Below, one piece after another: positions 1 through 64,000 of a stretch of 64,000 nt of DNA (position 1 is the first letter of the stretch; each line of letters starts with the position of its first letter). Position numbers and translations under genes: made by a program. The DNA is taken from the NCBI GenBank assembly GCA_040220875.1, contig JAVJVX010000009.1, positions 1-64,000 on the forward strand, given 5' to 3'. Source of the stretch: Alphaproteobacteria bacterium (lineage in GTDB: Bacteria; Pseudomonadota; Alphaproteobacteria; JAVJVX01). The notes under the pieces were generated by a model, which was not told the DNA's origin, searched no databases, and saw only the letters and a program-made list of their open reading frames with translations.

Positions 1-1449
1 ATGCCCATTGAGATAACGATGCCGGCGCTTTCGCCGACGATGGAGGAGGGGACTTTGGCGAAATGGCTGAAGTCCGAGGGTGATTCTGTTTCGGCCGGGG
101 ATGTTATTGCGGAGATCGAGACGGACAAGGCGACGATGGAGGTTGAGGCTGTTGACGAGGGTGTTTTGGGGAAGATTCTCGTTGCCGAGGGGACGGAAGA
201 GGTCAAGGTGAACACGGCGATTGCTCTTCTTCTCGAGGAGGGCGAGGATCGTTCTGCGCTTGAGGGGTATACGCCGAAGGCATCCGGGGCGGGTCCGTCG
301 GCCGAAGCGGCCCCGAACGGCGAATCGTCCGAGGCAAGCGCGGAAGCAGCGCCGGCCGCTCAAAAACCGGCCGAGGCGAGCCCCCTTGCCCGGCGCATGG
401 CAGCGAAGGCGGGAATTGACCTTTCCGCCGTCAAGGGGACGGGGCCGGACGGACGCATCGTCAAGGGAGACGTCGAAAAAATCCTGCACACCAAGCAGGG
501 CACGGGACAAGGCGGCGGCGCTCGCGGCGCCCGACCGCCTGCCGAAGGCGAACCGGCGACGGGTCCGGGCGGACGTATTTTCGCGAGCCCGCTTGCCCGG
601 CGCATCGCGGAAAACGAGGGCCTCGATATCGCGCGAATCGCGGGCTCAGGCCCCCACGGACGGATCATCAAGGCCGACGTGGAAACAGCCCTCGCCACGG
701 GTGCGGCCAGGGGTGGCGCTGCCGCGGCGGCGGCGGCCGATGCCGAACTCGAACCGGCCTACGATCTCGTCAAGCTGTCCAACACGCGCAAGATCATCGC
801 CAAGCGACTGAGTGAATCGAAGCGCGAAATTCCGCATTTCTACATGACGGTGGATTGCGAGACGGACAACCTGCTCGCCGCACGCAAGCGGCTCAATGCC
901 GCAAGTCCGGAGGGTGAGGGCGCTTTCAAGCTTTCGGTCAATGATTTCGTCATCAAGGCCGTGGCCGTGGCGCTCAAGCAGGTGCCGGCGGCCAATGCAG
1001 AGTTCACGGCCGAGGGTCTCAAGATGTTCAAGCGCGCCGATATCTCGGTCGCGGTGGCGGTTGAAGGCGGGCTCATCACGCCGATCATCCGGGCCGCCGA
1101 AACCAAGGGGCTCCGGCAGATCTCGGCCGAGATGCGCGACCTTGCGGGGCGCGCGCGGGAGGGCAAGCTCCAGCCCGAGGAATATCAGGGCGGCACGTTC
1201 TCGATCTCCAATCTCGGCATGTACGGGATCCGGGAGTTCGCGGCTGTCATCAACCCGCCACAGGGTGCGATCCTGGCAATTGGCGCGGGCGAAGAGCGCC
1301 CGGTGGTGCGGAATGGCGAAATTGTCATCCGGAACATGATGTCGGTGACGCTGTCCTGCGATCATCGTGTCGTGGACGGGGCTGTCGGAGCTGAATTCCT
1401 CGCGGCGTTCAGGGCGCTGATCGAGGAGCCCGTCGGCATGTTGCTATAA
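1..1449 (+). CDS. pdhC: Pyruvate dehydrogenase E2 (dihydrolipoamide acetyltransferase), with two E3-binding domains
   Basis: E2 core subunit of the cytosolic pyruvate dehydrogenase complex; it moves the acetyl group from E1 onto CoA through a swinging lipoyl arm. 482 aa. An N-terminal lipoyl domain spans about residues 2-80, with the lipoylated Lys43 in [11 protein letters not shown]. Two peripheral-subunit-binding domains follow, at about 127-162 ([19 protein letters not shown]) and 196-231 ([19 protein letters not shown]), joined by a Gly/Pro/Ala-rich linker. The acyltransferase core runs to the C-terminus and contains the active-site stretch SCDHRVVDG (His about 455). The window opens on the ATG, and the sequence starts as this family normally does ([20 protein letters not shown]), so the gene looks complete. 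E3 follows 11 bases downstream; E1 genes presumably lie upstream, outside the window. The doubled binding domain is unusual, since one copy is typical. Confidence 0.96.
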
Positions 1450-1460
1450 GGAATCGGAAT

Positions 1461-2861
1461 ATGGCGGACACCAAATTCGACCTCATCGTCATCGGCGGCG
1501 GACCCGGCGGCTACGTCGCCGCCATCAGGGCATCCCAGCTCGGCATGAAGGCGGCGGTGGTGGAGCGCGAGCATTTGGGCGGGATCTGCCTGAACTGGGG
1601 ATGCATTCCGACCAAGGCGCTGCTCAGGACGTCGGAAGTTTATCACCTGATGAAAAATGCCGCGTCTTTCGGTCTCAAGGCCGAGAATGTCTCGATCGAC
1701 CTCAAAAAGATCGTCGAACGCTCGCGCAAGGTTGCGGGCCAGCTCAGTAACGGCGTCGGCTACCTGATGAAGAAGCACAAGGTGACGGTCATTGAGGGGG
1801 CGGGGCATCTCGCCGGACGGGGCAAGGTGGCGGTGGAGAAGGATGGCAAGGGCGTAGCCGAGCTTGAGGCCCGGCACATCATCCTTGCAACCGGCGCGCG
1901 GGCGCGCCAGCTACCGGGACTAGAGTCCGACGGCAAGTTGATCTGGACCTACAAGGAGGCGCTGGTCCCCGAAACGATGCCGAAGTCGCTGCTGGTCGTG
2001 GGCTCGGGAGCCATCGGAATCGAATTTGCCAGCTTCTATCGCGAGCTGGGCGCCGAGGTCACCGTGGTTGAGGTGCTCGACCGGATCTTGCCGGTGGAGG
2101 ATGCGGAAATTTCCGCCTTGGCCGAGAAGGCCTTTACCAGTCAGGGCATCAAGATCGTCACCGGAGCCGGCGTAAAGAGCCTCAAGAAAGGCAAGAATAA
2201 CGTCACGGCGACGATTGAAAAAGGCGGCAAGACCGAATCGCGGACAGTGGACCGGGTCATCATGGCCGTGGGCATTACCGGCAACGTCGAGAACATCGGC
2301 CTCGAGAAAACCAAGGTGAAGGTGGAAAAAGGCCATGTCGTCGTCAATGAGTGGCTGGAGACGGGCGAGCCTGGCGTCTACGCCATCGGCGATCTGGTCG
2401 GGGCGCCGTGGCTCGCTCATAAGGCCAGCCACGAAGGCGTCATCTGTGTCGAGAAAATCGCCGGGCAAAAAGGCGTGCATCCGCTCGATACCGGGAATAT
2501 CCCCGCCTGTACCTATTGCCGGCCGCAGATCGCCAGCGTCGGCCTGACCGAGACGGCGGCCCGGGAAAAGGGCCATGACGTGCGCGTCGGTCGTTTTCCC
2601 TACCAGGGGAACGGCAAGGCCATTGCGCTCGGCGAGTCCGAGGGCCTGATCAAGACCGTTTTCGACAAGAAGACCGGCGAGCTCCTCGGCGCTCATCTGA
2701 TCGGCGCCGAGGTGACGGAACTGATCCAGGGCTACGCCGTGGCGCGTACGCTGGAGACGACGGAAGCGGAACTGATCAATACCGTCTTCCCTCATCCGAC
2801 ACTATCGGAAATGATGCACGAGTCGGTCCTTGACGCCTATGGTCGCGTACTCCACATCTAA
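1461..2861 (+). CDS. lpdA: Dihydrolipoamide dehydrogenase (E3)
   Basis: FAD flavoenzyme that reoxidises the dihydrolipoyl arm of E2 and passes electrons to NAD+. 466 aa, normal length. The N-terminal FAD-binding motif is GGGPGGYVAAIRASQ, and the redox-active disulfide is Cys43/Cys48 in GGICLNWGCIPTK. The NAD-binding glycine motif VVGSGAIGIEFAS lies near residue 180. The C-terminal His445-Glu450 pair in HPTLSE belongs to the partner active site of the dimer. It lies directly behind the E2 gene, so it most likely serves the pyruvate dehydrogenase complex, although one E3 can also be shared with other 2-oxoacid dehydrogenases. Confidence 0.97.
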   Translation: MADTKFDLIVIGGGPGGYVAAIRASQLGMKAAVVEREHLGGICLNWGCIPTKALLRTSEVYHLMKNAASFGLKAENVSIDLKKIVERSRKVAGQLSNGVGYLMKKHKVTVIEGAGHLAGRGKVAVEKDGKGVAELEARHIILATGARARQLPGLESDGKLIWTYKEALVPETMPKSLLVVGSGAIGIEFASFYRELGAEVTVVEVLDRILPVEDAEISALAEKAFTSQGIKIVTGAGVKSLKKGKNNVTATIEKGGKTESRTVDRVIMAVGITGNVENIGLEKTKVKVEKGHVVVNEWLETGEPGVYAIGDLVGAPWLAHKASHEGVICVEKIAGQKGVHPLDTGNIPACTYCRPQIASVGLTETAAREKGHDVRVGRFPYQGNGKAIALGESEGLIKTVFDKKTGELLGAHLIGAEVTELIQGYAVARTLETTEAELINTVFPHPTLSEMMHESVLDAYGRVLHI

Positions 2862-2898
2862 AGGAGATGGCGGGGGCCGGCACTGAAAGGAGACCCGT

Positions 2899-3861
2899 TT
2901 GACGGACATCCAGAACATGGCGCCCGATGCCGGGCTGGAAACGGCAGGCGACACGGCGGCGCACGCGCTCCGCAAGCCGTCCTGGATTCGGGTCAAGGCG
3001 CCGGTATCGGCCGAATATAACCGCACGCGCAAGCTCATGCGCGAGTTGCGCCTGAACACGGTCTGCGAAGAGGCGGCCTGCCCAAATATCGGCGAATGCT
3101 GGGCGCAGCGTCACGCGACCGTCATGATTCTGGGCAGCGTGTGCACGCGCGCCTGTGCCTTCTGCAACGTCAAGACCGGCAAGCCCGATCTTCTCGATCC
3201 GCATGAGCCCGACCACCTGGCCGAAGCAGTCGGCCGGCTGGGCCTGGAACACGTCGTCATCACCTCCGTGGATCGCGACGATCTTCCCGATGGCGGCGCG
3301 GCGCATTTCGTCGCGTGTATCGAAAAAATACGCAAGACCTCACCGGGGACAACCATCGAAATCCTGACGCCGGATTTCCTGCGTAAGGGAGGCGCGGTGG
3401 AGGCGATCTGTGCCGCGAAGCCGGATGTCTACAATCACAACCTCGAGACCGTGCCCCGGCTGTATGCGGCCGTACGGCCGGGGGCACGTTATTTTCACTC
3501 CTTGCGCCTGCTGAGCGACGTGAAGCGGCACGACCCGTCGATCTTCACAAAATCCGGGATCATGGTGGGGCTCGGCGAAACCGCGGATGAAGTGGTGCAG
3601 GTAATGGACGATTTGCGGGCGGCCGATGTGGATTTCATTACCATCGGCCAATACCTGCAGCCGACGCCCAAACATCACGAAGTCAAACGTTTCGTTACGC
3701 CCGATGAATTTGAGGGCTATGCGCGGACCGCGCGGGGCAAGGGGTTCCTGATGGTCTCGGCCTCGCCGCTCACCCGGTCCTCCTATCATGCTGGTGATGA
3801 CTTCGAGAAACTCCGTGCGGCGCGCCAGTCGCAGCTTGCGCGGGACGGACATCCCGGTTAG
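2899..3861 (+). CDS. lipA: Lipoyl synthase
   Basis: Radical SAM enzyme that inserts two sulfurs into the octanoyl group carried by E2-type proteins, making the lipoyl cofactor used by the complex encoded just upstream. 320 aa. The auxiliary cluster cysteines are Cys56, Cys61 and Cys67 ([12 protein letters not shown]), and the radical SAM cluster cysteines are Cys82, Cys86 and Cys89 (CTRACAFC). The C-terminal RSSYHA motif carries the Ser that ligates the auxiliary cluster. The chosen start is a TTG with a good ribosome site (AAAGGAGA) about 7 bases upstream; an ATG six codons later is possible. It lies in a cluster with lpdA and ratA. lipB was not seen in the window. Confidence 0.96.
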
Positions 3862-3869
3862 GGGGAACT

Positions 3870-4325
3870 GTGCCGTCTCATCAGGAAACCCGCGTTCTGC
3901 TTTATAGTCCCGAGGAACTTTTCGACCTCGTCGCCGATATCGACAGGTACCAAGAATTCCTGCCCTGGTGCATCGCCTCTCGCGTCCACAAGCGCGACGG
4001 GGATGAGCTGCGCGCCGATCTTGTGATCGGTTTCAAGATGCTCCGAGAAACCTACACCTCACGCGTCATCCTCGACCGGCCCCATACAATTGACGTCGAT
4101 TACATCAAGGGGCCGTTCCGCCATCTCGACAATCACTGGCGGTTCGAACCCGAAACGCTTAGTTCGGGCGTCCCGGCCTGCCGGGTGTTTTTCCGCGTCG
4201 ATTTCGAATTTGGCCCGGCCCTGTTGCGCCGGGTGATGGAGCCCCTCTTCCACGAGGCGGTGCGTCGCATGGTGCATGCGTTCGAGACCCGCGCGGAGGA
4301 GTTGTACGGCAAGCGCGCGGCCTGA
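3870..4325 (+). CDS. RatA/COQ10-family START-domain protein
   Basis: 151 aa, GTG start 8 bases after the lipA stop, preceded by a GGGGGAA ribosome site. It opens with MPSHQETRVLLYSPEELFDL and contains DIDRYQEFLPWC, the signature of the polyketide-cyclase/START family that includes E. coli RatA and the mitochondrial coenzyme Q-binding protein COQ10. Members have a hydrophobic pocket and, in alphaproteobacteria, are more plausibly involved in ubiquinone handling than in toxicity. That is inference; the sequence shows only the family. Position after lipA is conserved in many alphaproteobacteria. It converges with the pncC-like gene, whose stop is 27 bases away. Confidence 0.88.
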   Translation: MPSHQETRVLLYSPEELFDLVADIDRYQEFLPWCIASRVHKRDGDELRADLVIGFKMLRETYTSRVILDRPHTIDVDYIKGPFRHLDNHWRFEPETLSSGVPACRVFFRVDFEFGPALLRRVMEPLFHEAVRRMVHAFETRAEELYGKRAA

Positions 4326-4352
4326 GTGGCGCCGCCTGCGCGGCCCGCCCGG

Positions 4353-4850
4353 TTATGGGAGAAATTCGAGTTGCGAGAGAGCGAGGTTCATCGCCGCCAG
4401 CACCGATAGCCGGCGCACCCCCGCGCGGTCGCCGGCAAAACGATGTTCGCGTACCACGGTTTTGAGTCCGCGCCCGGCGGAGGCGATGTAAACCAGACCC
4501 ACGGGCTTCTCCATCGTGCCGCCCCCCGGACCCGCGACGCCGGTCACAGCGACACTGATTTCCGCGCGGGCGTTGCCAAGAGCACCATCGGCCATGGCGG
4601 TCGCGACTTCGGCACTGACGGCCCCGCGCAGGCGCAGCAAACTCTCCGGCACGTCCAGCAATTCCTGCTTCGCAACATTCGTGTAGGTCACGAAGCCGCG
4701 CTCGACCACGTCGCTCGAGCCCGCAATCTCGGTCAGGAGGCCGGCAATCAGTCCGCCGGTGCATGATTCGGCAGTCACGATCATGGCATTCCGGCGCCGG
4801 AAACTCTCCAGAAGATGGGTGGCAAGCGCCAGACTGTCGGCGTCAAACAT
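4353..4850 (-). CDS. pncC: CinA C-terminal-domain amidase (nicotinamide-nucleotide amidase)
   Basis: 165 aa, the single-domain (PncC) form of the CinA family, which deamidates nicotinamide mononucleotide to nicotinate mononucleotide in pyridine-nucleotide salvage. The active-site stretch TAESCTGG is at residues 26-33, followed by the conserved VTGVAGPGGG loop near residue 105. It is not a truncated CinA: the length and start match the stand-alone amidases. Its start overlaps the end of pgpA by 8 bases, so it is the last gene of the minus-strand unit ispDF-pgpA-pncC. Confidence 0.92.
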   Translation of the reverse strand: MFDADSLALATHLLESFRRRNAMIVTAESCTGGLIAGLLTEIAGSSDVVERGFVTYTNVAKQELLDVPESLLRLRGAVSAEVATAMADGALGNARAEISVAVTGVAGPGGGTMEKPVGLVYIASAGRGLKTVVREHRFAGDRAGVRRLSVLAAMNLALSQLEFLP

Positions 4851-5346
4851 AGTGAAGCCCTATGCTGATCGCCAGAAACCCGAGGCTGGCATAAAGCCCG
4901 GCCACCACGTCATCGGCCATGATCGCAAAGGCCGGAGGCAGGGCGCTTTCCAGATGGCGGATGGGCCAGGGCTTCCAGATATCGAACAGGCGGAACAATA
5001 CGAATGCGAGAAGATAGGCTGTCGGATTGAGCGGCACCGCGAGGAGCACCATCCATTGTCCTGCGACCTCGTCGATGACGACCAGGCCGGGATCGTGGCT
5101 CGCGCCATCCTTGACCTGGGACAGGACGACGAAGCAGGCCCACCAGCCGAGAAAGAAGGCGAGGACGGTTGCGATCCAAAGGCCCACAAGGCCGAACTGC
5201 TCGACAATTACCCAGGCGCAGGGGAGCGCGGCCGCCGCCCCCCACGTGCCCGGCATCCTTGGCATCAGTCCGGCGCCGAACCATGTCACGATAAGGCTTA
5301 TCGGATGGGTGAAGGGGAGATTCCAGGGCAGGTCGAGACGGGACAT
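4843..5346 (-). CDS. pgpA: Phosphatidylglycerophosphatase A
   Basis: Inner-membrane phosphatase that converts phosphatidylglycerophosphate to phosphatidylglycerol. 167 aa with several hydrophobic segments. The PgpA signatures are present: MPGTWG near the N-terminus, DPGLVVIDEVAGQW in the middle, FRLFDIWKPWPI, and the C-terminal ADDVVAG. The start lies 5 bases after the ispDF stop, and the end overlaps pncC by 8 bases, indicating translational coupling in one operon. Confidence 0.95.
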   Translation of the reverse strand: MSRLDLPWNLPFTHPISLIVTWFGAGLMPRMPGTWGAAAALPCAWVIVEQFGLVGLWIATVLAFFLGWWACFVVLSQVKDGASHDPGLVVIDEVAGQWMVLLAVPLNPTAYLLAFVLFRLFDIWKPWPIRHLESALPPAFAIMADDVVAGLYASLGFLAISIGLHYV

Positions 5347-5351
5347 GAGCC

Positions 5352-6533
5352 TTACCCGGTTCGGTTGGTGCGAGGCAGGCGCACCGTCGCGACCGCCTGG
5401 GCGGCGATGCCTTCTCCTCGTCCGGTAAAGCCGAGCCCTTCTGTCGTGGTCGCCTTTATGCCCACCTGGTCCGGGGCGATGGCCAGGATTTCGGCCACGC
5501 GGCGTGTCATGGCGGCCCGGTGGGGGCCGATCCTGGGCGCCTCACAGATCAGCGTCAGGTCGAGCCCGGTGATCTCGCCGCCCCGCGCGCGCACCAGTTC
5601 GGCTGCGTGCGCGAGGAAGCGATCCGAGGATGCGTCGCGCCAGGCCTCGTCCGACGGCGGGAAATGGTCGCCGATATCGCCGGCCGCGATCGCCCCGAGA
5701 AGCGCGTCTGTCGCCGCGTGCAGCCCGGCATCGGCATCCGAATGGCCCTTGAGGCCGGCGCTATGGGCAATCCGGATTCCGCAAAGCCAGACATGGTCGC
5801 CCGTCTCGAACCGGTGCACGTCGAACCCCTGGCCGGTGCGATAGACCCAGTCCCTTTCGCACATGCGTCGCGCGCGGTCGAAATCGTCGGTCGTCGTCAC
5901 CTTGAAATTATCCTCGCTGCCGGGGACCAGCTTTACCGTGAGGCCGGCCGCCTCGGCAATGGCCGCATCATCGGTGAAATCCGAGCGGCCACTCGCGCGA
6001 GCCGCTTCGTGGGCCGCCATCAGGGCTACGAAGCGGAAACCCTGCGGCGTCTGGGCACGCCAGAGCCCGGCCCGCGCCACCGTCTCCGCACTCGTCTCTC
6101 CGGACGAATCCGCGCGTTTTAGCGTATCGGCGACGGGAAGCGCGGCCAGGGCGCCGTCGGCCGTCTCCAGCCCGGCGATGACCCGGGAGATCAAAGCCTC
6201 GTCGACGAACGGGCGGGCCGCATCGTGGATCAGAACCGCGTCCGGATTATGGGAAGTCAGATGAATAAGCCCGTTCCGTACGGATTCCTGTCTTGTCGCG
6301 CCGCCGACGGCCGGGGGCAGCAGATCCAGCCCTGCGCAAGCCGTCTCGTAGAGAACCCGGTCATCGGGGTGGATGACGACGGCGACGCCGGCGATTTCGG
6401 GATGGGATTTCAGACGTGCGGCCGACCAGGCCAGGACGGGCCTGCCGCCGAGGTCGAGATACTGCTTGGGCGTCTCGTGGCCGAGGCGCGCGCCACGGCC
6501 GGCCGCCACGATCAGTGCATAAACCCCCGTCAT
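5352..6533 (-). CDS. ispDF: Bifunctional IspD/IspF (MEP isoprenoid pathway)
   Basis: Fusion of 2-C-methyl-D-erythritol 4-phosphate cytidylyltransferase (N-terminal) and 2-C-methyl-D-erythritol 2,4-cyclodiphosphate synthase (C-terminal), two nonconsecutive steps of the MEP pathway. 393 aa. IspD motifs: ALIVAAGRGARLG at the N-terminus, TPKQYLDLGG, and HDAARPFV. IspF begins at about residue 235 with GQGFDVHRF (the metal-binding Asp-x-His) and GHSDADAGLHAATDALLGA. The frame stays open to 6842, but homology begins at the ATG at 6533 (MTGVYALIVAAGRG), so the longer version is rejected. The fusion is common in alphaproteobacteria. pgpA follows after 5 bases. Confidence 0.96.
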   Translation of the reverse strand: MTGVYALIVAAGRGARLGHETPKQYLDLGGRPVLAWSAARLKSHPEIAGVAVVIHPDDRVLYETACAGLDLLPPAVGGATRQESVRNGLIHLTSHNPDAVLIHDAARPFVDEALISRVIAGLETADGALAALPVADTLKRADSSGETSAETVARAGLWRAQTPQGFRFVALMAAHEAARASGRSDFTDDAAIAEAAGLTVKLVPGSEDNFKVTTTDDFDRARRMCERDWVYRTGQGFDVHRFETGDHVWLCGIRIAHSAGLKGHSDADAGLHAATDALLGAIAAGDIGDHFPPSDEAWRDASSDRFLAHAAELVRARGGEITGLDLTLICEAPRIGPHRAAMTRRVAEILAIAPDQVGIKATTTEGLGFTGRGEGIAAQAVATVRLPRTNRTG

Positions 6534-6709
6534 GCCACCAGCGCCAGGTTGCCGGGCCGCTTCGGTACCGGCTTTTGGGCGGGACTCCCGCCGTGAAGGT
6601 TGAATTCGGGCAAAAACATGCGTCCTTTTACGCGATCGGCACGGATTTCGATATATGCTACCCGCCGTTGCGGACCTTGTTGTTGCGAACCTTGGGGAGG
6701 GAAAGGGGC

Positions 6710-7534
6710 ATGAGTCATCTGCTGCTGGCGGCCTGCGCCATCCTGTCCCTGGTCCCCGCCGGGCTGCGCGCCCATTGGGGCGAGGGGACACGCAATTCCG
6801 TCTTTTGGGCTCTGGCTTTGGTTGCCGTGGCCGGTCCCGCAAGCTATCTGGCCGCGGGGTTGAGCGGGCCGGCCGGCGTATGGCACGCAGGGCCGGCGGG
6901 CTCCCTCTGGGTAACCGTCACCTGGGCGGCGATCCTGTATCTGTTCCTGTCGCTGGTATCGGCCGGTGCCCATCGGCTGGCGGCCCTGGTCTATCCTTAT
7001 CTCGCAGTCCTGGCCCTCCTGGCGCTGCTCACGGAATTCCTGCCGAGCAGCGCACCGGAGGCGCGCCCCGTGGGCGCCGTGCTGGGCGATCCATGGCTGC
7101 TGTTTCACGTCGTGGTCTCGGTCGTGACCTACGGGCTGCTTACGCTGGCGGCGGTGAGCGCTCTTGCAGTAATAATTCAAGAAAGATCACTAAAATCCAG
7201 AAAAAAAAGTAAAATATCGGATATTCTTCCCGCGGCACGAACCGCGGAAACCCTGCAGATCGGGTTGCTGGCCGCTGCCGGGGTAGTGCTTCTCCTCGGG
7301 CTCGCGACAGGCATGGCGGTAGAGTTCAGGAGCTCGGGTCAGCTCCTTGTCCTTGACCACAAGACCCTCCTGGTTCTCCTCTCGTTCCTGGCCATCGCCA
7401 TTCTTCTCGCCATCCACTGGCAAAGCGGGATGCGGGGCCGGCAGGCGGCACGATGGATTCTGGTCGCCTATTTGCTGCTGAGCCTGGCTTTTCCCGGAGT
7501 CAAGTTCATCAGCTATGTGTTGCTCGGCCGGTGA
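6710..7534 (+). CDS. CcsA/YpjD-type cytochrome c assembly-family membrane protein
   Basis: 274 aa, about eight hydrophobic segments. It resembles the CcsA/YpjD branch of the heme-handling cytochrome c assembly family: an early transmembrane pair, LLFHVVVSVVTYGLLTLA (matching the family's HV..s...Y), and a C-terminal LLVLDHKTLLVLLSF followed by two more helices. The classic WWD heme motif is not obvious, as usual for YpjD-type members, so heme binding is unproven. The start is the ATG preceded by GGGAAAGGGG; the open frame extends further upstream without homology. It is divergent from ispDF. A short stretch at 7167-7227, coding for a basic loop (ERSLKSRKKSKISD), is unusually A-rich compared with the rest. 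Confidence 0.75.
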   Translation: MSHLLLAACAILSLVPAGLRAHWGEGTRNSVFWALALVAVAGPASYLAAGLSGPAGVWHAGPAGSLWVTVTWAAILYLFLSLVSAGAHRLAALVYPYLAVLALLALLTEFLPSSAPEARPVGAVLGDPWLLFHVVVSVVTYGLLTLAAVSALAVIIQERSLKSRKKSKISDILPAARTAETLQIGLLAAAGVVLLLGLATGMAVEFRSSGQLLVLDHKTLLVLLSFLAIAILLAIHWQSGMRGRQAARWILVAYLLLSLAFPGVKFISYVLLGR

Positions 7535-7624
7535 CGGGGCGGGCTTGCCAGGCTTGAGCCTGACGCCTAATGTGCCCGGAAAATGAGCATTGGGCGGTAT
7601 TGCCTAAAGATCGAGCAAAATTTC

Positions 7625-8626
7625 ATGACGAGCTTGCTGCGCCCCATCTCCGTCGGTCCCGTGACGCTGGAAAACAACGTGGTTCTGGCGCCCATGTCGG
7701 GCGTGTCGGACATGCCGTTCCGCCGTCTGGTCAAGGGCTTTGGTGCCGGCCTCGTGATATCCGAGATGATCGCGAGCGAGGCCATGATCCGGGCGACCCG
7801 GCGGTCGATGAAAATGGCGGACAATTGCGCCGACGAGTTTCCGATGGCGGTGCAGCTTGCCGGGTGCGAGGCTCGCGTCATGGCGGAGGCGGCCAGGCTC
7901 AACGTGGACCGGGGTGCCGCCATCATCGACATAAACATGGGGTGTCCCGTCAAGAAGGTGGTGAATGGCGAGGCCGGCTCCGCCTTGATGAAGGACGAGG
8001 TATTGGCCGGACGCATCCTGGAGGCGACGGTGAGCGCGGTGGATGTGCCTGTGACGCTGAAAATGCGGACGGGCTGGAATCAGCAAAACCGCAACGCGCC
8101 GCGCCTGGCGAAAATCGCCGAGGAGGCCGGGATCCAGATGATCACGGTCCATGGCCGCACGCGGTGCCAGCTTTATAACGGTCAGGCCGACTGGGATTTC
8201 ATCCGCGAGGTGGCGGAGTCGGTGCGCATCCCGGTTCTCGCCAACGGGGATGTGGTGACGGTGGACCACGCAGCCGAGATTCTGCGCCGTTCCGGCGCCC
8301 AGGGCGTCATGGTTGGGCGGGGAAGCTATGGCCGGCCATGGTTCCTTGGCCAGGTTATCCGCTTCCTGGCCGACGGCACGCGCCTGCCCGATCCGGCGCC
8401 GGAGGTGCGCGGCAGGATCCTTCTCGAACATTACGATGCCTTACTCTCTCACTATGGCGAAGAGGCGGGCGTCAGGATCGCGCGCAAGCATGTTGGCTGG
8501 TATTCGAAAGGGCTGCCGGGGTCGGCCGAATTCCGCTCGGCCGTCAACCGTCTGGCCGAGCCGGCCGAGGTACGCGATATGATCACGGCATTCTTTACCC
8601 GGCGCGATCTTGGCATGGCGGCCTGA
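7625..8626 (+). CDS. dusB: tRNA-dihydrouridine synthase B (NifR3)
   Basis: FMN enzyme that reduces specific uridines in the tRNA D-loop. 333 aa from this start. It begins with the typical VVLAPMSGVSDMPFRRL, carries the catalytic Cys in DINMGCPVKKV, and has the FMN phosphate-binding stretch VMVGRGSYGRPWFLGQ. An ATG at 7583 would add 14 residues; 7625 is preferred because the family starts there and a GAG ribosome site sits at good spacing. A 6-bp palindrome with a 2-base gap at 7549-7562 separates it from the gene upstream. It heads the dusB-ntrB-ntrC group, the classic nifR3-ntrBC arrangement. Confidence 0.95.
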   Translation: MTSLLRPISVGPVTLENNVVLAPMSGVSDMPFRRLVKGFGAGLVISEMIASEAMIRATRRSMKMADNCADEFPMAVQLAGCEARVMAEAARLNVDRGAAIIDINMGCPVKKVVNGEAGSALMKDEVLAGRILEATVSAVDVPVTLKMRTGWNQQNRNAPRLAKIAEEAGIQMITVHGRTRCQLYNGQADWDFIREVAESVRIPVLANGDVVTVDHAAEILRRSGAQGVMVGRGSYGRPWFLGQVIRFLADGTRLPDPAPEVRGRILLEHYDALLSHYGEEAGVRIARKHVGWYSKGLPGSAEFRSAVNRLAEPAEVRDMITAFFTRRDLGMAA

Positions 8627-8630
8627 CATT

Positions 8631-9749
8631 ATGGCGAAGGTGGAGCGTCTCCCGCCGCGCGTGCCGGCGCTGAATGCGGATGCCATCCTTCAGGCGCTGC
8701 CCGATGCGGTGCTTGTGCTGGACCGCGAAGATCGGATCGTATACGCGAACAGCGCGGCCGAGCAGCTCCTGCAAATGGGGCTAGCTCACCTTCGGAACCG
8801 TCCTCTGTCCGAGTTCCTGGCGGAAGATCACCCGGTCTTCAGCCTCGCCGGGCAGGTGCGCGAATCCGGGGGCAGCGCGGCGGAACACGGGTTGCATCTG
8901 GTCTCGCCGAAAATCGGCTCGCACGAAGTCTCGCTCCAGCTTTCGGCCCTCGACGATCGGTCGGGGCATGTCTCGGTGACGATCCATGAACTCACGCTTG
9001 CCCAGCAGATCGACCGCCGCCTCCTGTACAAGGGGGCGGCACGCTCCATGACGGCGATGGCTGCCGTGCTTGCGCATGAGGTCAAGAACCCCCTGTCGGG
9101 GATCCGCGGCGCGGCCCAGTTGCTGGAGACGGAGGCGGATCCGGCCGGGCGCGAGTTGACCCGGCTGATCTGTGACGAGACCGACCGGATCTGTGCGCTT
9201 GTCGACCGGATGGAAGGCTTCGGCGACCAGCGCGTGCTGCCAGCCGATCCGGTCAACTTGCATGAGGTCCTCGATCACGTGCAGCGTCTTGCGCGCGCGG
9301 GGTTTGCGCGGCACGCGACCTTGTCGCTCTCCTATGATCCCTCGCTGCCCCCGGCGCGCGGCAATCGCGATCAGCTCGTGCAGGTATGCCTTAACCTGGT
9401 CAAGAATGCAGCCGAGGCGCTTCCGGCCACCGGGGGCGAAATCATCCTGTCGACGGCCTACCGTCATGGGCTGAGCGTTTCCGTCGGGGGCGGGACAGCG
9501 CGGATTGCCCTGCCGCTGATTATCGAGATTCAGGACAACGGTCCGGGCATTCCCGATGACCTGAAGAGCCAGCTCTTTGACCCGTTCGTGACGACCAAGG
9601 CCAGCGGCGCCGGGCTCGGGCTGGCGCTGTCGGCCAAGATCGTCGACGACCATGGGGGCATTCTCGAATGCGAGAGCGCACCCAGACGCACGATCTTCCG
9701 GGTGATGCTGCCGGTCTATCAGGGCGCCGCGGTGCGAGAGCAGATATGA
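8631..9749 (+). CDS. ntrB: Nitrogen regulation sensor kinase NtrB (GlnL)
   Basis: Cytosolic histidine kinase/phosphatase that controls NtrC in response to PII. 372 aa. N-terminal PAS domain (about 20-125, [20 protein letters not shown]), then the phospho-acceptor helix with His149 in [20 protein letters not shown], then an HATPase domain with N-box and [16 protein letters not shown]. The ATG lies 4 bases after the dusB stop; a TTG at 8610 overlapping dusB is less likely. The last bases overlap ntrC (ATGA), so the pair is translationally coupled. Confidence 0.95.
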
Positions 9750-11188
9750 GCCACGAAACCATTCTGGTCGCCGACGACGACCGGGCCATCCGGACGATCC
9801 TGCATCAGGCACTTGGACGAGAGGGATACAACGTCCGGACCACGGGAATGGCCTCGAACCTCTGGCAGTGGATCGATCAGGGCGAGGGGGATCTCGTCAT
9901 CACCGATGTCGTCATGCCCGACGGCAATGGCCTTGACCTGCTACCACAGATCCGCAAGGCGCGCCCGGATCTGCGTGTGATCGTCCTGAGCGCGCGCAAC
10001 ACCATGCTGACGGCGGTGGATGCGGCGGAGCGCGGCGCTTTCGAGTATCTGCCCAAGCCGTTCGACCTCAAGGAACTGGTGACCATCGTGCGCCGGGCGC
10101 TGGAGCCGGCCGCCCCCCGCGCGCCGGCAACGCATCAGAAACATGCGGATGAGCGCCTGCCGCTGATCGGGCGCTCGTCCGCCATGCAGGAAATCTATCG
10201 CGTGCTGGCCCGACTGATGGGAACCGATCTGACGGTGATGATCACAGGCGAATCCGGGACCGGCAAGGAACTCGTCGCCAAAGCGCTGCATGATTTCGGC
10301 AAACGGCGCAATGGCCCCTTTGTCGCGATCAACATGGCCGCCATCCCCCGCGAGTTGATCGAGGCGGAATTATTCGGCCACGAGAAGGGCGCTTTTACCG
10401 GTGCTGTCTCGCGCTCCGACGGACGGTTTCAGCAGGCCGAGGGTGGGACGCTGTTTCTCGATGAAATCGGGGATATGCCACTCGACGCTCAGACCCGGCT
10501 GCTTCGTGTCCTGCAGGAAGGAGAGTTCACGCGGGTGGGCGGACGCACACCGATCTCGGCAAATGTCCGGATCGTTGCCGCGACGCATCGCGATCTGCGC
10601 CAGCTTGTCCGTCAGGGCCTGTTTCGCGAAGATCTGTTTTACCGATTGAATGTGGTGCCAGTACGTCTGCCACCATTGGCCGAACGGCGCGAGGATATCC
10701 CGGAACTGGTCAATCATTTCCTCGCCGAGGCGGCGGACTCGGGCCTGCCGCTCAAGCGTCTGGAGCCGACGGCCATGGAAAAGCTGGTGGCCTACGGCTG
10801 GCCCGGCAATGTTCGCGAGCTCGAGAACTTCGTCAAACGTCTGACTGTGCTGCATGCCCAGGAAGTGATCGATTCGGCGGTTGTCGAGGGCGAGCTTGCC
10901 GATGCCCGGGGGATCAGCGATGGCGGTCCGGCGGTGCAGAGCGAATCGCTGGGCGAGGCGGTGGAACGCCACGTTGGCCAGTATTTTGCCGCCCATGGTG
11001 AAGCACTGCCGGCGTCGGGCCTCTATGGTCGCGTGGTTCGGGAGGTGGAGCGGCCGCTTATATCGCTCAGTCTCCAGGCAACGGGGGGGAACCAGCTTCG
11101 GGCAGCCGAGCTTTTGGGCCTCAATCGGAATACCTTGCGCAAGAAGATTCGCGAGCTCGACATTCCCGTCAGCCGCGGCCTGAAATAG
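9746..11188 (+). CDS. ntrC: Nitrogen regulation response regulator NtrC (GlnG)
   Basis: Sigma-54-dependent activator of nitrogen-assimilation genes. 480 aa. Receiver domain with acidic pocket ADDD at 9-12 and phospho-acceptor Asp54; AAA+ domain with Walker A GESGTGKE (168-175), the sigma-54 contact loop GAFTGA (215-220), and Walker [10 protein letters not shown]-terminal Fis-type helix-turn-helix ([20 protein letters not shown]). Starts inside the last codons of ntrB with an ATGA overlap. An earlier in-frame start at 9668 lies inside ntrB and is rejected. Confidence 0.96.
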
Positions 11189-11311
11189 CCGTATCCGCGA
11201 GCCCTTCGCTGGTTGAGGTTTTGTCCGGATGGGTTAAGCTCCTGTCTCGCAAGGCTCTTTGACCACCGGGGCCCGCGGATACTGCCGCAGGCGGAGACAG
11301 GTGCCTCGTAT

Positions 11312-13591
11312 ATGGAAGCGATCACGGAACGCCGCGGCACTGGGCCCCTTGAGCGGCCCCGCAACTGGGCCGAACGGCACAGACTGCAGCCCAAGCTGGC
11401 CGTGGGCCTCATCCTGGCCGCGGCCCCGCTCGGCATCCTCACCTATGGGGCGCTGACCGGATGGGGCGGGCTGGCAGCCTATCGCGTGCCCATCGTTACC
11501 CTCGACATTCTTGTTCTCCTGCTGCTCAGCAGCCTGATCGCTTACCGGATCGTACGTCTCTGGATTGCCCATCGCCAACGAATGGCAGGCTCACGGCTTC
11601 ACGTGCGACTGGTCATCTTGTTCGGTCTTCTTGCGGTGACACCGGCCATCGTCGTCGCCGTGTTTTCCGGGCTTATCTTTCATTTCGGTGTACAGGCCTG
11701 GTTTTCCGATCAGGTCAAGACGTCGCTGGCCGAATCGTTCGCCGTGGCCGAAGCCTATCTGGAAGAGCACAAAAACAATATCCGGGCGGACCTGGCGGCC
11801 ATGACCAAGGATTTACGCGACGACGGTCCGCTGCTCCTGACCAATCCCGAGCGCCTGAACCGGATCATGGAGACCCAGACGGCGCTGCGGAATCTGAGCG
11901 AGGCGGTCATATTCGACGAGAACGGGCGGATTCTCGCGCGCGGCGGCTTTACGCTTGGCCTGCAGATCGAGCCGCTGCCGATCTGGGCACTCAACCGCGC
12001 CAAAGAGGGCGAGATCGCGGTTCTCACCTCGGATAACAGCGACCGGCTTCGGGCGCTCGCGCAGCTCAGCCCGACCCAGGATATCTTTCTTTTCGTCGGC
12101 CGTGCGGTTGACCCCAAGGTGCTGGCCCATATCGACCGAACCCGGGTGACGGTCCAGAAATATTTTAGCCTGGAGGAAAAGCGCTCCTACCTGCAGTTCG
12201 TCGGCATCGGGACTTTCACCTCGGTAACGCTGCTGCTGCTGCTGTCGGCCATTTGGGTTGGACTGACCCTGGCGACGGAACTGGTGCGGCCCATCGGCCG
12301 TCTGATCGATGCGTCGGAAGAGGTGGCCAAGGGGAATCTGTCGGTCCGGGTTCCCGAGGGGTCCGATGATCACGAACTCAGCACGTTGAGCCGAACCTTC
12401 AATCGCATGACCGGCCAGCTCGAGAGCCAGCAGGCCGAACTGGTCGAGGCAAATCGTCAGCTTGACCTGCGCCGACGCTTCACGGAGGCGGTGCTCTCGG
12501 GCGTGTCGGCCGGGGTTGTCGGGCTTGACGCTTCGGGGCGGATCAACCTGCCTAATCGCACCGCCTCCCGGCTGCTGTTCACCAACATGCCGCGCTGGAT
12601 CGGGCATCCGTTGCACGAGACGGTGCCTGAAATGAAGAGCTTTCTGGACGACGCGCTGCGTCACCCTGGCGGCCTGACCCAGTCTCAGGTGGAACTGGTC
12701 CGCGGGGGGCGCATTCATACACTGCTCGTGAGAATCTCGGCTGAGCGCGACGGCGATCAGGTTCTCGGGTTTGTCGTGACCTTCGATGATATAACGGAAC
12801 TGGTCTCGGCCCAGCGCAAGGCCGCCTGGGCCGGGGTTGCGCGGCGGATCGCGCACGAGATCAAGAATCCACTGACACCGATCCAGCTCGCGGCCGAGCG
12901 GCTCAAGCGCAAATACATGGACGAGATCAAGACGGATCCTGAAATTTTCAGTCTGTGTACCGAAACCATCGTTCGGCAGGTCAGCGACCTGCGGCGCATG
13001 GTGGACGAGTTTTCCGAATTCGCCCGGCTGCCGGCCCCACGTATGAAGATGGAAGACTTATCCGAGATCTGCCGCCAGGCTATTTTCCTGCAGGCGAGCG
13101 GGCGGAGTGATATCGTTTTCGAAACATCGGGTCTGGAAGATGCGGTCTGGCTCAATTGCGACCGGGAACAGATGAGCCGGGTCCTGACGAACCTTCTGCA
13201 AAACGCCGTCGATGCGATTGACGGACGCGAGAAGGGCAAGAGCAAGACCTTGGAAAGAGGGCGCATCACGCTCGACTTTCGTGCCAAGGGGGATTCTTCG
13301 GGCCTGCCGGTGCTGATCGTTGGGGATAACGGTCGCGGGCTGCCGCCGGACCTGTCGACGGAAAAACTGACGGAACCCTATGTCACCACCCGTGAGCGGG
13401 GAACCGGTCTTGGCCTGGCGATTGTAAAGAAAATTCTGGAGGACCATCAGGCTGATTTGCTATTGGAAAACGCCCCGGCCGAGGCAGGGAGCGGCGCCCG
13501 CGTCCGCATCATTTTCCGCGCTCTGGCCGCGGCCGGCACCGGGATAGAGCCTGGAGATGGCGAAATTAGAGAGGTGGCCCATGGCGCATGA
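11312..13591 (+). CDS. ntrY: Membrane sensor kinase NtrY
   Basis: Large transmembrane histidine kinase of the NtrYX pair, which in alphaproteobacteria links nitrogen, redox and envelope signals. 759 aa, normal for NtrY. Three hydrophobic helices lie in the first 110 residues and a fourth near residue 310; HAMP follows (LVRPIGRLIDASEEVAKGNL), then a PAS domain (about 400-500), the acceptor helix with RRIAHEIKNPLTPIQLAAER, and HATPase with GTGLGLAIVKKILEDH. The start is the ATG at 11312; the frame opens earlier at 11213 without homology. A 123-bp gap from ntrC suggests its own promoter. It overlaps ntrX by 11 bases. Confidence 0.94.
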   Translation: MEAITERRGTGPLERPRNWAERHRLQPKLAVGLILAAAPLGILTYGALTGWGGLAAYRVPIVTLDILVLLLLSSLIAYRIVRLWIAHRQRMAGSRLHVRLVILFGLLAVTPAIVVAVFSGLIFHFGVQAWFSDQVKTSLAESFAVAEAYLEEHKNNIRADLAAMTKDLRDDGPLLLTNPERLNRIMETQTALRNLSEAVIFDENGRILARGGFTLGLQIEPLPIWALNRAKEGEIAVLTSDNSDRLRALAQLSPTQDIFLFVGRAVDPKVLAHIDRTRVTVQKYFSLEEKRSYLQFVGIGTFTSVTLLLLLSAIWVGLTLATELVRPIGRLIDASEEVAKGNLSVRVPEGSDDHELSTLSRTFNRMTGQLESQQAELVEANRQLDLRRRFTEAVLSGVSAGVVGLDASGRINLPNRTASRLLFTNMPRWIGHPLHETVPEMKSFLDDALRHPGGLTQSQVELVRGGRIHTLLVRISAERDGDQVLGFVVTFDDITELVSAQRKAAWAGVARRIAHEIKNPLTPIQLAAERLKRKYMDEIKTDPEIFSLCTETIVRQVSDLRRMVDEFSEFARLPAPRMKMEDLSEICRQAIFLQASGRSDIVFETSGLEDAVWLNCDREQMSRVLTNLLQNAVDAIDGREKGKSKTLERGRITLDFRAKGDSSGLPVLIVGDNGRGLPPDLSTEKLTEPYVTTRERGTGLGLAIVKKILEDHQADLLLENAPAEAGSGARVRIIFRALAAAGTGIEPGDGEIREVAHGA

Positions 13592-14987
13592 AGTCCTGAT
13601 CGTCGACGACGAGGCCGATATTCGGATGCTGCTTTCGGGCGTGCTGGAAGACGAGGGCTATGTCACGCGGACGGTCGCGGGCAGTGACGAGGCCCTCCCG
13701 TCGATCCGCCAGCGCCTTCCCAGCCTGGTGCTGCTCGATATCTGGCTCGAAGGCAGCCGGCTCGACGGGATGCAGGTGCTGGAGCTGATCCAGCGTGAAT
13801 ATCCGGGCTTGCCCGTCGTGATGATCAGCGGTCACGGAAATATTGAGACCGCGGTAGAGGCGATCAAGCTCGGTGCCTACGACTTTATCGAAAAGCCTTT
13901 CAAAGCGGACCGACTGCTGCTGGTGACGCAGCGCGCCATCGAAAATGCCCGGCTTCGGCGGGAAAATCTCGAGCTGCGCCAGAAGGCGGGATCGGATGAG
14001 GACATCGTGGGCGAATCTCCCGCGACCAATCATCTCCGCGCCATGATCAACAGGGTTGCACCGACTGGCAGCAGGGTCCTGATTACGGGCCCCGCCGGCT
14101 CGGGCAAGGAGGTGGTCGCGCGGCTCATCCACCGGCAATCGACGCGGGCGGCCGGGCCTTTCGTCATCCTGAATTGCGCGACGATGCGGCCCGAGAATCT
14201 CGAACTGGAACTGTTCGGTGCCGAAGTGACGGGCGATGGCGAGAATACGGGCGCCAAGATCGGGCTTTTCGAGCGTGCCCATGGCGGCACGCTGTTTCTT
14301 GACGAAATTTCCGATATGCCGCTCGAAACTCAGGGCAAGATCGTGCGCGCATTGCAGGACCAGACTTTTACCCGGGTCGGGGGCAATATGCCCGTCGAAG
14401 TGGATGTCCGGGTAATCTCGTCTTCCAACCGGAACCTCGCCGAGCAGATCGAAAAAGGGTTGTTACGCGAAGATCTCTTTTATCGGCTGAACGTGGTACC
14501 GATTGACGTTCCGCCGCTCAGGGACCGCCGGGACGACATTTCGGTGCTGGCAGAATATTTTATGAAACGCGCCTCGGTTACGCACGGCCTGCCGGCGCGT
14601 CTGATTGGCGAGGACGTCAACACGGCGCTCCAGTCTTATGACTGGCCGGGCAATGTGCGCCAGCTTCGGAACGTGGTTGAATGGCTGCTGATCATGGCGC
14701 CGGGCGAAACGGGGCAGCCCCTGAAGGCGGACATGCTGCCGGCGGAGGTGATCAATATCGCCCCCGGCGTGGTGCAGTGGGAACGGGGCAGCGAGATCAT
14801 GGCACTGCCTCTTCGCGAGGCGCGTGAAATGTTCGAGCGCGACTACCTTCTGGCACAGGTGACACGATTTGGCGGCAATATTTCCAAAACAGCCAGTTTC
14901 ATTGGCATGGAGCGCTCGGCCTTACATCGCAAGCTGAAACTTCTGGGAATCTCCCAGACGGAAAAAGGGCGGGGCATGAGCGCCTGA
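13581..14987 (+). CDS. ntrX: Response regulator NtrX
   Basis: NtrC-family regulator paired with NtrY. 468 aa: receiver domain (acidic VDDE, phospho-acceptor Asp53 in LLDIWLEG), AAA+ domain with Walker A GPAGSGKE and LFLDEISDMP, and a C-terminal Fis-type helix-turn-helix (GGNISKTASFIGMERSALHR). The region that carries GAFTGA in NtrC reads ELFGAEVTGDGENTGAKIG here, so the sigma-54 contact loop is absent. This is known for alphaproteobacterial NtrX and implies control that does not depend on sigma-54. The start at 13581 is chosen because of the GAGAGG ribosome site and family alignment; an ATG eight codons upstream also exists. Confidence 0.95.
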   Translation: MAHEVLIVDDEADIRMLLSGVLEDEGYVTRTVAGSDEALPSIRQRLPSLVLLDIWLEGSRLDGMQVLELIQREYPGLPVVMISGHGNIETAVEAIKLGAYDFIEKPFKADRLLLVTQRAIENARLRRENLELRQKAGSDEDIVGESPATNHLRAMINRVAPTGSRVLITGPAGSGKEVVARLIHRQSTRAAGPFVILNCATMRPENLELELFGAEVTGDGENTGAKIGLFERAHGGTLFLDEISDMPLETQGKIVRALQDQTFTRVGGNMPVEVDVRVISSSNRNLAEQIEKGLLREDLFYRLNVVPIDVPPLRDRRDDISVLAEYFMKRASVTHGLPARLIGEDVNTALQSYDWPGNVRQLRNVVEWLLIMAPGETGQPLKADMLPAEVINIAPGVVQWERGSEIMALPLREAREMFERDYLLAQVTRFGGNISKTASFIGMERSALHRKLKLLGISQTEKGRGMSA

Positions 14988-15020
14988 GCGGGTGTGCTCG
15001 CCGGTTTTAAGGATTTATCG

Positions 15021-16397
15021 ATGAAAGTCATTGTCTGCGGGGCTGGCCGGGTCGGCATGATGATCGCCCGGCAACTCGCATCGGAAAACAACAGCGTCAC
15101 GGTCATCGACCAGTCGGCCGAACTGATTCGTCGAATCAGTGAGACCCAGGACGTGCGTGCCATCCACGGCTTCGCCTCGCACCCTGAAATTCTGGAACAG
15201 GCCGGCGCTGCCGACGCCGATATGCTGATCGCAGTCACCCAGATCGACGAGATCAACATGGTGGCCTGCGAGGTGGCGGGGGCGCTGTTCGACGTGCCCA
15301 CCAAAATCGCACGAGTGCGGTCGCAGGCTTATCTTGATCCTGTGTGGGGGACGCTCTTCTCGCGTGACAATCTGGCGATCGATGTTGCGATCTCGCCGGA
15401 AAAAGAGGTGGCCGAGGCTATTCGGCACCAGATCGAGGCCCCAGGCGCGGCCGACGTCATCCCGCTCGCCGACGGCAAGGTTCAGGCGGTCGCCGTGCGC
15501 TGTCAGGAAGACTGTCCGCTTCTGGACACGCCACTGCGTCAGTTGACAGAAATCTTCCCGCAGCTCGACATCATCATCGTCGGCATTATCCGCGACGAGA
15601 AGATGATCGTGCCCGACGACAATGAAATGCTGAAGGTCGGGGACGAAGTGTATTTCGTTGTCGAAAGCGGCAAGGTGCGACGGGCGATGGCGGCCTTCGG
15701 GCACGAGGAAAATCCTGCGTCGCGGACCATTATCGTGGGAGGAGGCAATGTCGGCCAGTTTCTGGCCAAGAGCCTGCAGGAAAGCCACCCCGACATGTCG
15801 CTCAAGGTCATCGAGCAGAATTTCGACACGGCCCAGATGGTGAAGGAGTCCCTGTCCCAGGCAACGGTCATTCACGGGGATGCGCTTGATCCTGAAATCC
15901 TTGAAGAGGCCAATGTCGCGACCTGCGACATGCTGGTCGCCGTCACCAACGAGGATGAAGTAAATATCCTGGCCACGCTTCTCGCCAAGCGTCACGGCGC
16001 GCGCGAGGCGCTGGCGCTCGTGAACACGCCGACCTACAATTCTCTGGTTTCCAACCTTGGTGTCGATGCCGTGGTGGATCCCAACGCGATCACCGTCTCG
16101 ACCATCCTGCGTCATGTACGCCAGGGCCGGATCAAGGCGGTGCACTCCCTGCGCGAGGGATTTGGCGAGATCATCGAGGCCGAGGCCCTGGAGACGTCCG
16201 GTCTCGTCGGTCCTCCCCTGCGGGAGGCCAAGCTGCCCAAGGGCGTGATTGTCGGCGCCATTGTCCGGGGCGAGGAAGTCATCATGCCGCGCGGCGGAAC
16301 GGTTATTCACTCCAAGGATCTTGTTATTCTTTACGCGGCATCTAATGCCGTGAAAAAAGTCGAAAAGATGTTCGCGGTTCGGCTCGAATATTTCTAG
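15021..16397 (+). CDS. trkA: Trk potassium uptake regulator TrkA
   Basis: Peripheral NAD(H)-binding subunit that gates a Trk/Ktr-type K+ channel at the inner membrane. 458 aa, two tandem RCK units: each has a Rossmann glycine motif (VIVCGAGRVGMMIARQL at the start and IIVGGGNVGQFLAKSL near residue 240) followed by a TrkA-C domain. The ATG is preceded by AAGGA at good spacing. Linkage to ntrYX and hfq is standard for this group. The membrane channel TrkH/G was not seen in the window. Confidence 0.96.
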   Translation: MKVIVCGAGRVGMMIARQLASENNSVTVIDQSAELIRRISETQDVRAIHGFASHPEILEQAGAADADMLIAVTQIDEINMVACEVAGALFDVPTKIARVRSQAYLDPVWGTLFSRDNLAIDVAISPEKEVAEAIRHQIEAPGAADVIPLADGKVQAVAVRCQEDCPLLDTPLRQLTEIFPQLDIIIVGIIRDEKMIVPDDNEMLKVGDEVYFVVESGKVRRAMAAFGHEENPASRTIIVGGGNVGQFLAKSLQESHPDMSLKVIEQNFDTAQMVKESLSQATVIHGDALDPEILEEANVATCDMLVAVTNEDEVNILATLLAKRHGAREALALVNTPTYNSLVSNLGVDAVVDPNAITVSTILRHVRQGRIKAVHSLREGFGEIIEAEALETSGLVGPPLREAKLPKGVIVGAIVRGEEVIMPRGGTVIHSKDLVILYAASNAVKKVEKMFAVRLEYF

Positions 16398-16438
16398 AGG
16401 ACCGGCGGATCGAGGTCGGTTCCGGATATTTTAAAACC

Positions 16439-17317
16439 ATGTCACGCATTTCCTATGTCAATGGACGCTACCTGCCTCACCGGCAGGCCAGGGTCCATAT
16501 TGAGGACCGCGGCTATCAATTCGCCGACGGAGTCTACGAGGTGATTGCGATCCGTCACGGACGGCCGATCGATTACGCAAGGCATATCGACCGTCTCGAA
16601 AGATCGCTCGATGCCATTCATCTGAACTGGCCTGTCACCCCGTCTGTGCTCGCCCAGGTCATCCGTCGGGTCTGCCATCGCAATCGTGTGATGGACGGGA
16701 TCGTCTACGTGCAAATTACCCGTGGCCAAGCGCGCCGAGATCATGCCTTTCCGGCCCGTCCGGTCCCGAGCCTCGTGGTCACGGCCCGGTCCGGCCGGCT
16801 GCCGCCGGCGGCCCTGCTTGAAACCGGAATCGACGTGATTACCGTGCCGGATCTGCGCTGGACGCGCTGCGATATCAAATCAATCGCGCTGTTGCCAAAC
16901 GTGCTCGGCAAGCAGGCGGCGCGCGACGCGGGCGCATTCGAGGCCTGGCAGATAGATGCCGATGGCTTCATCACGGAAGGAACCTCGACGAATGCCTGGA
17001 TTATCGACGCCAGCGGCCGGATTCGCACGCGCTCTCTTGACCGCTCGATCCTGGCCGGCATAACGCGTGACGTCGTTTTCGAGGTGGCCGCACGAGAGGG
17101 GCTTGCGATCGCACAGGAGAAATTCACGCTGGACGAAGCGCTGTCCGCGCGCGAGGCGTTTCTCACCAGCACGACCTCCTTCGTGCTTCCGGTCGTAAAG
17201 ATCGACGGTAAACCGGTTGGCGGCGGCCGGCCGGGTCCGGTCAGCCGCCGTCTGGCCGCGGCCTATGCTGCCACGATTGACGCACAGATGGCCGGCCGGG
17301 CGGAGGCCGCGACGTGA
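16439..17317 (+). CDS. dat: D-amino-acid transaminase (class IV PLP aminotransferase)
   Basis: 292 aa, fold-type IV PLP enzyme. The PLP Lys is Lys147 in RCDIKSIALLPNVLGKQ and the conserved Glu is Glu180 in FITEGTSTNAW. The N-terminus (YVNGRYLPHRQARVHIEDRG) matches D-alanine transaminases, which interconvert D-alanine and D-glutamate for peptidoglycan. A branched-chain or 4-amino-4-deoxychorismate lyase role is less likely given the 'RCDIKS' context but cannot be excluded by eye. The stop overlaps the next gene (GTGA). Confidence 0.88.
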   Translation: MSRISYVNGRYLPHRQARVHIEDRGYQFADGVYEVIAIRHGRPIDYARHIDRLERSLDAIHLNWPVTPSVLAQVIRRVCHRNRVMDGIVYVQITRGQARRDHAFPARPVPSLVVTARSGRLPPAALLETGIDVITVPDLRWTRCDIKSIALLPNVLGKQAARDAGAFEAWQIDADGFITEGTSTNAWIIDASGRIRTRSLDRSILAGITRDVVFEVAAREGLAIAQEKFTLDEALSAREAFLTSTTSFVLPVVKIDGKPVGGGRPGPVSRRLAAAYAATIDAQMAGRAEAAT

Positions 17318-17991
17318 GCGACGGAGACGTGGCCGCGCGAGGGCTGGCGTTGCCCAAAGCGGTTCTGTTCGACTGGGACAACACGCTCGCCGATAACTGG
17401 GCTGTGGTGCACGCGGCGCTCACCGCTGCGCAGCAGGCCATGGGGCATGCTCCCTGGAACCTCGATCAGACCCGCCAGCGCGTTCGACGTTCGCTGCGCG
17501 ACAGTTTTCCGGAGATGTTCGGCTCCAGATGGGAGGAGGCGCGGGATATCTTCTATCGGACCTTTGAAGCGCGCCATCTCGAGTTCCTGCGCCCCCGGCC
17601 TGGAGCCGGCGAGTTGCTGGCGGCGGTCGCCGAAAGGGGAGTCTACCAGGCTGTCGTGAGCAACAAGACCGGCCGCCTGTTGCGGGCGGAGGCGGCTCAT
17701 CTGAGTTGGGACGGCTATTTCGGTGCTGTCATCGGTGCCAATGATGCGGCCGCGGACAAGCCCGATCCCGCGCCCGTGGATATGGCGCTTGCGCCTTCCG
17801 GCATCGCCCGGGGGAAAGATGTCTGGTTCGTTGGAGATACGGTCGTGGATCTCGAATGCGCAACGGAAGCCGGCTGCCCGGGTATTCTGATCCGTGACGA
17901 GCCGCCCCGGCCGGGGGAATTCGACCACTGCCGGCCGGTGTTGCACGTCGCCGGTTGCGCGGCCCTCCATCGGCTTCTGGAACGTCTATAA
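17314..17991 (+). CDS. HAD-family phosphatase
   Basis: 225 aa haloacid-dehalogenase-like hydrolase. Motif I is LFDWDNTLADN (nucleophile Asp20, acid Asp22), motif II is VVSNKTGRLLR, motif III Lys is in DKPDPAPVDMAL, and motif IV is FVGDTVVDLE. The insertion after motif I is alpha-helical, like the phosphoglycolate phosphatase/pyrophosphatase subfamily. The substrate cannot be told from sequence. GTG start overlapping the transaminase stop by 4 bases, so the two are translationally coupled. Confidence 0.88.
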   Translation: MSDGDVAARGLALPKAVLFDWDNTLADNWAVVHAALTAAQQAMGHAPWNLDQTRQRVRRSLRDSFPEMFGSRWEEARDIFYRTFEARHLEFLRPRPGAGELLAAVAERGVYQAVVSNKTGRLLRAEAAHLSWDGYFGAVIGANDAAADKPDPAPVDMALAPSGIARGKDVWFVGDTVVDLECATEAGCPGILIRDEPPRPGEFDHCRPVLHVAGCAALHRLLERL

Positions 17992-18032
17992 CTGGCCGGA
18001 AAACTGTGTTTAAATCGGAGTTTCCGGGCCAG
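17992..18032 (+). terminator. Inverted repeat after the HAD gene, possible terminator
   Basis: An imperfect 14-bp inverted repeat (CTGGCCGGAAAACT ... AGTTTCCGGGCCAG) with a 13-base loop begins immediately after the stop codon. Two mismatches interrupt the stem. There is no T-run after it, so it would be a weak intrinsic terminator or a 3' end-stabilising hairpin separating the trkA-dat-HAD transcript from hfq. Confidence 0.4.
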
Positions 18033-18240
18033 GGATGCGTGCCGGCGGCGATGGAGCCCTGGCACGTCGCCAGGACGCGGCCCGAATAGAGCGGCCCGAA
18101 AAGAGCGGGTCGAAATCGAACATTCAAGGACCGGCAATTATAACAAGAGCCGAAGTACTTCTTCAGGCTTGGTGGAGGGGCGGCGGGGAAACGAAGTAAA
18201 AGACAACAAAAAATTATAATCAGAAAATTTGGACAACCTA

Positions 18241-18495
18241 ATGTCTTCAGAAAAATCCCAGAATCTTCAGGACACGTTTCTCAATCACATCCGCAAGAAC
18301 AAAGTCTCCGTCACGGTATTTCTGGTCAATGGCGTCAAACTCCAGGGCATCGTGACATGGTTCGACAATTTCTGCGTGCTGCTGCGCCGGGATACCCAGT
18401 CCCAACTCGTTTACAAGCACGCGATCTCGACCATTATGCCGGCGGGCCCGATAAGCCTCTTCGACGGTGATAAAGAGGGGGCCGACAACGACTAG
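18241..18495 (+). CDS. hfq: RNA chaperone Hfq
   Basis: Hexameric Sm-like RNA chaperone that helps small RNAs pair with mRNAs. 84 aa. The N-terminus [20 protein letters not shown], the Sm1 stretch [19 protein letters not shown], and the Sm2 motif YKHAIS (Tyr58-Lys59-His60) are canonical. The ATG is chosen over an in-frame TTG four codons earlier because Hfq proteins begin with this Met. A 249-bp upstream gap should hold its promoter. hflX starts before hfq ends. Confidence 0.97.
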
Positions 18496-19885
18496 TCCCG
18501 TAAGCCGTCGGCGCCTGGCCTCTCAGCGCACGGACCTCGCCAGACTGGACCGGTCGCCGGCCAAGGATGGCGAGCGCGCCGACAGCGACGGCCCGGACCG
18601 CGCGTTCGTTCTCCATCCCGAAATCAGCCGGCGGGGCGGCCCGGTCCGCGACGCCCAGGCGCGGCTCGAGGAGGCGATCGGCCTGGCCGAAGCCATCGGG
18701 CTCGACGTGGTCGGGGCCCGGGTGGTGGCGCTCAACAGGCCGCGGCCGGCGACGCTGCTGGGGCAGGGGGTCGTGGCCGAAATCGCAGAGAAGGTTGCGG
18801 ACGGGAAAATCGGGGTGGTCATTGTCGATGGCGAACTCAGCCCCGTTCAGCAGCGGAACCTGGAGCGGGAGCTCTCCACCAAGGTCATCGACCGTACCGG
18901 GCTTATCCTGGAGATCTTTGGCGAACGGGCAAGAACGCGGGAAGGTCGCCTGCAGGTCACGCTTGCTTCGCTCACCTATCAGCGCAGCCGGCTGGTGCGT
19001 AGCTGGACCCATCTTGAACGCCAGCGCGGTGGCGTCGGCTTCCTCGGCGGGCCTGGCGAGCGGCAGATCGAGTCCGATCGTCGCAAGCTGGCCGAGCAGA
19101 TTACCCGGATCGAAAGGGAGCTGGAGGATGTCCGCCGGACGCGCGGCCTGCACCGGGCGGCGCGCAAGCGTGTACCGTATGCCGTCGTGGCCCTGGTGGG
19201 ATACACCAATGCGGGCAAGTCCACCTTGTTCAACCGGCTGACTGAGGCCGAAGTCCGGGCCGAGGACATGTTGTTCGCCACGCTCGATCCGACCATGCGC
19301 GCGGTCGGTCTGCCATCCGGCCGGACAGTGATCCTGTCCGACACGGTGGGCTTCATCTCGGATCTGCCGACCCAGCTCATCGCCGCCTTTCGGGCGACAC
19401 TGGAAGAGGTCGAATCGGCCGATATCGTCGTTCATGTGCGCGATATTGCCCATCCCGAAACCGCCCAGCAGCGGGAGGACGTGCTTGGGGTCCTTGCCGA
19501 GTTGTCGGAGGACCGCGATCTGGCCGAGGGAGCTGTCGAGGTGTTCAATAAGATCGATCTTCTGGCACCGGACAAGCGCGCGGAAATCGACGTCCAACTC
19601 GCCAGACAGGCCCGGGCGGAGACAGCATCGGAGCAGGTGGGACTTTCCGCATTGACGGGAGAGGGATGCAAGCGCCTGCTCGAGGTGATCGACCGTAAGC
19701 TCGATGAGGGCCGAGTGATCCAGGAATATCGCCTGCCTGCGGGGGAGGGGGCGGCTCTGGCGTGGCTGTACCGGCATGGGAGGGTGCTCGACCGGCACGA
19801 AGGAGCGACCGGGCTGCGCCTCGTCGTCGGCCTTGCGCCCGAAGATGTGGGGCGCTTCGCGCGCCACTGGCCGGAATTGGCCTGA
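18467..19885 (+). CDS. hflX: Ribosome-associated GTPase HflX
   Basis: GTPase that binds and splits stalled or heat-damaged 70S ribosomes. 472 aa. HflX N-terminal domain up to about residue 235, including the glycine-rich [18 protein letters not shown]1 GYTNAGKS (245-252), G3 DTVGF, G4 NKID. The only plausible start in frame is the GTG at 18467, 29 bases inside hfq; no ATG lies in this frame before the family homology. The hfq-hflX order is widely conserved. Confidence 0.94.
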
Positions 19886-19988
19886 CCCCGGTCACGGGGG
19901 CTCGTCCACCAGGAAAACACCAATTCTTACAATTCGTTGGCAACCGCCCGCGGGGCACGAATTCGCTTGACGGGGGGCCTGAATTCTT

Positions 19989-20015
19989 TTAGCACTCCAC
20001 TCAACCGAGTGCTAA
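19989..20015 (+). promoter_or_regulatory. CIRCE operator 1 (perfect)
   Basis: Exact match to the HrcA operator consensus: TTAGCACTC, 9-base spacer, GAGTGCTAA. It lies 86 bases upstream of the groES start, just downstream of a TTGACG -35-like hexamer at 19967-19972, so HrcA bound here would block the promoter or early transcript. hrcA itself is not in the window. Confidence 0.97.
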
Positions 20016-20039
20016 GCACTCTCATCCCGAGAGTGCCAA
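20013..20039 (+). promoter_or_regulatory. CIRCE operator 2 (imperfect, overlapping the first)
   Basis: TAAGCACTC, 9-base spacer, GAGTGCCAA: one mismatch in each arm relative to the CIRCE consensus, with the GCACTC/GAGTGC core and the 9-base spacing intact. It shares its first three bases (TAA) with the last three of operator 1, giving a head-to-tail pair. The extended palindrome GCACTCTC/GAGAGTGC at 20016-20036 is perfect. Confidence 0.75.
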
Positions 20040-20101
20040 CGCCTCGGACAATCCAATCAGATCAATCTCTAATGACGCATCCAAATCGAGGGAGAGGACA
20101 T

Positions 20102-20389
20102 ATGAAATTTCGCCCCTTGCATGATCGCGTCCTGGTGAAGGCGGTCGAGGCCGAGGAAAAGACGGCCGGCGGGATCATCATTCCCGATACCGCTCAGGAA
20201 AAACCCAGCCAGGGCAAGGTGGTCGCTGTGGGTCCGGGCGCGCCCGACGAAACGGGCAAGATCCGCAAGCCTGACGTGAAGAAAGGCGACAAGGTCCTGT
20301 ACGGCAAATGGTCCGGGACCGAAGTCAGAATCGACGGCGAGGAACTCCTCATCATGAAGGAATCTGACATCCTCGGCGTTCTGGAATAA
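20102..20389 (+). CDS. groES: Co-chaperonin GroES
   Basis: Heptameric lid of the GroEL chamber. 95 aa, beginning [20 protein letters not shown], with the mobile-loop stretch [20 protein letters not shown]. The ATG follows a GGGAGAGG ribosome site. It is preceded by the CIRCE pair and followed 12 bases later by groEL, so both are one HrcA-controlled heat-shock operon. Confidence 0.98.
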
Positions 20390-22045
<1,656 letters not shown>

Positions 22046-22083
22046 CCCGGTGCCGGTTCACCCGAACCGCAGGAAACAGCAGG

Positions 22084-22116
22084 AAAAGCGGGGGTCTCGA
22101 TCCCCGCTTTTCTTTT
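22084..22116 (+). terminator. Intrinsic terminator of groESL
   Basis: Perfect 10-bp stem AAAAGCGGGG / CCCCGCTTTT with an 8-base loop, followed by CTTTT. Symmetric A and T flanks let it also act for the minus-strand gene that ends 6 bases away at 22122. Confidence 0.93.
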
Positions 22117-22121
22117 GCCGC

Positions 22122-22898
22122 TCACTCCGTGTTGCGATGAACCGCGAAGGCGCCCGTCGCCTGGGCGGTCGGCATCAGCTCGACCCGGTTGATGTTGACA
22201 TGAGGCGGCCGCGACAGGCACCACGCGATCGTCTCGGCGATATCCTCGGCCGTCAGCGGATCGATGCCGCGATAAACCTCGTACGCCTTTGCCGCATCGC
22301 CACCGAAGCGGACGAGGGAAAACTCGGTTTCCGTCATGCCGGGCTCGATATTCGTCACGCGCACGCGCGTCCCGAGAAGATCGCTGCGCATGGCAAGCGA
22401 AAACTGCTCGACGAAAGCCTTGGTGGCGCCATAGACATGCCCGCCCGGATAGGGATAGGTGCCGGCGATCGACCCCAGGTTGATGATATGGCCGGATTTG
22501 CGTGTCACCATGCCGGGCAAAAGGGCGCGCGTCGCATAAACGAGCCCCTTTACGTTGGTATCGATCATCTGTTCGAGCTGGTCGGGATCGGCCGCATAGA
22601 TCGGCTCGAGCCCAAGGGCGAGGCCGGCATTGTTGATGAGCACATCGACCTCGGCGAATTCGGCCGGCAGGCTCTCGAAGGCCTCGAAGACTGCTTTCCG
22701 GTCCCGCATATCGAGCGCCAGCACATGGGTGGCACAGGCCAGATCATCTGACAGCGCCATCAGCCGATCCGCGCGCCGTCCCGTCAGGACCATCCGTCGC
22801 GCCGGGTTTTCGCCCGCAAGTTTGCGGGCCAGGGCTTCGCCAATCCCGGCCGAGGCGCCGGTAATGACGATGGTTTCGACTTTGCGAGGTGTCGTCAT
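22122..22898 (-). CDS. SDR-family NAD(P)-dependent oxidoreductase
   Basis: 258 aa classical short-chain dehydrogenase, closest by motif to the YdfG / 3-hydroxy acid dehydrogenase group. Cofactor motif TGASAGIG (13-20), NNAG (89-92), catalytic Ser143, Tyr156 and Lys160 (GGHVYGATKAF), and EPGMTETEF after the active site. The Arg residues after the second strand (TGRRADR) favour NADP. The frame is open to 23105, but the ATG at 22898 is where homology begins. It lies 10 bases downstream of mazG on the same strand; substrate unknown. Confidence 0.88.
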   Translation of the reverse strand: MTTPRKVETIVITGASAGIGEALARKLAGENPARRMVLTGRRADRLMALSDDLACATHVLALDMRDRKAVFEAFESLPAEFAEVDVLINNAGLALGLEPIYAADPDQLEQMIDTNVKGLVYATRALLPGMVTRKSGHIINLGSIAGTYPYPGGHVYGATKAFVEQFSLAMRSDLLGTRVRVTNIEPGMTETEFSLVRFGGDAAKAYEVYRGIDPLTAEDIAETIAWCLSRPPHVNINRVELMPTAQATGAFAVHRNTE

Positions 22899-22908
22899 CG
22901 CTCTGCCC

Positions 22909-23727
22909 CTATGTTTGCCCCGAGGATTTCTTGCTCTCCGACCAAAGCCGGTCCATTTCCGTGAGTGTCGACCGCTCCGGTGTCCTGCCGTCAGCCGCCA
23001 GCGCGCGCTCGACGCTACGAAAGCGTGTTTCAAATTTCCGGTTTGCCCGGCGCAATGCCGTTTCCCCATCGACCCCGGCATGGCGGGCAAGATTGATGAC
23101 GGCAAAAAACAGATCGCCGATTTCCTCCTCGACGCGGAGCCGGTTGTCCGGCTGGCCGAGTTCGGCCGTCACCTCGGCCAGCTCCTCGCGGATCTTGTCG
23201 AGAACAGGGGCCATGTCGGGCCAGTCGAAGCCGACGCGTGCCGCGCGTTTCTGGAGCTTCTGCGCGCGGGTGAGGGCGGGCAGGGCGCGCGAAACGCCGT
23301 CAAGGGCCGAGGACGCACGGCCTTCCCGCGCCGCTTTTTCCTCGCGCTCGCGAGCTTTGTGCGCCTCCCACGCCCCCGTCCGGGCGGCAGCGTCGGGAAT
23401 ATCGGCCGTACCAAAAACATGAGGGTGACGGCGGATCATCTTGTCGGTGATATGACGGACGACATCCTCGAAAGTGAAGCTGTCTTCCTCCTCGGCGATG
23501 CGCGTGTAGAAAACCACCTGGAACAGAAGATCGCCCAACTCGTCGCGAAGCGCCGTCCGGTCCCCCTCGGCGATCGCTTCGGCGACCTCGTAGGCCTCCT
23601 CGATGGTGTGCGGAACGATGGTCTCGAAACTCTGTTCCAGATCCCACGGGCAGCCGTTCGCCGGATCGCGGAGGCGGGCCATCACCGCCAGAAGGCGCGG
23701 AAGAGAGGAGTCGCCGGATGCCGTCAT
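22909..23727 (-). CDS. mazG: Nucleoside triphosphate pyrophosphohydrolase MazG
   Basis: House-cleaning enzyme that hydrolyses NTPs to NMP and pyrophosphate. 272 aa with two MazG repeats: the first with CPWDLEQSFETIVPHTIEEA and ELGDLLFQVVFY, the second with REELAEVTAELG and EEEIGDLFFAVINLARH, both showing the EExxE / ExxD metal-binding pattern. The frame is open to 23877; the ATG at 23727 gives a normal N-terminus. Precedes the SDR gene in one unit. Confidence 0.93.
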   Translation of the reverse strand: MTASGDSSLPRLLAVMARLRDPANGCPWDLEQSFETIVPHTIEEAYEVAEAIAEGDRTALRDELGDLLFQVVFYTRIAEEEDSFTFEDVVRHITDKMIRRHPHVFGTADIPDAAARTGAWEAHKAREREEKAAREGRASSALDGVSRALPALTRAQKLQKRAARVGFDWPDMAPVLDKIREELAEVTAELGQPDNRLRVEEEIGDLFFAVINLARHAGVDGETALRRANRKFETRFRSVERALAADGRTPERSTLTEMDRLWSESKKSSGQT

Positions 23728-23969
23728 GCCGGCCGCGGAAACAGCCGCACGGGCGGGAGGCGGGGAATGATATGCACAGACATGGGGTGCTTCTACCATG
23801 CGAACCGGCCGTGAGAATACAGCCCAGGCGCGGCCGAGAAGACGAGGCGCCCATTGTCCGAGGGAAGCGCGACGCAATAGCCGCAGTCACCGGGTCAAGA
23901 AATGGTGGCGGGATCCCAAGATCGTGACGGGCTTCGGGGGAGGGTGCTGACCAGGAACCCGGGAGCCGG

Positions 23970-24941
23970 CTATTCGGCCGCGACTTCCTCTTCCAGGCAT
24001 TCGGCGCCGCAATACTTGACGACGCCCGCGTCGTAGGCGATGTCCCAATCCGGCCTGGGGCTCCATCGCTTGACCATATAGTCGATATAGACCCGGACCT
24101 TGGCCGACAGATGCCGGTTGGGTGGGTAGACAGCGTAAATATCGACTTCCGATGTCCGGTAGCGGGGCAGCACCGGCCGCAGGCGGCCTTCCTTGACGTG
24201 ATAACCGCTCAAATACGTGGGCAGCATGCCGATGCCGACGTTCTGGATGACGGCTTGCGCCACGACGGCAGCATTGTTGACGTAAAACCGCCCCGAGACG
24301 TCGACCTCGTGGCGCTGTCCGTCGGGACCGGTGAGCCGCCAGCCGGGCGGGCGGCCGGGGAAGGAGTAGCGCACGCAGTTATGGTGCCGGAGATCGTCGG
24401 GCGTTTCCGGTGTCCCGTGGGACTCGAGATAGCCGGGTGAGGCCACCAGCGTGCGCCGGAACGGGGCGAGGCGCCGCGCAATCATGCTCGAATCCTTCAA
24501 TTCGCCGATGCGCAGCGCGACATCGATGCCTTCTTCCACAAGGTCGATCTGGCGGTCATTGAGGGCCAGGTCGAGGTGCAGATCCGGGTATTGCGCAAGG
24601 AAATCAGCCGCGAAAGCGCCAAGGCGGCCGGGATCGAAGGACATGGGCGCGCTGACCCGCAGCGTGCCGCGCGGCTCGTCCTGAAGCTGGCTGGCGGCCA
24701 GGTCGGCCTCTTCCAGATCGTGCAGGATACGAACCGCGCGCTCATAATACGCGCGGCCCACTTCGGTGGTACTGACCCGGCGCGTTGTGCGGTTGAGCAG
24801 GCGCGCATCGAGGCGCTCCTCGAGCTGCATCACATGCTTGCTCACGGCCGCACGCGACAGGCCCAGTTTTTCCGCGGCTCCGGTGAAACTCGAGGTTTCC
24901 ACCACCTTCACGAACACTTCGAGATTCGTGAGACGGTCCAT
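23970..24941 (-). CDS. LysR-family transcriptional regulator
   Basis: 323 aa. N-terminal winged helix-turn-helix MDRLTNLEVFVKVVETSSFT ... LGLSRAAVSKHVMQLEERL, then a two-lobe effector domain. The CrgA/AaeR-like start 'MDRLTNLEVF' and DLALNDRQIDLVEEGIDVALRIG place it in the large LysR subgroup that often controls an adjacent gene. The divergent neighbour is the FkbM methyltransferase at 25115; the 173-bp shared region contains an AT-rich stretch around 24950-24985 suitable for promoters. A 242-bp gap downstream to mazG shows nothing recognisable. Effector unknown. Confidence 0.92.
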   Translation of the reverse strand: MDRLTNLEVFVKVVETSSFTGAAEKLGLSRAAVSKHVMQLEERLDARLLNRTTRRVSTTEVGRAYYERAVRILHDLEEADLAASQLQDEPRGTLRVSAPMSFDPGRLGAFAADFLAQYPDLHLDLALNDRQIDLVEEGIDVALRIGELKDSSMIARRLAPFRRTLVASPGYLESHGTPETPDDLRHHNCVRYSFPGRPPGWRLTGPDGQRHEVDVSGRFYVNNAAVVAQAVIQNVGIGMLPTYLSGYHVKEGRLRPVLPRYRTSEVDIYAVYPPNRHLSAKVRVYIDYMVKRWSPRPDWDIAYDAGVVKYCGAECLEEEVAAE

Positions 24942-25114
24942 GAGCGTCTCCCTATTATATTTTATTTGGAAATAATGATATCGGGAAGGTCCCCACTGTC
25001 AACGCATAATCCGTGACCCTGCCTCATGTCGGGATGCCGGGAAAATCGCTTGGAGATTGTCCGCCTCGCGGCAGCCCCGTAAGGTCCAGGCGGAAAATAC
25101 CGGGGGGCAGGGTG

Positions 25115-26062
25115 ATGCCAGGCAGCGGAAAAGAGGTCGGATCCCTCGCGGAATTCGAGGTAAGGCCGGCCGGGGACGTCGCGGCCTGGCCCCGGCGGGA
25201 CTGGCTTCTGACGGCGAGCATCGCGGCATACGGGATGCTGCCCCGGGGGCGGGCACGAATTCCGCGCCTCCTCGGCCGCTGGCTGGGCGGCGGACGGAAA
25301 GCCCTGTTCCGCACCCCGGTCGGTTTCGATCTGGCGGTAGATTTCGAAAATCTTGATATTTATGCGGGCCTCGCGGTTTCGGGCGGCTGGGACGATCACG
25401 TCTGGCGCGCCTGTCGCGCCGTACTGCAGCCTGGGCAGGTTTTCTACGATATTGGCGCCAATGCCGGTTATATGGCCACGAAAGTGGGGATTGAACTTGA
25501 GGACCAGGTCACGGTTCTCGCCTTTGAGCCTCAACCGAGCCTCGCCCATGCCACCGCGAACAGCCTGGCGGCAAACGGGCTCGGGAAGGCGCGGGTTCTG
25601 CAGGTCCTGCTGGGCGCCGAGGACGGCACGGCCGACCTTTTCCTGAGCCGGCATGCTATCCACGCGTCGCTGGCGGCTCGCGAACAGGGCAGCCGGCGGC
25701 TGCGTTTGCCGATGATCCGGCTCGATACGCTGGTCGACCGCTTTGATGCGCCGCCGCCAGACGTCATCAAGATCGACGTCGAAGGGGCTGAGTTCGACGT
25801 CTTCCGGGGTGGGCAGGATGTTCTCCGTCGCTGCCTGCCTGCGATTCTTTTCGAGTGCGATGCCAACCTCGGCCGCTTTGGCCGATCGCCCGCCGAAGTT
25901 CTGGAATTTCTCCGCAGCCTCGGCTACCCGGATTTTTATGCTGTGGACCCCGGAGGCTGCCGTCCAATCGAACGCCTGGACGAGCTTGGTGAGGAGGCGG
26001 CCGATGTCATGGCGCTGCCGCCGGCGCGGATGACGCGAGCGTTTCGCGCGCTCATCAGATAG
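25115..26062 (+). CDS. FkbM-family SAM-dependent methyltransferase
   Basis: 315 aa. SAM motif I VFYDIGANAGYMATKVG, acidic motif AFEPQPSLAHATANSLAANG, and the FkbM signature DVIKIDVEGAEFDVFRGG with RLDTLVDRF just before it. FkbM enzymes methylate hydroxyl groups of sugars, polyketides or surface glycans; no sugar or polyketide genes lie near, so the substrate is unknown. The ATG is preceded by GGGGGGCAGG; an in-frame GTG one codon earlier is equally usable. It is isolated between the LysR gene and a convergent hydrolase. Confidence 0.88.
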   Translation: MPGSGKEVGSLAEFEVRPAGDVAAWPRRDWLLTASIAAYGMLPRGRARIPRLLGRWLGGGRKALFRTPVGFDLAVDFENLDIYAGLAVSGGWDDHVWRACRAVLQPGQVFYDIGANAGYMATKVGIELEDQVTVLAFEPQPSLAHATANSLAANGLGKARVLQVLLGAEDGTADLFLSRHAIHASLAAREQGSRRLRLPMIRLDTLVDRFDAPPPDVIKIDVEGAEFDVFRGGQDVLRRCLPAILFECDANLGRFGRSPAEVLEFLRSLGYPDFYAVDPGGCRPIERLDELGEEAADVMALPPARMTRAFRALIR

Positions 26063-26099
26063 GGGACGCTCTTGATCGGTCTGCCTGCCGGCAAATCTA

Positions 26100-26127
26100 A
26101 TTGTCGCATAATATATATTATGACAAT
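26100..26127. repeat. AT-rich palindrome between convergent genes
   Basis: ATTGTC-GC, then a 14-base self-complementary ATAATATATATTAT, then GACAAT. It is almost entirely A/T in an otherwise GC-rich region and lies 37 bases after the FkbM stop and 80 before the stop of the facing hydrolase gene. It could be a protein-binding site or a bidirectional 3' end structure; it lacks a GC stem typical of a terminator. Confidence 0.6.
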
Positions 26128-26206
26128 TTATCACGCAGCGCCCGAGAGGCCAGTGTAACTGCGGCTCGCGGGCCATCGAGGCCCTGTCGCGAGGTGCCGT
26201 CGCCCC

Positions 26207-27019
26207 TCAACCTGGTCGAAATTCCGGTTCCGGCAAACTCAGCGTCATCCCGTCATAGGCCGGAACGACCCCTTCGGGGCAGCGTGTCAGAAGTGCCTCG
26301 TAATCGAGGGTTTCCGGCATGTGGGTCAGAATCGCCCTTTTGGGCCCGACGCGCTCAATCCAGTCCAGCGTCTGGTCCAAGTGGGAATGAGTCGGATGTG
26401 GTGCGTAGCTGTAACAATCGACAACCCAGCACTGAAGGCCGCGCAATCTCTCGAATCCGGCCTCGGACATCGCCCGGAGATCCACCGAATAAGCAAAATC
26501 CCCAATACGAAAACCCAGCGTCGTCACCCCGCCGTGGTCCTGCGGGATTGCCATTACGGGCAAGAAAGAACCTGATTTTTTTATGCTAAAACTGCCGCTT
26601 ATAATATGTTTCTTAAGACATGGTTTAAAAAACCTGTTGTCTTGATCCGGTGGTTCAAACACATACCCGAAACGCGTTGAAATCTCTCCGATTGTCTCCT
26701 CATTCCCATATGCCGGCAGAACCTTTCCGGTCGCCCGGTTGACGAGACGCAGCTCGTCGATTCCGTTCAGGTGGTCGGCATGGGCGTGGGTGTAGAGGAC
26801 GGCGTCGAGCGTTGCCAGACCGTGGCGCAGGAACTGGGTCCTTAGATCCGGGCCGCTGTCGATCAGAATCCGGAAATCCACCCCGTCATAGCGGGTCTCC
26901 AAGAAGACCGAGGCGCGCGTGCGCCGGTTTTTTTCATTGTTCGGGTCGCACGCGCCCCAGAGATTGCCGATCCGCGGCACGCCTGCGGAGCCCCCGCACC
27001 CAAGAATATATACCTTCAA
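26207..27019 (-). CDS. Metallo-beta-lactamase-fold hydrolase (PhnP-like)
   Basis: 270 aa. Metal ligands in YTHAHADHLNGID (His78, His80, Asp82, His83), IPQDHGG, YSVDLRAM and the late ILTHMPETLDY. N-terminus MKVYILGCGGSAGVPRIG and the Cys near 24 match the PhnP/YycJ type that includes phosphoribosyl cyclic phosphodiesterases. In alphaproteobacteria this gene normally follows tatD, and here it is separated from tatD by a 3.7-kb block. Bases 26572-26642, coding for FFKPCLKKHIISGSFSIKK, use strikingly AT-rich codons unlike the rest of the gene, although the residues still align with the family. Confidence 0.85.
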   Translation of the reverse strand: MKVYILGCGGSAGVPRIGNLWGACDPNNEKNRRTRASVFLETRYDGVDFRILIDSGPDLRTQFLRHGLATLDAVLYTHAHADHLNGIDELRLVNRATGKVLPAYGNEETIGEISTRFGYVFEPPDQDNRFFKPCLKKHIISGSFSIKKSGSFLPVMAIPQDHGGVTTLGFRIGDFAYSVDLRAMSEAGFERLRGLQCWVVDCYSYAPHPTHSHLDQTLDWIERVGPKRAILTHMPETLDYEALLTRCPEGVVPAYDGMTLSLPEPEFRPG

Positions 27020-27220
27020 TTTTTTCGTTCCCTCGAAACCCGTTAATTCCTGCCGGCTTGCGCCCTGGCAGCCGGTCGTTTTGGAACGATTCGATTAAAA
27101 AACGAGAAGTCTTTTAACCAAGCTTGAACGTTTTCCTCAGACCTTGCGTCCGTGCCGCGCACGCCATCGCGTGTCTGCAGGCACTGATTCGAACACAAAA
27201 TGACGTAAGGACCAGAAGAT

Positions 27221-28591
27221 ATGCTGTTCAATCCGGCCCGTTCCCAGCGCAAGGCCTGCCCAAAGGGCGGCTGGTCGCAAATTCTCCCGAATTCCCTGCC
27301 CCGCGTCCTTACTGCGCTTCTGGCGCTGGGAGCCCTCACTCCGGCCACGGCCCTGGCTCAAATGCCAGGCGACGCGCCGCGGATCTCGGAAATCGAGCGA
27401 AAACTTGATACCACGCTCGATTCCGTACGCACACTCCAGAACGATCTGGAGCGGCTCCGTCGCGAAAACGAGGAGTTGCGCCGGTCCCGGGCGGCCGATA
27501 CCGGCGGTGCGACGGCGCCCGCGGGCTCGGAAGACCTGAAAAAATCCGTCGATGCGGTCAATGAGCGCCTCAACGACGTCGAGGACACGGTGGTCGGGAT
27601 CGAGGAGAAGGTCGGCAGCCGGGCCCTGGTCAAGGGATTTGACGCTGTCTCCCTCGATGTCGGCGGTTTTCTTCATACGGTCTTCACCCATGTCGAGGGC
27701 GAGGACGGGTCGGCCAGTTCTTTTAACCGTCAGGTATTCGAGCTTCTTATCAAGGCGGAGATGTGGGAGGACTGGACGGCCTTTATCGCCCAGGCCTTCA
27801 TCCGTGAATCGGACGTCGTCTACACCGACCCCGAAGGCCGCCGGGTGCCCGATTTCAACATCGCATCGAAAACCCCGACTGTGATCGCCTGGGCCAATTA
27901 CCGTTATTCGGACGCGCTCAACATTCAGCTCGGCCGCTACATCACACCCCACGGCATCGTAAATATCGAGCATTTCCCCGCCCTTCTGCTCGACCCGGAG
28001 CAGCCGCAATTCCTGCGGCCGTTCAGCGGGCAGACAATTTTCGCCAATTTCCTTGAAGGTGCGAATATCCACGGCCGGTTCTTCAACGGCGCCGATATCA
28101 TCCAGTACAGCGCCTATGTCGGGAATTTTACCGGGAATGCGACCGATCTCGATTACGGTGCTCGCGCCAGTTACACCTTCGGCGGCAGCGGAATCACGGT
28201 CGGCCTCAATGGTGCGGGCGGCCAGCGTCTGAAGACGCAAAACTCAGACTACCAGCTCTACGGCGTGGACCTGCTCTTCGACAAGGGCCTGTTCATCTGG
28301 AAGAACGAATTTTACCAGACCTTCGAGCAGTTGGGCGATGACCGGCTTGCCTACTACACGCAGCCGGGCATCCGTCTCACCGATCAGTGGACCGCCTTTT
28401 ACCGTTACGACTTCCTCGACAATGGCGGCACGGCGGGCGATCAGGTCGAAAATGCCTTTGGCCTGTCCTTCAAGCCCAACCCGGCGGTTCATCTGAGAGC
28501 GATCACGCGGTTGCAGGAGATCGACGACGGACTCGGTGTCAGCGGTGCCGACACCCAACAGTATCAGTTCCTGGCAACGTTCTCCTTCTAG
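27221..28591 (+). CDS. Outer-membrane beta-barrel (porin-like) protein with coiled-coil N-terminus
   Basis: 456 aa. A long signal peptide ends near residue 46 (PATALAQ). Residues 55-90 and 105-130 are predicted coiled coil (LERLRRENEELRRSR), and from about 135 onward there are alternating hydrophobic/aromatic strands ending in the terminal Phe of ATFSF, the usual signal for outer-membrane assembly. The organisation (coiled-coil segment plus barrel, NIQLGRYITPHGIVNIEHFP) resembles DcaP/OprP-like porins; substrate unknown. First gene of a tight three-gene unit (gaps of 21 and 35 bases) with the binding-protein-like and chemoreceptor genes. A 201-bp divergent gap upstream holds its promoter region. 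Confidence 0.75.
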   Translation: MLFNPARSQRKACPKGGWSQILPNSLPRVLTALLALGALTPATALAQMPGDAPRISEIERKLDTTLDSVRTLQNDLERLRRENEELRRSRAADTGGATAPAGSEDLKKSVDAVNERLNDVEDTVVGIEEKVGSRALVKGFDAVSLDVGGFLHTVFTHVEGEDGSASSFNRQVFELLIKAEMWEDWTAFIAQAFIRESDVVYTDPEGRRVPDFNIASKTPTVIAWANYRYSDALNIQLGRYITPHGIVNIEHFPALLLDPEQPQFLRPFSGQTIFANFLEGANIHGRFFNGADIIQYSAYVGNFTGNATDLDYGARASYTFGGSGITVGLNGAGGQRLKTQNSDYQLYGVDLLFDKGLFIWKNEFYQTFEQLGDDRLAYYTQPGIRLTDQWTAFYRYDFLDNGGTAGDQVENAFGLSFKPNPAVHLRAITRLQEIDDGLGVSGADTQQYQFLATFSF

Positions 28592-28612
28592 ACCTGGCGA
28601 CGAGGGTAAAAA

Positions 28613-29071
28613 ATGTTTAGCAAATTCAAGCGACTCTATTTCATCAGCGCGGTGACCGCCGTTTTCCTGACGGCTGCGGGCGGCACGGCTCAGGCGGAAG
28701 ACTTCATTCTCGTGGTCAATTCAGCCAATCCGATTGCTGCCGGCGGCGACACGAAGACCGTTATCAAGAGGCTCTACCTGAAGCAGATGTCGGAATGGCC
28801 ACACGGCGAGAAATCTATCGTTTTCGATCGTGAGCCCGACTCGGCAGCCTACCAGGGCTTCATTGCCTCGGTACTCGGCATGAGCCAGGCGGAGCTGGAC
28901 GACCACTGGCTGCGACTGAAGCAAACCACGGGCGACACACCGCCCCGCTCCGTCGGGTCTGCGCGGATTCTGGTCCGGCAGATCGAGAAGAACGCGGGAG
29001 CCTTGAGCTATATGCCGGCGAGCGAAGCGGAAGACCTCGGAGAGGGTGTGAAAATCCTGTTGAAGTTTTAG
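28613..29071 (+). CDS. Small periplasmic phosphate-binding-protein-like protein
   Basis: 152 aa, signal peptide cleaved after about residue 28 (GGTAQA), leaving a mature protein of about 124 aa. The mature part (DFILVVNSANPIAAGGDTKTVIKRLYLKQMSEWPHG, here described by residues 30-65) resembles the N-terminal lobe of PstS-type phosphate/oxyanion binding proteins, but the protein is less than half the length of PstS. The end pattern GALSYMPASEAEDLGEGVKIL also matches that fold. Such half-size members are often encoded next to membrane sensors. Function here is inferred: a periplasmic ligand-presenting partner of the chemoreceptor downstream. Confidence 0.7.
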   Translation: MFSKFKRLYFISAVTAVFLTAAGGTAQAEDFILVVNSANPIAAGGDTKTVIKRLYLKQMSEWPHGEKSIVFDREPDSAAYQGFIASVLGMSQAELDDHWLRLKQTTGDTPPRSVGSARILVRQIEKNAGALSYMPASEAEDLGEGVKILLKF

Positions 29072-29106
29072 CGGGACAACCGCGCAAGGTTTTGGGGGAA
29101 TAGGGC

Positions 29107-30897
29107 ATGTTCAAGGAATTCATGAAGCGGACATCGGATCGTAACTCGGGGGGCGTTTTCAGCAAACTCGCGCTGATCCCGATCCGGACGAAACTCTTTG
29201 GCCTTCTGGGCCTGCTGCTGGTAGCGAGCGTGGTCGGGAATCTCGTCATTCGCGGCGGCGTGTCGGATGCGAACATGGCCGTGGAAACCCAGGTGACGAG
29301 CCTGGCGCGCCTGGAGCTGGTTCAGGACGCCAACAATGATTTCTCGGACATGAAGTACTGGTATACCGACCTCTCCAACAGCCTGTCCGAAAAATCCCTG
29401 GCCGAAGCCACCAAGTCGCTCGACCTGCTGCAATCAGGACTCGATCAGATCGAGGTCTTCGCGCCGGAGGCGGTCTCCCCTCTCCGCACGCACGTGACCG
29501 CAATCGAAGACGAATCGCTCAACGCCCTTGACGCCTATGCGGTCGATGACCGGTTGACCGGGAACGGACATATGGAAGTCGCCCGCCAGCATATGGCCAC
29601 GGTTACCGGCGCCCTGAACGAACTCCTGGCGACAGAGAGAAATGCGGCCCAGGCGGCGAATGGCATTGTGCGCAACGAGACCAGCCGCGTCCTGACGCTT
29701 TCCTTTCTGGTCCTGTTCGTGACAGCAAGCTTCACGGCCGTGGTGGCACTCACTATTCTCGGCTCGGTCGTCTCACCCCTTCGGCGCATGACGGGGTCCA
29801 TGTCGCAGCTTGCCTCGGGGGACAAGGATATAGATCTGCCGGATCTCGTCCGGAGCGATGAATTCGGCGACATGGCCCGCGCGGTCGAGGTCTTCCGGGA
29901 AAATGCCATCCGCGCGGATGCCCTGGCGGAAGAAAAGGAAAAGGAACGCGCGGCGACAGAACAACGGGTTCTCGAGATCGAACGCCTCAATGCGGAACAG
30001 AAGCGTCAGGCGGAAGCGCGGGCCAAGGAGCAGGAAGCAAAGGAGAAGCGGGCTCGGCAGCTCGAGGACGCCAGCCGCAAGTTTGAATCCGACGTCGCAG
30101 AAGCGCTCGAGGCCGTCGCCCGGTCTTGCGAGACCATGTACTCGACGGCTGACAGCATGTCGAACACGGCGACTCTGACGGCGAAGGAGACCGAGCAGGT
30201 CTCCAGCTCGACCGTTTCGGCCTCCGACAGCATCCAGGCCGTCGCCGCGGCGGCTGAAGAGCTTTCGGCCTCCATCGCGGAGATCACCCGTCAGGTCAAC
30301 GAGTCGGAGACGATTGCCGCCAATGCGGTCAACGAGTCGGAGGAAGCGTCAATTGTCGTAAAGAGTCTGTCGGATACCGCGAACGAGGTGAGCGAGGTGA
30401 CGGCACTGATCAGCGAAATCGCCAATCAGACCAATCTCCTTGCGCTGAACGCAACAATCGAGGCGGCGCGTGCCGGTGAAGCTGGCAAGGGTTTCGCCAT
30501 CGTGGCATCTGAAGTCAAGGATCTCGCCAATCAGACGGCGGCCGCGACGGAAAAGATCTCGACCCAGATGTCCCTGATGCAGGAGGCGACGGGAAAGACC
30601 GTTTCGGTCATCACCAAGGTCAAGGACATCATTCAGCAACTCGGCGACATTGCCGGTGTGGTGACCGAATCGGTACAGCAGCAGGATTCCGCGACCCGGG
30701 AAATCGCGGAAAGATCGCAGAACGTCTCGATGACGATGGGCGAAGTTTCGACGTCTGCCAGCGGCGTCAGCAGGCGGGCTTCGGAAACCGGCGCATCGGC
30801 GGCACAAGTGCTGGAAGCATCGGGAGAAGTCGCGCAGCAGGCCGAGTTCCTCAAGAACGAGGTCAGCAAGTTCCTGGCGGGCATCAAGGCGGCCTGA
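29107..30897 (+). CDS. Methyl-accepting chemotaxis protein
   Basis: 596 aa transmembrane chemoreceptor. TM1 about 28-50, periplasmic four-helix-type sensor domain 51-194, TM2 195-223, HAMP 224-276, a long charged helix rich in Lys/Glu/Arg 270-320, then the signalling hairpin whose tip [20 protein letters not shown] (about 435-454) binds CheA/CheW. Glutamate/glutamine methylation sites are expected flanking it. No CheR-docking pentapeptide at the C-terminus (ends FLAGIKAA). Last gene of the barrel-binding protein-receptor unit; no che genes in the window. Ligand unknown. Confidence 0.93.
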
Positions 30898-30910
30898 TCC
30901 TCGGCCTCAC

Positions 30911-31699
30911 TCACGCAGCGGCGGGACGGTCGATCTTGCGAAAAAGGGTGAAGAAGTTTTCCGTGGTGTGTTCGGCCAGCGCTGAGGGAGACATTTCCCT
31001 GAGTTCGGCCAACCGCGCTGCCGTATGGGCCACATAGGCGGGCTCGTTGCGCTTGCCGCGCTTCGGGACCGGCGCCAGATAAGGGGCGTCTGTTTCGACC
31101 AGGATCCTGTCGAGTGGCGCGTCGCGGGCGATATCCCGAAGAGCCTCGGCCTTCTTGAACGTCACGATGCCGGAAAACGAGATGTAGAGCCCGAGGTCGA
31201 GAGCGCATTCGGCGAGCGCCGGACCGGAACTGAAACAGTGAATGAGGCCGGGAAAGGCGCCCTTTTCGTGCTCGTCGCGCAGAATGGCGATGATATCGTC
31301 GTCCGCCTCCCGCGCATGGACGATGAGGGGGAGCCCGGTTTCGCGGGCGGCCCCGATATGGGCGCGGAAATTTTCCCGCTGCTTGTCCCGGGGGGCGTGC
31401 TCGTAGAAATAGTCGAGGCCGGTCTCTCCGATTCCGACGACCTTGGGGTGCTCGGTTTCACGCATCAGCGTTTCCTTGGCGACGCCGGACTCGTTCTCGG
31501 CCTCATGCGGATGAATCCCGACCGAACACCATATACGGTCACACCCTTCCGCCACGCGCCGCACGCCCGGAAAGCGGCTGAGACGGGTGCCGATCGTCAG
31601 CATCGCGCCTACGCCGGCCGCCGCCGCCCGGTCGATCACCTCAGGCAGATCATCTGCGAAATCGGGAAAATCCAGATGGCAGTGACTGTCCACCAGCAT
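30911..31699 (-). CDS. tatD: TatD-family metal-dependent hydrolase
   Basis: 262 aa TIM-barrel deoxyribonuclease. Metal ligands in DSHCHLDF (His6, His8), Glu in GIGETGLDYFYEHAP, His in IVHAREADDD, His in LIHCFSSG, and Asp in LVETDAPYLAPVP. The start overlaps the metG stop by one base. It is the last gene of the minus-strand tmk-holB-metG-tatD unit and converges with the chemoreceptor gene. Confidence 0.94.
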   Translation of the reverse strand: MLVDSHCHLDFPDFADDLPEVIDRAAAAGVGAMLTIGTRLSRFPGVRRVAEGCDRIWCSVGIHPHEAENESGVAKETLMRETEHPKVVGIGETGLDYFYEHAPRDKQRENFRAHIGAARETGLPLIVHAREADDDIIAILRDEHEKGAFPGLIHCFSSGPALAECALDLGLYISFSGIVTFKKAEALRDIARDAPLDRILVETDAPYLAPVPKRGKRNEPAYVAHTAARLAELREMSPSALAEHTTENFFTLFRKIDRPAAA

Positions 31700-33255
31700 C
31701 AGGCAGCCCCCTCGTCCACCACCTCGTAGCGCGGGAAAACGGGGCGCGGTCTGGGCAGTTCGCGGCCGGGTATTAGCCTGTCCGATTCGAGTGTCGCGAA
31801 CTGCCGCGCGTCGCGGGGAACCGCCAGCTGCTCCAGGATCATCTGGCCGCTCTCAGGCATGAAGGGCTGGACCAGAATACCCAGATGCCGAATGACCTCG
31901 GCAAGCACGTAAAGCACTGTGGCCATGCGCGCGGGCTCCGTCTTGCGCAGCGCCCATGGCGCCTGCTCGTCGATATACCGGTTGGCGTCTCCCACGGTCT
32001 GCCAGATCAGTTCGAGGGCCTTGTGAAAGGCCTGGCGGTCGAACTCGGGGCGCAGCCTGTCCAGCAGACCGCCCGCGGTGGCGAGAAGCTCGGAATCGGC
32101 GGCTGTGAAGTTGCCGGGCGTCGGCACCGCGCCCTCGCAGTTCTTGGCGACCATGGACAGGACGCGCTGGCACAGATTGCCCAGGTCATTGGCCAGATCC
32201 GTGTTGATGCGCCGGACCATGGCATCCGGCGAGAAATCGCCATCCTGTCCGAACGGGACCTCGCGCAGCACGAAATAGCGCACCTGGTCCAGTCCGTATT
32301 CCTTGATCAGGTCCAGCGGATCGATCACGTTCCCGAGTGACTTCGATATTTTCTGCCCCTCGTTCGTCCACCAACCATGGGCGAAAACCCGTTGTGGCGG
32401 GGCGAGCCCGGCGGCCATCAGAAAGGCCGGCCAGTAGACGGCATGAAAGCGGATGATGTCCTTGCCAACCATGTGCAGCGCGGCCGGCCAGTAAGTGCGA
32501 TAGAGCGGGTCGTCCGTATCGGGGAAATTCACCGCTGTCAGATAATTGATAAGGGCATCGAGCCAGACATAGATGATGTGTTTCTCGTCACCTGGCACCT
32601 CGACGCCCCAGGAGAAGCTGGTGCGCGAGATGGAAAGGTCCCGCAATCCGCTGGCGATGAAGCTCAGCACCTCGTTGCGGCGGGAATCGGGGCCGATCGC
32701 CTCGGGATGGGCCTTATAATGGGCGAGAAGCCGCTCGCTCCAGGCCGAGAGCCGGAAGAAATAGCTGGGCTCCTCCACCCATTCGACCTCGGCGCCCGAG
32801 GGCGCGATCTTGCGTCCTCCCTCCCCTTCGCTCAGCTCGTTCTCGGCATAAAAGGCCTCATCGCGTACCGAATACCAGCCCGCATAGGTCCCGAGATAGA
32901 TATCGCCGGATTCAACCATGCGCTGCCACAGCGCCTGCGCGGCCCTCGTATGCCGCGCCTCCGTCGTCCGGATAAAATCATCATTCGAAAGGTTAAGAAT
33001 ACCTGTCAAATCCCTGAAATTCTGAGAAACACGGTCGGCAAAAGTCTGCGGGTCCACGCCTGCGCGGGCGGCGGCCTGCTCCACCTTCTGGCCGTGCTCG
33101 TCCGTGCCGGTCAGAAAGAACACGTCATGGCCGTCGAGCCGCTTGAACCGGGCCATCACATCGCTGGCGATGGAAGTGTAGGCGTGGCCGATATGGGGCG
33201 AATCGTTCACGTAATAGATGGGCGTCGTGATGTAGTAAGCCGGTTTCCCGGTCAT
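31699..33255 (-). CDS. metG: Methionyl-tRNA synthetase
   Basis: Charges tRNA-Met with methionine. 518 aa, the short class without the C-terminal dimerisation domain. Class I signatures: HIGH at 21-24 (PIYYVNDSPHIGHAY) and KISKS near residue 300 (NEGQKISKSLGNV). The zinc-binding cysteines of the longer MetG type are absent, which is normal for this form. A 182-bp gap separates it from holB upstream and shows nothing recognisable apart from short repeated GTTTGCCGGA elements. Confidence 0.96.
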   Translation of the reverse strand: MTGKPAYYITTPIYYVNDSPHIGHAYTSIASDVMARFKRLDGHDVFFLTGTDEHGQKVEQAAARAGVDPQTFADRVSQNFRDLTGILNLSNDDFIRTTEARHTRAAQALWQRMVESGDIYLGTYAGWYSVRDEAFYAENELSEGEGGRKIAPSGAEVEWVEEPSYFFRLSAWSERLLAHYKAHPEAIGPDSRRNEVLSFIASGLRDLSISRTSFSWGVEVPGDEKHIIYVWLDALINYLTAVNFPDTDDPLYRTYWPAALHMVGKDIIRFHAVYWPAFLMAAGLAPPQRVFAHGWWTNEGQKISKSLGNVIDPLDLIKEYGLDQVRYFVLREVPFGQDGDFSPDAMVRRINTDLANDLGNLCQRVLSMVAKNCEGAVPTPGNFTAADSELLATAGGLLDRLRPEFDRQAFHKALELIWQTVGDANRYIDEQAPWALRKTEPARMATVLYVLAEVIRHLGILVQPFMPESGQMILEQLAVPRDARQFATLESDRLIPGRELPRPRPVFPRYEVVDEGAA

Positions 33256-33437
33256 ATACTGATTTCCTTCGATGGTTTTACGCGCCCGGCCCGGACCGGC
33301 CGGTGGGGCCCCCGCGCTGGCGTGATGCAGTGGGGCCCGGAAGCCGTTTGCCGGAAACTGTTTGCCGGAGGCTGCTTGTATGGGGTGTGCCGGCGCATAT
33401 CGTCAAGGGCGGAACCGGGCTGCCCGGGGCCCGGATT

Positions 33438-34544
33438 TTACCGGGCCGCTCGGCTCATGGCGAGAAAGGCGTCCATCATCACCTGACTCCGGTCCAGATT
33501 GACCTGCCCTGCCCGGCGGAACATTTGCCGGATCGCCTCTCGCACCTCGATCCATCGCGTCAGTCGCGAGCCCGCGAAGATCCCGGGGTCAGGCACCGGT
33601 TCTCCCGCGACCGGGGCGGGCGGCCCAAGGCCCCGCGCGACCGAGCTTACGGCCCGGGCGATCCACCAGTCCAGCAGATCGATCGCCGCCCGATAGGCCC
33701 CCTCCCGCCCGGCACGGTTGAGGCCGTCGCTGAAGACGTAAAGACTTTCGCCATCGGGTCGCGGCAACTGGGCGAGGAGCGCGGCCAGCTCGGTGTAAAT
33801 GCTGCCGCCATCCTGTGCCGCCATCTCAAGCCCCCGCCCGACGCTGCCATCGGCCAGCCGGGCCAGTACGCGGAGGTCCTCGACTGCCAGTTCGGGCCGG
33901 ACATCGCCGATCAGCGTCTCGATTACCGGTTCCGGGAGCCTCTCGAGCTTGAGGTTCCGGCAGCGGGACCGGATTGTCGGCAGGATCGCACCAGGGCTGT
34001 GGCAAACCAGAAGAATGACTGTTTTTTCAGGGGGTTCTTCCAGAATCTTAAGAATTCCATTTGCGGCATGACGGTTCATCTCATCGACCGAATCGATGAT
34101 CAGAACCCGCCAGCCGCCGGCGCTGGAGGTCCGGCGCAGGAAAGCCTCCGCCCGGCGCACATCGGCGACCACAATCTCGTTTCTGAGCCGGCCGGTTTTC
34201 TCGTCCACCGTGCGTTCCATGGCGACGAGGTCAGGATGGCTGAGGGCGGCGACCTGCGCGAAGACCGGTGAGTCGGGCGAAATGGCCAATGTCCTGTCCG
34301 GTTCGGGCGCGGTCCCGCCAAACAGATCGCCCGCTTCTGGCCCCCCGCTCGCCTCTTCACTCAGAAGATAGCGCGCGAAACGGTAGGCGAGCGTCGCCTT
34401 ACCGACGCCGCGCGGCCCGGAGATCAGCCAACCGTGGTGCAACCGTGCCGAGCGATAGGCGGCGAGCAGCGTCTGTTCGCCCGCGTCATGGCCGAGCAAG
34501 CGGGAAGTTTCCCGGGGCAAGGGAATCGGGCGCGGGTCGGTCAT
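33438..34544 (-). CDS. holB: DNA polymerase III subunit delta'
   Basis: Clamp-loader subunit. 368 aa. P-loop-like GPRGVGKATLAYRF near residue 40, the SRC motif (TIRSRCRNLKLERL), and ILKILEEPPEKTVILLVCHS. The zinc-module cysteines of E. coli delta' are missing, as usual in alphaproteobacteria. Its start overlaps the tmk stop by 4 bases. Confidence 0.94.
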   Translation of the reverse strand: MTDPRPIPLPRETSRLLGHDAGEQTLLAAYRSARLHHGWLISGPRGVGKATLAYRFARYLLSEEASGGPEAGDLFGGTAPEPDRTLAISPDSPVFAQVAALSHPDLVAMERTVDEKTGRLRNEIVVADVRRAEAFLRRTSSAGGWRVLIIDSVDEMNRHAANGILKILEEPPEKTVILLVCHSPGAILPTIRSRCRNLKLERLPEPVIETLIGDVRPELAVEDLRVLARLADGSVGRGLEMAAQDGGSIYTELAALLAQLPRPDGESLYVFSDGLNRAGREGAYRAAIDLLDWWIARAVSSVARGLGPPAPVAGEPVPDPGIFAGSRLTRWIEVREAIRQMFRRAGQVNLDRSQVMMDAFLAMSRAAR

Positions 34545-35206
34545 TCGCCACCCATGATGGACACGCCAAGGCGGGCGCCGATCTCTTCGGCAAGTGCGAG
34601 GCGCACCGTTTCGACCGATTTGGACGCGTCCACGACGATGCAGCGTTCGGGATGCGCCTTGGCGATCTCGACGAATCCGTTCCGCACGCGGCGGTGAAAA
34701 TCGACACCGAGTTGCTCGTAACGGTCATAGCCGGCGCGCCTTCCGCGGGCGCGACCGAGGCCGGTTTCCGGGTCGATATCGAGGATAAAGGTAAGATCCG
34801 GCGCCATTTCTCCCACCGAAAGCCGGTATAGCAGCGCGATATCGTCGAGGGGCACACCATGTCCGTAGCCCTGGTAGGCCACCGTGCTGTCGGCGAAACG
34901 GTCGCTGATCACCCACTGCCCCTTCGCCAGCGCGGGGCGGACCGTGCGCTCCAGATGGACACGCCGGGCTGCGGAATGGAGCAACGCCTCACTCACCGGG
35001 TCCCATTTGCCCAGGCTGCCTTTGACCAGGATATCGCGGATTTCCTCCGCCCCTGGCGCGCCGCCCGGTTCGCGCGTCGTAATCACGTCGAGCCCCGCCC
35101 GGCGCAACCCCTCGGCGAGGAAGGCGATCTGGGTCGATTTTCCCGATCCCTCGCCGCCTTCCAGGGTAATGAATTTGCCGGGCGCCCCGCCCGTGCCGTT
35201 CGGCAA
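34541..35206 (-). CDS. tmk: Thymidylate kinase
   Basis: Phosphorylates dTMP to dTDP. 221 aa. P-loop LEGGEGSGKSTQ at residues 16-27, the DR motif VISDRFADSTVAYQG, and the TREPGG motif. The LID Arg-rich segment GRARGRRAGYDRYEQ follows. It overlaps holB by 4 bases and follows the DacA-type gene by 3 bases. Confidence 0.96.
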   Translation of the reverse strand: MPNGTGGAPGKFITLEGGEGSGKSTQIAFLAEGLRRAGLDVITTREPGGAPGAEEIRDILVKGSLGKWDPVSEALLHSAARRVHLERTVRPALAKGQWVISDRFADSTVAYQGYGHGVPLDDIALLYRLSVGEMAPDLTFILDIDPETGLGRARGRRAGYDRYEQLGVDFHRRVRNGFVEIAKAHPERCIVVDASKSVETVRLALAEEIGARLGVSIMGGE

Positions 35207-35209
35207 GGC

Positions 35210-36412
35210 CTACTGGCCCCACATCAGGTAGCCCAGCGCGGCCGACAGCTTGCCGAACGCGCCCAGTTGCGCAATTTCCTTGCCGGCCGCGAGGGGGATC
35301 ACCTGGTCGTCAAAATCGGGCGCCGACACGGTGACCGTGCCGAGAAGGCTGTCGCCGGTGACCGGGGCCGGGACCGGTCCCTGATAGGCCACCGTTACCG
35401 ACATTTCCCGCCGCGATCGCCGCGGAAGTGTCACGGTCACATCCTCCTCGACCACGAGCGGGACGGTTTTCGCGTCACCAAGCCAGACGCCGGCATGATC
35501 AACCACCTCTCCGGCCGAGAAAAGCTTGTAGTTATCAAATTCGCGAAGCCCCCATTCGAGAAGGCGCCGGCTTTCAGCCGCCCGCTCTCGCTCGCTCTCC
35601 ATGCCATGGGCCACGAGAATCAGGCGTCGGCCGTCGCGCTCGATGGAGGCAGTCAGGCCGTAACCGGAAGCCTCGGTATGTCCGGTCTTGAGTCCGTCGG
35701 CCCCCATCGAATAGAGCAGCGGGTTGCGATTTGTCTGCCGGATGCCGGAAAATGTGAATTCGGTGCCCGAATACAGGTGGTAGTACTCGGGAAAATTCAG
35801 GATCATCGCGCGGGCCAGAATCGCGAGATCATGTGCGCTGCTGACATGGTCGGGGTCGGGCCAGCCGGTCGAATTCCGGAACCGGGAATGCAACATGCCC
35901 AGTTCCTCCGCCTTGCGGGTCATCGCGGCGGCGAACGCCTCTTCCGAGCCCGAAATCCCTTCGGCAATGACGATCGAGGCATCGTTGCCGGACTGGATGA
36001 TGACCCCGCGCAGAAGATCGCCCACGGTGACATCCTTGCCGACCTCGACGAACATCTTCGAGCCGCCCTTGCGCCAGGCCTTCTCGCTGACCCGGAACGG
36101 TGTATCCATACTCAGGCGACCGTCCTTGAGGCGCTCGAAAACGAGATATGTCGTCATGATCTTGGTCATCGAGGCCGGTCCCATCGGTACGTCGGCGTTC
36201 TTCTCGAACAGGACGGCACCGGTCTGCGCGTCCATCAGGTAGACGAACTCGGCCGAGGTGTCGGGCGGGGTTATGGCCTGCGCCGTCTCAGACAGGAAGC
36301 CGGCGCCGAGCAGTGCCAGCCCGGCGAGAGCCAGGCGCCAGCGGCGCTTTCCGGGTTCCCTGCCGGCGAAGGGGCGGGGCGATTTCGATGGCAAGCTCAT
36401 GGATATCCTCAT
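35210..36412 (-). CDS. dacA: D-alanyl-D-alanine carboxypeptidase (DacA/PBP5 type)
   Basis: Periplasmic low-molecular-weight penicillin-binding protein that trims the terminal D-Ala of peptidoglycan pentapeptides. 400 aa. Signal peptide ending near residue 46 (ETAQA), catalytic SMTK in ASMTKIMTTYL, SGN motif (QSGNDAS), and KTG in LKTGHTEASGYG. A PBP5-C-type beta-rich domain follows. In a cluster with rlpA upstream and tmk downstream. Confidence 0.95.
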   Translation of the reverse strand: MRISMSLPSKSPRPFAGREPGKRRWRLALAGLALLGAGFLSETAQAITPPDTSAEFVYLMDAQTGAVLFEKNADVPMGPASMTKIMTTYLVFERLKDGRLSMDTPFRVSEKAWRKGGSKMFVEVGKDVTVGDLLRGVIIQSGNDASIVIAEGISGSEEAFAAAMTRKAEELGMLHSRFRNSTGWPDPDHVSSAHDLAILARAMILNFPEYYHLYSGTEFTFSGIRQTNRNPLLYSMGADGLKTGHTEASGYGLTASIERDGRRLILVAHGMESERERAAESRRLLEWGLREFDNYKLFSAGEVVDHAGVWLGDAKTVPLVVEEDVTVTLPRRSRREMSVTVAYQGPVPAPVTGDSLLGTVTVSAPDFDDQVIPLAAGKEIAQLGAFGKLSAALGYLMWGQ

Positions 36413-36447
36413 CAGACGTGAATTATGCCCGTTTTCGAGCAGGTTCG

Positions 36448-37443
36448 CTAATCAACCACGACCAGCCGTGCATTGGGATGGCCCGACTGGATCACGGATT
36501 CAAGCAGGGCGTCTCCTTCGGCCACCGATGCGACCGGTCCCACCCGTACCCGGTACAGGACCTGCCCGTTCACCTCCACCGGGGTGACGGCGCTGCTGCC
36601 GAGGCTGGTGAGCCGGGTCTGCAAGCGTTCGGCATTGGACTTGTCCGAGAAGGCGCCGGCCTGAACGAAGATGTCGGTCGCATCGGGCGTGGGAAGCTGG
36701 AAAACTTGTTCCGGTTCATCCGGCAGATCGGGCGCGGTCTGTTCCGCCACCACGTCACGAGAGGCCGTTTGCACCGCCCTGCTCCGTTCCGGTTGTGTCG
36801 GGGTCTCGGCCAATGACCCGTCCACGGGCGAGAGCGGCTGGCTCGTGACCTCGCCCGCCGGCGCCGCCACGAGCGTCGGTCCGGGTTGCCCGTCGAGCTT
36901 GCCCGGTGCAGGAAGCCCCTGCAGCAGAGCGACCTCCCGATCGCTCTCACGCTTGAGGTACTGAACCCGGACCTTGGCCGTTCCCGAATCTTTCGTCCCG
37001 AGAAGCTCTGCCGCCCGGCGCGAAAGGTCGATGATCCGGCCGTGAACGAAGGGACCGCGATCATTTACCCGAACCTTGAGGGCGCGCCCGTTGTCGAGGT
37101 TGGTAACCAGGACGACGCTCGGTAGCGGCAAGGTCTTATGGGCGGCCGAAACCTTGTTCATGTCAAAAATTTCGCCGTTCGCCGTAAGCGCCAGGTGAAA
37201 ATTGGGGCCATACCACGACGCGATGCCGGTTTCGTCATAGCTTTCATCGGCCTGCGGATAGTAGGTCACGCCGCTGACACGATACGGGCTGCCGATCTTG
37301 TAGACGCCCCGCGCGTCGTCGATGCCGCCAAGCTGCTTGACCGCGTGGGCGGCCAACCGGGTTTCGGCGCACCCCGTCAGCCCGAAGAGAACCAACAGGG
37401 CAAGGCCGGTTGTCCACCGCCCGCCTGGCATTAACCGGTTCAC
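36448..37443 (-). CDS. rlpA: Septal ring lytic transglycosylase RlpA (lipoprotein, SPOR domain)
   Basis: 331 aa. Lipoprotein signal LALLVLFGLTGC with the lipobox Cys; double-psi beta-barrel domain with ETGIASWYGPNFH, VTNLDNGRALKVRVNDRGPF and GRIIDLSRRAAELLG; C-terminal SPOR domain (DIFVQAGAFSDKSNAERLQ) that binds denuded septal glycan. The GTG at 37443 is chosen because an AGGAGG ribosome site sits at ideal spacing; an ATG four codons later is too far from it. Acts at the divisome; next to dacA, consistent with peptidoglycan remodelling. Confidence 0.93.
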   Translation of the reverse strand: MNRLMPGGRWTTGLALLVLFGLTGCAETRLAAHAVKQLGGIDDARGVYKIGSPYRVSGVTYYPQADESYDETGIASWYGPNFHLALTANGEIFDMNKVSAAHKTLPLPSVVLVTNLDNGRALKVRVNDRGPFVHGRIIDLSRRAAELLGTKDSGTAKVRVQYLKRESDREVALLQGLPAPGKLDGQPGPTLVAAPAGEVTSQPLSPVDGSLAETPTQPERSRAVQTASRDVVAEQTAPDLPDEPEQVFQLPTPDATDIFVQAGAFSDKSNAERLQTRLTSLGSSAVTPVEVNGQVLYRVRVGPVASVAEGDALLESVIQSGHPNARLVVVD

Positions 37444-37554
37444 CCTGCCTCCTCCGCCCTCGGTTCTGCTGCGCGCCGGTCTGCCGCCCGCATTCTGCGG
37501 CTGTAGTCTCCGCATCTTGTGGGTAGCGCCCGGCCCGCCCCCTGATCTGGTAAT

Positions 37555-38634
37555 CTACTGATCGCCGATCTTGTCGGCAAGATGCCCGACGGCGAGGCCA
37601 AAAAAGTTCGAGCGATTCCATGCAAGGATGGCGCGGAAATTGTCATAAACGAGAAAGGCCGGTCCGGTATCGCCGGCCGCACGAATGACGGAACCGCGCA
37701 GTTGGCGGTCCGGCAGATCGCTGCCGTCGCGACGGCGCACGCCCATTCCCTGCCAGTCAGCCATGACCTTGCGGATTTCGAGCCCGATCAGTGTCGGGTC
37801 CATCCTTTCCGGCAGTCGCACGGGGCGCCCCCAGGTCTGATCTTCCCGCCAGCCGGATTCGGCCAGATAATTGGCCGCCGAGGCGAAAACGTCGGCCTTC
37901 GAGTCCCAGATATTCCGCCGGCCGTCGCCGTCGTAATCCTCGGCGTGGCGCACGAAGCTGGAGGGCATGAACTGCGACTGGCCCATGGCGCCGGCCCAGG
38001 AGCCCGTCATCCTGTCGGCCGTGATATGACCTTCATCGATGATCTGAAGGGCGTGGAAAAGCTCCTTGCGGAAATAGGCAGCCCGTCTTTCGTCAAAGGC
38101 GAGGGTGGCGACGGCGGGCAGCACCTGAAAGCCGCCGCTGACCCGGCCGAAATCCGTCTCGATTCCCCAGAGGGCGACGATGAAGCGCGGTTGCACGCCA
38201 TAACGGGCGCCGACCTCGCGCAAAAGATCGCGGTTCTCGCGGTACTTCTCGCGCCCTTTCTGAACACGCGAGTCGGGGACGACCCGGTCCATATATTGCT
38301 GGAACGTCAGGGTGAATTCTGGCTGGCGGCGGTCGAGTTCGATCACGCGGGCCAGTGGCTCGATCCCGTCGAGCGCCGCAATCGTGGTGGCCTTGAGATT
38401 GCGCTCGCGCGCTTCGGCCCGGACCCCATCGAGCCAGTCGCTGAAGCCGTCGAACGAAATCTCCTCGGGCGCCCCTGCGGCTGGATTTTCAGGTTTGGCC
38501 CCGGTTTCGGCCGCATCGGCCGGGATGGCCAGCGTGAGGGCGACGAGTGCGGCGGTCATGGCGGTCACGAGGCATATGGGCTCGCGACAGGGTCGTGCGC
38601 GTCGGATCGTCGAGTTGTGGTCCGTCACCGTCAT
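37555..38634 (-). CDS. Lytic murein transglycosylase (MltB/SltB family)
   Basis: 359 aa from the ATG at 38634, which has AGAGGAGA upstream; the frame is open to 38748 without homology. Signal peptide up to about residue 42. The catalytic Glu159 is in ALWGIETDFGRVSGGF; GSWAGAMGQSQFMPSSF and DGDGRRNIWDSKADVFASAA are further family signatures. Cleaves glycan strands to 1,6-anhydromuropeptides in the periplasm. Near rlpA and dacA, so this whole minus-strand stretch is cell-wall oriented. Confidence 0.93.
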   Translation of the reverse strand: MTVTDHNSTIRRARPCREPICLVTAMTAALVALTLAIPADAAETGAKPENPAAGAPEEISFDGFSDWLDGVRAEARERNLKATTIAALDGIEPLARVIELDRRQPEFTLTFQQYMDRVVPDSRVQKGREKYRENRDLLREVGARYGVQPRFIVALWGIETDFGRVSGGFQVLPAVATLAFDERRAAYFRKELFHALQIIDEGHITADRMTGSWAGAMGQSQFMPSSFVRHAEDYDGDGRRNIWDSKADVFASAANYLAESGWREDQTWGRPVRLPERMDPTLIGLEIRKVMADWQGMGVRRRDGSDLPDRQLRGSVIRAAGDTGPAFLVYDNFRAILAWNRSNFFGLAVGHLADKIGDQ

Positions 38635-38842
38635 CGCCTGTGTCTCCTCTTTCCCGCATTTTGCCCGAGGCACCTGCAGACTATCAGCTTCGCCTTTTGC
38701 ATGACGAGCTAAACAGCGCATTTTCTCCCATACTGCAACAGGGGACACGACCGGCCTGGCCGGCTTCCCCCCGCCCGCCGCCTCCGTTAGGCTGATTGCC
38801 GCCGGACCCGCAAGGGCTAAACCATCGGGAATTTCGCACCTC

Positions 38843-39586
38843 GTGCTTGAATTCGATCATGTGTCCGTAAGTTTTGGCGACGATGTCGCGCTCGACGACG
38901 TCACGCTCTCTATTCCCCCGGAAAAGACCACAGCCCTGATCGGGCCAAGCGGCAGCGGCAAGTCCACCCTGATCCGCCTCGTTGTCGGGCTGGTGCGTCC
39001 GAGCGCCGGGGAGGTCCGGTTCGATGGCACACCCGTGGTCCCGGCCAGCGCGCCCGCCCTGCGCCGGCGCCTCGGCTATGTCATTCAGGAAGGCGGGCTT
39101 TTTCCCCATCTGACGGCGCGGGAAAACGTCACCCTGGCTGCGCGCGTGACGGGCCGTGCGCCCGCGTGGATCTCGGCGAAAGTGAATGAACTCGCGCACC
39201 TCGTTCACCTGCCGGAAGCGTTCCTCGCCCGCTACCCGCTCGAGCTTTCGGGCGGGCAGCGCCAGCGTGTCGGGCTGATGCGGGCGCTGATGCTGGACCC
39301 TGCGGTCCTCCTTCTGGATGAGCCGCTGGGGGCGCTGGATCCGCTCATTCGTCACGATCTTCAGGACGAGCTGGCGGAACTTTTCGCCCGTCTCGCCAAG
39401 ACGGTGCTGATGGTCACGCATGATGTCGCCGAGGCTGCGTTCCTGGCCGATTACATGGTCCTGCTGCATGAGGGCCGGGTCGTGCAGCAGGGTACGGTCG
39501 CGGAATTCCGGGACGCGCCGGCCGGAGGGTTCACCCGGCGGTTTCTGGAAACCGGCCGCCGTGGTCTTTTCGGAGACGCGCGGTGA
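38843..39586 (+). CDS. ABC transporter ATPase, osmoprotectant (OpuCA/ProV) type
   Basis: 247 aa. Walker A GPSGSGKST, Q-loop VIQEGGLFPHLT, signature LSGGQRQRV, Walker B VLLLDEPLGALD, and switch His (VTHDVAEA). It resembles the choline/glycine-betaine OpuCA group but lacks the C-terminal CBS domains of some members. GTG start. The last bases overlap the fused permease gene (GTGA), so the two form one transporter. Confidence 0.9.
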   Translation: MLEFDHVSVSFGDDVALDDVTLSIPPEKTTALIGPSGSGKSTLIRLVVGLVRPSAGEVRFDGTPVVPASAPALRRRLGYVIQEGGLFPHLTARENVTLAARVTGRAPAWISAKVNELAHLVHLPEAFLARYPLELSGGQRQRVGLMRALMLDPAVLLLDEPLGALDPLIRHDLQDELAELFARLAKTVLMVTHDVAEAAFLADYMVLLHEGRVVQQGTVAEFRDAPAGGFTRRFLETGRRGLFGDAR

Positions 39587-41106
39587 CGGGTGTGCCCGGC
39601 ACGGCGCGGCGCGTCATAGGGCCGCGCTGGCGCTTTCTGTTGCCGGCGATCCTCGTCATCCTGTCGGCTGCGGCCCCGGCCCGCGCCGAAATCACCGTCG
39701 GTTCGAAAAAATTCACCGAGTCGGTGATTCTGGGTGAAATCATCGCCGGCCTGGGCCGGGCCGGTGGTCATGAGATGCAGCACCTGCGGGAGCTCGGCGG
39801 CACCCGCGTCCTCTGGGACAGCCTGAGGCTCGGCGAGATCGACATCTACCCCGAATATACGGGCACGCTCCTGCGCGAAATCCTGGCGCGGGAGGAAATT
39901 GCCACCATCGAAGAGCTGCGCGCGCGCCTGGCGGAGGACGGGATCGCCATGACGGCGCCGCTCGGGTTCGACAATGGTTACGCGCTCGGCATCCGGCAGG
40001 CGCTCGCCCAACGCGAGAACATCTCCAGCATTTCCGATCTGCGGGCCTATCCCGATCTGGTTTTCGGATTCGGCAACGAGTTCATGAACCGCGCGGATGG
40101 CTGGCCGGGGCTGCGCCGCGCCTATGGCTTGCCGCAGGACGATGTGCGGGGACTGGATCACGACCTTGCCTATATCGGTCTGGCCGAGGAGGCGCTCGAC
40201 CTGATCGATGTCTACACGACCGATGCCGAGATCGCGCAATACGATATCCGGGTCCTTGAGGACGACCGCGCGTTTTTTGTCAGGTACGAGGCTGTGATTC
40301 TGTATCGCGAGGCGCTTGCCGCCACGGCGCCCGCCCTGGTCGATGCCATCAAGGGGCTCGCCGGCCGGATTCCGGCGCCGGAAATGATCGCCATGAACGT
40401 CGCCGCCAAACTCGACGGCGAGCCGGAAAGCGCCATTGCCGCCCGCTTTCTCCAGGAACGCTTCAAGATCGAGGCGCCCGTCAGGGCGAGCGGTTTCTGG
40501 ACGCGGTTCTGGCAAACGACGCGGGATCATTTCATGCTGGTCGGCATTTCCCTGGGCGCGGCCATTTTTGTCGCGCTGCCGCTGGGCGTGCTGGCCTATC
40601 AGAGCGCGGCCGCGGGTCGCATCATCCTGAGTGTGGTCGGCGTCATCCAGACCATCCCTTCCCTCGCCCTTTTCGTGTTCATGATCCCGCTGCTTGGCAT
40701 CGGCGGCGCGCCGGCCATCGCGGCCCTGTTTCTCTACAGCCTGCTGCCTATCGTGCGAAATACCCATACCGGGCTGGCGAATATCCCGCTCGAGCTTCGC
40801 GAATCCGCCCTCGCCTTGGGGCTGAGGGCAGGAGCAAGGCTGCGCCTCGTGGCCCTGCCCCTTGCCCTTCCCGCGATCCTGGCGGGCATCAAGACATCGG
40901 CCGTCATCAATGTCGGCACCGCGACGCTGGGCGCGCTGATCGGGGCCGGCGGGTACGGCCAGCCGATCCTGACGGGCATCCGGCTCAATGACACGGCACT
41001 CATCATGGAGGGCGCCATTCCGGCCGCCCTTCTGGCGCTCGGCGCGCAGCTTGCGTTCGATGTGCTGGAGCGCCGGCTGGTGCCGCGCGGCCTCAGGCTG
41101 GGCTGA
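39583..41106 (+). CDS. Fused binding protein-permease of an osmoprotectant-type ABC transporter
   Basis: 507 aa. Signal sequence (LLPAILVILSAAAPARA) then a substrate-binding domain about 37-300, beginning EITVGSKKFTESVILGEI, typical of OpuCC/ProX-type choline, glycine betaine or carnitine binders. From about 310 a permease of six helices (SLGAAIFVALPLGVLA ... GTATLGALIGAGGYGQPI) with the EAA-type loop ELRESALALGLRAGARLRL. The order, binding domain first and permease second, puts the binding domain in the periplasm tethered to the membrane. Quaternary-amine specificity is inferred from the family. Confidence 0.88.
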   Translation: MTGVPGTARRVIGPRWRFLLPAILVILSAAAPARAEITVGSKKFTESVILGEIIAGLGRAGGHEMQHLRELGGTRVLWDSLRLGEIDIYPEYTGTLLREILAREEIATIEELRARLAEDGIAMTAPLGFDNGYALGIRQALAQRENISSISDLRAYPDLVFGFGNEFMNRADGWPGLRRAYGLPQDDVRGLDHDLAYIGLAEEALDLIDVYTTDAEIAQYDIRVLEDDRAFFVRYEAVILYREALAATAPALVDAIKGLAGRIPAPEMIAMNVAAKLDGEPESAIAARFLQERFKIEAPVRASGFWTRFWQTTRDHFMLVGISLGAAIFVALPLGVLAYQSAAAGRIILSVVGVIQTIPSLALFVFMIPLLGIGGAPAIAALFLYSLLPIVRNTHTGLANIPLELRESALALGLRAGARLRLVALPLALPAILAGIKTSAVINVGTATLGALIGAGGYGQPILTGIRLNDTALIMEGAIPAALLALGAQLAFDVLERRLVPRGLRLG

Positions 41107-41122
41107 CGCGCTCACTCCCCAA

Positions 41123-41165
41123 GCGCCGGCCTCTAGCGCCGGCCTCTCTAGTGCCGGCCTCTCTA
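41123..41165. repeat. Short tandem repeat, three units
   Basis: Three copies of a 13-15-base unit (GCGCCGGCCTCTCTA and close variants; the third starts GTGCC), followed by a degenerate partial copy ATGCCGATC. Lies between convergent genes. No coding frame uses it. Confidence 0.75.
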
Positions 41166-41184
41166 ATGCCGATCAGGCGCCGCA

Positions 41185-42045
41185 TCAGATTCCGATGAAT
41201 TCGGCGATCTTGCCGGCAAAGGGCGATCCGTTATCCCAGAAGCCGTCGATTGCATCGAAATGGTTCTTGTCGGGTTGCGGAAAATATTCAGCCTCGAGCC
41301 CCCTGGCCTGCCAGGCCGCGGTAAAATCTTTCGTCAGGCGCACGAATTCGTCGGGCTCCTTGCCGCCTACCGTGGTCAGCATTTTTGGTCCCCGATCCGG
41401 AATGTTTCGCAGCGGACTCTGGGTCTCGACCGTCTTCCAGTCGATCTGCAGGACCGGCTGCAGATGGCTGTAGGGCAGCGCGCCCAGATCGTGCACGCCG
41501 CTGATGGGAATGCCGCCCTTGATGAGATCGGCCGGCAGACCGTATTCACCCTCCCAGTCCGTGATGCAGGCCATCGCCGTCTGATGGCCGCCTGCGGAAT
41601 GGCCGGCAACGAAAATCCGGCTTTTGTCGCCGCCGAAACTTTCGGCGTTGCGATAGGCCCAGGCGATGGCTGCGCGGGTCTGGCGCGTGATTTCGGGCAG
41701 GGTGACCTTGGGGCAGAGTGAGTAATTGGTGATGAGGACGTTGACGCCCTTGGGCACAAGCCCCCTGGCGCAAATGCTGTTTTCCTTGGCCGACAGCATT
41801 TTCCAGTAACCGCCATGAATGAAGATGAGGATAGGGCCGCCCGGTTTTTCGGCCGGAAAGATATCGAGATACTCGTCCTTCGTAGGACCGAACCTGACAT
41901 CGGGCGTGTGCTTCAGGCTTTTTCGTGCCTCGGCGCTGCCGTTGACGTAAAGATCCACATAGACGTTGAAATCGGGAACCGTCGGTATGAGATCGTATTG
42001 CGCGTCGATTTCTTCCTGTGTCTCGAAGTCACGATAAAGCTTCAT
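41185..42045 (-). CDS. Alpha/beta-hydrolase (arylformamidase-like esterase)
   Basis: 286 aa. Oxyanion motif IFIHGGYW (77-81), nucleophile Ser150 in VAGHSAGGHQT, and the catalytic His in PQPDKNHFDAIDG near the end. The N-terminus MKLYRDFETQEEIDAQYDL is typical of a subgroup related to kynurenine formamidase, but neither a tryptophan-degradation gene nor other clue lies nearby, so the substrate is open. The ATG at 42045 is preceded by GGGGGA; the longer frame to 42294 is rejected. Confidence 0.85.
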   Translation of the reverse strand: MKLYRDFETQEEIDAQYDLIPTVPDFNVYVDLYVNGSAEARKSLKHTPDVRFGPTKDEYLDIFPAEKPGGPILIFIHGGYWKMLSAKENSICARGLVPKGVNVLITNYSLCPKVTLPEITRQTRAAIAWAYRNAESFGGDKSRIFVAGHSAGGHQTAMACITDWEGEYGLPADLIKGGIPISGVHDLGALPYSHLQPVLQIDWKTVETQSPLRNIPDRGPKMLTTVGGKEPDEFVRLTKDFTAAWQARGLEAEYFPQPDKNHFDAIDGFWDNGSPFAGKIAEFIGI

Positions 42046-42150
42046 CGAAATTCGTCCCCCAGATTGCTCATCCATATGCGTCGAGGCGGCAGGTTGCCGG
42101 TCCCTTCGCCGGCCCGCCTGTCGCCAACGAGCCAATCCGGCCCCGCGCAG

Positions 42151-42179
42151 GGTTAACGGCGTTTCATTCGAGCTTAACC
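42151..42179. promoter_or_regulatory. GGTTAA ... TTAACC inverted repeat in divergent region
   Basis: Six-base arms separated by 17 bases, located between the hydrolase start (42045, minus) and the small plus-strand gene (42288). Could be an operator or chance; it is the only symmetric element seen in this 242-bp divergent region. Confidence 0.2.
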
Positions 42180-42287
42180 GGTTTTTCGTATCCTGAACAA
42201 TGCAACACCGTCCGGGCCGGATCGCGAAATGCGCGCCCGGCGGTGCATGCGCAACGCACCGGTGCACCATGGTCGGAGGATTCCGGG

Positions 42288-42473
42288 ATGGCACGTATCG
42301 TTCGGCACATGATTGTTCAGCAGCCGGCCACCACGAGCTGGCCGCGCCCGCGCGACTGGCTGCAGAAAATGCGGGAAAGCTCCGGCTTCATCGCGCTTGC
42401 GGCCGTGGGGCTGATCGCCGCGGCGGGCGTCATCAGCGCGGCGCTCCTGGCCCGGGCCCTCTGGCCTGCATAG
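42288..42473 (+). CDS. Small single-span membrane protein
   Basis: 61 aa. An excellent ribosome site GGAGGA lies 7 bases before the ATG. N-terminal half basic and polar (MARIVRHMIVQQPATTSWPR), then one clear membrane helix FIALAAVGLIAAAGVISAALLA, and a short tail. No recognised family. Lies 132 bases upstream of the tRNA-Ser gene, with its own possible divergent promoter region. Real-gene support is the ribosome site and the helix; function unknown. Confidence 0.6.
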   Translation: MARIVRHMIVQQPATTSWPRPRDWLQKMRESSGFIALAAVGLIAAAGVISAALLARALWPA

Positions 42474-42605
42474 CCCGGGCGCCTGCCCCGGCCCGGGAGA
42501 GACGCCGCACCCCTCCTCTTTCTCCGCTTCTCTGCCCGCCTCTCGTTGGGCCTTGTCTCGAGGGCCGGGATGCCGCTATGCCTTACCCTTCCCTGCCATG
42601 GGCAC

Positions 42606-42695
42606 GGATGGGTGGCCGAGCGGTTGAAGGCACCGGTCTTGAAAACCGGCAGGCGCTTACGCGTCTCGTGGGTTCGAATCCCACCCCATCCGCCA
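42606..42695 (+). tRNA. tRNA-Ser (anticodon UGA)
   Basis: Full cloverleaf of 90 bases including an encoded CCA. Acceptor arms GGATGGG/CCCATCC pair fully, discriminator G; anticodon stem CCGGT/ACCGG with loop CTTGAAA, anticodon TGA at 42640-42642; a long variable arm typical of class II serine tRNA; T-arm GTGGGTTCGAATCCCAC. Reads UCA (and by wobble other UCN) codons. Confidence 0.97.
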
Positions 42696-42798
42696 TTCAC
42701 GGTTTCTTAAATCGCCATCCCCTAGATGAGAGGCTGGCGCGGCCCCGGCACCCACCGCCGGAAGGACCGCGCGGGGCTTCCAGCTCGGGGCAGGCAGC

Positions 42799-43998
42799 AT
42801 GAGCATAGAGGCGAGACCCTTCACACCGGCCGTGGCGGGCGCCACGCAACCGGATGACACTGAGGCGCACAAGGCACATTCGGGCGGCGGCCACGCGGTC
42901 ACCCGCGATCAGGCCGATTGGGCCAAGGCCAGGCCGGGGGCGATCGACTATCTGCGCCACGCGCAGGCGAGAAGCGGCCGGCGGCCAATGGAGCTGGCGC
43001 GCGAATTCCTTCGCCTGACCCGCGGGCGGGGGCGCCTGACCTGGCCGGAATACGTTCAGTACGGCGTCTACGACACGGATCGTCTCAGTCCCGCAGCGCA
43101 GGCGGAATTCATCACCAACACCCTGCACTGGCCGATCACCCATGCGTGCTGCGACATGACCTGGCAGGCCACGACCGAGGACAAATGGCTCTGCGCCCGG
43201 ATCCTGGCCGGGACCTCCGTGAAGATGCCGCGCACGCTGGCCGTGATCGACAAGTCGGCGCGTTCCTATCCCGATACCGAAAAACTTTCGACGACGGCGG
43301 CGCTGCGCGATTTCTTCACGACGCCCGGCATCCTGCCGGTTTTCGGCAAGGAGAACCGGGGGATCTGCAGTTTCGGTGCCTTCCTCGCGACGGATGCCGA
43401 CGGTCAGGCGGTTCATCTGAAGGGGCACGGCCCTATCGATTACAAAACCTTCCTCGAACGCTTTGTCGGGGAAACGCCTTACCTTCTTCAGGAGTCCGAA
43501 ACCAATCACCCCTTCTTTGCTCCTGTCACCGACGCGCTGGCGACGATCCGGTTGTGCGTGCTGGCAAAGGATGGCGCAATCGGGATTCCCTTCGCCGTGC
43601 TCAAGCTGCCGGCGCGGGACAATATCGCCGACAGTTTCTGGCGGCCGGGCAATCTTGCCTGTGCGCTCGATCCCGAGACGGGAGATATCCTGACCGTCCG
43701 CTCGAAAGACGCGTTCGGCACGACGGATCATCCGGCCCATCCCGAAACCGGCACCCCCCTGCTCGGCCGCACCGTGCCCGAATGGCCGCGGGTGCTGGAA
43801 CTGGCCCGTGCCTGCGCGCCTGTCTTCGCGCCGCTGCGCTATCAGTCGATGGATATCGCGGTCACCGGGAACGGGCCGGTCCTGATCGAGATCAACACCG
43901 GCGGCGGGTTCGATCTGCCGCAGCTTGCGAGCGGCCGGGGATTCCTGACGGAAGCCGTGGCGGATTTCTTCCGTGCGTCCGGTTACGGGAAGGTCTGA
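42799..43998 (+). CDS. Sugar-transfer-associated ATP-grasp-type ligase
   Basis: 399 aa. The C-terminal half shows an ATP-grasp fold: ALATIRLCVLAKDGAIGIPFAV, and the metal-binding end GPVLIEINTGGGFDLPQL. The overall layout matches the 'sugar-transfer associated ATP-grasp' family, whose substrates are mostly unknown but are thought to be amides or amino-acid adducts of surface or natural-product molecules. An extended N-terminus (residues 1-60) is polar and Ala-rich. Followed after 6 bases by an aminotransferase, so the two probably act in one pathway. A start further downstream is possible. Confidence 0.75.
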   Translation: MSIEARPFTPAVAGATQPDDTEAHKAHSGGGHAVTRDQADWAKARPGAIDYLRHAQARSGRRPMELAREFLRLTRGRGRLTWPEYVQYGVYDTDRLSPAAQAEFITNTLHWPITHACCDMTWQATTEDKWLCARILAGTSVKMPRTLAVIDKSARSYPDTEKLSTTAALRDFFTTPGILPVFGKENRGICSFGAFLATDADGQAVHLKGHGPIDYKTFLERFVGETPYLLQESETNHPFFAPVTDALATIRLCVLAKDGAIGIPFAVLKLPARDNIADSFWRPGNLACALDPETGDILTVRSKDAFGTTDHPAHPETGTPLLGRTVPEWPRVLELARACAPVFAPLRYQSMDIAVTGNGPVLIEINTGGGFDLPQLASGRGFLTEAVADFFRASGYGKV

Positions 43999-44004
43999 AG
44001 GACG

Positions 44005-45204
44005 ATGACAGTCGCGCCCGACGTTTACGCGGCCGAACCCATTCCCGAGGCGGCCCGCGCTGAAATCGAAGCCCTGCTTTCGAGCGGCGATCTGTTCCGC
44101 TACGGCGCGCCCGAGGGCTCTCCCGTCGCCCGGCTGGAAAGTGAATTTGCGGCCTTCATGGGCGTGCCTTTCGCCCTTGCGGTCAATTCGTGCTCCTCGG
44201 CCCTCTTCCTGGCTCTCAGGGCTCTCGGGCTGGAGCCCGGCACACCCGTCCTGGTGCCTGCCTTTACCTTCGCGGCCGTCCCTTCCTCCATTGTTCACGC
44301 GGGTGGACAGCCGGTTCTCGTGGAGGTCGGGAACAATTATCGCATCGACATGGCGGATTTCGAGGCCAAGCTGACGGATGGCATCGGCGCCGTGGTGATC
44401 AGTCACATGCGCGGCCATACCTCCGACATGGATGCCATCATGTCGCTCTGCAATGGGCGCCGGATCCCCGTGATCGAAGACGCCGCCCACTCACTCGGCA
44501 CGCTCTGGTCCGGCAGAAAAATTGGAACTTTCGGCCGGGTTGGCTGCTTTTCCTTCCAATCCTTCAAGCTGATGAATGCCGGCGAGGGCGGCATGCTCGT
44601 CACCCGCGATCCCGACATCATCGCCCGCGCGGTCATCATGTCGGGTGCCTACGAGCATAACTGGAAAAAGCACCCCGTGGCTCATGACAGGTTCGTCTTC
44701 TGGCAGAACAGACTGCCGCTCTACAACACACGGATGAACAATCTGTCGGCCGCCGCGGTGCGTCACCAGATTCGCGAAGTGCCGCGCCGCGCGCGGGACG
44801 GGCTGGCCAATCACGACTATGTGGCGAGACGGCTGAACGCGTCACCCTATCTCGACGTGCCCCCGCCTTTCGCTCAGGAAATCCGGGCGCCCGATTCGAT
44901 TCAGTTCAACCTGTGCGGTTTCGATACGGACGGGGAGGCGGAGGCCTTTCAGCGATGCGCGAACGCGCGCGGCGTCCCCGTCCAGATCTTCGGTCTCTTT
45001 CAGGACAACGCGCGCGCCTTCTGGAACTGGAAGTTCATCGGCGAGCAGCCGGGGCTGACGCGTACGCGCGCCATGCTGATGCGCGCCTGCGACGTGCGCC
45101 TTCCAGCCCGGCTCACCCCGGATGAGCTCGAGTTCATCGCCAATGGCCTGCTCCAGGCGGTCGACGACATCAAGATGCCCCGCCGGGCCGCCAGCCTGGC
45201 CTAA
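44005..45204 (+). CDS. DegT/DnrJ/EryC1-family PLP aminotransferase
   Basis: 399 aa. PLP Lys188 in SFQSFKLMNAGEGG, the PLP-ring Asp in VIEDAAHSLG, and NSCSSALFLALRALG at the cofactor phosphate site. These enzymes usually aminate keto-sugars or make cyclitol/AHBA-type amines; a YQNRMN-like segment (WQNRLPLYNTRMNNLSAA) is also typical. It follows the ATP-grasp gene by 6 bases. No sugar nucleotidyltransferase or glycosyltransferase in the window, so the product is not predictable. Confidence 0.88.
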   Translation: MTVAPDVYAAEPIPEAARAEIEALLSSGDLFRYGAPEGSPVARLESEFAAFMGVPFALAVNSCSSALFLALRALGLEPGTPVLVPAFTFAAVPSSIVHAGGQPVLVEVGNNYRIDMADFEAKLTDGIGAVVISHMRGHTSDMDAIMSLCNGRRIPVIEDAAHSLGTLWSGRKIGTFGRVGCFSFQSFKLMNAGEGGMLVTRDPDIIARAVIMSGAYEHNWKKHPVAHDRFVFWQNRLPLYNTRMNNLSAAAVRHQIREVPRRARDGLANHDYVARRLNASPYLDVPPPFAQEIRAPDSIQFNLCGFDTDGEAEAFQRCANARGVPVQIFGLFQDNARAFWNWKFIGEQPGLTRTRAMLMRACDVRLPARLTPDELEFIANGLLQAVDDIKMPRRAASLA

Positions 45205-45223
45205 GCCCCCGGGGCCGCCAAAT

Positions 45224-46603
45224 TCAGCGCGGCCCGTCCCGGTCCTCCGACCAGACATGCGGCGTGTCGTTTTCCGGCGGCCCGGCTTCATCCTCCAGCG
45301 CCGTCGATCCCGCCCCGGCGCCGCCCGGTTCGATAATTTCTTCCGATTCCTCCGCCAGCATTTCGGGGTCGATCCGCGGGTCGAGCTCGACTCCCATGGT
45401 CGTCATGTCACCCACCGGCACGAAGTAGCTGCGCGCTGCCTCCGGCACGGGCCCGTGCCGGCTGATGCGCCAAAGGGTGTAGCTGATGATCCAGCCAGCC
45501 GTGAGGGCGAAAAAGATGATGAGACCGTTGGCGCCGAGATGATCGAAGAACTGGCCGGCGATCAGGGGGCCGACAGCCATGCCGGCGCCATTGGCGATGA
45601 GGAGCCCGGCCGAAATCGGCAGGACGTTTTCGCCCTCCGCCAGCTGGTCGACGGCGTGGGACAGGGCCAGCGGATAGAGGGCGAAGGTCATGCCGCCAAA
45701 GAGGGTCATCGCGGGCAGCAGGAAAGTTAGGGAAATTCCCCCAAGAAACAGAATGGCGAGCGCGGCCAGCAGCGCCCCCGTCGCGGCGGCCAGAAGTGCC
45801 GTGCGCCGGTCCATTCGATCGGACAGGTAGCCGATCCCCAACTGCAGAAAAAGCCCGCCAAAAACCGGGAAGGCCATCAGCAGCGCGATCTCACTGGTGC
45901 TGAGTTCCCGCGCCACGCCAAACAATGGCGTCAACGCCCAGAACGCCCCGGTCATCAGCCCGGCGCTGACGCTGGACACGATGCCAAAAGGCGAAAGCCG
46001 GAACAGCGAAGGCAATGAGAAATGGGAGAAAACGGCAATTTCAGGTGCCGTGACCCGGCTGAGGACAACGGGAACGATGCTGATCGCCAGAACGATCCCG
46101 CCCAGCAGAAAGAGGTCCTTGCCTTCGGTCGGATAGACGTTGATCAAAAGCTGTCCGGCACCCAGTGCGCCCAGTGACAGGGCCGTATAGATGCTGAGCA
46201 CCCGGCCCCGCCATTTGTTCGGGATGACGGCATTGAGCCAGGACTCGATGACGAGATAGACGCCGGCAATGGACGCACCGTAGAGAAAACGCAGCGCCAG
46301 CCAGCCCGTCACATCGGCCTCCAGCGGCAGCGCCAGCGCCGAGGCTATGGCGATCGCCAGCAACCCGCCATAGACACGGATATGGCCGACGCGCCGGATA
46401 ATCCGGCCCCCGAACCATGCGCCCAACGTGTAGCCGGCAAAATAGGCTGTCGCGACGCCGCTGATCCACGACGGGGCAAACCCTTGCTGCCCCAGCTTCG
46501 TCGGCACGAGAATCAGAAAAAGACCCTGTCCTGACAAGAGGATGGTCGTGCCCAGCAGCAGTGCGCCGACGGACCCAAGGATCACGATGAGACGGTTTTC
46601 CAT
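45224..46603 (-). CDS. MFS transporter
   Basis: 459 aa, about 12 membrane helices, belonging to the YcaD-like major facilitator subgroup (FAPSWISGVATAYFAGYTLG; GRVLSIYTALSLGALGAGQ). The loop SDRMDRRTALL after helix 8 is the second half's conserved motif. About 55 residues at the C-terminus form an acidic, Glu/Asp/Gly-rich cytosolic tail (GVELDPRIDPEMLAEESEE). Convergent with the aminotransferase, 19 bases between stops. Substrate unknown. Confidence 0.9.
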   Translation of the reverse strand: MENRLIVILGSVGALLLGTTILLSGQGLFLILVPTKLGQQGFAPSWISGVATAYFAGYTLGAWFGGRIIRRVGHIRVYGGLLAIAIASALALPLEADVTGWLALRFLYGASIAGVYLVIESWLNAVIPNKWRGRVLSIYTALSLGALGAGQLLINVYPTEGKDLFLLGGIVLAISIVPVVLSRVTAPEIAVFSHFSLPSLFRLSPFGIVSSVSAGLMTGAFWALTPLFGVARELSTSEIALLMAFPVFGGLFLQLGIGYLSDRMDRRTALLAAATGALLAALAILFLGGISLTFLLPAMTLFGGMTFALYPLALSHAVDQLAEGENVLPISAGLLIANGAGMAVGPLIAGQFFDHLGANGLIIFFALTAGWIISYTLWRISRHGPVPEAARSYFVPVGDMTTMGVELDPRIDPEMLAEESEEIIEPGGAGAGSTALEDEAGPPENDTPHVWSEDRDGPR

Positions 46604-46677
46604 ATGACCGCTTTCTACTCTTCACGGCGTCCTGATGCAAAGCCGTGGCGCAAGAGTTGCGATCGGGATCGGGGCGG

Positions 46678-47481
46678 CTATCCTTCGCTGTCGGCGTTTT
46701 TCCCGCGCAGTTCCGCCAGGCGTTCGTAAATGGCAAGCCCGCCGGCGGCAAATCCGAAGACCTTGTCCTTGTAGGTGACCCGCCGGCTTTGGATCCCCAT
46801 AACGTGGTAGACGCCCTCGCGGCGGGCCATGACGGGCATGCTGGCCGGGTCGTCCAGGCCGCTGGAGACGCAGCTATTCAGGATCATCCGCTGATCCTCG
46901 GACATTTCGAGCACGTGACAGGCCGAATGGACAAGGCGGTCATCCGGATTGCTGGCAGGATAGCCGATCGCGTAGATGAGCCAGCCCTGGGCGCCGATCA
47001 GGCCGTGAACCTGACGCGTCAGCCGTTCCAGCGGCAGCGGTTTGATCCGGTCCGAGACGTCGTCGGCCAGTTCCAGGATCGCCCAGTCAAAACGTCCGTT
47101 CTTGAAATCTTCGGGGCTTTTGACCGAGTCCGCCATGGAAACAGCAATGACCGGACTCTCCGCCTTGAAACGTGTGCCGTTTCCGGCCAGCCGGACGAAG
47201 AGCGAGCCCGGGCTGCGCCAATCGGCGGTATCGGGGTTCCAAAGGCACCCGGCCGAGGTGATTGCCCAACGGTCGGCCACCAGCGTTGCCGTACACAAGG
47301 GGTCGTCGCCCTCGGTCAGCTGCCCGATCGCATCGAGCGTGCCGGGCGCGTCGGCCGGATGAGTCCTGGGAAATTCGAAATCGTAAAGAGACGCCTGGTA
47401 GCGCCACCAGGCAAGCGACCCCACCACCACAGCCAGTCCCAGAATCAGCGCGACCAAGCGTGTCCGATTGTTGCTCAGCAT
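46678..47481 (-). CDS. Membrane-anchored trypsin-fold protein lacking the catalytic His
   Basis: 267 aa. N-terminal signal anchor (residues 8-26), then an S1-type fold. The stretch CTATLVADRWAITSAGCLW corresponds to the S1 block that normally reads TAAHC, so the catalytic His is Gly78 here. The Asp is kept (FDWAILEL, Asp132), and the nucleophile region is CVSSGLDDPASMPVM instead of GDSGGP, with Ser214 possible. Conserved cysteines around 63, 79, 188 and 204 suggest disulfides. Likely an inactive, binding-only homolog in the periplasm. Separated by 74 bases from the MFS gene downstream. Confidence 0.7.
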   Translation of the reverse strand: MLSNNRTRLVALILGLAVVVGSLAWWRYQASLYDFEFPRTHPADAPGTLDAIGQLTEGDDPLCTATLVADRWAITSAGCLWNPDTADWRSPGSLFVRLAGNGTRFKAESPVIAVSMADSVKSPEDFKNGRFDWAILELADDVSDRIKPLPLERLTRQVHGLIGAQGWLIYAIGYPASNPDDRLVHSACHVLEMSEDQRMILNSCVSSGLDDPASMPVMARREGVYHVMGIQSRRVTYKDKVFGFAAGGLAIYERLAELRGKNADSEG

Positions 47482-47597
47482 CTTCCGGTCCTTAAAGTTT
47501 AAATCGTCGATCCCGGCCTAAGTTGCCCCGTCGGTAAGGCGCCGGCAAGCCCCCACTCACTTCCCGCCCCCGGGCTGACCTGATAGGGTCTGGCCCC

Positions 47598-48572
47598 ATG
47601 CCCCACGACCCGATCCAACCTTCCTCGCCGCCCGGCTCGCCACCCGGCCCGCACCCGGCAGCCGCGCGCCGCCGCGCACAAAGCGCGGGCCACGAGCGCC
47701 GTGTCTTCTGGGTCATGTGGCTGACCGGCGGTTTCATGCTGCTTGAGGGGTTCGGCGGCTGGATCGCCGGCTCTCTGGCGCTGGTCGCCGATGCCGGGCA
47801 CATGCTGTCGGATACGGCGGCGCTCGCTCTGGCCTGGCTCGCCTTCCGCTGGACACACCGGCCGTCGGACCGGCATCGCACCTATGGCTATGACCGCCTG
47901 CAGATCCTGGCGGCCTTCACGAACGGTATCGCGCTCGTGGTGCTGGCACTCTGGATTGTGATCGAGGCTGTCGGCCGGCTGCTGGAACCGACGCCGGTCA
48001 TGGGCGGGATCATGATCACCATCGCGGCCGCCGGGCTCGCCGTCAATGTTGTCGCCTTTCTGATCTTACGCGAGGGCGCGGCCGACAACCTCAATCTGCG
48101 CGGGGCGCTGGCCCATGTACTGGGGGATTTGCTGGGATCACTTGCGGCCCTTGCGGCGGGCGCGGTGATCATCCTGACCGGCTGGACCCCGATCGACCCG
48201 TTGCTCTCGGTGCTGGTGGCGGGACTGATCCTGCGGAGCGCTGTGGATCTTGTTCGCCGTTCCGGCCATATCCTGATGGAGGGCACGCCCGAAGGACTGG
48301 ACCCGAACGAACTGGCGGTGTTCTTGCAGCGGGAAATCCCAGATGTGCTGAACGTCCACCACGTCCATGCCTGGTCGCTTACCAATGAGCGGCCGATGGT
48401 GACGCTCCAGGCGGACGTCACGCTTGATGCCGATGTGAATCTTGTAACGGCCGAGATCGTGGAGCGGCTGTCCACCCGGTACGGGCTGGATCACGTCACC
48501 GTGCAGGTGTCTCCCGTCCCGGGGGAGACGGAAGCGACGACGGCCCGAAGCGCGGGGACCTCCCTACCCTGA
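47598..48572 (+). CDS. Cation diffusion facilitator (Zn/Co/Cd exporter)
   Basis: 324 aa, six helices. Metal-site motifs HMLSDTAALALAW (helix II) and HVLGDLLGSLAALAAG (helix V), and a C-terminal cytosolic domain with NVHHVHAWSLTNERPMVT. The N-terminus is Pro-rich and a His-rich loop like that of ZitB/CzcD is modest. Pumps divalent metals out of the cytosol using proton exchange. The stop overlaps the convergent small gene by 9 bases. Confidence 0.93.
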   Translation: MPHDPIQPSSPPGSPPGPHPAAARRRAQSAGHERRVFWVMWLTGGFMLLEGFGGWIAGSLALVADAGHMLSDTAALALAWLAFRWTHRPSDRHRTYGYDRLQILAAFTNGIALVVLALWIVIEAVGRLLEPTPVMGGIMITIAAAGLAVNVVAFLILREGAADNLNLRGALAHVLGDLLGSLAALAAGAVIILTGWTPIDPLLSVLVAGLILRSAVDLVRRSGHILMEGTPEGLDPNELAVFLQREIPDVLNVHHVHAWSLTNERPMVTLQADVTLDADVNLVTAEIVERLSTRYGLDHVTVQVSPVPGETEATTARSAGTSLP

Positions 48573-48764
48573 CGAGCGGCCGCGTCGGGCCATGAAGATA
48601 CCGATCGCCGCGCCCAGAAGGCCAAATACCGCCAGCGCCAGCCAGACATTGCCCGTGGCACCACCGATGATGCCGCCCAGGACGAGGCCGACGGCGATCC
48701 AGAGGCCGGGGCCCCGGCTCGCCCTGGAAACTGTATTCCGGTTGCTTGAATTCGGTTCGGTCAT
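48564..48764 (-). CDS. Small two-helix membrane protein
   Basis: 66 aa from the ATG at 48764, which has AGAGGA upstream; an earlier start at 48806 is less likely. Two hydrophobic stretches (LWIAVGLVLGGIIGGATGN and VWLALAVFGLLGAAIGIFMA) with glycine-rich turns, ending in a basic tail RRGRSSG. Resembles the glycine-zipper/AtpZ-like small membrane proteins, but no family is certain. Confidence 0.55.
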   Translation of the reverse strand: MTEPNSSNRNTVSRASRGPGLWIAVGLVLGGIIGGATGNVWLALAVFGLLGAAIGIFMARRGRSSG

Positions 48765-49152
48765 GACATCCTCTGAAACTGGCCCTGGTCTCCGTCGGCA
48801 TAACACGAAACGGGATGCCTGGGAGGCTCCCGGACCGCCAATTTCCGCAAGCCAGGGTTAATTTCTATTAACGACGCTAATTTGCTGAAAATTATGAAGA
48901 AATTCCTTTTTTTGTTCATTTGCCGTGGCTCGGCGAAACGAAATCTTAACGAAAAATAAAGGACTTTAATCTCATTGTTTTTGTCCGGTGGCGAATGGGG
49001 GCATGAGCAAGGCCGGAGGACGGGGCCCGGGGCAGGTCAGGGACAATAGACACCCGCCCTGTCGCCAAGACAGCCCGATCCACTCCCCCTCGGACGCCAG
49101 ACCGTGCGGACGCTTCGATATCCGGATCGCCCGATCTGCTAGGGGAAAGCGC
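48765..49152. other. 388-bp divergent intergenic region, AT-rich
   Basis: Holds the promoters for the small membrane gene (minus) and the signalling operon (plus). Bases about 48857-48975 are markedly AT-rich, with a T-run at 48907-48914 and a run of TTAA elements. A perfect GTTAA-N6-TTAAC palindrome sits at 48857-48872. No convincing -35/-10 pair could be fixed by eye and no gene is present; the frame starting at 48988 is an upstream extension of the kinase gene without homology. Confidence 0.6.
48857..48872. promoter_or_regulatory. GTTAA-N6-TTAAC palindrome
   Basis: Perfect 5-bp arms around 6 bases, in the AT-rich promoter region of the DSF signalling operon. The TTAA half-sites recall CtrA boxes (TTAA-N7-TTAA), but the spacing is one base short, so this is only a suggestion. 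Confidence 0.3.
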
Positions 49153-50757
49153 ATGTCAACGATCGTCGTTCTGGACGATCTCCGGACCAGCCGATCAATC
49201 CTGACCCAACTCGCGTTCACGGTGGAAAAGGACGTTCGGGTCGAAGCCTTCGCGCGGCCGGACGAAGCCCTGGAATGGGTACGCGACCACACCCCTGATC
49301 TTGTCGTTACCGACTACGAGATGCCGGGGATGGACGGCTCCGAGTTCATCTCGAGGTTCCGCGCCCTGCACAGTTGCAGCGATGTGCCCGTTATCGTCGT
49401 CACGGTCCACGAGGACCCCGAGTTCCGCCATAAGGCGCTTCAGGTCGGGGCCACAGATTTTCTTCTCAGCCCCGTCGATCACGAGGAATTCCGGGCGCGT
49501 TCGCAAAACCTTCTCTCGCTTCGTGCACATCACAGGCTGACGCAACTTCGCGCCGATGACCTGGCCAAGGCGGTCGCGACTTCCGACCGGCGGCTTCAGG
49601 ACGCGCTGCGCGAAAATCATGCTCAGCTTGAAAGTCTGATCGACGCTGTCCCGAGCCTGATCAGCGTAACGGATCAGGACGCCCGTTTCGTCTTTATGAA
49701 CCGTCACCACGAAGAGATTCTTGGAATTCGGCCGCAGGATGCTGTGGGACGGTCACTTTCCGATGTGATGGGCGAGGATTATGCCCGGCGGCACATGGAG
49801 GCCGATCGCATCGTCCGCGAAACCGGCATGCGAGCAACCGAGTTCGAGGAAACGATCGTGGACCGGCAAGGCTGCGCGCGCACGTTTCTGACGACGAAAT
49901 CGCCGATGGGCCCGACGAATGGCAGCGTTGTGCACGTCGTGACCAGTTCCAGCGACATCACGACCCGCCGGGAAGCGGAGCGGGAAATCGAGGTCGCCCG
50001 CGATACAGCCGAGGCGGCTGACAAGACCAAAACCGAGTTCCTTGCGCATATCAGCCATGAATTGCGCACCCCTCTCAATGCTGTCGTCGGCTTTTCCGAA
50101 ATCATGAACGACGAGTTGTTTGGCGCGTTGGGGAATGAGAAATATCGTGAATACGTCAGCGCCATCCGCGAAAGCGGCGTACATCTCCTCGATATCATAA
50201 ATGAAATGCTGGACCTTTCGGTCGCGGAAATAGGCAAGCTCGAGCTTCACGAGGAAGTGGTCGATCCGCAGGAAGTCCTGAGCGCCTGCGCGCGGATCAT
50301 GAAAGACCAGGCAGACGAGAACGAGGTCACCCTCAAAGTCGAGATTGCCCCCGATTCGCCGCGCCTGTTGGCGGACGGGCGCAAAATCCGACAGGTCATG
50401 ATCAACCTGCTGTCGAACGCGATCAAGTTCACTGACCCCGGCGGCAAGGTGGAAATGAAGGCCTGGCTTGCCCCGGACGGCGGCTACATCATTGACGTGG
50501 TGGATACGGGCATCGGCATTCCGTCCGCGCACCTCAAAAAGGTACTGACCCCCTTCGGTCAGGTCGAGAGTGCCCTCAGCCGCAAATACAAGGGGACCGG
50601 CCTCGGGCTTCCCTTGTCGAAGCGGCTCGTGGAGCTTCACGCCGGCACCCTCAGCCTCGCGAGCGTGGAGGGTGAAGGAACTTCGGTTCGGGTGATCCTG
50701 CCGAAAGAACGAACGATTCCAAGCGACGGTTCCGGACTCCGGGCCGAAAGCGCGTGA
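49153..50757 (+). CDS. Cytosolic hybrid kinase: receiver-PAS-histidine kinase
   Basis: 534 aa, no membrane helix. N-terminal receiver (acidic LDD, phospho-acceptor Asp54 in VVTDYEMPGMDG), PAS domain about 160-280 (IDAVPSLISVTDQDARFVF), acceptor His302 in AHISHELRTPLNAVVGFSE, then HATPase with GTGLGLPLSKRLVELHAG. ATG after AGGGGAAA. Its end overlaps the RpfC-type gene by 4 bases (GTGA), so the two are co-translated. A receiver upstream of a kinase suggests it accepts phosphate from a partner and relays it; the adjacent RpfC-like kinase is the natural donor. That is inference. Confidence 0.9.
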   Translation: MSTIVVLDDLRTSRSILTQLAFTVEKDVRVEAFARPDEALEWVRDHTPDLVVTDYEMPGMDGSEFISRFRALHSCSDVPVIVVTVHEDPEFRHKALQVGATDFLLSPVDHEEFRARSQNLLSLRAHHRLTQLRADDLAKAVATSDRRLQDALRENHAQLESLIDAVPSLISVTDQDARFVFMNRHHEEILGIRPQDAVGRSLSDVMGEDYARRHMEADRIVRETGMRATEFEETIVDRQGCARTFLTTKSPMGPTNGSVVHVVTSSSDITTRREAEREIEVARDTAEAADKTKTEFLAHISHELRTPLNAVVGFSEIMNDELFGALGNEKYREYVSAIRESGVHLLDIINEMLDLSVAEIGKLELHEEVVDPQEVLSACARIMKDQADENEVTLKVEIAPDSPRLLADGRKIRQVMINLLSNAIKFTDPGGKVEMKAWLAPDGGYIIDVVDTGIGIPSAHLKKVLTPFGQVESALSRKYKGTGLGLPLSKRLVELHAGTLSLASVEGEGTSVRVILPKERTIPSDGSGLRAESA

Positions 50758-53387
50758 TGGAACCGCTTTCGGCCCTACCCGTCAAAACGATGCCGCCCAG
50801 GGCAGCGGGACAGGATCGGAACGTCCTGACACGCTTGCGGGAAAGATTAGCGGCACGGCCGGACAGCGAGCACGAACAAGCCATTATCCGGGTAATTCTT
50901 GGCGGTCTGATTATCGGTTACTGCATTGCGCTGTCCGGCGAGGTGCTGGACACCGATCCCCGCGTCAGGGCAATGATGATGATTGCCATGGCCGGACAGG
51001 GCTTCGCCGTCGCCATCATGCTGGCGATCGTCATCTGGCCGGCGGCTTCCGTCACTCGGCGATGCTTCGGCATTGCGCTCGATACGCTCAGCCTGTCCCT
51101 GTTTCTGTATTTCGGGGGCGAACTCGCCGCCCCACTGTACCCGATCTATCTCTGGGTCACGCTGGGTTACGGGTTCCGGTATGGCCCCGGTTATCTGATC
51201 CTGACTGCGGCGGCTAGCCTTGCGGGCTTCCTCCTTGTCATCTCGACGACCGCTTTCTGGCTCGATACCGCGCCCCACCTCGCAGCCGGGCTGCTCCTGG
51301 CCCTGATCGTCATTCCGGGCTACGCCCTTACCCTGTTGAAGAAGCTTACCCGCGCCAAGGCCATTGCGGAGGAAGCCTCGAAGGCGAAGTCCCGCTTCCT
51401 TGCCAATATGAGCCACGAGCTGCGGACCCCTCTGACGGCCGTGATCGGGATTAGTGATCTCCTCCGGGATACGCTGAGGGATGGCGATCAGCGCGAAATG
51501 GTGTCCACCATCAAAACGGCCGCCCGGACCCTTTTGCACCTGATCAACGATATTCTGGATTTTTCCAAGATAGAGGCCGGAAAACTCACCAGGCAGGAAG
51601 TCGCGTTCGATCTTCATTCCCTGATGGCCGGTCTTGTCTCGATGGTCGAACCGCAAATCGCGGCCAAGGGCCTCAATGTTTCCAGCCATGTCGGACAAGG
51701 AGTCCCCGGAATCGTCGTCGGAGATGGAAACCATCTGCAACAGGTCCTGCTCAATCTTCTCGGGAACGCCATCAAATTTACGGAAAAAGGCAACATCCTG
51801 TTATCGGTCGCCAAAATCGACGAGACCGACAACGAGACCCGGCTCCAGTTCGAGGTTGTTGATAGCGGTATCGGCATTCCGAAAGAGAAGCAGGCCCGGA
51901 TTTTCGACAGCTTCACGCAGGCGGACGATACCATTGGGCGCCAATACGGCGGCACCGGCCTGGGGCTATCCATTGTGCGCCAGATTGTCGAGATCCTTGG
52001 CGGCGGAATCGAGGTCAGCAGCGAGCCCGGACAGGGATCGGTTTTCCGTATCTGGATTGCATTCAGAAAACCCGAGTCGGGCGGGATGGCAGCGCCAAAC
52101 TCGTTGCCGGTCCGCGGCCGGGTGTATCTGGTTTCCGACAGGGACGCATTTCTGTCCCGTGTCGAAAGGCCGGTTTTGGAAGCGGGCGGTCTGGTCCGGT
52201 CGGTTCCGAACATCCCCCAACTGGTGCGCTCCATGGCGGAAGAAAACGCGGCCTCGGCCAAGGATCTGTCCGTTGTGATAATCGACGCGGATTGTGTCTC
52301 GTCGTCCTATCCCCTGCTGGCGGCCGGGCTGTACGAGCAGTTCGGACGCAAGAAAACACGCCTGATCCTTTGCACCAATTCGCCGCCTTTGGAGGAGCGC
52401 CGCGATTTTCATGCGTTCCTCGATGAAGCATTCACTGCTGAAGACCTTCTTCTGTCGGTACATGCCGCCCTCGCAGCCAGCGAATCTGCGGGCGAATTTT
52501 CCGGCGGCCAGCCACCGGCCATAAACGCCGAGTCGGGACAAGCTCTCTCGATCCTCCTCGTGGAGGATAACCGGACCAACGGGATGGTCCTGACCAAGCT
52601 ATTGAACAGAGCCGGCCACAAGGTCACACTGGTCGATAACGGCGATGATGCGCTGGATCGGCTCGATGCCGAGGAATTCGACCTCGTCTTTACCGATCTG
52701 AACCTGCCGGGCATGAGCGGGCTCGATCTCTTCAAGATGTATCGGGTAACTCACCTGGACCTGGCCCCCCTGCCCTTCATCGCCATTACGGCCGACGTGA
52801 CGGAAGAAACCCGGGCAGCCTGCCTGGAGGCGGGATTGACGGCCGTCATCGGCAAGCCGGTGGATACGTTGCAGCTGCTGACAACGATCGAGACACTCTT
52901 CCCGGCACGTGGAAGTGGCAGCTCATCCGGCGATGCGCCCGATGTGACAACGGTCTCCGATGCCGGCGCCCCGATCAATATCGCAGTGCATCCACGTTTC
53001 GGTCGTCAGGGCGATCCGGTCCTGGATACCATCATGCTTCGGGATCTGTACAATCTTGGCGGATCGGATCCCAAATTCTTTCGCGACCTCGTCAGCGACT
53101 TCCTCGGTGATGGCGAAAGTCTGCTGGCAGATCTTGAAAAGTCGGTCGCGGAAGGAGATGTGGCGAAATATCGGTCGGTGGCTCACGGCTTGCGCGGCAG
53201 TCTCGCCGATATTGGCGCACGGCGCATGTATCACCGCTGCCTGGATTTCCGTAGCCCCTCGCCGGACCGGTTGAAGAGGGAGGGATCACAGCATATCGAG
53301 ATGCTGAGGCAGGAATTTGCCGATTTGCGTGACATCCTCGTGAGGGAAGCCAATCGCCTCGATCCGGACGCGGCGATCGGGTCCTGA
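50754..53387 (+). CDS. rpfC: RpfC-type DSF sensor: membrane hybrid kinase with receiver and HPt
   Basis: 877 aa. The N-terminus RLAARPDSEHEQAIIRV is typical of RpfC, followed by five or six membrane helices (43-195) that form the DSF sensor input. Acceptor His221 (NMSHELRTPLTAVIG), HATPase with GTGLGLSIVRQIVEILGG (about 401-418), a degenerate receiver-like domain about 455-575, a true receiver with phospho-acceptor Asp648 in LVFTDLNLPGMSG, and a C-terminal HPt domain with His811 (VAHGLRGSLADIGARRM). In Xanthomonas RpfC both senses DSF and restrains the synthase RpfF; the RpfF-type gene here converges, ending 21 bases past the RpfC stop. GTG start overlaps the upstream kinase. Confidence 0.9.
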   Translation: MMEPLSALPVKTMPPRAAGQDRNVLTRLRERLAARPDSEHEQAIIRVILGGLIIGYCIALSGEVLDTDPRVRAMMMIAMAGQGFAVAIMLAIVIWPAASVTRRCFGIALDTLSLSLFLYFGGELAAPLYPIYLWVTLGYGFRYGPGYLILTAAASLAGFLLVISTTAFWLDTAPHLAAGLLLALIVIPGYALTLLKKLTRAKAIAEEASKAKSRFLANMSHELRTPLTAVIGISDLLRDTLRDGDQREMVSTIKTAARTLLHLINDILDFSKIEAGKLTRQEVAFDLHSLMAGLVSMVEPQIAAKGLNVSSHVGQGVPGIVVGDGNHLQQVLLNLLGNAIKFTEKGNILLSVAKIDETDNETRLQFEVVDSGIGIPKEKQARIFDSFTQADDTIGRQYGGTGLGLSIVRQIVEILGGGIEVSSEPGQGSVFRIWIAFRKPESGGMAAPNSLPVRGRVYLVSDRDAFLSRVERPVLEAGGLVRSVPNIPQLVRSMAEENAASAKDLSVVIIDADCVSSSYPLLAAGLYEQFGRKKTRLILCTNSPPLEERRDFHAFLDEAFTAEDLLLSVHAALAASESAGEFSGGQPPAINAESGQALSILLVEDNRTNGMVLTKLLNRAGHKVTLVDNGDDALDRLDAEEFDLVFTDLNLPGMSGLDLFKMYRVTHLDLAPLPFIAITADVTEETRAACLEAGLTAVIGKPVDTLQLLTTIETLFPARGSGSSSGDAPDVTTVSDAGAPINIAVHPRFGRQGDPVLDTIMLRDLYNLGGSDPKFFRDLVSDFLGDGESLLADLEKSVAEGDVAKYRSVAHGLRGSLADIGARRMYHRCLDFRSPSPDRLKREGSQHIEMLRQEFADLRDILVREANRLDPDAAIGS

Positions 53388-53408
53388 TATGCGAGGACAG
53401 GCCGTAGA

Positions 53409-54428
53409 TTATATCCCCGGCATACGCGCCTGAAGACGGCGCTCCTGCGCCGCGACGAGGCGCTCCATCTTCCGCACGTCCCGCTCGCTGACTGACAGAG
53501 CCGCGTCCACCCATATGCGGCCGACCTCCATGAGTTCCTGCCATTGGATGGGTGAGACGGCCTGCCGCGCGCTATAGACACCGAGCTGGGCGTTACGCTT
53601 GCTTTGTTGCTGGTCGATATAAGCGTAAACGGCCTCGATGCCGTGTCCCTCTTCCGCCAGGACATCGATCACGCCCATTTCGTACAACTCTTCCGCTTTG
53701 AGGATGTTTCCGTTCAGGATAAGGCGCTCGGCCGCTGCGCCGCCGATGCGGCGGCTCAGAAAATTGTAGGCGCCCATTCCGGGAAACAGATTGAAAAGCA
53801 CTTCCGGGAGCCCGAATTGGGATCCTTTTTCCGCAATCAGCACGTTGGCCGATAACGCCGCCTCGAATCCACCGCCCAGTGCCTCGCCCTGCACCAAAGA
53901 GATCGTGATGATCGGAAAATCGCCGTGCAAGGCATTGCCGAAACAGACATCTATGCATGCCCGGGCATACCGCAGCAGACCGTCGCGATCCTTGTCGCGC
54001 ACGAGCCGGGATATCAGCCGCAGGTCGCCTCCCAGGTTGAAAATACCGGGCACTCGGGAAGCAAGGATCAGGTAGTTGAGGGGCGCGGCTGTCGTGTCAT
54101 GGTGAAAGATGAATTGCCGTTCCAGGGCGTGCTGTACCCGCCGGCTGTCTTCGAGAAGTCCGGGAGTGAAGCACGGGCGCCCTTCGGGGCGCATGAAGCA
54201 CCACAGGATCCTTTCCTGCTCCTCGAACTCGACGTCAAGTTCCTGGCAGGTCGAAAGCTCCTGAAACGGGTGGGTGTGCCGGCCCGCCGTTTCGTCCGGT
54301 GCCCGCGCGGTGGCGCCTTCGACCAGTCTCGTCGTGAACGAGACGACGTCTCCGGGACCGCCCATGCGACGAGGGAGTGTGCCCTCGGAACCCGGGCCGC
54401 CGCGGCCGTTTCCAACCCCGTTGCTCAT
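53409..54428 (-). CDS. rpfF: RpfF-type diffusible signal factor synthase
   Basis: 339 aa crotonase-fold enzyme that makes cis-2-enoic fatty acid signals from acyl-ACP. Catalytic Glu189 in GEALGGGFEAALSA and Glu209 in FGLPEVLFNLFPGMGAY match the two glutamates (141 and 161) required in Xanthomonas RpfF; FNLGGDLRLISRLVRDKDR and the C-terminal RIWVDAALSVSERDVRKMERL are further signatures. The first 60 residues are an extra low-complexity, Gly-rich extension compared with the usual RpfF. Start ATG at 54428 chosen for the homology; 54443 is possible and the frame is open much further upstream. Convergent with rpfC. Confidence 0.9.
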   Translation of the reverse strand: MSNGVGNGRGGPGSEGTLPRRMGGPGDVVSFTTRLVEGATARAPDETAGRHTHPFQELSTCQELDVEFEEQERILWCFMRPEGRPCFTPGLLEDSRRVQHALERQFIFHHDTTAAPLNYLILASRVPGIFNLGGDLRLISRLVRDKDRDGLLRYARACIDVCFGNALHGDFPIITISLVQGEALGGGFEAALSANVLIAEKGSQFGLPEVLFNLFPGMGAYNFLSRRIGGAAAERLILNGNILKAEELYEMGVIDVLAEEGHGIEAVYAYIDQQQSKRNAQLGVYSARQAVSPIQWQELMEVGRIWVDAALSVSERDVRKMERLVAAQERRLQARMPGI

Positions 54429-54643
54429 ACTCGCCGCCCCCATGCGGCCTGGGCTGCCCTGCGATTCCCGGTGCCCGCGGTTAATGCGCCAAATGGCGGC
54501 CGCTCGCGGCGTTTCGGCCGCCTTGACATTTACGGCCTGTCGCCTGCTCCCTCGCAAGGGCCACGCAAAAAGCGTATCATCATAGTTAACAGACGGTAAA
54601 GAAGAAGCGCCCGCCGCAAGACTTGGAATGCATCTTCCAGAGC

Positions 54644-54663
54644 AACCACAAGGGATTGTGGTT
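54644..54663. promoter_or_regulatory. Inverted repeat AACCACAA-GGGA-TTGTGGTT
   Basis: Perfect 8-bp arms with a 4-base centre. Symmetric enough for a dimeric regulator; lies 216 bases upstream of rpfF and 120 upstream of the TPR gene. No T-run follows, so a terminator is unlikely. Confidence 0.35.
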
Positions 54664-54703
54664 TGGAAAGCGGCGCTCCGGCTTTCAATCTTCCTTAAAG
54701 CCG

Positions 54704-54723
54704 CGTGCGGTAGCATCCGCACG
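54704..54723. promoter_or_regulatory. Inverted repeat CGTGCGG-TAGCAT-CCGCACG
   Basis: Perfect 7-bp arms with a 6-base loop, 41 bases from the first repeat. Could be an operator or an RNA hairpin in the leader of the TPR gene. Confidence 0.3.
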
Positions 54724-54782
54724 TGTTGGACCGCCGAATGCCGGGCAAAACGGGCGGCGATTCCTGAGCGATTGAGGGCGCG

Positions 54783-56042
54783 ATGGCTGACCCAAGGAGA
54801 ATGGACCCGGAAGCGGTTGGAGCTGATGGCCCCTGCCGGCGGGCGGGCATGTTCGCGGGATTTGCACTCGCCGTCCTCCTGCTTGGCGCGTGTGCGTCGT
54901 CGCCAACGGACCCGCGACCCATCACAGACAGGTCCGCCGGCGTCGGCCACAGCGAGAGACTCGAGGACGGTGCGGCGCAGGCGGCCCGGCTGATCCGGGT
55001 CGCCGACAAGACCCTCGCCGCGGGCGATCCCGTGAGCGCGCTGCGCATGTACGAAAAGGCTTATGAGGCCGATCCCGGCAATCCCGCGCCGCTGGTGGCG
55101 TCCGGCGATATCATGGCGGCGGCAGGCCGTCACGAGGACGCCCGTCGCGCCTATCGCGCCGCGCTTGAGACCGTGCCGGGAAACACCGCGGCCCATCTCG
55201 GCCTGGGGTTGAGCTACCTGAGTGCCGGTCAGGCGGCCCTCGCCCTGTCTCATTTGCAGGATGCGCGGCAAGCCGGTGCCCGGGATCCAAGCCTGTTCAA
55301 CGGGCTCGGCATTGCGCTCGATCTTTCCGGCGACCATGACGGCGCCCAAAAGATGTATCGCGATGGCCTCGCCCGCCATCCGGGCGCCCGGGGCCTTCAG
55401 AATAATCTCGCCCTGTCCCTTCTGGTCACGGGCGACTGGCCGGAAGCGGCCCGGATCCTGCAGAACGCCACCGCCATGCCGGGCGCGGGAACCCGCACGC
55501 GGCAGAATTTCGCCCTGGCACTCGGTTTGCTGGGAGAGGAGGACGAGGCGGCCCGCATTGCCGCTCTCGATCTGCCTCCCGACTCGGTCGCGGCCAATCT
55601 TGCCTATTACGGGCTGCTGCGCGAGTCGGGTGATCTTCAGGCGATCGGACGGGCCGTGGGGCTCGTTCCCGATACCGGTGGCAAGGCGGACGCGGCCCCC
55701 GCCGAATCGATCGCAGCCCTGCCTCCCGATCCCGCGCGTCCCTCGGCCTCGGCCCCTCCACGCCTCATGGTGCCCGTTCCAACGGCCAAGCCGGCCCCGC
55801 CCGGTCCGATGGCACCGGACCCGGCAACGGACACCCCCGGTGCCGAGAGGGCGGCAGACGCGGCCAGAGCGAGACCCGACACAGGACCCGAGGCCGGACC
55901 TGAGGTCGGACCCGATCCGGCAGAAGAATCCACGATGTCCGAGGCGCCAGATACATCAGATGCGCCAGAAGCACCGAACGGTTCCGATTCAGAACCGGAA
56001 AATCGTGAAGACAACAAGTCCCGTGAACTGTTGGCGATATAG
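54783..56042 (+). CDS. TPR-repeat lipoprotein
   Basis: 419 aa. Lipobox LLLGACASS near residue 36, so anchored in a membrane facing the periplasm. Residues 75-290 form tetratricopeptide repeats (AGDPVSALRMYEKAYEADPG; AGRHEDARRAYRAALETVPG), resembling TadD-type pilus-assembly lipoproteins, but no other pilus gene is in the window. The last 130 residues are a Pro/Asp/Glu/Ser low-complexity tail (GPEAGPEVGPDPAEE). Starts within the ATG region with weak GAG site; start uncertain by up to 22 codons. Adjacent to rpfF but divergent from it. Confidence 0.75.
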   Translation: MADPRRMDPEAVGADGPCRRAGMFAGFALAVLLLGACASSPTDPRPITDRSAGVGHSERLEDGAAQAARLIRVADKTLAAGDPVSALRMYEKAYEADPGNPAPLVASGDIMAAAGRHEDARRAYRAALETVPGNTAAHLGLGLSYLSAGQAALALSHLQDARQAGARDPSLFNGLGIALDLSGDHDGAQKMYRDGLARHPGARGLQNNLALSLLVTGDWPEAARILQNATAMPGAGTRTRQNFALALGLLGEEDEAARIAALDLPPDSVAANLAYYGLLRESGDLQAIGRAVGLVPDTGGKADAAPAESIAALPPDPARPSASAPPRLMVPVPTAKPAPPGPMAPDPATDTPGAERAADAARARPDTGPEAGPEVGPDPAEESTMSEAPDTSDAPEAPNGSDSEPENREDNKSRELLAI

Positions 56043-56068
56043 TGCGGGTCGAGTCTATACTCAGCCTT

Positions 56069-56755
56069 ATGCAGATCGATATCTTCTCGGACCCCGTTTG
56101 TCCCTGGTGCTTCATCGGCAAGCGTCGGCTGGAACGCTTCCTCGCAGATCACCCCATACCCGATCTGGCGATCAGGTGGCGCGTATTCCAGCTTAACCCC
56201 GGCATGCCGGATGAAGGCATGGACCGCGACGAATATATGGCAACCAAATTCGGCGACCCCGAAGCGGCGCAAGAAATTTACGCGCGCGTTCGCGAGGCCG
56301 GTGAGGCCGAAGGCATAGATTTCAACTTCGACGCTATCGGGCGCACCCCTAGCACCGTCGATGCGCACCGGCTGATCAACATGGCGCCAACGCCCGAAAT
56401 GCAGGACGAGGTGGTCGAAAATCTTTTCCGCGCCTATTTCCTCGAGGGGGCGGATATCGGAGACCGGGAAACGCTGGTCGAGATCGGGGCTGTGTCGGGA
56501 CTTGATCCTGATTCCGTCCGTGAGACCTATGACAGTGGTGACGGGTTCGACGTTGTGGAGAACGAAATGTCCCTCGCCTCGTCAGTTGGCATCCAGGGCG
56601 TGCCCTGCTTCATCATCGATGGCAAGTATGCGGTCGTGGGCGCACAGGAGCCGGACGCTTTCGTTCAGGTATTCGAGCGGATTGCCGAGATGGAAACGAC
56701 GGCGAACGATACCGATGCCGATCTCGCCAACGCCGACCCGAAGGACCGCGACTAG
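56069..56755 (+). CDS. DsbA/FrnE-family thioredoxin-fold oxidoreductase
   Basis: 228 aa. Redox CPWC (Cys11, Cys14) in DPVCPWCFIGKRRLE and the cis-Pro loop GVPCFIIDGKY; the interleaved helical insert fits the FrnE/2-hydroxychromene isomerase subgroup of the DsbA family. No signal peptide, so cytosolic. The ATG gives the family's usual start MQIDIFSD; a GTG at 56042 overlapping the previous stop by one base would add 9 residues. Its stop overlaps the mfd stop by 4 bases. Confidence 0.88.
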   Translation: MQIDIFSDPVCPWCFIGKRRLERFLADHPIPDLAIRWRVFQLNPGMPDEGMDRDEYMATKFGDPEAAQEIYARVREAGEAEGIDFNFDAIGRTPSTVDAHRLINMAPTPEMQDEVVENLFRAYFLEGADIGDRETLVEIGAVSGLDPDSVRETYDSGDGFDVVENEMSLASSVGIQGVPCFIIDGKYAVVGAQEPDAFVQVFERIAEMETTANDTDADLANADPKDRD

Positions 56756-59700
56756 ACGCTGGACGCCGCCCGCGACCTGCCGGCGGCCTCCCCAGGCGCG
56801 CCGTCCCCGAGACCTTCACCGATCAGCGAGGCCAGAGATTCGAGGAGGGTCTTGCTGCCCCTCACCCGGTCCTCGGGACGCGGCCAGTCAGCGCTACGGA
56901 CGAGCCGAAAGTCGGGCCTGAGCTTCAGATCGCCGCGGGCCTTCTGAATAAGCCCGACAAGACCGTCGGGGTTGGCGAAGTTGCTCCCGCGAAAAGTGAC
57001 GACCGCGCCCTTCGGGCCGGCATCGATTTTCTCTACTCCTGCGGCACGGCAATACTGCTTGATGGCGACAATTTCGAGCAGGTTCTCGACTTCCTGCGGC
57101 AGGGTGCCGAAACGGTCTACCAGCTCGGCAGCGAAGGCCTCGATCTCGCGCCGGTCGACCAGGACCGAAAGCCGACGGTACAGGCCGAGGCGAACATTCA
57201 GATCCCTGACATAGCTTTCCGGAATCAGGACCGGCGTCCCCATGGTAATCTGTGGCGTCCAGCTATGATCCTCCGGCCTGCCGCCCGGCTTATCCTCGGC
57301 ACGGAGGTTGGCGACCGCCTCTTCCAGCATCTGCTGATAAAGCTCGACTCCGACTTCCCGGATATGCCCCGACTGTTCGTCCCCGAGCAGATTGCCTGCT
57401 CCCCGGATGTCAAGGTCGTGAGAAGCGAGCGTAAATCCCGCTCCCAGTGTGTCGAGCGTCTGAAACACTTCAAGCCGTCTGGTCGCGGATGCCGTCAGCC
57501 GCTTCCCGGGCGGAAGCGTCAGATAGGCATATGCCCGGGTCTTGGCCCGGCCGATCCGGCCACGCAGTTGGTAAAGTTGAGCCAGGCCGAACATGTCCGC
57601 CCGATGGATGATCATGGTATTGGCGCTGGGAATATCGAGTCCGGATTCAATGATCTGGGTGCTCAGCAGCACATCGTATTTTCCGTCGTAGAACGCCGAC
57701 ATGACGTCTTCCAGCTCACTCGCTCCCATTCCGCCGTGGGCGACCACGACCCGGACCTCGGGCACCAGCTCCCTCAGTTGTTCGTGAACGCCGCTCAGAT
57801 CCTGAACCCGGGGGCACACATAGAAGGTCTGACCGCCCCGGAAGTGTTCCCGCATTATAGCTTCACGCACGGTCAATGCGTCATAGGGCATGATGAACGT
57901 GCGCACCGCAAGCCGATCCACGGGAGGTGTCGCGATCAGGCTCATTTCCCGCACGCCCGAAAGCGCAAGTTGTAGCGTCCGTGGTATCGGTGTCGCGGTC
58001 AGCGTCAGCACGTGGGCGTCACTTCGCAAGCGCTTGAGTCTCTCTTTCTGCTCTACGCCGAAGTGCTGCTCTTCATCCACAATGACGAGACCGAGTTCCC
58101 GGAACTTGATATTTTTTGACAGCAAGGCATGGGTGCCCACGACAATGTCGATCTCGCCGCTTTCGACGCCAGCCCGGATTTCGGCCGCCCGGCGGGCGTT
58201 AACCAGACGCGAAAGCTGACCGATCTGCACGGGCAGCCCGTCGAAGCGCTGTCGGAAGGTCTGGTAATGCTGGCGCGCCAGCAGCGTTGTCGGCGTCACA
58301 ATGGCGACCTGCCGGCCGGACATGGCTACGACGAAGGCGGCGCGCAGGGCGACCTCGGTCTTGCCGAAACCCACGTCGCCGCAAATAAGCCGGTCCATGG
58401 GCCGGCCCGAGGTAAGATCGGCCAGACACTCGGTTATCGCGCGCTCCTGATCCTCAGTTTCGTGAAACGGGAACCGGGCAGAAAACTCGGCGTAAGCGCC
58501 TTCAGGCGGTGCAATCTCGGGGGCCGGCCTGAGGGCACGGGCCGCGGCGATACCGATCAGCTCATGGGCAATCTCGCGGATGCGTTCCCGCACGCGGGCT
58601 GATCTTGCCTGCCAGGCCGCGGTGCCCAGCCGGTCGAGGCGAACGGTTCCCTGATCGGCGCCAAAACGGGAAAGGACCTCGATATTCTCGACCGGAACGA
58701 AGAGCCGCGCCTCGTCGGCATAGAGGAGCCTCAGGCAGTCATGGGGGGCGCCGCCGACCTCCAGCGTTTCCAGTCCTTCGTAGCGCCCGATCCCATGCTC
58801 CGCATGTACGACCAGATCGCCCTCGGCCAGGGCCGAAGCTTCGGTAATGAATGCGTCCGCCTTGCGCCGGCGCTGACCGCGACGGACGAGCCGGTCTCCG
58901 AGGATATCCTGCTCGCTCAGAAAAAGCGTGTCCCCGAAGCTGAACCCTCGTTCCAGCCCCAGCACGGTAAGATATAGCGCCCTCGCCCTGGACGTCGCGA
59001 TTTCCGGCCATGCCGAAACCCGCCGGATCGGGCCGGCGCCATGCTCTTTCAGTAAATTCTGCAGTCGCTCGGCCGATCCCTCGGTATATGCGGCGATGAC
59101 GACCTTGCCCCCTGCCTCATGGCGTTGTTTGACCCTATCCTGGACCGCGTCGAAGACATTCATGCCGGGTGTATTGCGGGCCGGGGCGAAATCCTCCCCC
59201 GGGCCACCGCCCAGGCTGACGGGTGCGCGTTCGTCGCCAGCCGCTTCACCCGGTTCCGCGAAGGGCGAGAAAGCCCGAACCGGAAATGCTGCGACGCGCG
59301 TCTCCCATTCTTCCCGGGTCAGATAAAGCCGGTCAGGCGACAGCGGAATGAGGCGGGCCTGGTCATTTGCCGATTTTGACCGGGCGTAGCCAAGCCGGGC
59401 TTCGTAATAATCGCGGATCAGCTCAAGCCGCGCCGCCACGGCCTCGTCCGTCTGGTAGTCGAGAGTGACGATCCCGTCCGGCAGGTAATCGAAGACGGTC
59501 GCCATTTCGGGATAAAACAACGGCAGATATTGTTCCATTCCGGGATGGCGGCGCCCTTCGCTGATGCCCTCATACAGCCGATCATGTCCGGCCACAGCAC
59601 CGGTCAGTTGGCGATAGCCCTGCCGGAAGGCCTTGATCGTGGCTTCTTCCAGCCGCACCTCACTGGTCGGTCCCAAGACCGCCCGCTTCACCGGCCCCGT

Positions 59701-60312
59701 TGAGCGCTGGTCCGCTGGATCGAATTCCCGGATCGACTCGAGCTCGTCGCCGAACAAATCGAGGCGCAGCGGATAAGACCGCTCGGGCGGGAAGAGATCA
59801 ATGATGCCGCCCCGGAGCGCAAAATCGCCGTGGTCGTGTACGGTATCGACGCGTGCATAGCCGTTACGCTGCAGAAATTCGATCAGTTCTTCGGCGACGA
59901 GCCGGGTACCGGACTCTATGGTCAGGCTGGCTTGCGCGAGTGTGGCGGCGGGGGGAACGCGCTGAAGGATGCCACTGACCGTGGCGATTACCACGAGGTT
60001 GTTCCGGCCGGCTGCTGCAAGCCGGCCGAGGGCTGCCACCCGTTCGCTGGCGATTTCCGGGCGGGGAGAGACGCGGTCATAGGGCATGCAATCCCAGCCG
60101 GGGAGCAGAACGATGTCGGCATCGGGCGCAAAAAAGGCGAGACAATCCCTGAGACGTGTTGCCCGGCCTTCATCGAGGGCGACGTGCAGAAGGGTCTGGC
60201 CCGGGCTGGCCGCCTGGTGGAGGCGGGCCAGAATATAGCCGTCAAAGCCCTCGGGTACGTCGGAGAACTGCCGCCGGCCTTTGCCGGTGATGAGCGTGGC
60301 GAAATCGGTCAA
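56752..60312 (-). CDS. mfd: Transcription-repair coupling factor Mfd
   Basis: ATP-dependent translocase that removes stalled RNA polymerase and recruits UvrA. 1186 aa from this start. UvrB-like N-terminal module with ARLHQAASPGQTLLHVALDE and GWDCMPYD; RNA-polymerase interaction domain around residue 500; helicase motifs GDVGFGKTEVALRA, VDEEQHFGVEQKE, TATPIPRTL and QIIESGLDIPSAN. The TTG at 60312 overlaps the sdhE stop in the form TTGA, while a GTG at 60348 gives 12 more residues but overlaps sdhE by 40 bases. Either is possible. Confidence 0.95.
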   Translation of the reverse strand: MTDFATLITGKGRRQFSDVPEGFDGYILARLHQAASPGQTLLHVALDEGRATRLRDCLAFFAPDADIVLLPGWDCMPYDRVSPRPEIASERVAALGRLAAAGRNNLVVIATVSGILQRVPPAATLAQASLTIESGTRLVAEELIEFLQRNGYARVDTVHDHGDFALRGGIIDLFPPERSYPLRLDLFGDELESIREFDPADQRSTGPVKRAVLGPTSEVRLEEATIKAFRQGYRQLTGAVAGHDRLYEGISEGRRHPGMEQYLPLFYPEMATVFDYLPDGIVTLDYQTDEAVAARLELIRDYYEARLGYARSKSANDQARLIPLSPDRLYLTREEWETRVAAFPVRAFSPFAEPGEAAGDERAPVSLGGGPGEDFAPARNTPGMNVFDAVQDRVKQRHEAGGKVVIAAYTEGSAERLQNLLKEHGAGPIRRVSAWPEIATSRARALYLTVLGLERGFSFGDTLFLSEQDILGDRLVRRGQRRRKADAFITEASALAEGDLVVHAEHGIGRYEGLETLEVGGAPHDCLRLLYADEARLFVPVENIEVLSRFGADQGTVRLDRLGTAAWQARSARVRERIREIAHELIGIAAARALRPAPEIAPPEGAYAEFSARFPFHETEDQERAITECLADLTSGRPMDRLICGDVGFGKTEVALRAAFVVAMSGRQVAIVTPTTLLARQHYQTFRQRFDGLPVQIGQLSRLVNARRAAEIRAGVESGEIDIVVGTHALLSKNIKFRELGLVIVDEEQHFGVEQKERLKRLRSDAHVLTLTATPIPRTLQLALSGVREMSLIATPPVDRLAVRTFIMPYDALTVREAIMREHFRGGQTFYVCPRVQDLSGVHEQLRELVPEVRVVVAHGGMGASELEDVMSAFYDGKYDVLLSTQIIESGLDIPSANTMIIHRADMFGLAQLYQLRGRIGRAKTRAYAYLTLPPGKRLTASATRRLEVFQTLDTLGAGFTLASHDLDIRGAGNLLGDEQSGHIREVGVELYQQMLEEAVANLRAEDKPGGRPEDHSWTPQITMGTPVLIPESYVRDLNVRLGLYRRLSVLVDRREIEAFAAELVDRFGTLPQEVENLLEIVAIKQYCRAAGVEKIDAGPKGAVVTFRGSNFANPDGLVGLIQKARGDLKLRPDFRLVRSADWPRPEDRVRGSKTLLESLASLIGEGLGDGAPGEAAGRSRAASSV

Positions 60313-60590
60313 CGGACAAACTGTTCCCGTACATGCCGGCACAGGCACTCCATGGTGCCGTTCTGCAACTCATGCGGGACAGGTGTGTGCCCGAGCAGCC
60401 AGTCGTAGAGTTCGGGATCGTCGCAGGTCATGATCCGCTCGTATTCCGCCAGTTCCCTGGGGCCGAAGGCCGGGAGGAATTTGTCCGCGAAGCTGCCCAT
60501 CATGAGATCCATCTCCTTCGAGCCCCGATGGTGGCTTCGGTAAGCGAGTCTTTTGCGGCGCGCCTCGAGGGATTCGCGCGATTGGGCCAT
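60309..60590 (-). CDS. sdhE: Succinate dehydrogenase FAD assembly factor SdhE
   Basis: 93 aa. RGSKEMD at residues 22-28 is the RGxxE flavinylation motif; LYDWLLGH in the C-terminal half is also typical. Helps attach FAD covalently to SdhA. The ATG has a perfect GGAGG 5 bases upstream; the frame extends to 60836 without homology. Immediately upstream of mfd, a common alphaproteobacterial arrangement. Confidence 0.93.
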   Translation of the reverse strand: MAQSRESLEARRKRLAYRSHHRGSKEMDLMMGSFADKFLPAFGPRELAEYERIMTCDDPELYDWLLGHTPVPHELQNGTMECLCRHVREQFVR

Positions 60591-60762
60591 TGAGTCCTCC
60601 GGAACCGGGCCTAGGATATACTCCGTCGAAATTCGGGTGTCAGCCCCAGTCCCCCATCGTCTCCGAGAATCCTGCGAGTCCGGGGGTCGCGACACCGGTC
60701 CTGTCCACGTCATCCCTGGCTGGCCCAGCCGGGTCCGTCCGTCACTCAGGGAACGAGCCTGC

Positions 60763-62844
60763 ATGCGCCCCGAAATCCTGTTTCCCCTGTTTGCACCGGT
60801 GACAAGCCTGCCCGGAATAGGTCCCCGGCTGGCCAAGCTGGTACAGCGCCTCGCGGGGCCGGCGCTGGTGGATCTCCTCTGGCATCTGCCGGTATCGTTT
60901 ATCGACCGGCGATTTCAGCCGAAGATCGACGCCGCGCCCGAAAATACCGTGGTCACGCTGAAAGTAACCGTGATGGCGCACGAGCCGCCCCCTACCCGGC
61001 GCCTGCCCTACCGGGTGCTGTGTAGCGACGGGACTGGAGACATGGCCCTGATTTTCTTTCATGCCAAGGGGGATTATCTCAAAAAAACCTTGCCCATCGG
61101 GGCCGAGCGGCTGGTGAGCGGGACCGTGGAACGGTTTCGCGGGCAGCTACAGATGACCCACCCCGATCTCATCGTTCCCCTGGAGGCGGCGGACAGCGCC
61201 TTGCGTATCGAGCCGGTCTACCGCCTGACGGCCGGGCTGACCCCTCGTCCCCTGATCCGGGCGATCGAGGCGGCGATCGACCGCCTGCCGACGCTGCCGG
61301 AATGGATCGACCCGGCCCTGCTCGCGCGCGAAAACTGGCAAGGCTGGGCCGAGGCGCTCGAAATGGCTCATCATCCGGAGAAGGCCGACGATCTCTCTCC
61401 GCTTTCCCCCGCTCGCCGCCGCCTCGCCTATGACGAGTTTCTTGCCAATCAGCTTGCGATCGGCCTGGTGCGTCGCGATCTCCGCCGGCGCCGGGGGCAG
61501 CCGGTATCCGGAACCGGTGAGCGGCAGGCGAAAATCCGGGCGGCCCTGCCCTTCACGTTGACGAACTCCCAGGAAACGGCGCTGGCGGAAATCGCGACCG
61601 ATATGGCGTCGTCGGCCCGCATGCTCCGCCTGCTGCAAGGGGACGTTGGTAGCGGCAAGACAATCGTGGCTCTTCTCGCCATGGCCATCGCGGTCGAGGC
61701 CGGCGGCCAGGCGGCACTGATGGCACCGACCGAAGTCCTCGCCCGCCAGCACCACGCCACGATCTCGGACCTCGCCCGGACGGCGGGGATCGAGTGCATC
61801 CTGGTCACCGGGCGCGAACGGGGGGCGGCGCGTGAGGCGCGTCTGGCTGCGCTCGAACGCGGCGAGGCACAGATCGCGGTCGGGACACATGCCGTCTTCG
61901 AAAAGGACGTGACGTTCCGCGATCTTCGTCTCGCCATTATCGACGAACAGCACCGCTTTGGCGTCCACCAGCGCCTGGCGCTTGCCGCCAAGGGGGCGGC
62001 GGTGGACATGCTGGTGATGACGGCAACGCCCATTCCGCGCACGCTGACATTGACAGCTTACGGGGACATGGATGTCTCGCGCCTCCTGGAAAAGCCCGCC
62101 AACCGCCGGCCCATCGATACCAGGACCGTGATGCTGGACCGGCTCGACGAGGTGATCGACGGGCTCAGGCGCGCCGTGGAGGCCGGATCGCGCGCCTACT
62201 GGGTCTGCCCACTCGTTGCCGAGTCCGAATCCCTCGATCTCGCGGCCGCCGAGGACAGGTTCGCGCAGCTCAAGGAAATCTTCGGCGAACGTGTGGGTCT
62301 CGTCCACGGGCGTATGAAAGGTCCGGAAAAAGACTCGATGATGGCAGCCTTTGCTGCCGGGGAGATCCGCGTTCTCGTGGCAACGACCGTGATCGAAGTC
62401 GGTGTCGATGTGCCGGAAGCAACACTGATCGTTATCGAACACGCCGAGCGTTTCGGCCTCTCCCAGCTTCACCAGCTTCGCGGTCGCGTCGGGCGCAGCG
62501 ACCGACCGTCGACCTGTCTGCTGCTCTATCACAAAACGGCCGGGGAGACGGCGCGCCAGCGCCTGAAGGTAATCCGTGAGACCGACGACGGTTTTCGGAT
62601 TGCGGAAGAAGACCTGCGGTTGCGCGGGGCGGGCGAGGTTCTGGGGACGCGCCAAAGCGGCCTGCCGGAATTCCGTCTGGCGGATTTGGCCCAGCATGAC
62701 GATCTGCTGCAAATCGCCAGCGACGATGCGAGGCTGATTCTGGAAAAGGACGCTGACTTATCCTCGCCGCGCGGTGCCGCGCTCCGGATACTCCTTTACC
62801 TGTTCGAGCGGGATTCGGTCGTCAAATACGCCCGCATCGGCTGA
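60763..62844 (+). CDS. recG: ATP-dependent DNA helicase RecG
   Basis: Fork-remodelling helicase of recombination repair. 693 aa. N-terminal wedge/OB domain (SLPGIGPRLAKLVQ), Walker A GDVGSGKTIVALL, DEQHRFGVHQR, TATPIPRTLTLTAYG and the C-terminal QLRGRVGRSDRPSTCLLLY. The start ATG has AGGGAA upstream; the frame opens further upstream, overlapping the sdhE promoter region, without homology. Divergent from sdhE/mfd. Confidence 0.95.
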   Translation: MRPEILFPLFAPVTSLPGIGPRLAKLVQRLAGPALVDLLWHLPVSFIDRRFQPKIDAAPENTVVTLKVTVMAHEPPPTRRLPYRVLCSDGTGDMALIFFHAKGDYLKKTLPIGAERLVSGTVERFRGQLQMTHPDLIVPLEAADSALRIEPVYRLTAGLTPRPLIRAIEAAIDRLPTLPEWIDPALLARENWQGWAEALEMAHHPEKADDLSPLSPARRRLAYDEFLANQLAIGLVRRDLRRRRGQPVSGTGERQAKIRAALPFTLTNSQETALAEIATDMASSARMLRLLQGDVGSGKTIVALLAMAIAVEAGGQAALMAPTEVLARQHHATISDLARTAGIECILVTGRERGAAREARLAALERGEAQIAVGTHAVFEKDVTFRDLRLAIIDEQHRFGVHQRLALAAKGAAVDMLVMTATPIPRTLTLTAYGDMDVSRLLEKPANRRPIDTRTVMLDRLDEVIDGLRRAVEAGSRAYWVCPLVAESESLDLAAAEDRFAQLKEIFGERVGLVHGRMKGPEKDSMMAAFAAGEIRVLVATTVIEVGVDVPEATLIVIEHAERFGLSQLHQLRGRVGRSDRPSTCLLLYHKTAGETARQRLKVIRETDDGFRIAEEDLRLRGAGEVLGTRQSGLPEFRLADLAQHDDLLQIASDDARLILEKDADLSSPRGAALRILLYLFERDSVVKYARIG

Positions 62845-62855
62845 CAGCCGGTCAC

Positions 62856-62876
62856 GGCGCCCTAGCGCCCCTTTTT
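62856..62876 (+). terminator. Possible intrinsic terminator after recG
   Basis: GGCGC/GCGCC stem with 4-base loop, followed after CC by TTTTT. The stem is short and the T-run overlaps the last codons of the convergent DUF502 gene. Confidence 0.4.
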
Positions 62877-63602
62877 CTTGGCCAGCGCGGCGGCTCGTGC
62901 CACCTTCTCCGCCTTGGTCGGCGGCGTGATTATCCCGGCCGAGACCACCAGCTTGATGCCTTCTTCCACGGTCATCTCGAGGGTGATGACGTCTTCGCGT
63001 GGCACGAACAGGAGATAGCCAGACGTGGGATTCGGTGTGGTGGGCAGAAAGACGTTGACCATGTCCTTGTCGGTTTTTTCACCCACTTCTCCCTTGGTGC
63101 CGCTCGTGAGGAAGCCAACCGCCCAGATGTCGCGTCGTGGGTATTCCAGGAGGACGACTTCCCGGAACGCTTTAGATTGATCGGCCAGCACCGTTTCAAA
63201 GAGCTGCTTGAAGACGCTGTAGATGTTCCGGATTACAGGCATGCGGGCGAGAATCCGCTCGCTTGCGCGGATCAGGGCCCGGCCAAAAAAACCGGCGGTG
63301 ACGGCGCCGATGATGGTCAGGCCGATGATTGCAACCAGAAGCCCGATGCCAGGTATGGCAAATGGCAGATAGTTCTCGGGATTGTATTTGTCGGGAAAAA
63401 GCGGCGTGATCTGGTTGTCGACGAAATCGATGAATATCCATGCCAGATAGATCGTCAGGCCGAGCGGCGCGGTCACAAGAACGCCGGTCAGGAAATAGGC
63501 CCTGAGCTTTTGCAGCAGCCGGACCCGGGCCGACGGCAGCTTGGGTGGCGGCCCGGCGAGGCCGTCATTCTGACCGTCTGGTGTTTGCGATGTCTCGCTC
63601 AC
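62862..63602 (-). CDS. DUF502-family membrane protein
   Basis: 246 aa. Two membrane helices (AYFLTGVLVTAPLGLTIYLA and IPGIGLLVAIIGLTIIGA) and the conserved block MPVIRNIYSVFKQLFETV, then the beta-rich LFVPREDVITLEMTVEEG. DUF502 proteins are widespread and uncharacterised. GTG start with AGGAAG upstream; the frame opens earlier, at 63725. Convergent with recG. Confidence 0.88.
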   Translation of the reverse strand: MSETSQTPDGQNDGLAGPPPKLPSARVRLLQKLRAYFLTGVLVTAPLGLTIYLAWIFIDFVDNQITPLFPDKYNPENYLPFAIPGIGLLVAIIGLTIIGAVTAGFFGRALIRASERILARMPVIRNIYSVFKQLFETVLADQSKAFREVVLLEYPRRDIWAVGFLTSGTKGEVGEKTDKDMVNVFLPTTPNPTSGYLLFVPREDVITLEMTVEEGIKLVVSAGIITPPTKAEKVARAAALAKKKGR

Positions 63603-63811
63603 TCGGCTTCCTTTCCGCCCCTCTCCGGGATTACCGGGCGCCTGGCATGATGCGCCTGAGGCGTTTTGAGCACAATAATCAAAGCAATTCCAGCGGCTTC
63701 CCGAGGCCCCTGCAGCATGGAACATGCGTTAGACCTGGCCCGGCCGTCCTGCTAGGCTTTTCCGAGCGGCCGACACCCGATCCCGTCCGCCGCCAACGAA
63801 GGGGGGCCGGT

Positions 63812-64000
63812 ATGACTGCTTCAAACGACAGGCCGGCGCCGGACCGCTCCGCCGCCGGCAGTTCTTCGCCGGCGAAACTGGTAAAGGACGCCGGACCCCT
63901 GCGCGAGCACTACGGCGAGCCTCTGGAGATGGCCCTCGCACTTCACAAGCCGGCCCTGGACGCGCTGCACCGAAGATTTATCGCACATTCGCCCTTTATT
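63812..64000 (+). CDS. PPOX-type pyridoxamine-phosphate-oxidase-like flavoprotein (5' part)
   Basis: Cut by the window end: 63 codons with no stop. ATG after AAGGGGGG. The pattern GPLREHYGEPLEMALALH ... DALHRRFIAHSPFI matches the start of FMN-dependent PPOX-type proteins (pyridoxamine 5'-phosphate oxidase-like). Divergent from the DUF502 gene, 209 bases apart. Function cannot be refined without the rest. Confidence 0.7.
   Translation, partial: MTASNDRPAPDRSAAGSSSPAKLVKDAGPLREHYGEPLEMALALHKPALDALHRRFIAHSPFI

Follow-up and report, generated by a model that had tools for sequence, protein, structure and literature searches.

Layout and protein folds of an inserted cassette

We analysed a 64,000-nucleotide stretch of DNA (the window) in which three genes lie in a row on the + strand and encode an outer-membrane barrel of 456 aa (27221..28591), a predicted half-size periplasmic binding protein (half-PBP) with a 152 aa precursor (28613..29071), and a methyl-accepting chemotaxis protein (MCP) of 596 aa (29107..30897). 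Intervals of 21 and 35 bp separate the genes, exactly as the initial annotation had reported. No terminator-like site was found on the + strand between the three genes, and a promoter and terminator search at the cassette gave no reliable signal. The whole cassette (27020..30910, strand unspecified) spans the interval from the start codon of an MBL-fold hydrolase gene (26207..27019, − strand; PF12706, 5e-34) to the stop codon of tatD (30911..31699, − strand; PF01026, 4e-87). Of 29 other alphaproteobacterial genomes, 27 have these two flanking genes next to each other (0–146 bp apart); in the window the triplet alone separates them, and the comparison shows that the cassette was inserted between them as a block. 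None of the other cassettes we found occupies this site. An FkbM-type methyltransferase gene (25013–26062, + strand) lies near the cassette.

The barrel precursor begins with a signal peptide, followed by a periplasmic coiled-coil region at residues 52–130 (27374..27610, + strand; model helices 52–93 and 104–130) and an all-strand porin barrel domain at residues 144–456 (27650..28588, + strand) that ends in Phe. A barrel of ~16 strands, the C-terminal Phe and the signal peptide place it among general and specific porins, in agreement with its earlier description as a coiled-coil, porin-like barrel. The modelled fold resembles OprP (VIA Z 25.9), OprO (25.6) and DcaP (23.1), and since general porins score nearly as high (24–25, tied within 1–2), the only safe name for the modelled protein is porin.

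The small protein carries a signal peptide ending ...GTAQA, and cleavage at the site inferred from the sequence would leave ~124 mature residues (29–152; 28697..29068, + strand), with the fold match starting at residue 28. Searches of Pfam, NCBIfam and the PDB with this single sequence returned nothing meaningful, and a relationship to PstS was revealed only by an alignment profile and a fold search. The AlphaFold model built from an alignment of 39 relatives (mean pLDDT 93) has PstS proteins as its best solved structures, with S. pneumoniae PstS1 residues 107–231 matched at VIA Z 13.5 (1.8 Å over 104 residues) and V. cholerae 1twy at VIA Z 12.8. A profile of 14 diverse relatives also retrieves 1twy (E 3.4e-7), aligned to residues 98–214, and full-length PstS proteins met in the survey match it along this second-lobe stretch too. 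Pfam PF12849 (PBP_like_2) detects only two of the 39 relatives (best E 0.0017). By the structure match, the profile match and the alignment to full-length PstS, the protein is a detached PstS lobe II that spans only PstS residues ~107–231, outside the two-lobed architecture of type II PBPs; the initial annotation had likened it to one lobe of a phosphate-binding protein, and a confident half fold bears this out.

In alignment, residue R73 of the half-PBP matches the PstS phosphate-loop arginine, which functions in phosphate binding; 37 of the 39 window-type proteins retain R73. Conservation in the window subfamily is strongest at W62, HW98–99, K103-Q104, G107 and T109-P-P-R112, and the family signature reads HWxxxKQxxGxTPPR. 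SAA stands where the PstS phosphate loop has SGT (R-x(3)-SGT). A second half-PBP subfamily, the prevailing one in the phylum survey, has F at position 62, the motif YWxxxxFTGKxxPP and, in most members, L or Q at position 73. Given the loss of SGT and the missing arginine of a related subfamily, phosphate is not established as the ligand beyond this one conserved residue; an anion is possible. The source genome (2.54 Mb, 99% complete) encodes one CheA, four MCPs and two full-length PBP_like_2 proteins, and given the latter we rejected the small gene as the Pst transporter's own subunit. Apparent half-PBP fusions in long open reading frames (577–708 aa) were rejected as out-of-frame read-through of GC-rich DNA.

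A recurring barrel and half-PBP pair with varying receptors

Using the barrel as query against 84,980 species genomes in a single scan, we identified 42 barrel loci in Alphaproteobacteria (including Kordiimonas, Emcibacter, Iodidimonas, Robiginitomaculum metagenome-assembled genomes and others), Gammaproteobacteria, Nitrospirota, Planctomycetota and Opitutales, where some of the taxon labels come from metagenomic bins and could be in error, that of L041 among them. These loci are not all separate genomes, because L049 is the same contig as L006/G058, and the family- and order-level surveys comprised the window's own genome only. The half-PBP gene lies directly downstream of the barrel in 38 of the 42 loci, at a gap of 8–97 bp (median 11 bp in 37 tabulated loci); of the remaining four loci, L031 and L055 are truncated where the contig stops, the reading frames of L054 are broken, and L045 has no half-PBP gene. 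With the small gene so regularly the barrel's immediate downstream neighbour (38 of 42), the grouping of the two is not chance. Upstream of the G058 cassette, L006 carries four tandem, paralogous-looking genes of ~250–270 aa (275–3855).

Chemoreceptors accompany 31 of the 38 pairs, and the triplet that the initial annotation had proposed to seek in other genomes thus recurs across phyla. A downstream chemoreceptor with the window's sensor domain is present in 24 of these loci, L042 has a divergent one, and at six loci (L034, L039, L043, L046, L047 and L048) the chemoreceptor carries another sensor domain. Four Nitrospirota loci replace the chemoreceptor with a divergent hybrid kinase (HisKA-HATPase-REC-REC-Hpt where scanned), and neither a chemoreceptor nor a kinase was seen beside the pair in L050, L052 and L053. 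The possibility that one receptor domain is common to all cassettes was rejected with the alphaproteobacterial sensor profile, which gave no significant score for the receptors of the six loci with another sensor domain or for the Nitrospirota kinases. Distances among barrel, small-protein and sensor sequences correlate at 0.84–0.93, values that also reflect species phylogeny.

Half-PBP genes extend well beyond these loci, occurring in 65 of 398 Pseudomonadota genomes with up to six per genome, and the multiple copies suggest paralogous channels with different ligands. In 38 of 40 wider loci inspected, the adjacent open reading frame is of barrel length and ends in an aromatic residue, as expected of an outer-membrane barrel; judged from their N-termini, these wider-family barrels seem to have no coiled coil. 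Motifs identify an MCP, GGDEF, EAL or kinase gene on the same strand next to the pair in at least 22 of the 40 and a receptor-type gene on the opposite strand in four; 14 have none nearby. Gene order also varies, with response regulator, barrel, half-PBP and kinase in three alphaproteobacterial loci, and plasmid copies arranged as MCP, barrel and small gene in Agarilytica and as barrel, small gene and EAL in Caballeronia. A further copy is found in the Bacteroidota genus Persicobacter. Synteny across the barrel loci and the wider family indicates that the barrel and half-PBP form a constant core to which an interchangeable output gene is joined. Loci L140, L141 and L142 and genomes G492, G387 and G396 hold several half-PBP copies, sometimes two close together.

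A rare sensor domain beside secreted proteins

The window receptor has transmembrane segments at residues 30–48 and 200–218 flanking a periplasmic region, followed by HAMP (1.6e-10) and MCPsignal (1.1e-28) domains, an architecture that together with the CheA in the genome places it in the MCP class. Its N-terminal region has no Pfam match (4HB_MCP, TarH, Cache and PilJ included) and is helical by sequence; alignments delimit a periplasmic helical sensor domain (29251..29703, + strand) with the hallmark FxDMKYWxxDLxNSLS. This domain is rare, occurring in 7 of 385 alphaproteobacterial genomes and 5 of 398 genomes in a Pseudomonadota draw, for a total of nine genomes in the two surveys.

In nine of nine surveyed genomes the sensor-domain gene adjoins a gene for a secreted protein, which is a half-PBP in two (the window's own genome and G058) and a Tll0287-like protein in seven (G110, G124, G153, G325, G341, G620 and G684; assigned by Pfam PF11845 in five, and in G620 and G684 by sequence resemblance and a CLTCH motif). 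The Tll0287-like genes lie at L150 4679–5644 (−), L151 4866–5627, L152 6391–7155 (−), L153 3270–4046, L154 4977–5693, L189 4776–5525 and L190 7284–8105 (−). Their CxxCH motif is intact in six; the L150 protein has lost its first Cys. Of the seven neighbouring receptors, six are large kinases; a HAMP-PAS-kinase-REC-REC domain order confirms this for G124, G153, G325 and G341, and the assignment is by length only for G620 and G684. The seventh, from G110, belongs to an independent triplet of the same architecture (L154 3573–7572), in which an outer-membrane barrel matching Alginate_exp, a secreted c-heme protein and an MCP are encoded together. These associations suggest that stand-alone Tll0287-like (sCache_heme) proteins beside such receptors are sensor partners and not purely redox proteins.

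Two complementary patterns emerge, one in which the barrel and half-PBP are constant and the receptor varies, and one in which the sensor domain is constant and its secreted partner varies. Set together, the partners found in the sensor-domain survey and the receptor types beside barrel and half-PBP pairs point to the half-PBP/receptor interface as the place where both swap patterns would meet. The initial annotation had envisaged a sensory series in which a ligand enters through the barrel, is bound by the small protein and is presented to the receptor; the last of these steps gains support from the nine of nine secreted neighbours, and the reading is supported in part, with the ligand's path through barrel and small protein to the receptor a presumed one. 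Neither outcome that the initial annotation would have taken as refutation, a triplet confined to this genome or a small protein devoid of a binding-protein fold, came about.

Indirect sensing, its alternatives and precedents

Building on the observed gene content, folds, recurrence, block insertion and constant pairing of sensor domain with secreted protein, we consider that the three genes probably form one self-contained, indirect-sensing chemotaxis module in which the half-PBP serves as the receptor's putative soluble partner. We infer passage of ligand from porin to PBP, capture, docking and motility output as follows: a solute would enter the periplasm through the coiled-coil porin and be held by the secreted single lobe, which would dock on the receptor's helical-bundle sensor domain; the receptor would then signal to the cell's single CheA and bias swimming. 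Since a single lobe offers only half of a binding cleft, the other wall would probably come from the receptor itself or from a second half-PBP. Against indirect sensing stand the replacement of SGT by SAA and the Leu or Gln at the R73 position in most second-subfamily members, and a lone lobe may fail to bind a small ligand. The gammaproteobacterial, planctomycete and nitrospirotal receptors beside closely related barrel and half-PBP pairs also have a different, undetectably related sensor domain, and in 14 of the 40 wider loci inspected no gene of receptor type lies nearby.

The same observations bear on what the half-PBP might do instead. It could serve the barrel as a periplasmic plug, assembly factor or ligand-funnelling subunit, in which case the receptor would contact the same ligand without an intermediary and share only its regulation with the pair. 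The pair is indeed tighter than any receptor link: it is present in 38 of 40 wider loci, no receptor-type gene lies nearby in 14 of the 40, and the pair remains conserved while the receptor type beside it varies. We consider this unlikely, since the sensor domain lies beside a secreted protein in all nine genomes, that protein is of an unrelated family in seven, and no adjacent barrel was noted at the six kinase loci, all of which fits a receptor that reads a soluble protein. Those kinase loci, with no barrel noted next door, also speak against a trans-envelope relay. In such a relay the half-PBP and the barrel (perhaps trimeric) with its coiled coil would be a probe that acts by contact, and the receptor would sense whether the barrel is occupied, or the state of the envelope, and not a diffusible ligand. 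A coiled coil of ~80 residues could reach toward the inner membrane and a barrel of porin-type fold is nearly always present, but with wider-family barrels that seem to have no coiled coil we judge such a relay improbable.

Only PstS lobe II is present, and the Caballeronia half-PBP is annotated as a 'phosphate ABC transporter substrate-binding protein', so the small gene might be read as a decayed or partial PstS from a phosphate transporter that came to lie by chance beside porin and MCP genes. The protein is nevertheless intact across phyla, carries its own signature and has a barrel gene as neighbour at nearly every locus; the genome also encodes two full-length PBP_like_2 proteins elsewhere. 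Recurrence and conservation refute this reading, leaving it a negligible likelihood.

Indirect sensing by the cassette can be set beside several known systems. In Vibrio chitin sensing (context in PMC8449061, PMC7564644), ChiP, CBP and ChiS place an outer-membrane porin, a solute-binding protein and an inner-membrane sensor in one pathway, and in TorT–TorS and AioX–AioS a dedicated PBP-like partner is read by a periplasmic sensor domain. Unlike the window cassette, ChiP/CBP/ChiS uses a full-size CBP, and its genes do not form a three-gene cassette that is conserved and has swapped outputs; TorT–TorS and AioX–AioS combine two-lobed PBPs with kinase output in a unit that has no porin gene. The closest tested precedents are both from P. 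aeruginosa. In CtpL–PstS phosphate chemotaxis, the PstS-family protein and not the ligand is reported to bind and stimulate the chemoreceptor (PMC4926252), a pairing of PstS-family periplasmic protein and chemoreceptor like that in the window, although PstS there is a full two-lobed PBP common to PstSCAB and the window encodes a dedicated single lobe with receptor and porin. GltB–GtrS–GltR with OprB joins porin, PBP and inner-membrane sensor for one ligand, the PBP activating the sensor (PMC7927077), but its PBP is full-size with an ABC transporter, its output is a kinase and it is not a minimal cassette. The cassette differs from both in its single lobe, its minimal dedicated composition and its interchangeable outputs. 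Searches of the openly accessible literature gave no description of a barrel/half-PBP/receptor unit. The initial annotation was aware of no characterised system built this way, yet the series of porin, binding protein and sensor has some precedent in OprB/GltB/GtrS and ChiP/CBP/ChiS.

If indirect sensing by the cassette is correct, a PBP cut to one lobe can still serve sensing, and the porin and half-PBP would be a portable input module, shared across phyla, to which different outputs can be joined. Only tentatively, we suggest a new form of trans-envelope sensing in which a mobile porin and half-PBP core is combined with swapped MCP, c-di-GMP and kinase outputs, the helical domain of the receptor might supply the second cleft wall so that ligand capture and signal transfer become one event, and the same class of bundle might also read soluble c-heme Cache proteins. 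A redox role has been proposed for stand-alone c-heme Cache (Tll0287) proteins (PMC12889525); our sensor-domain survey suggests another possible function, as soluble sensors that an adjacent receptor reads.
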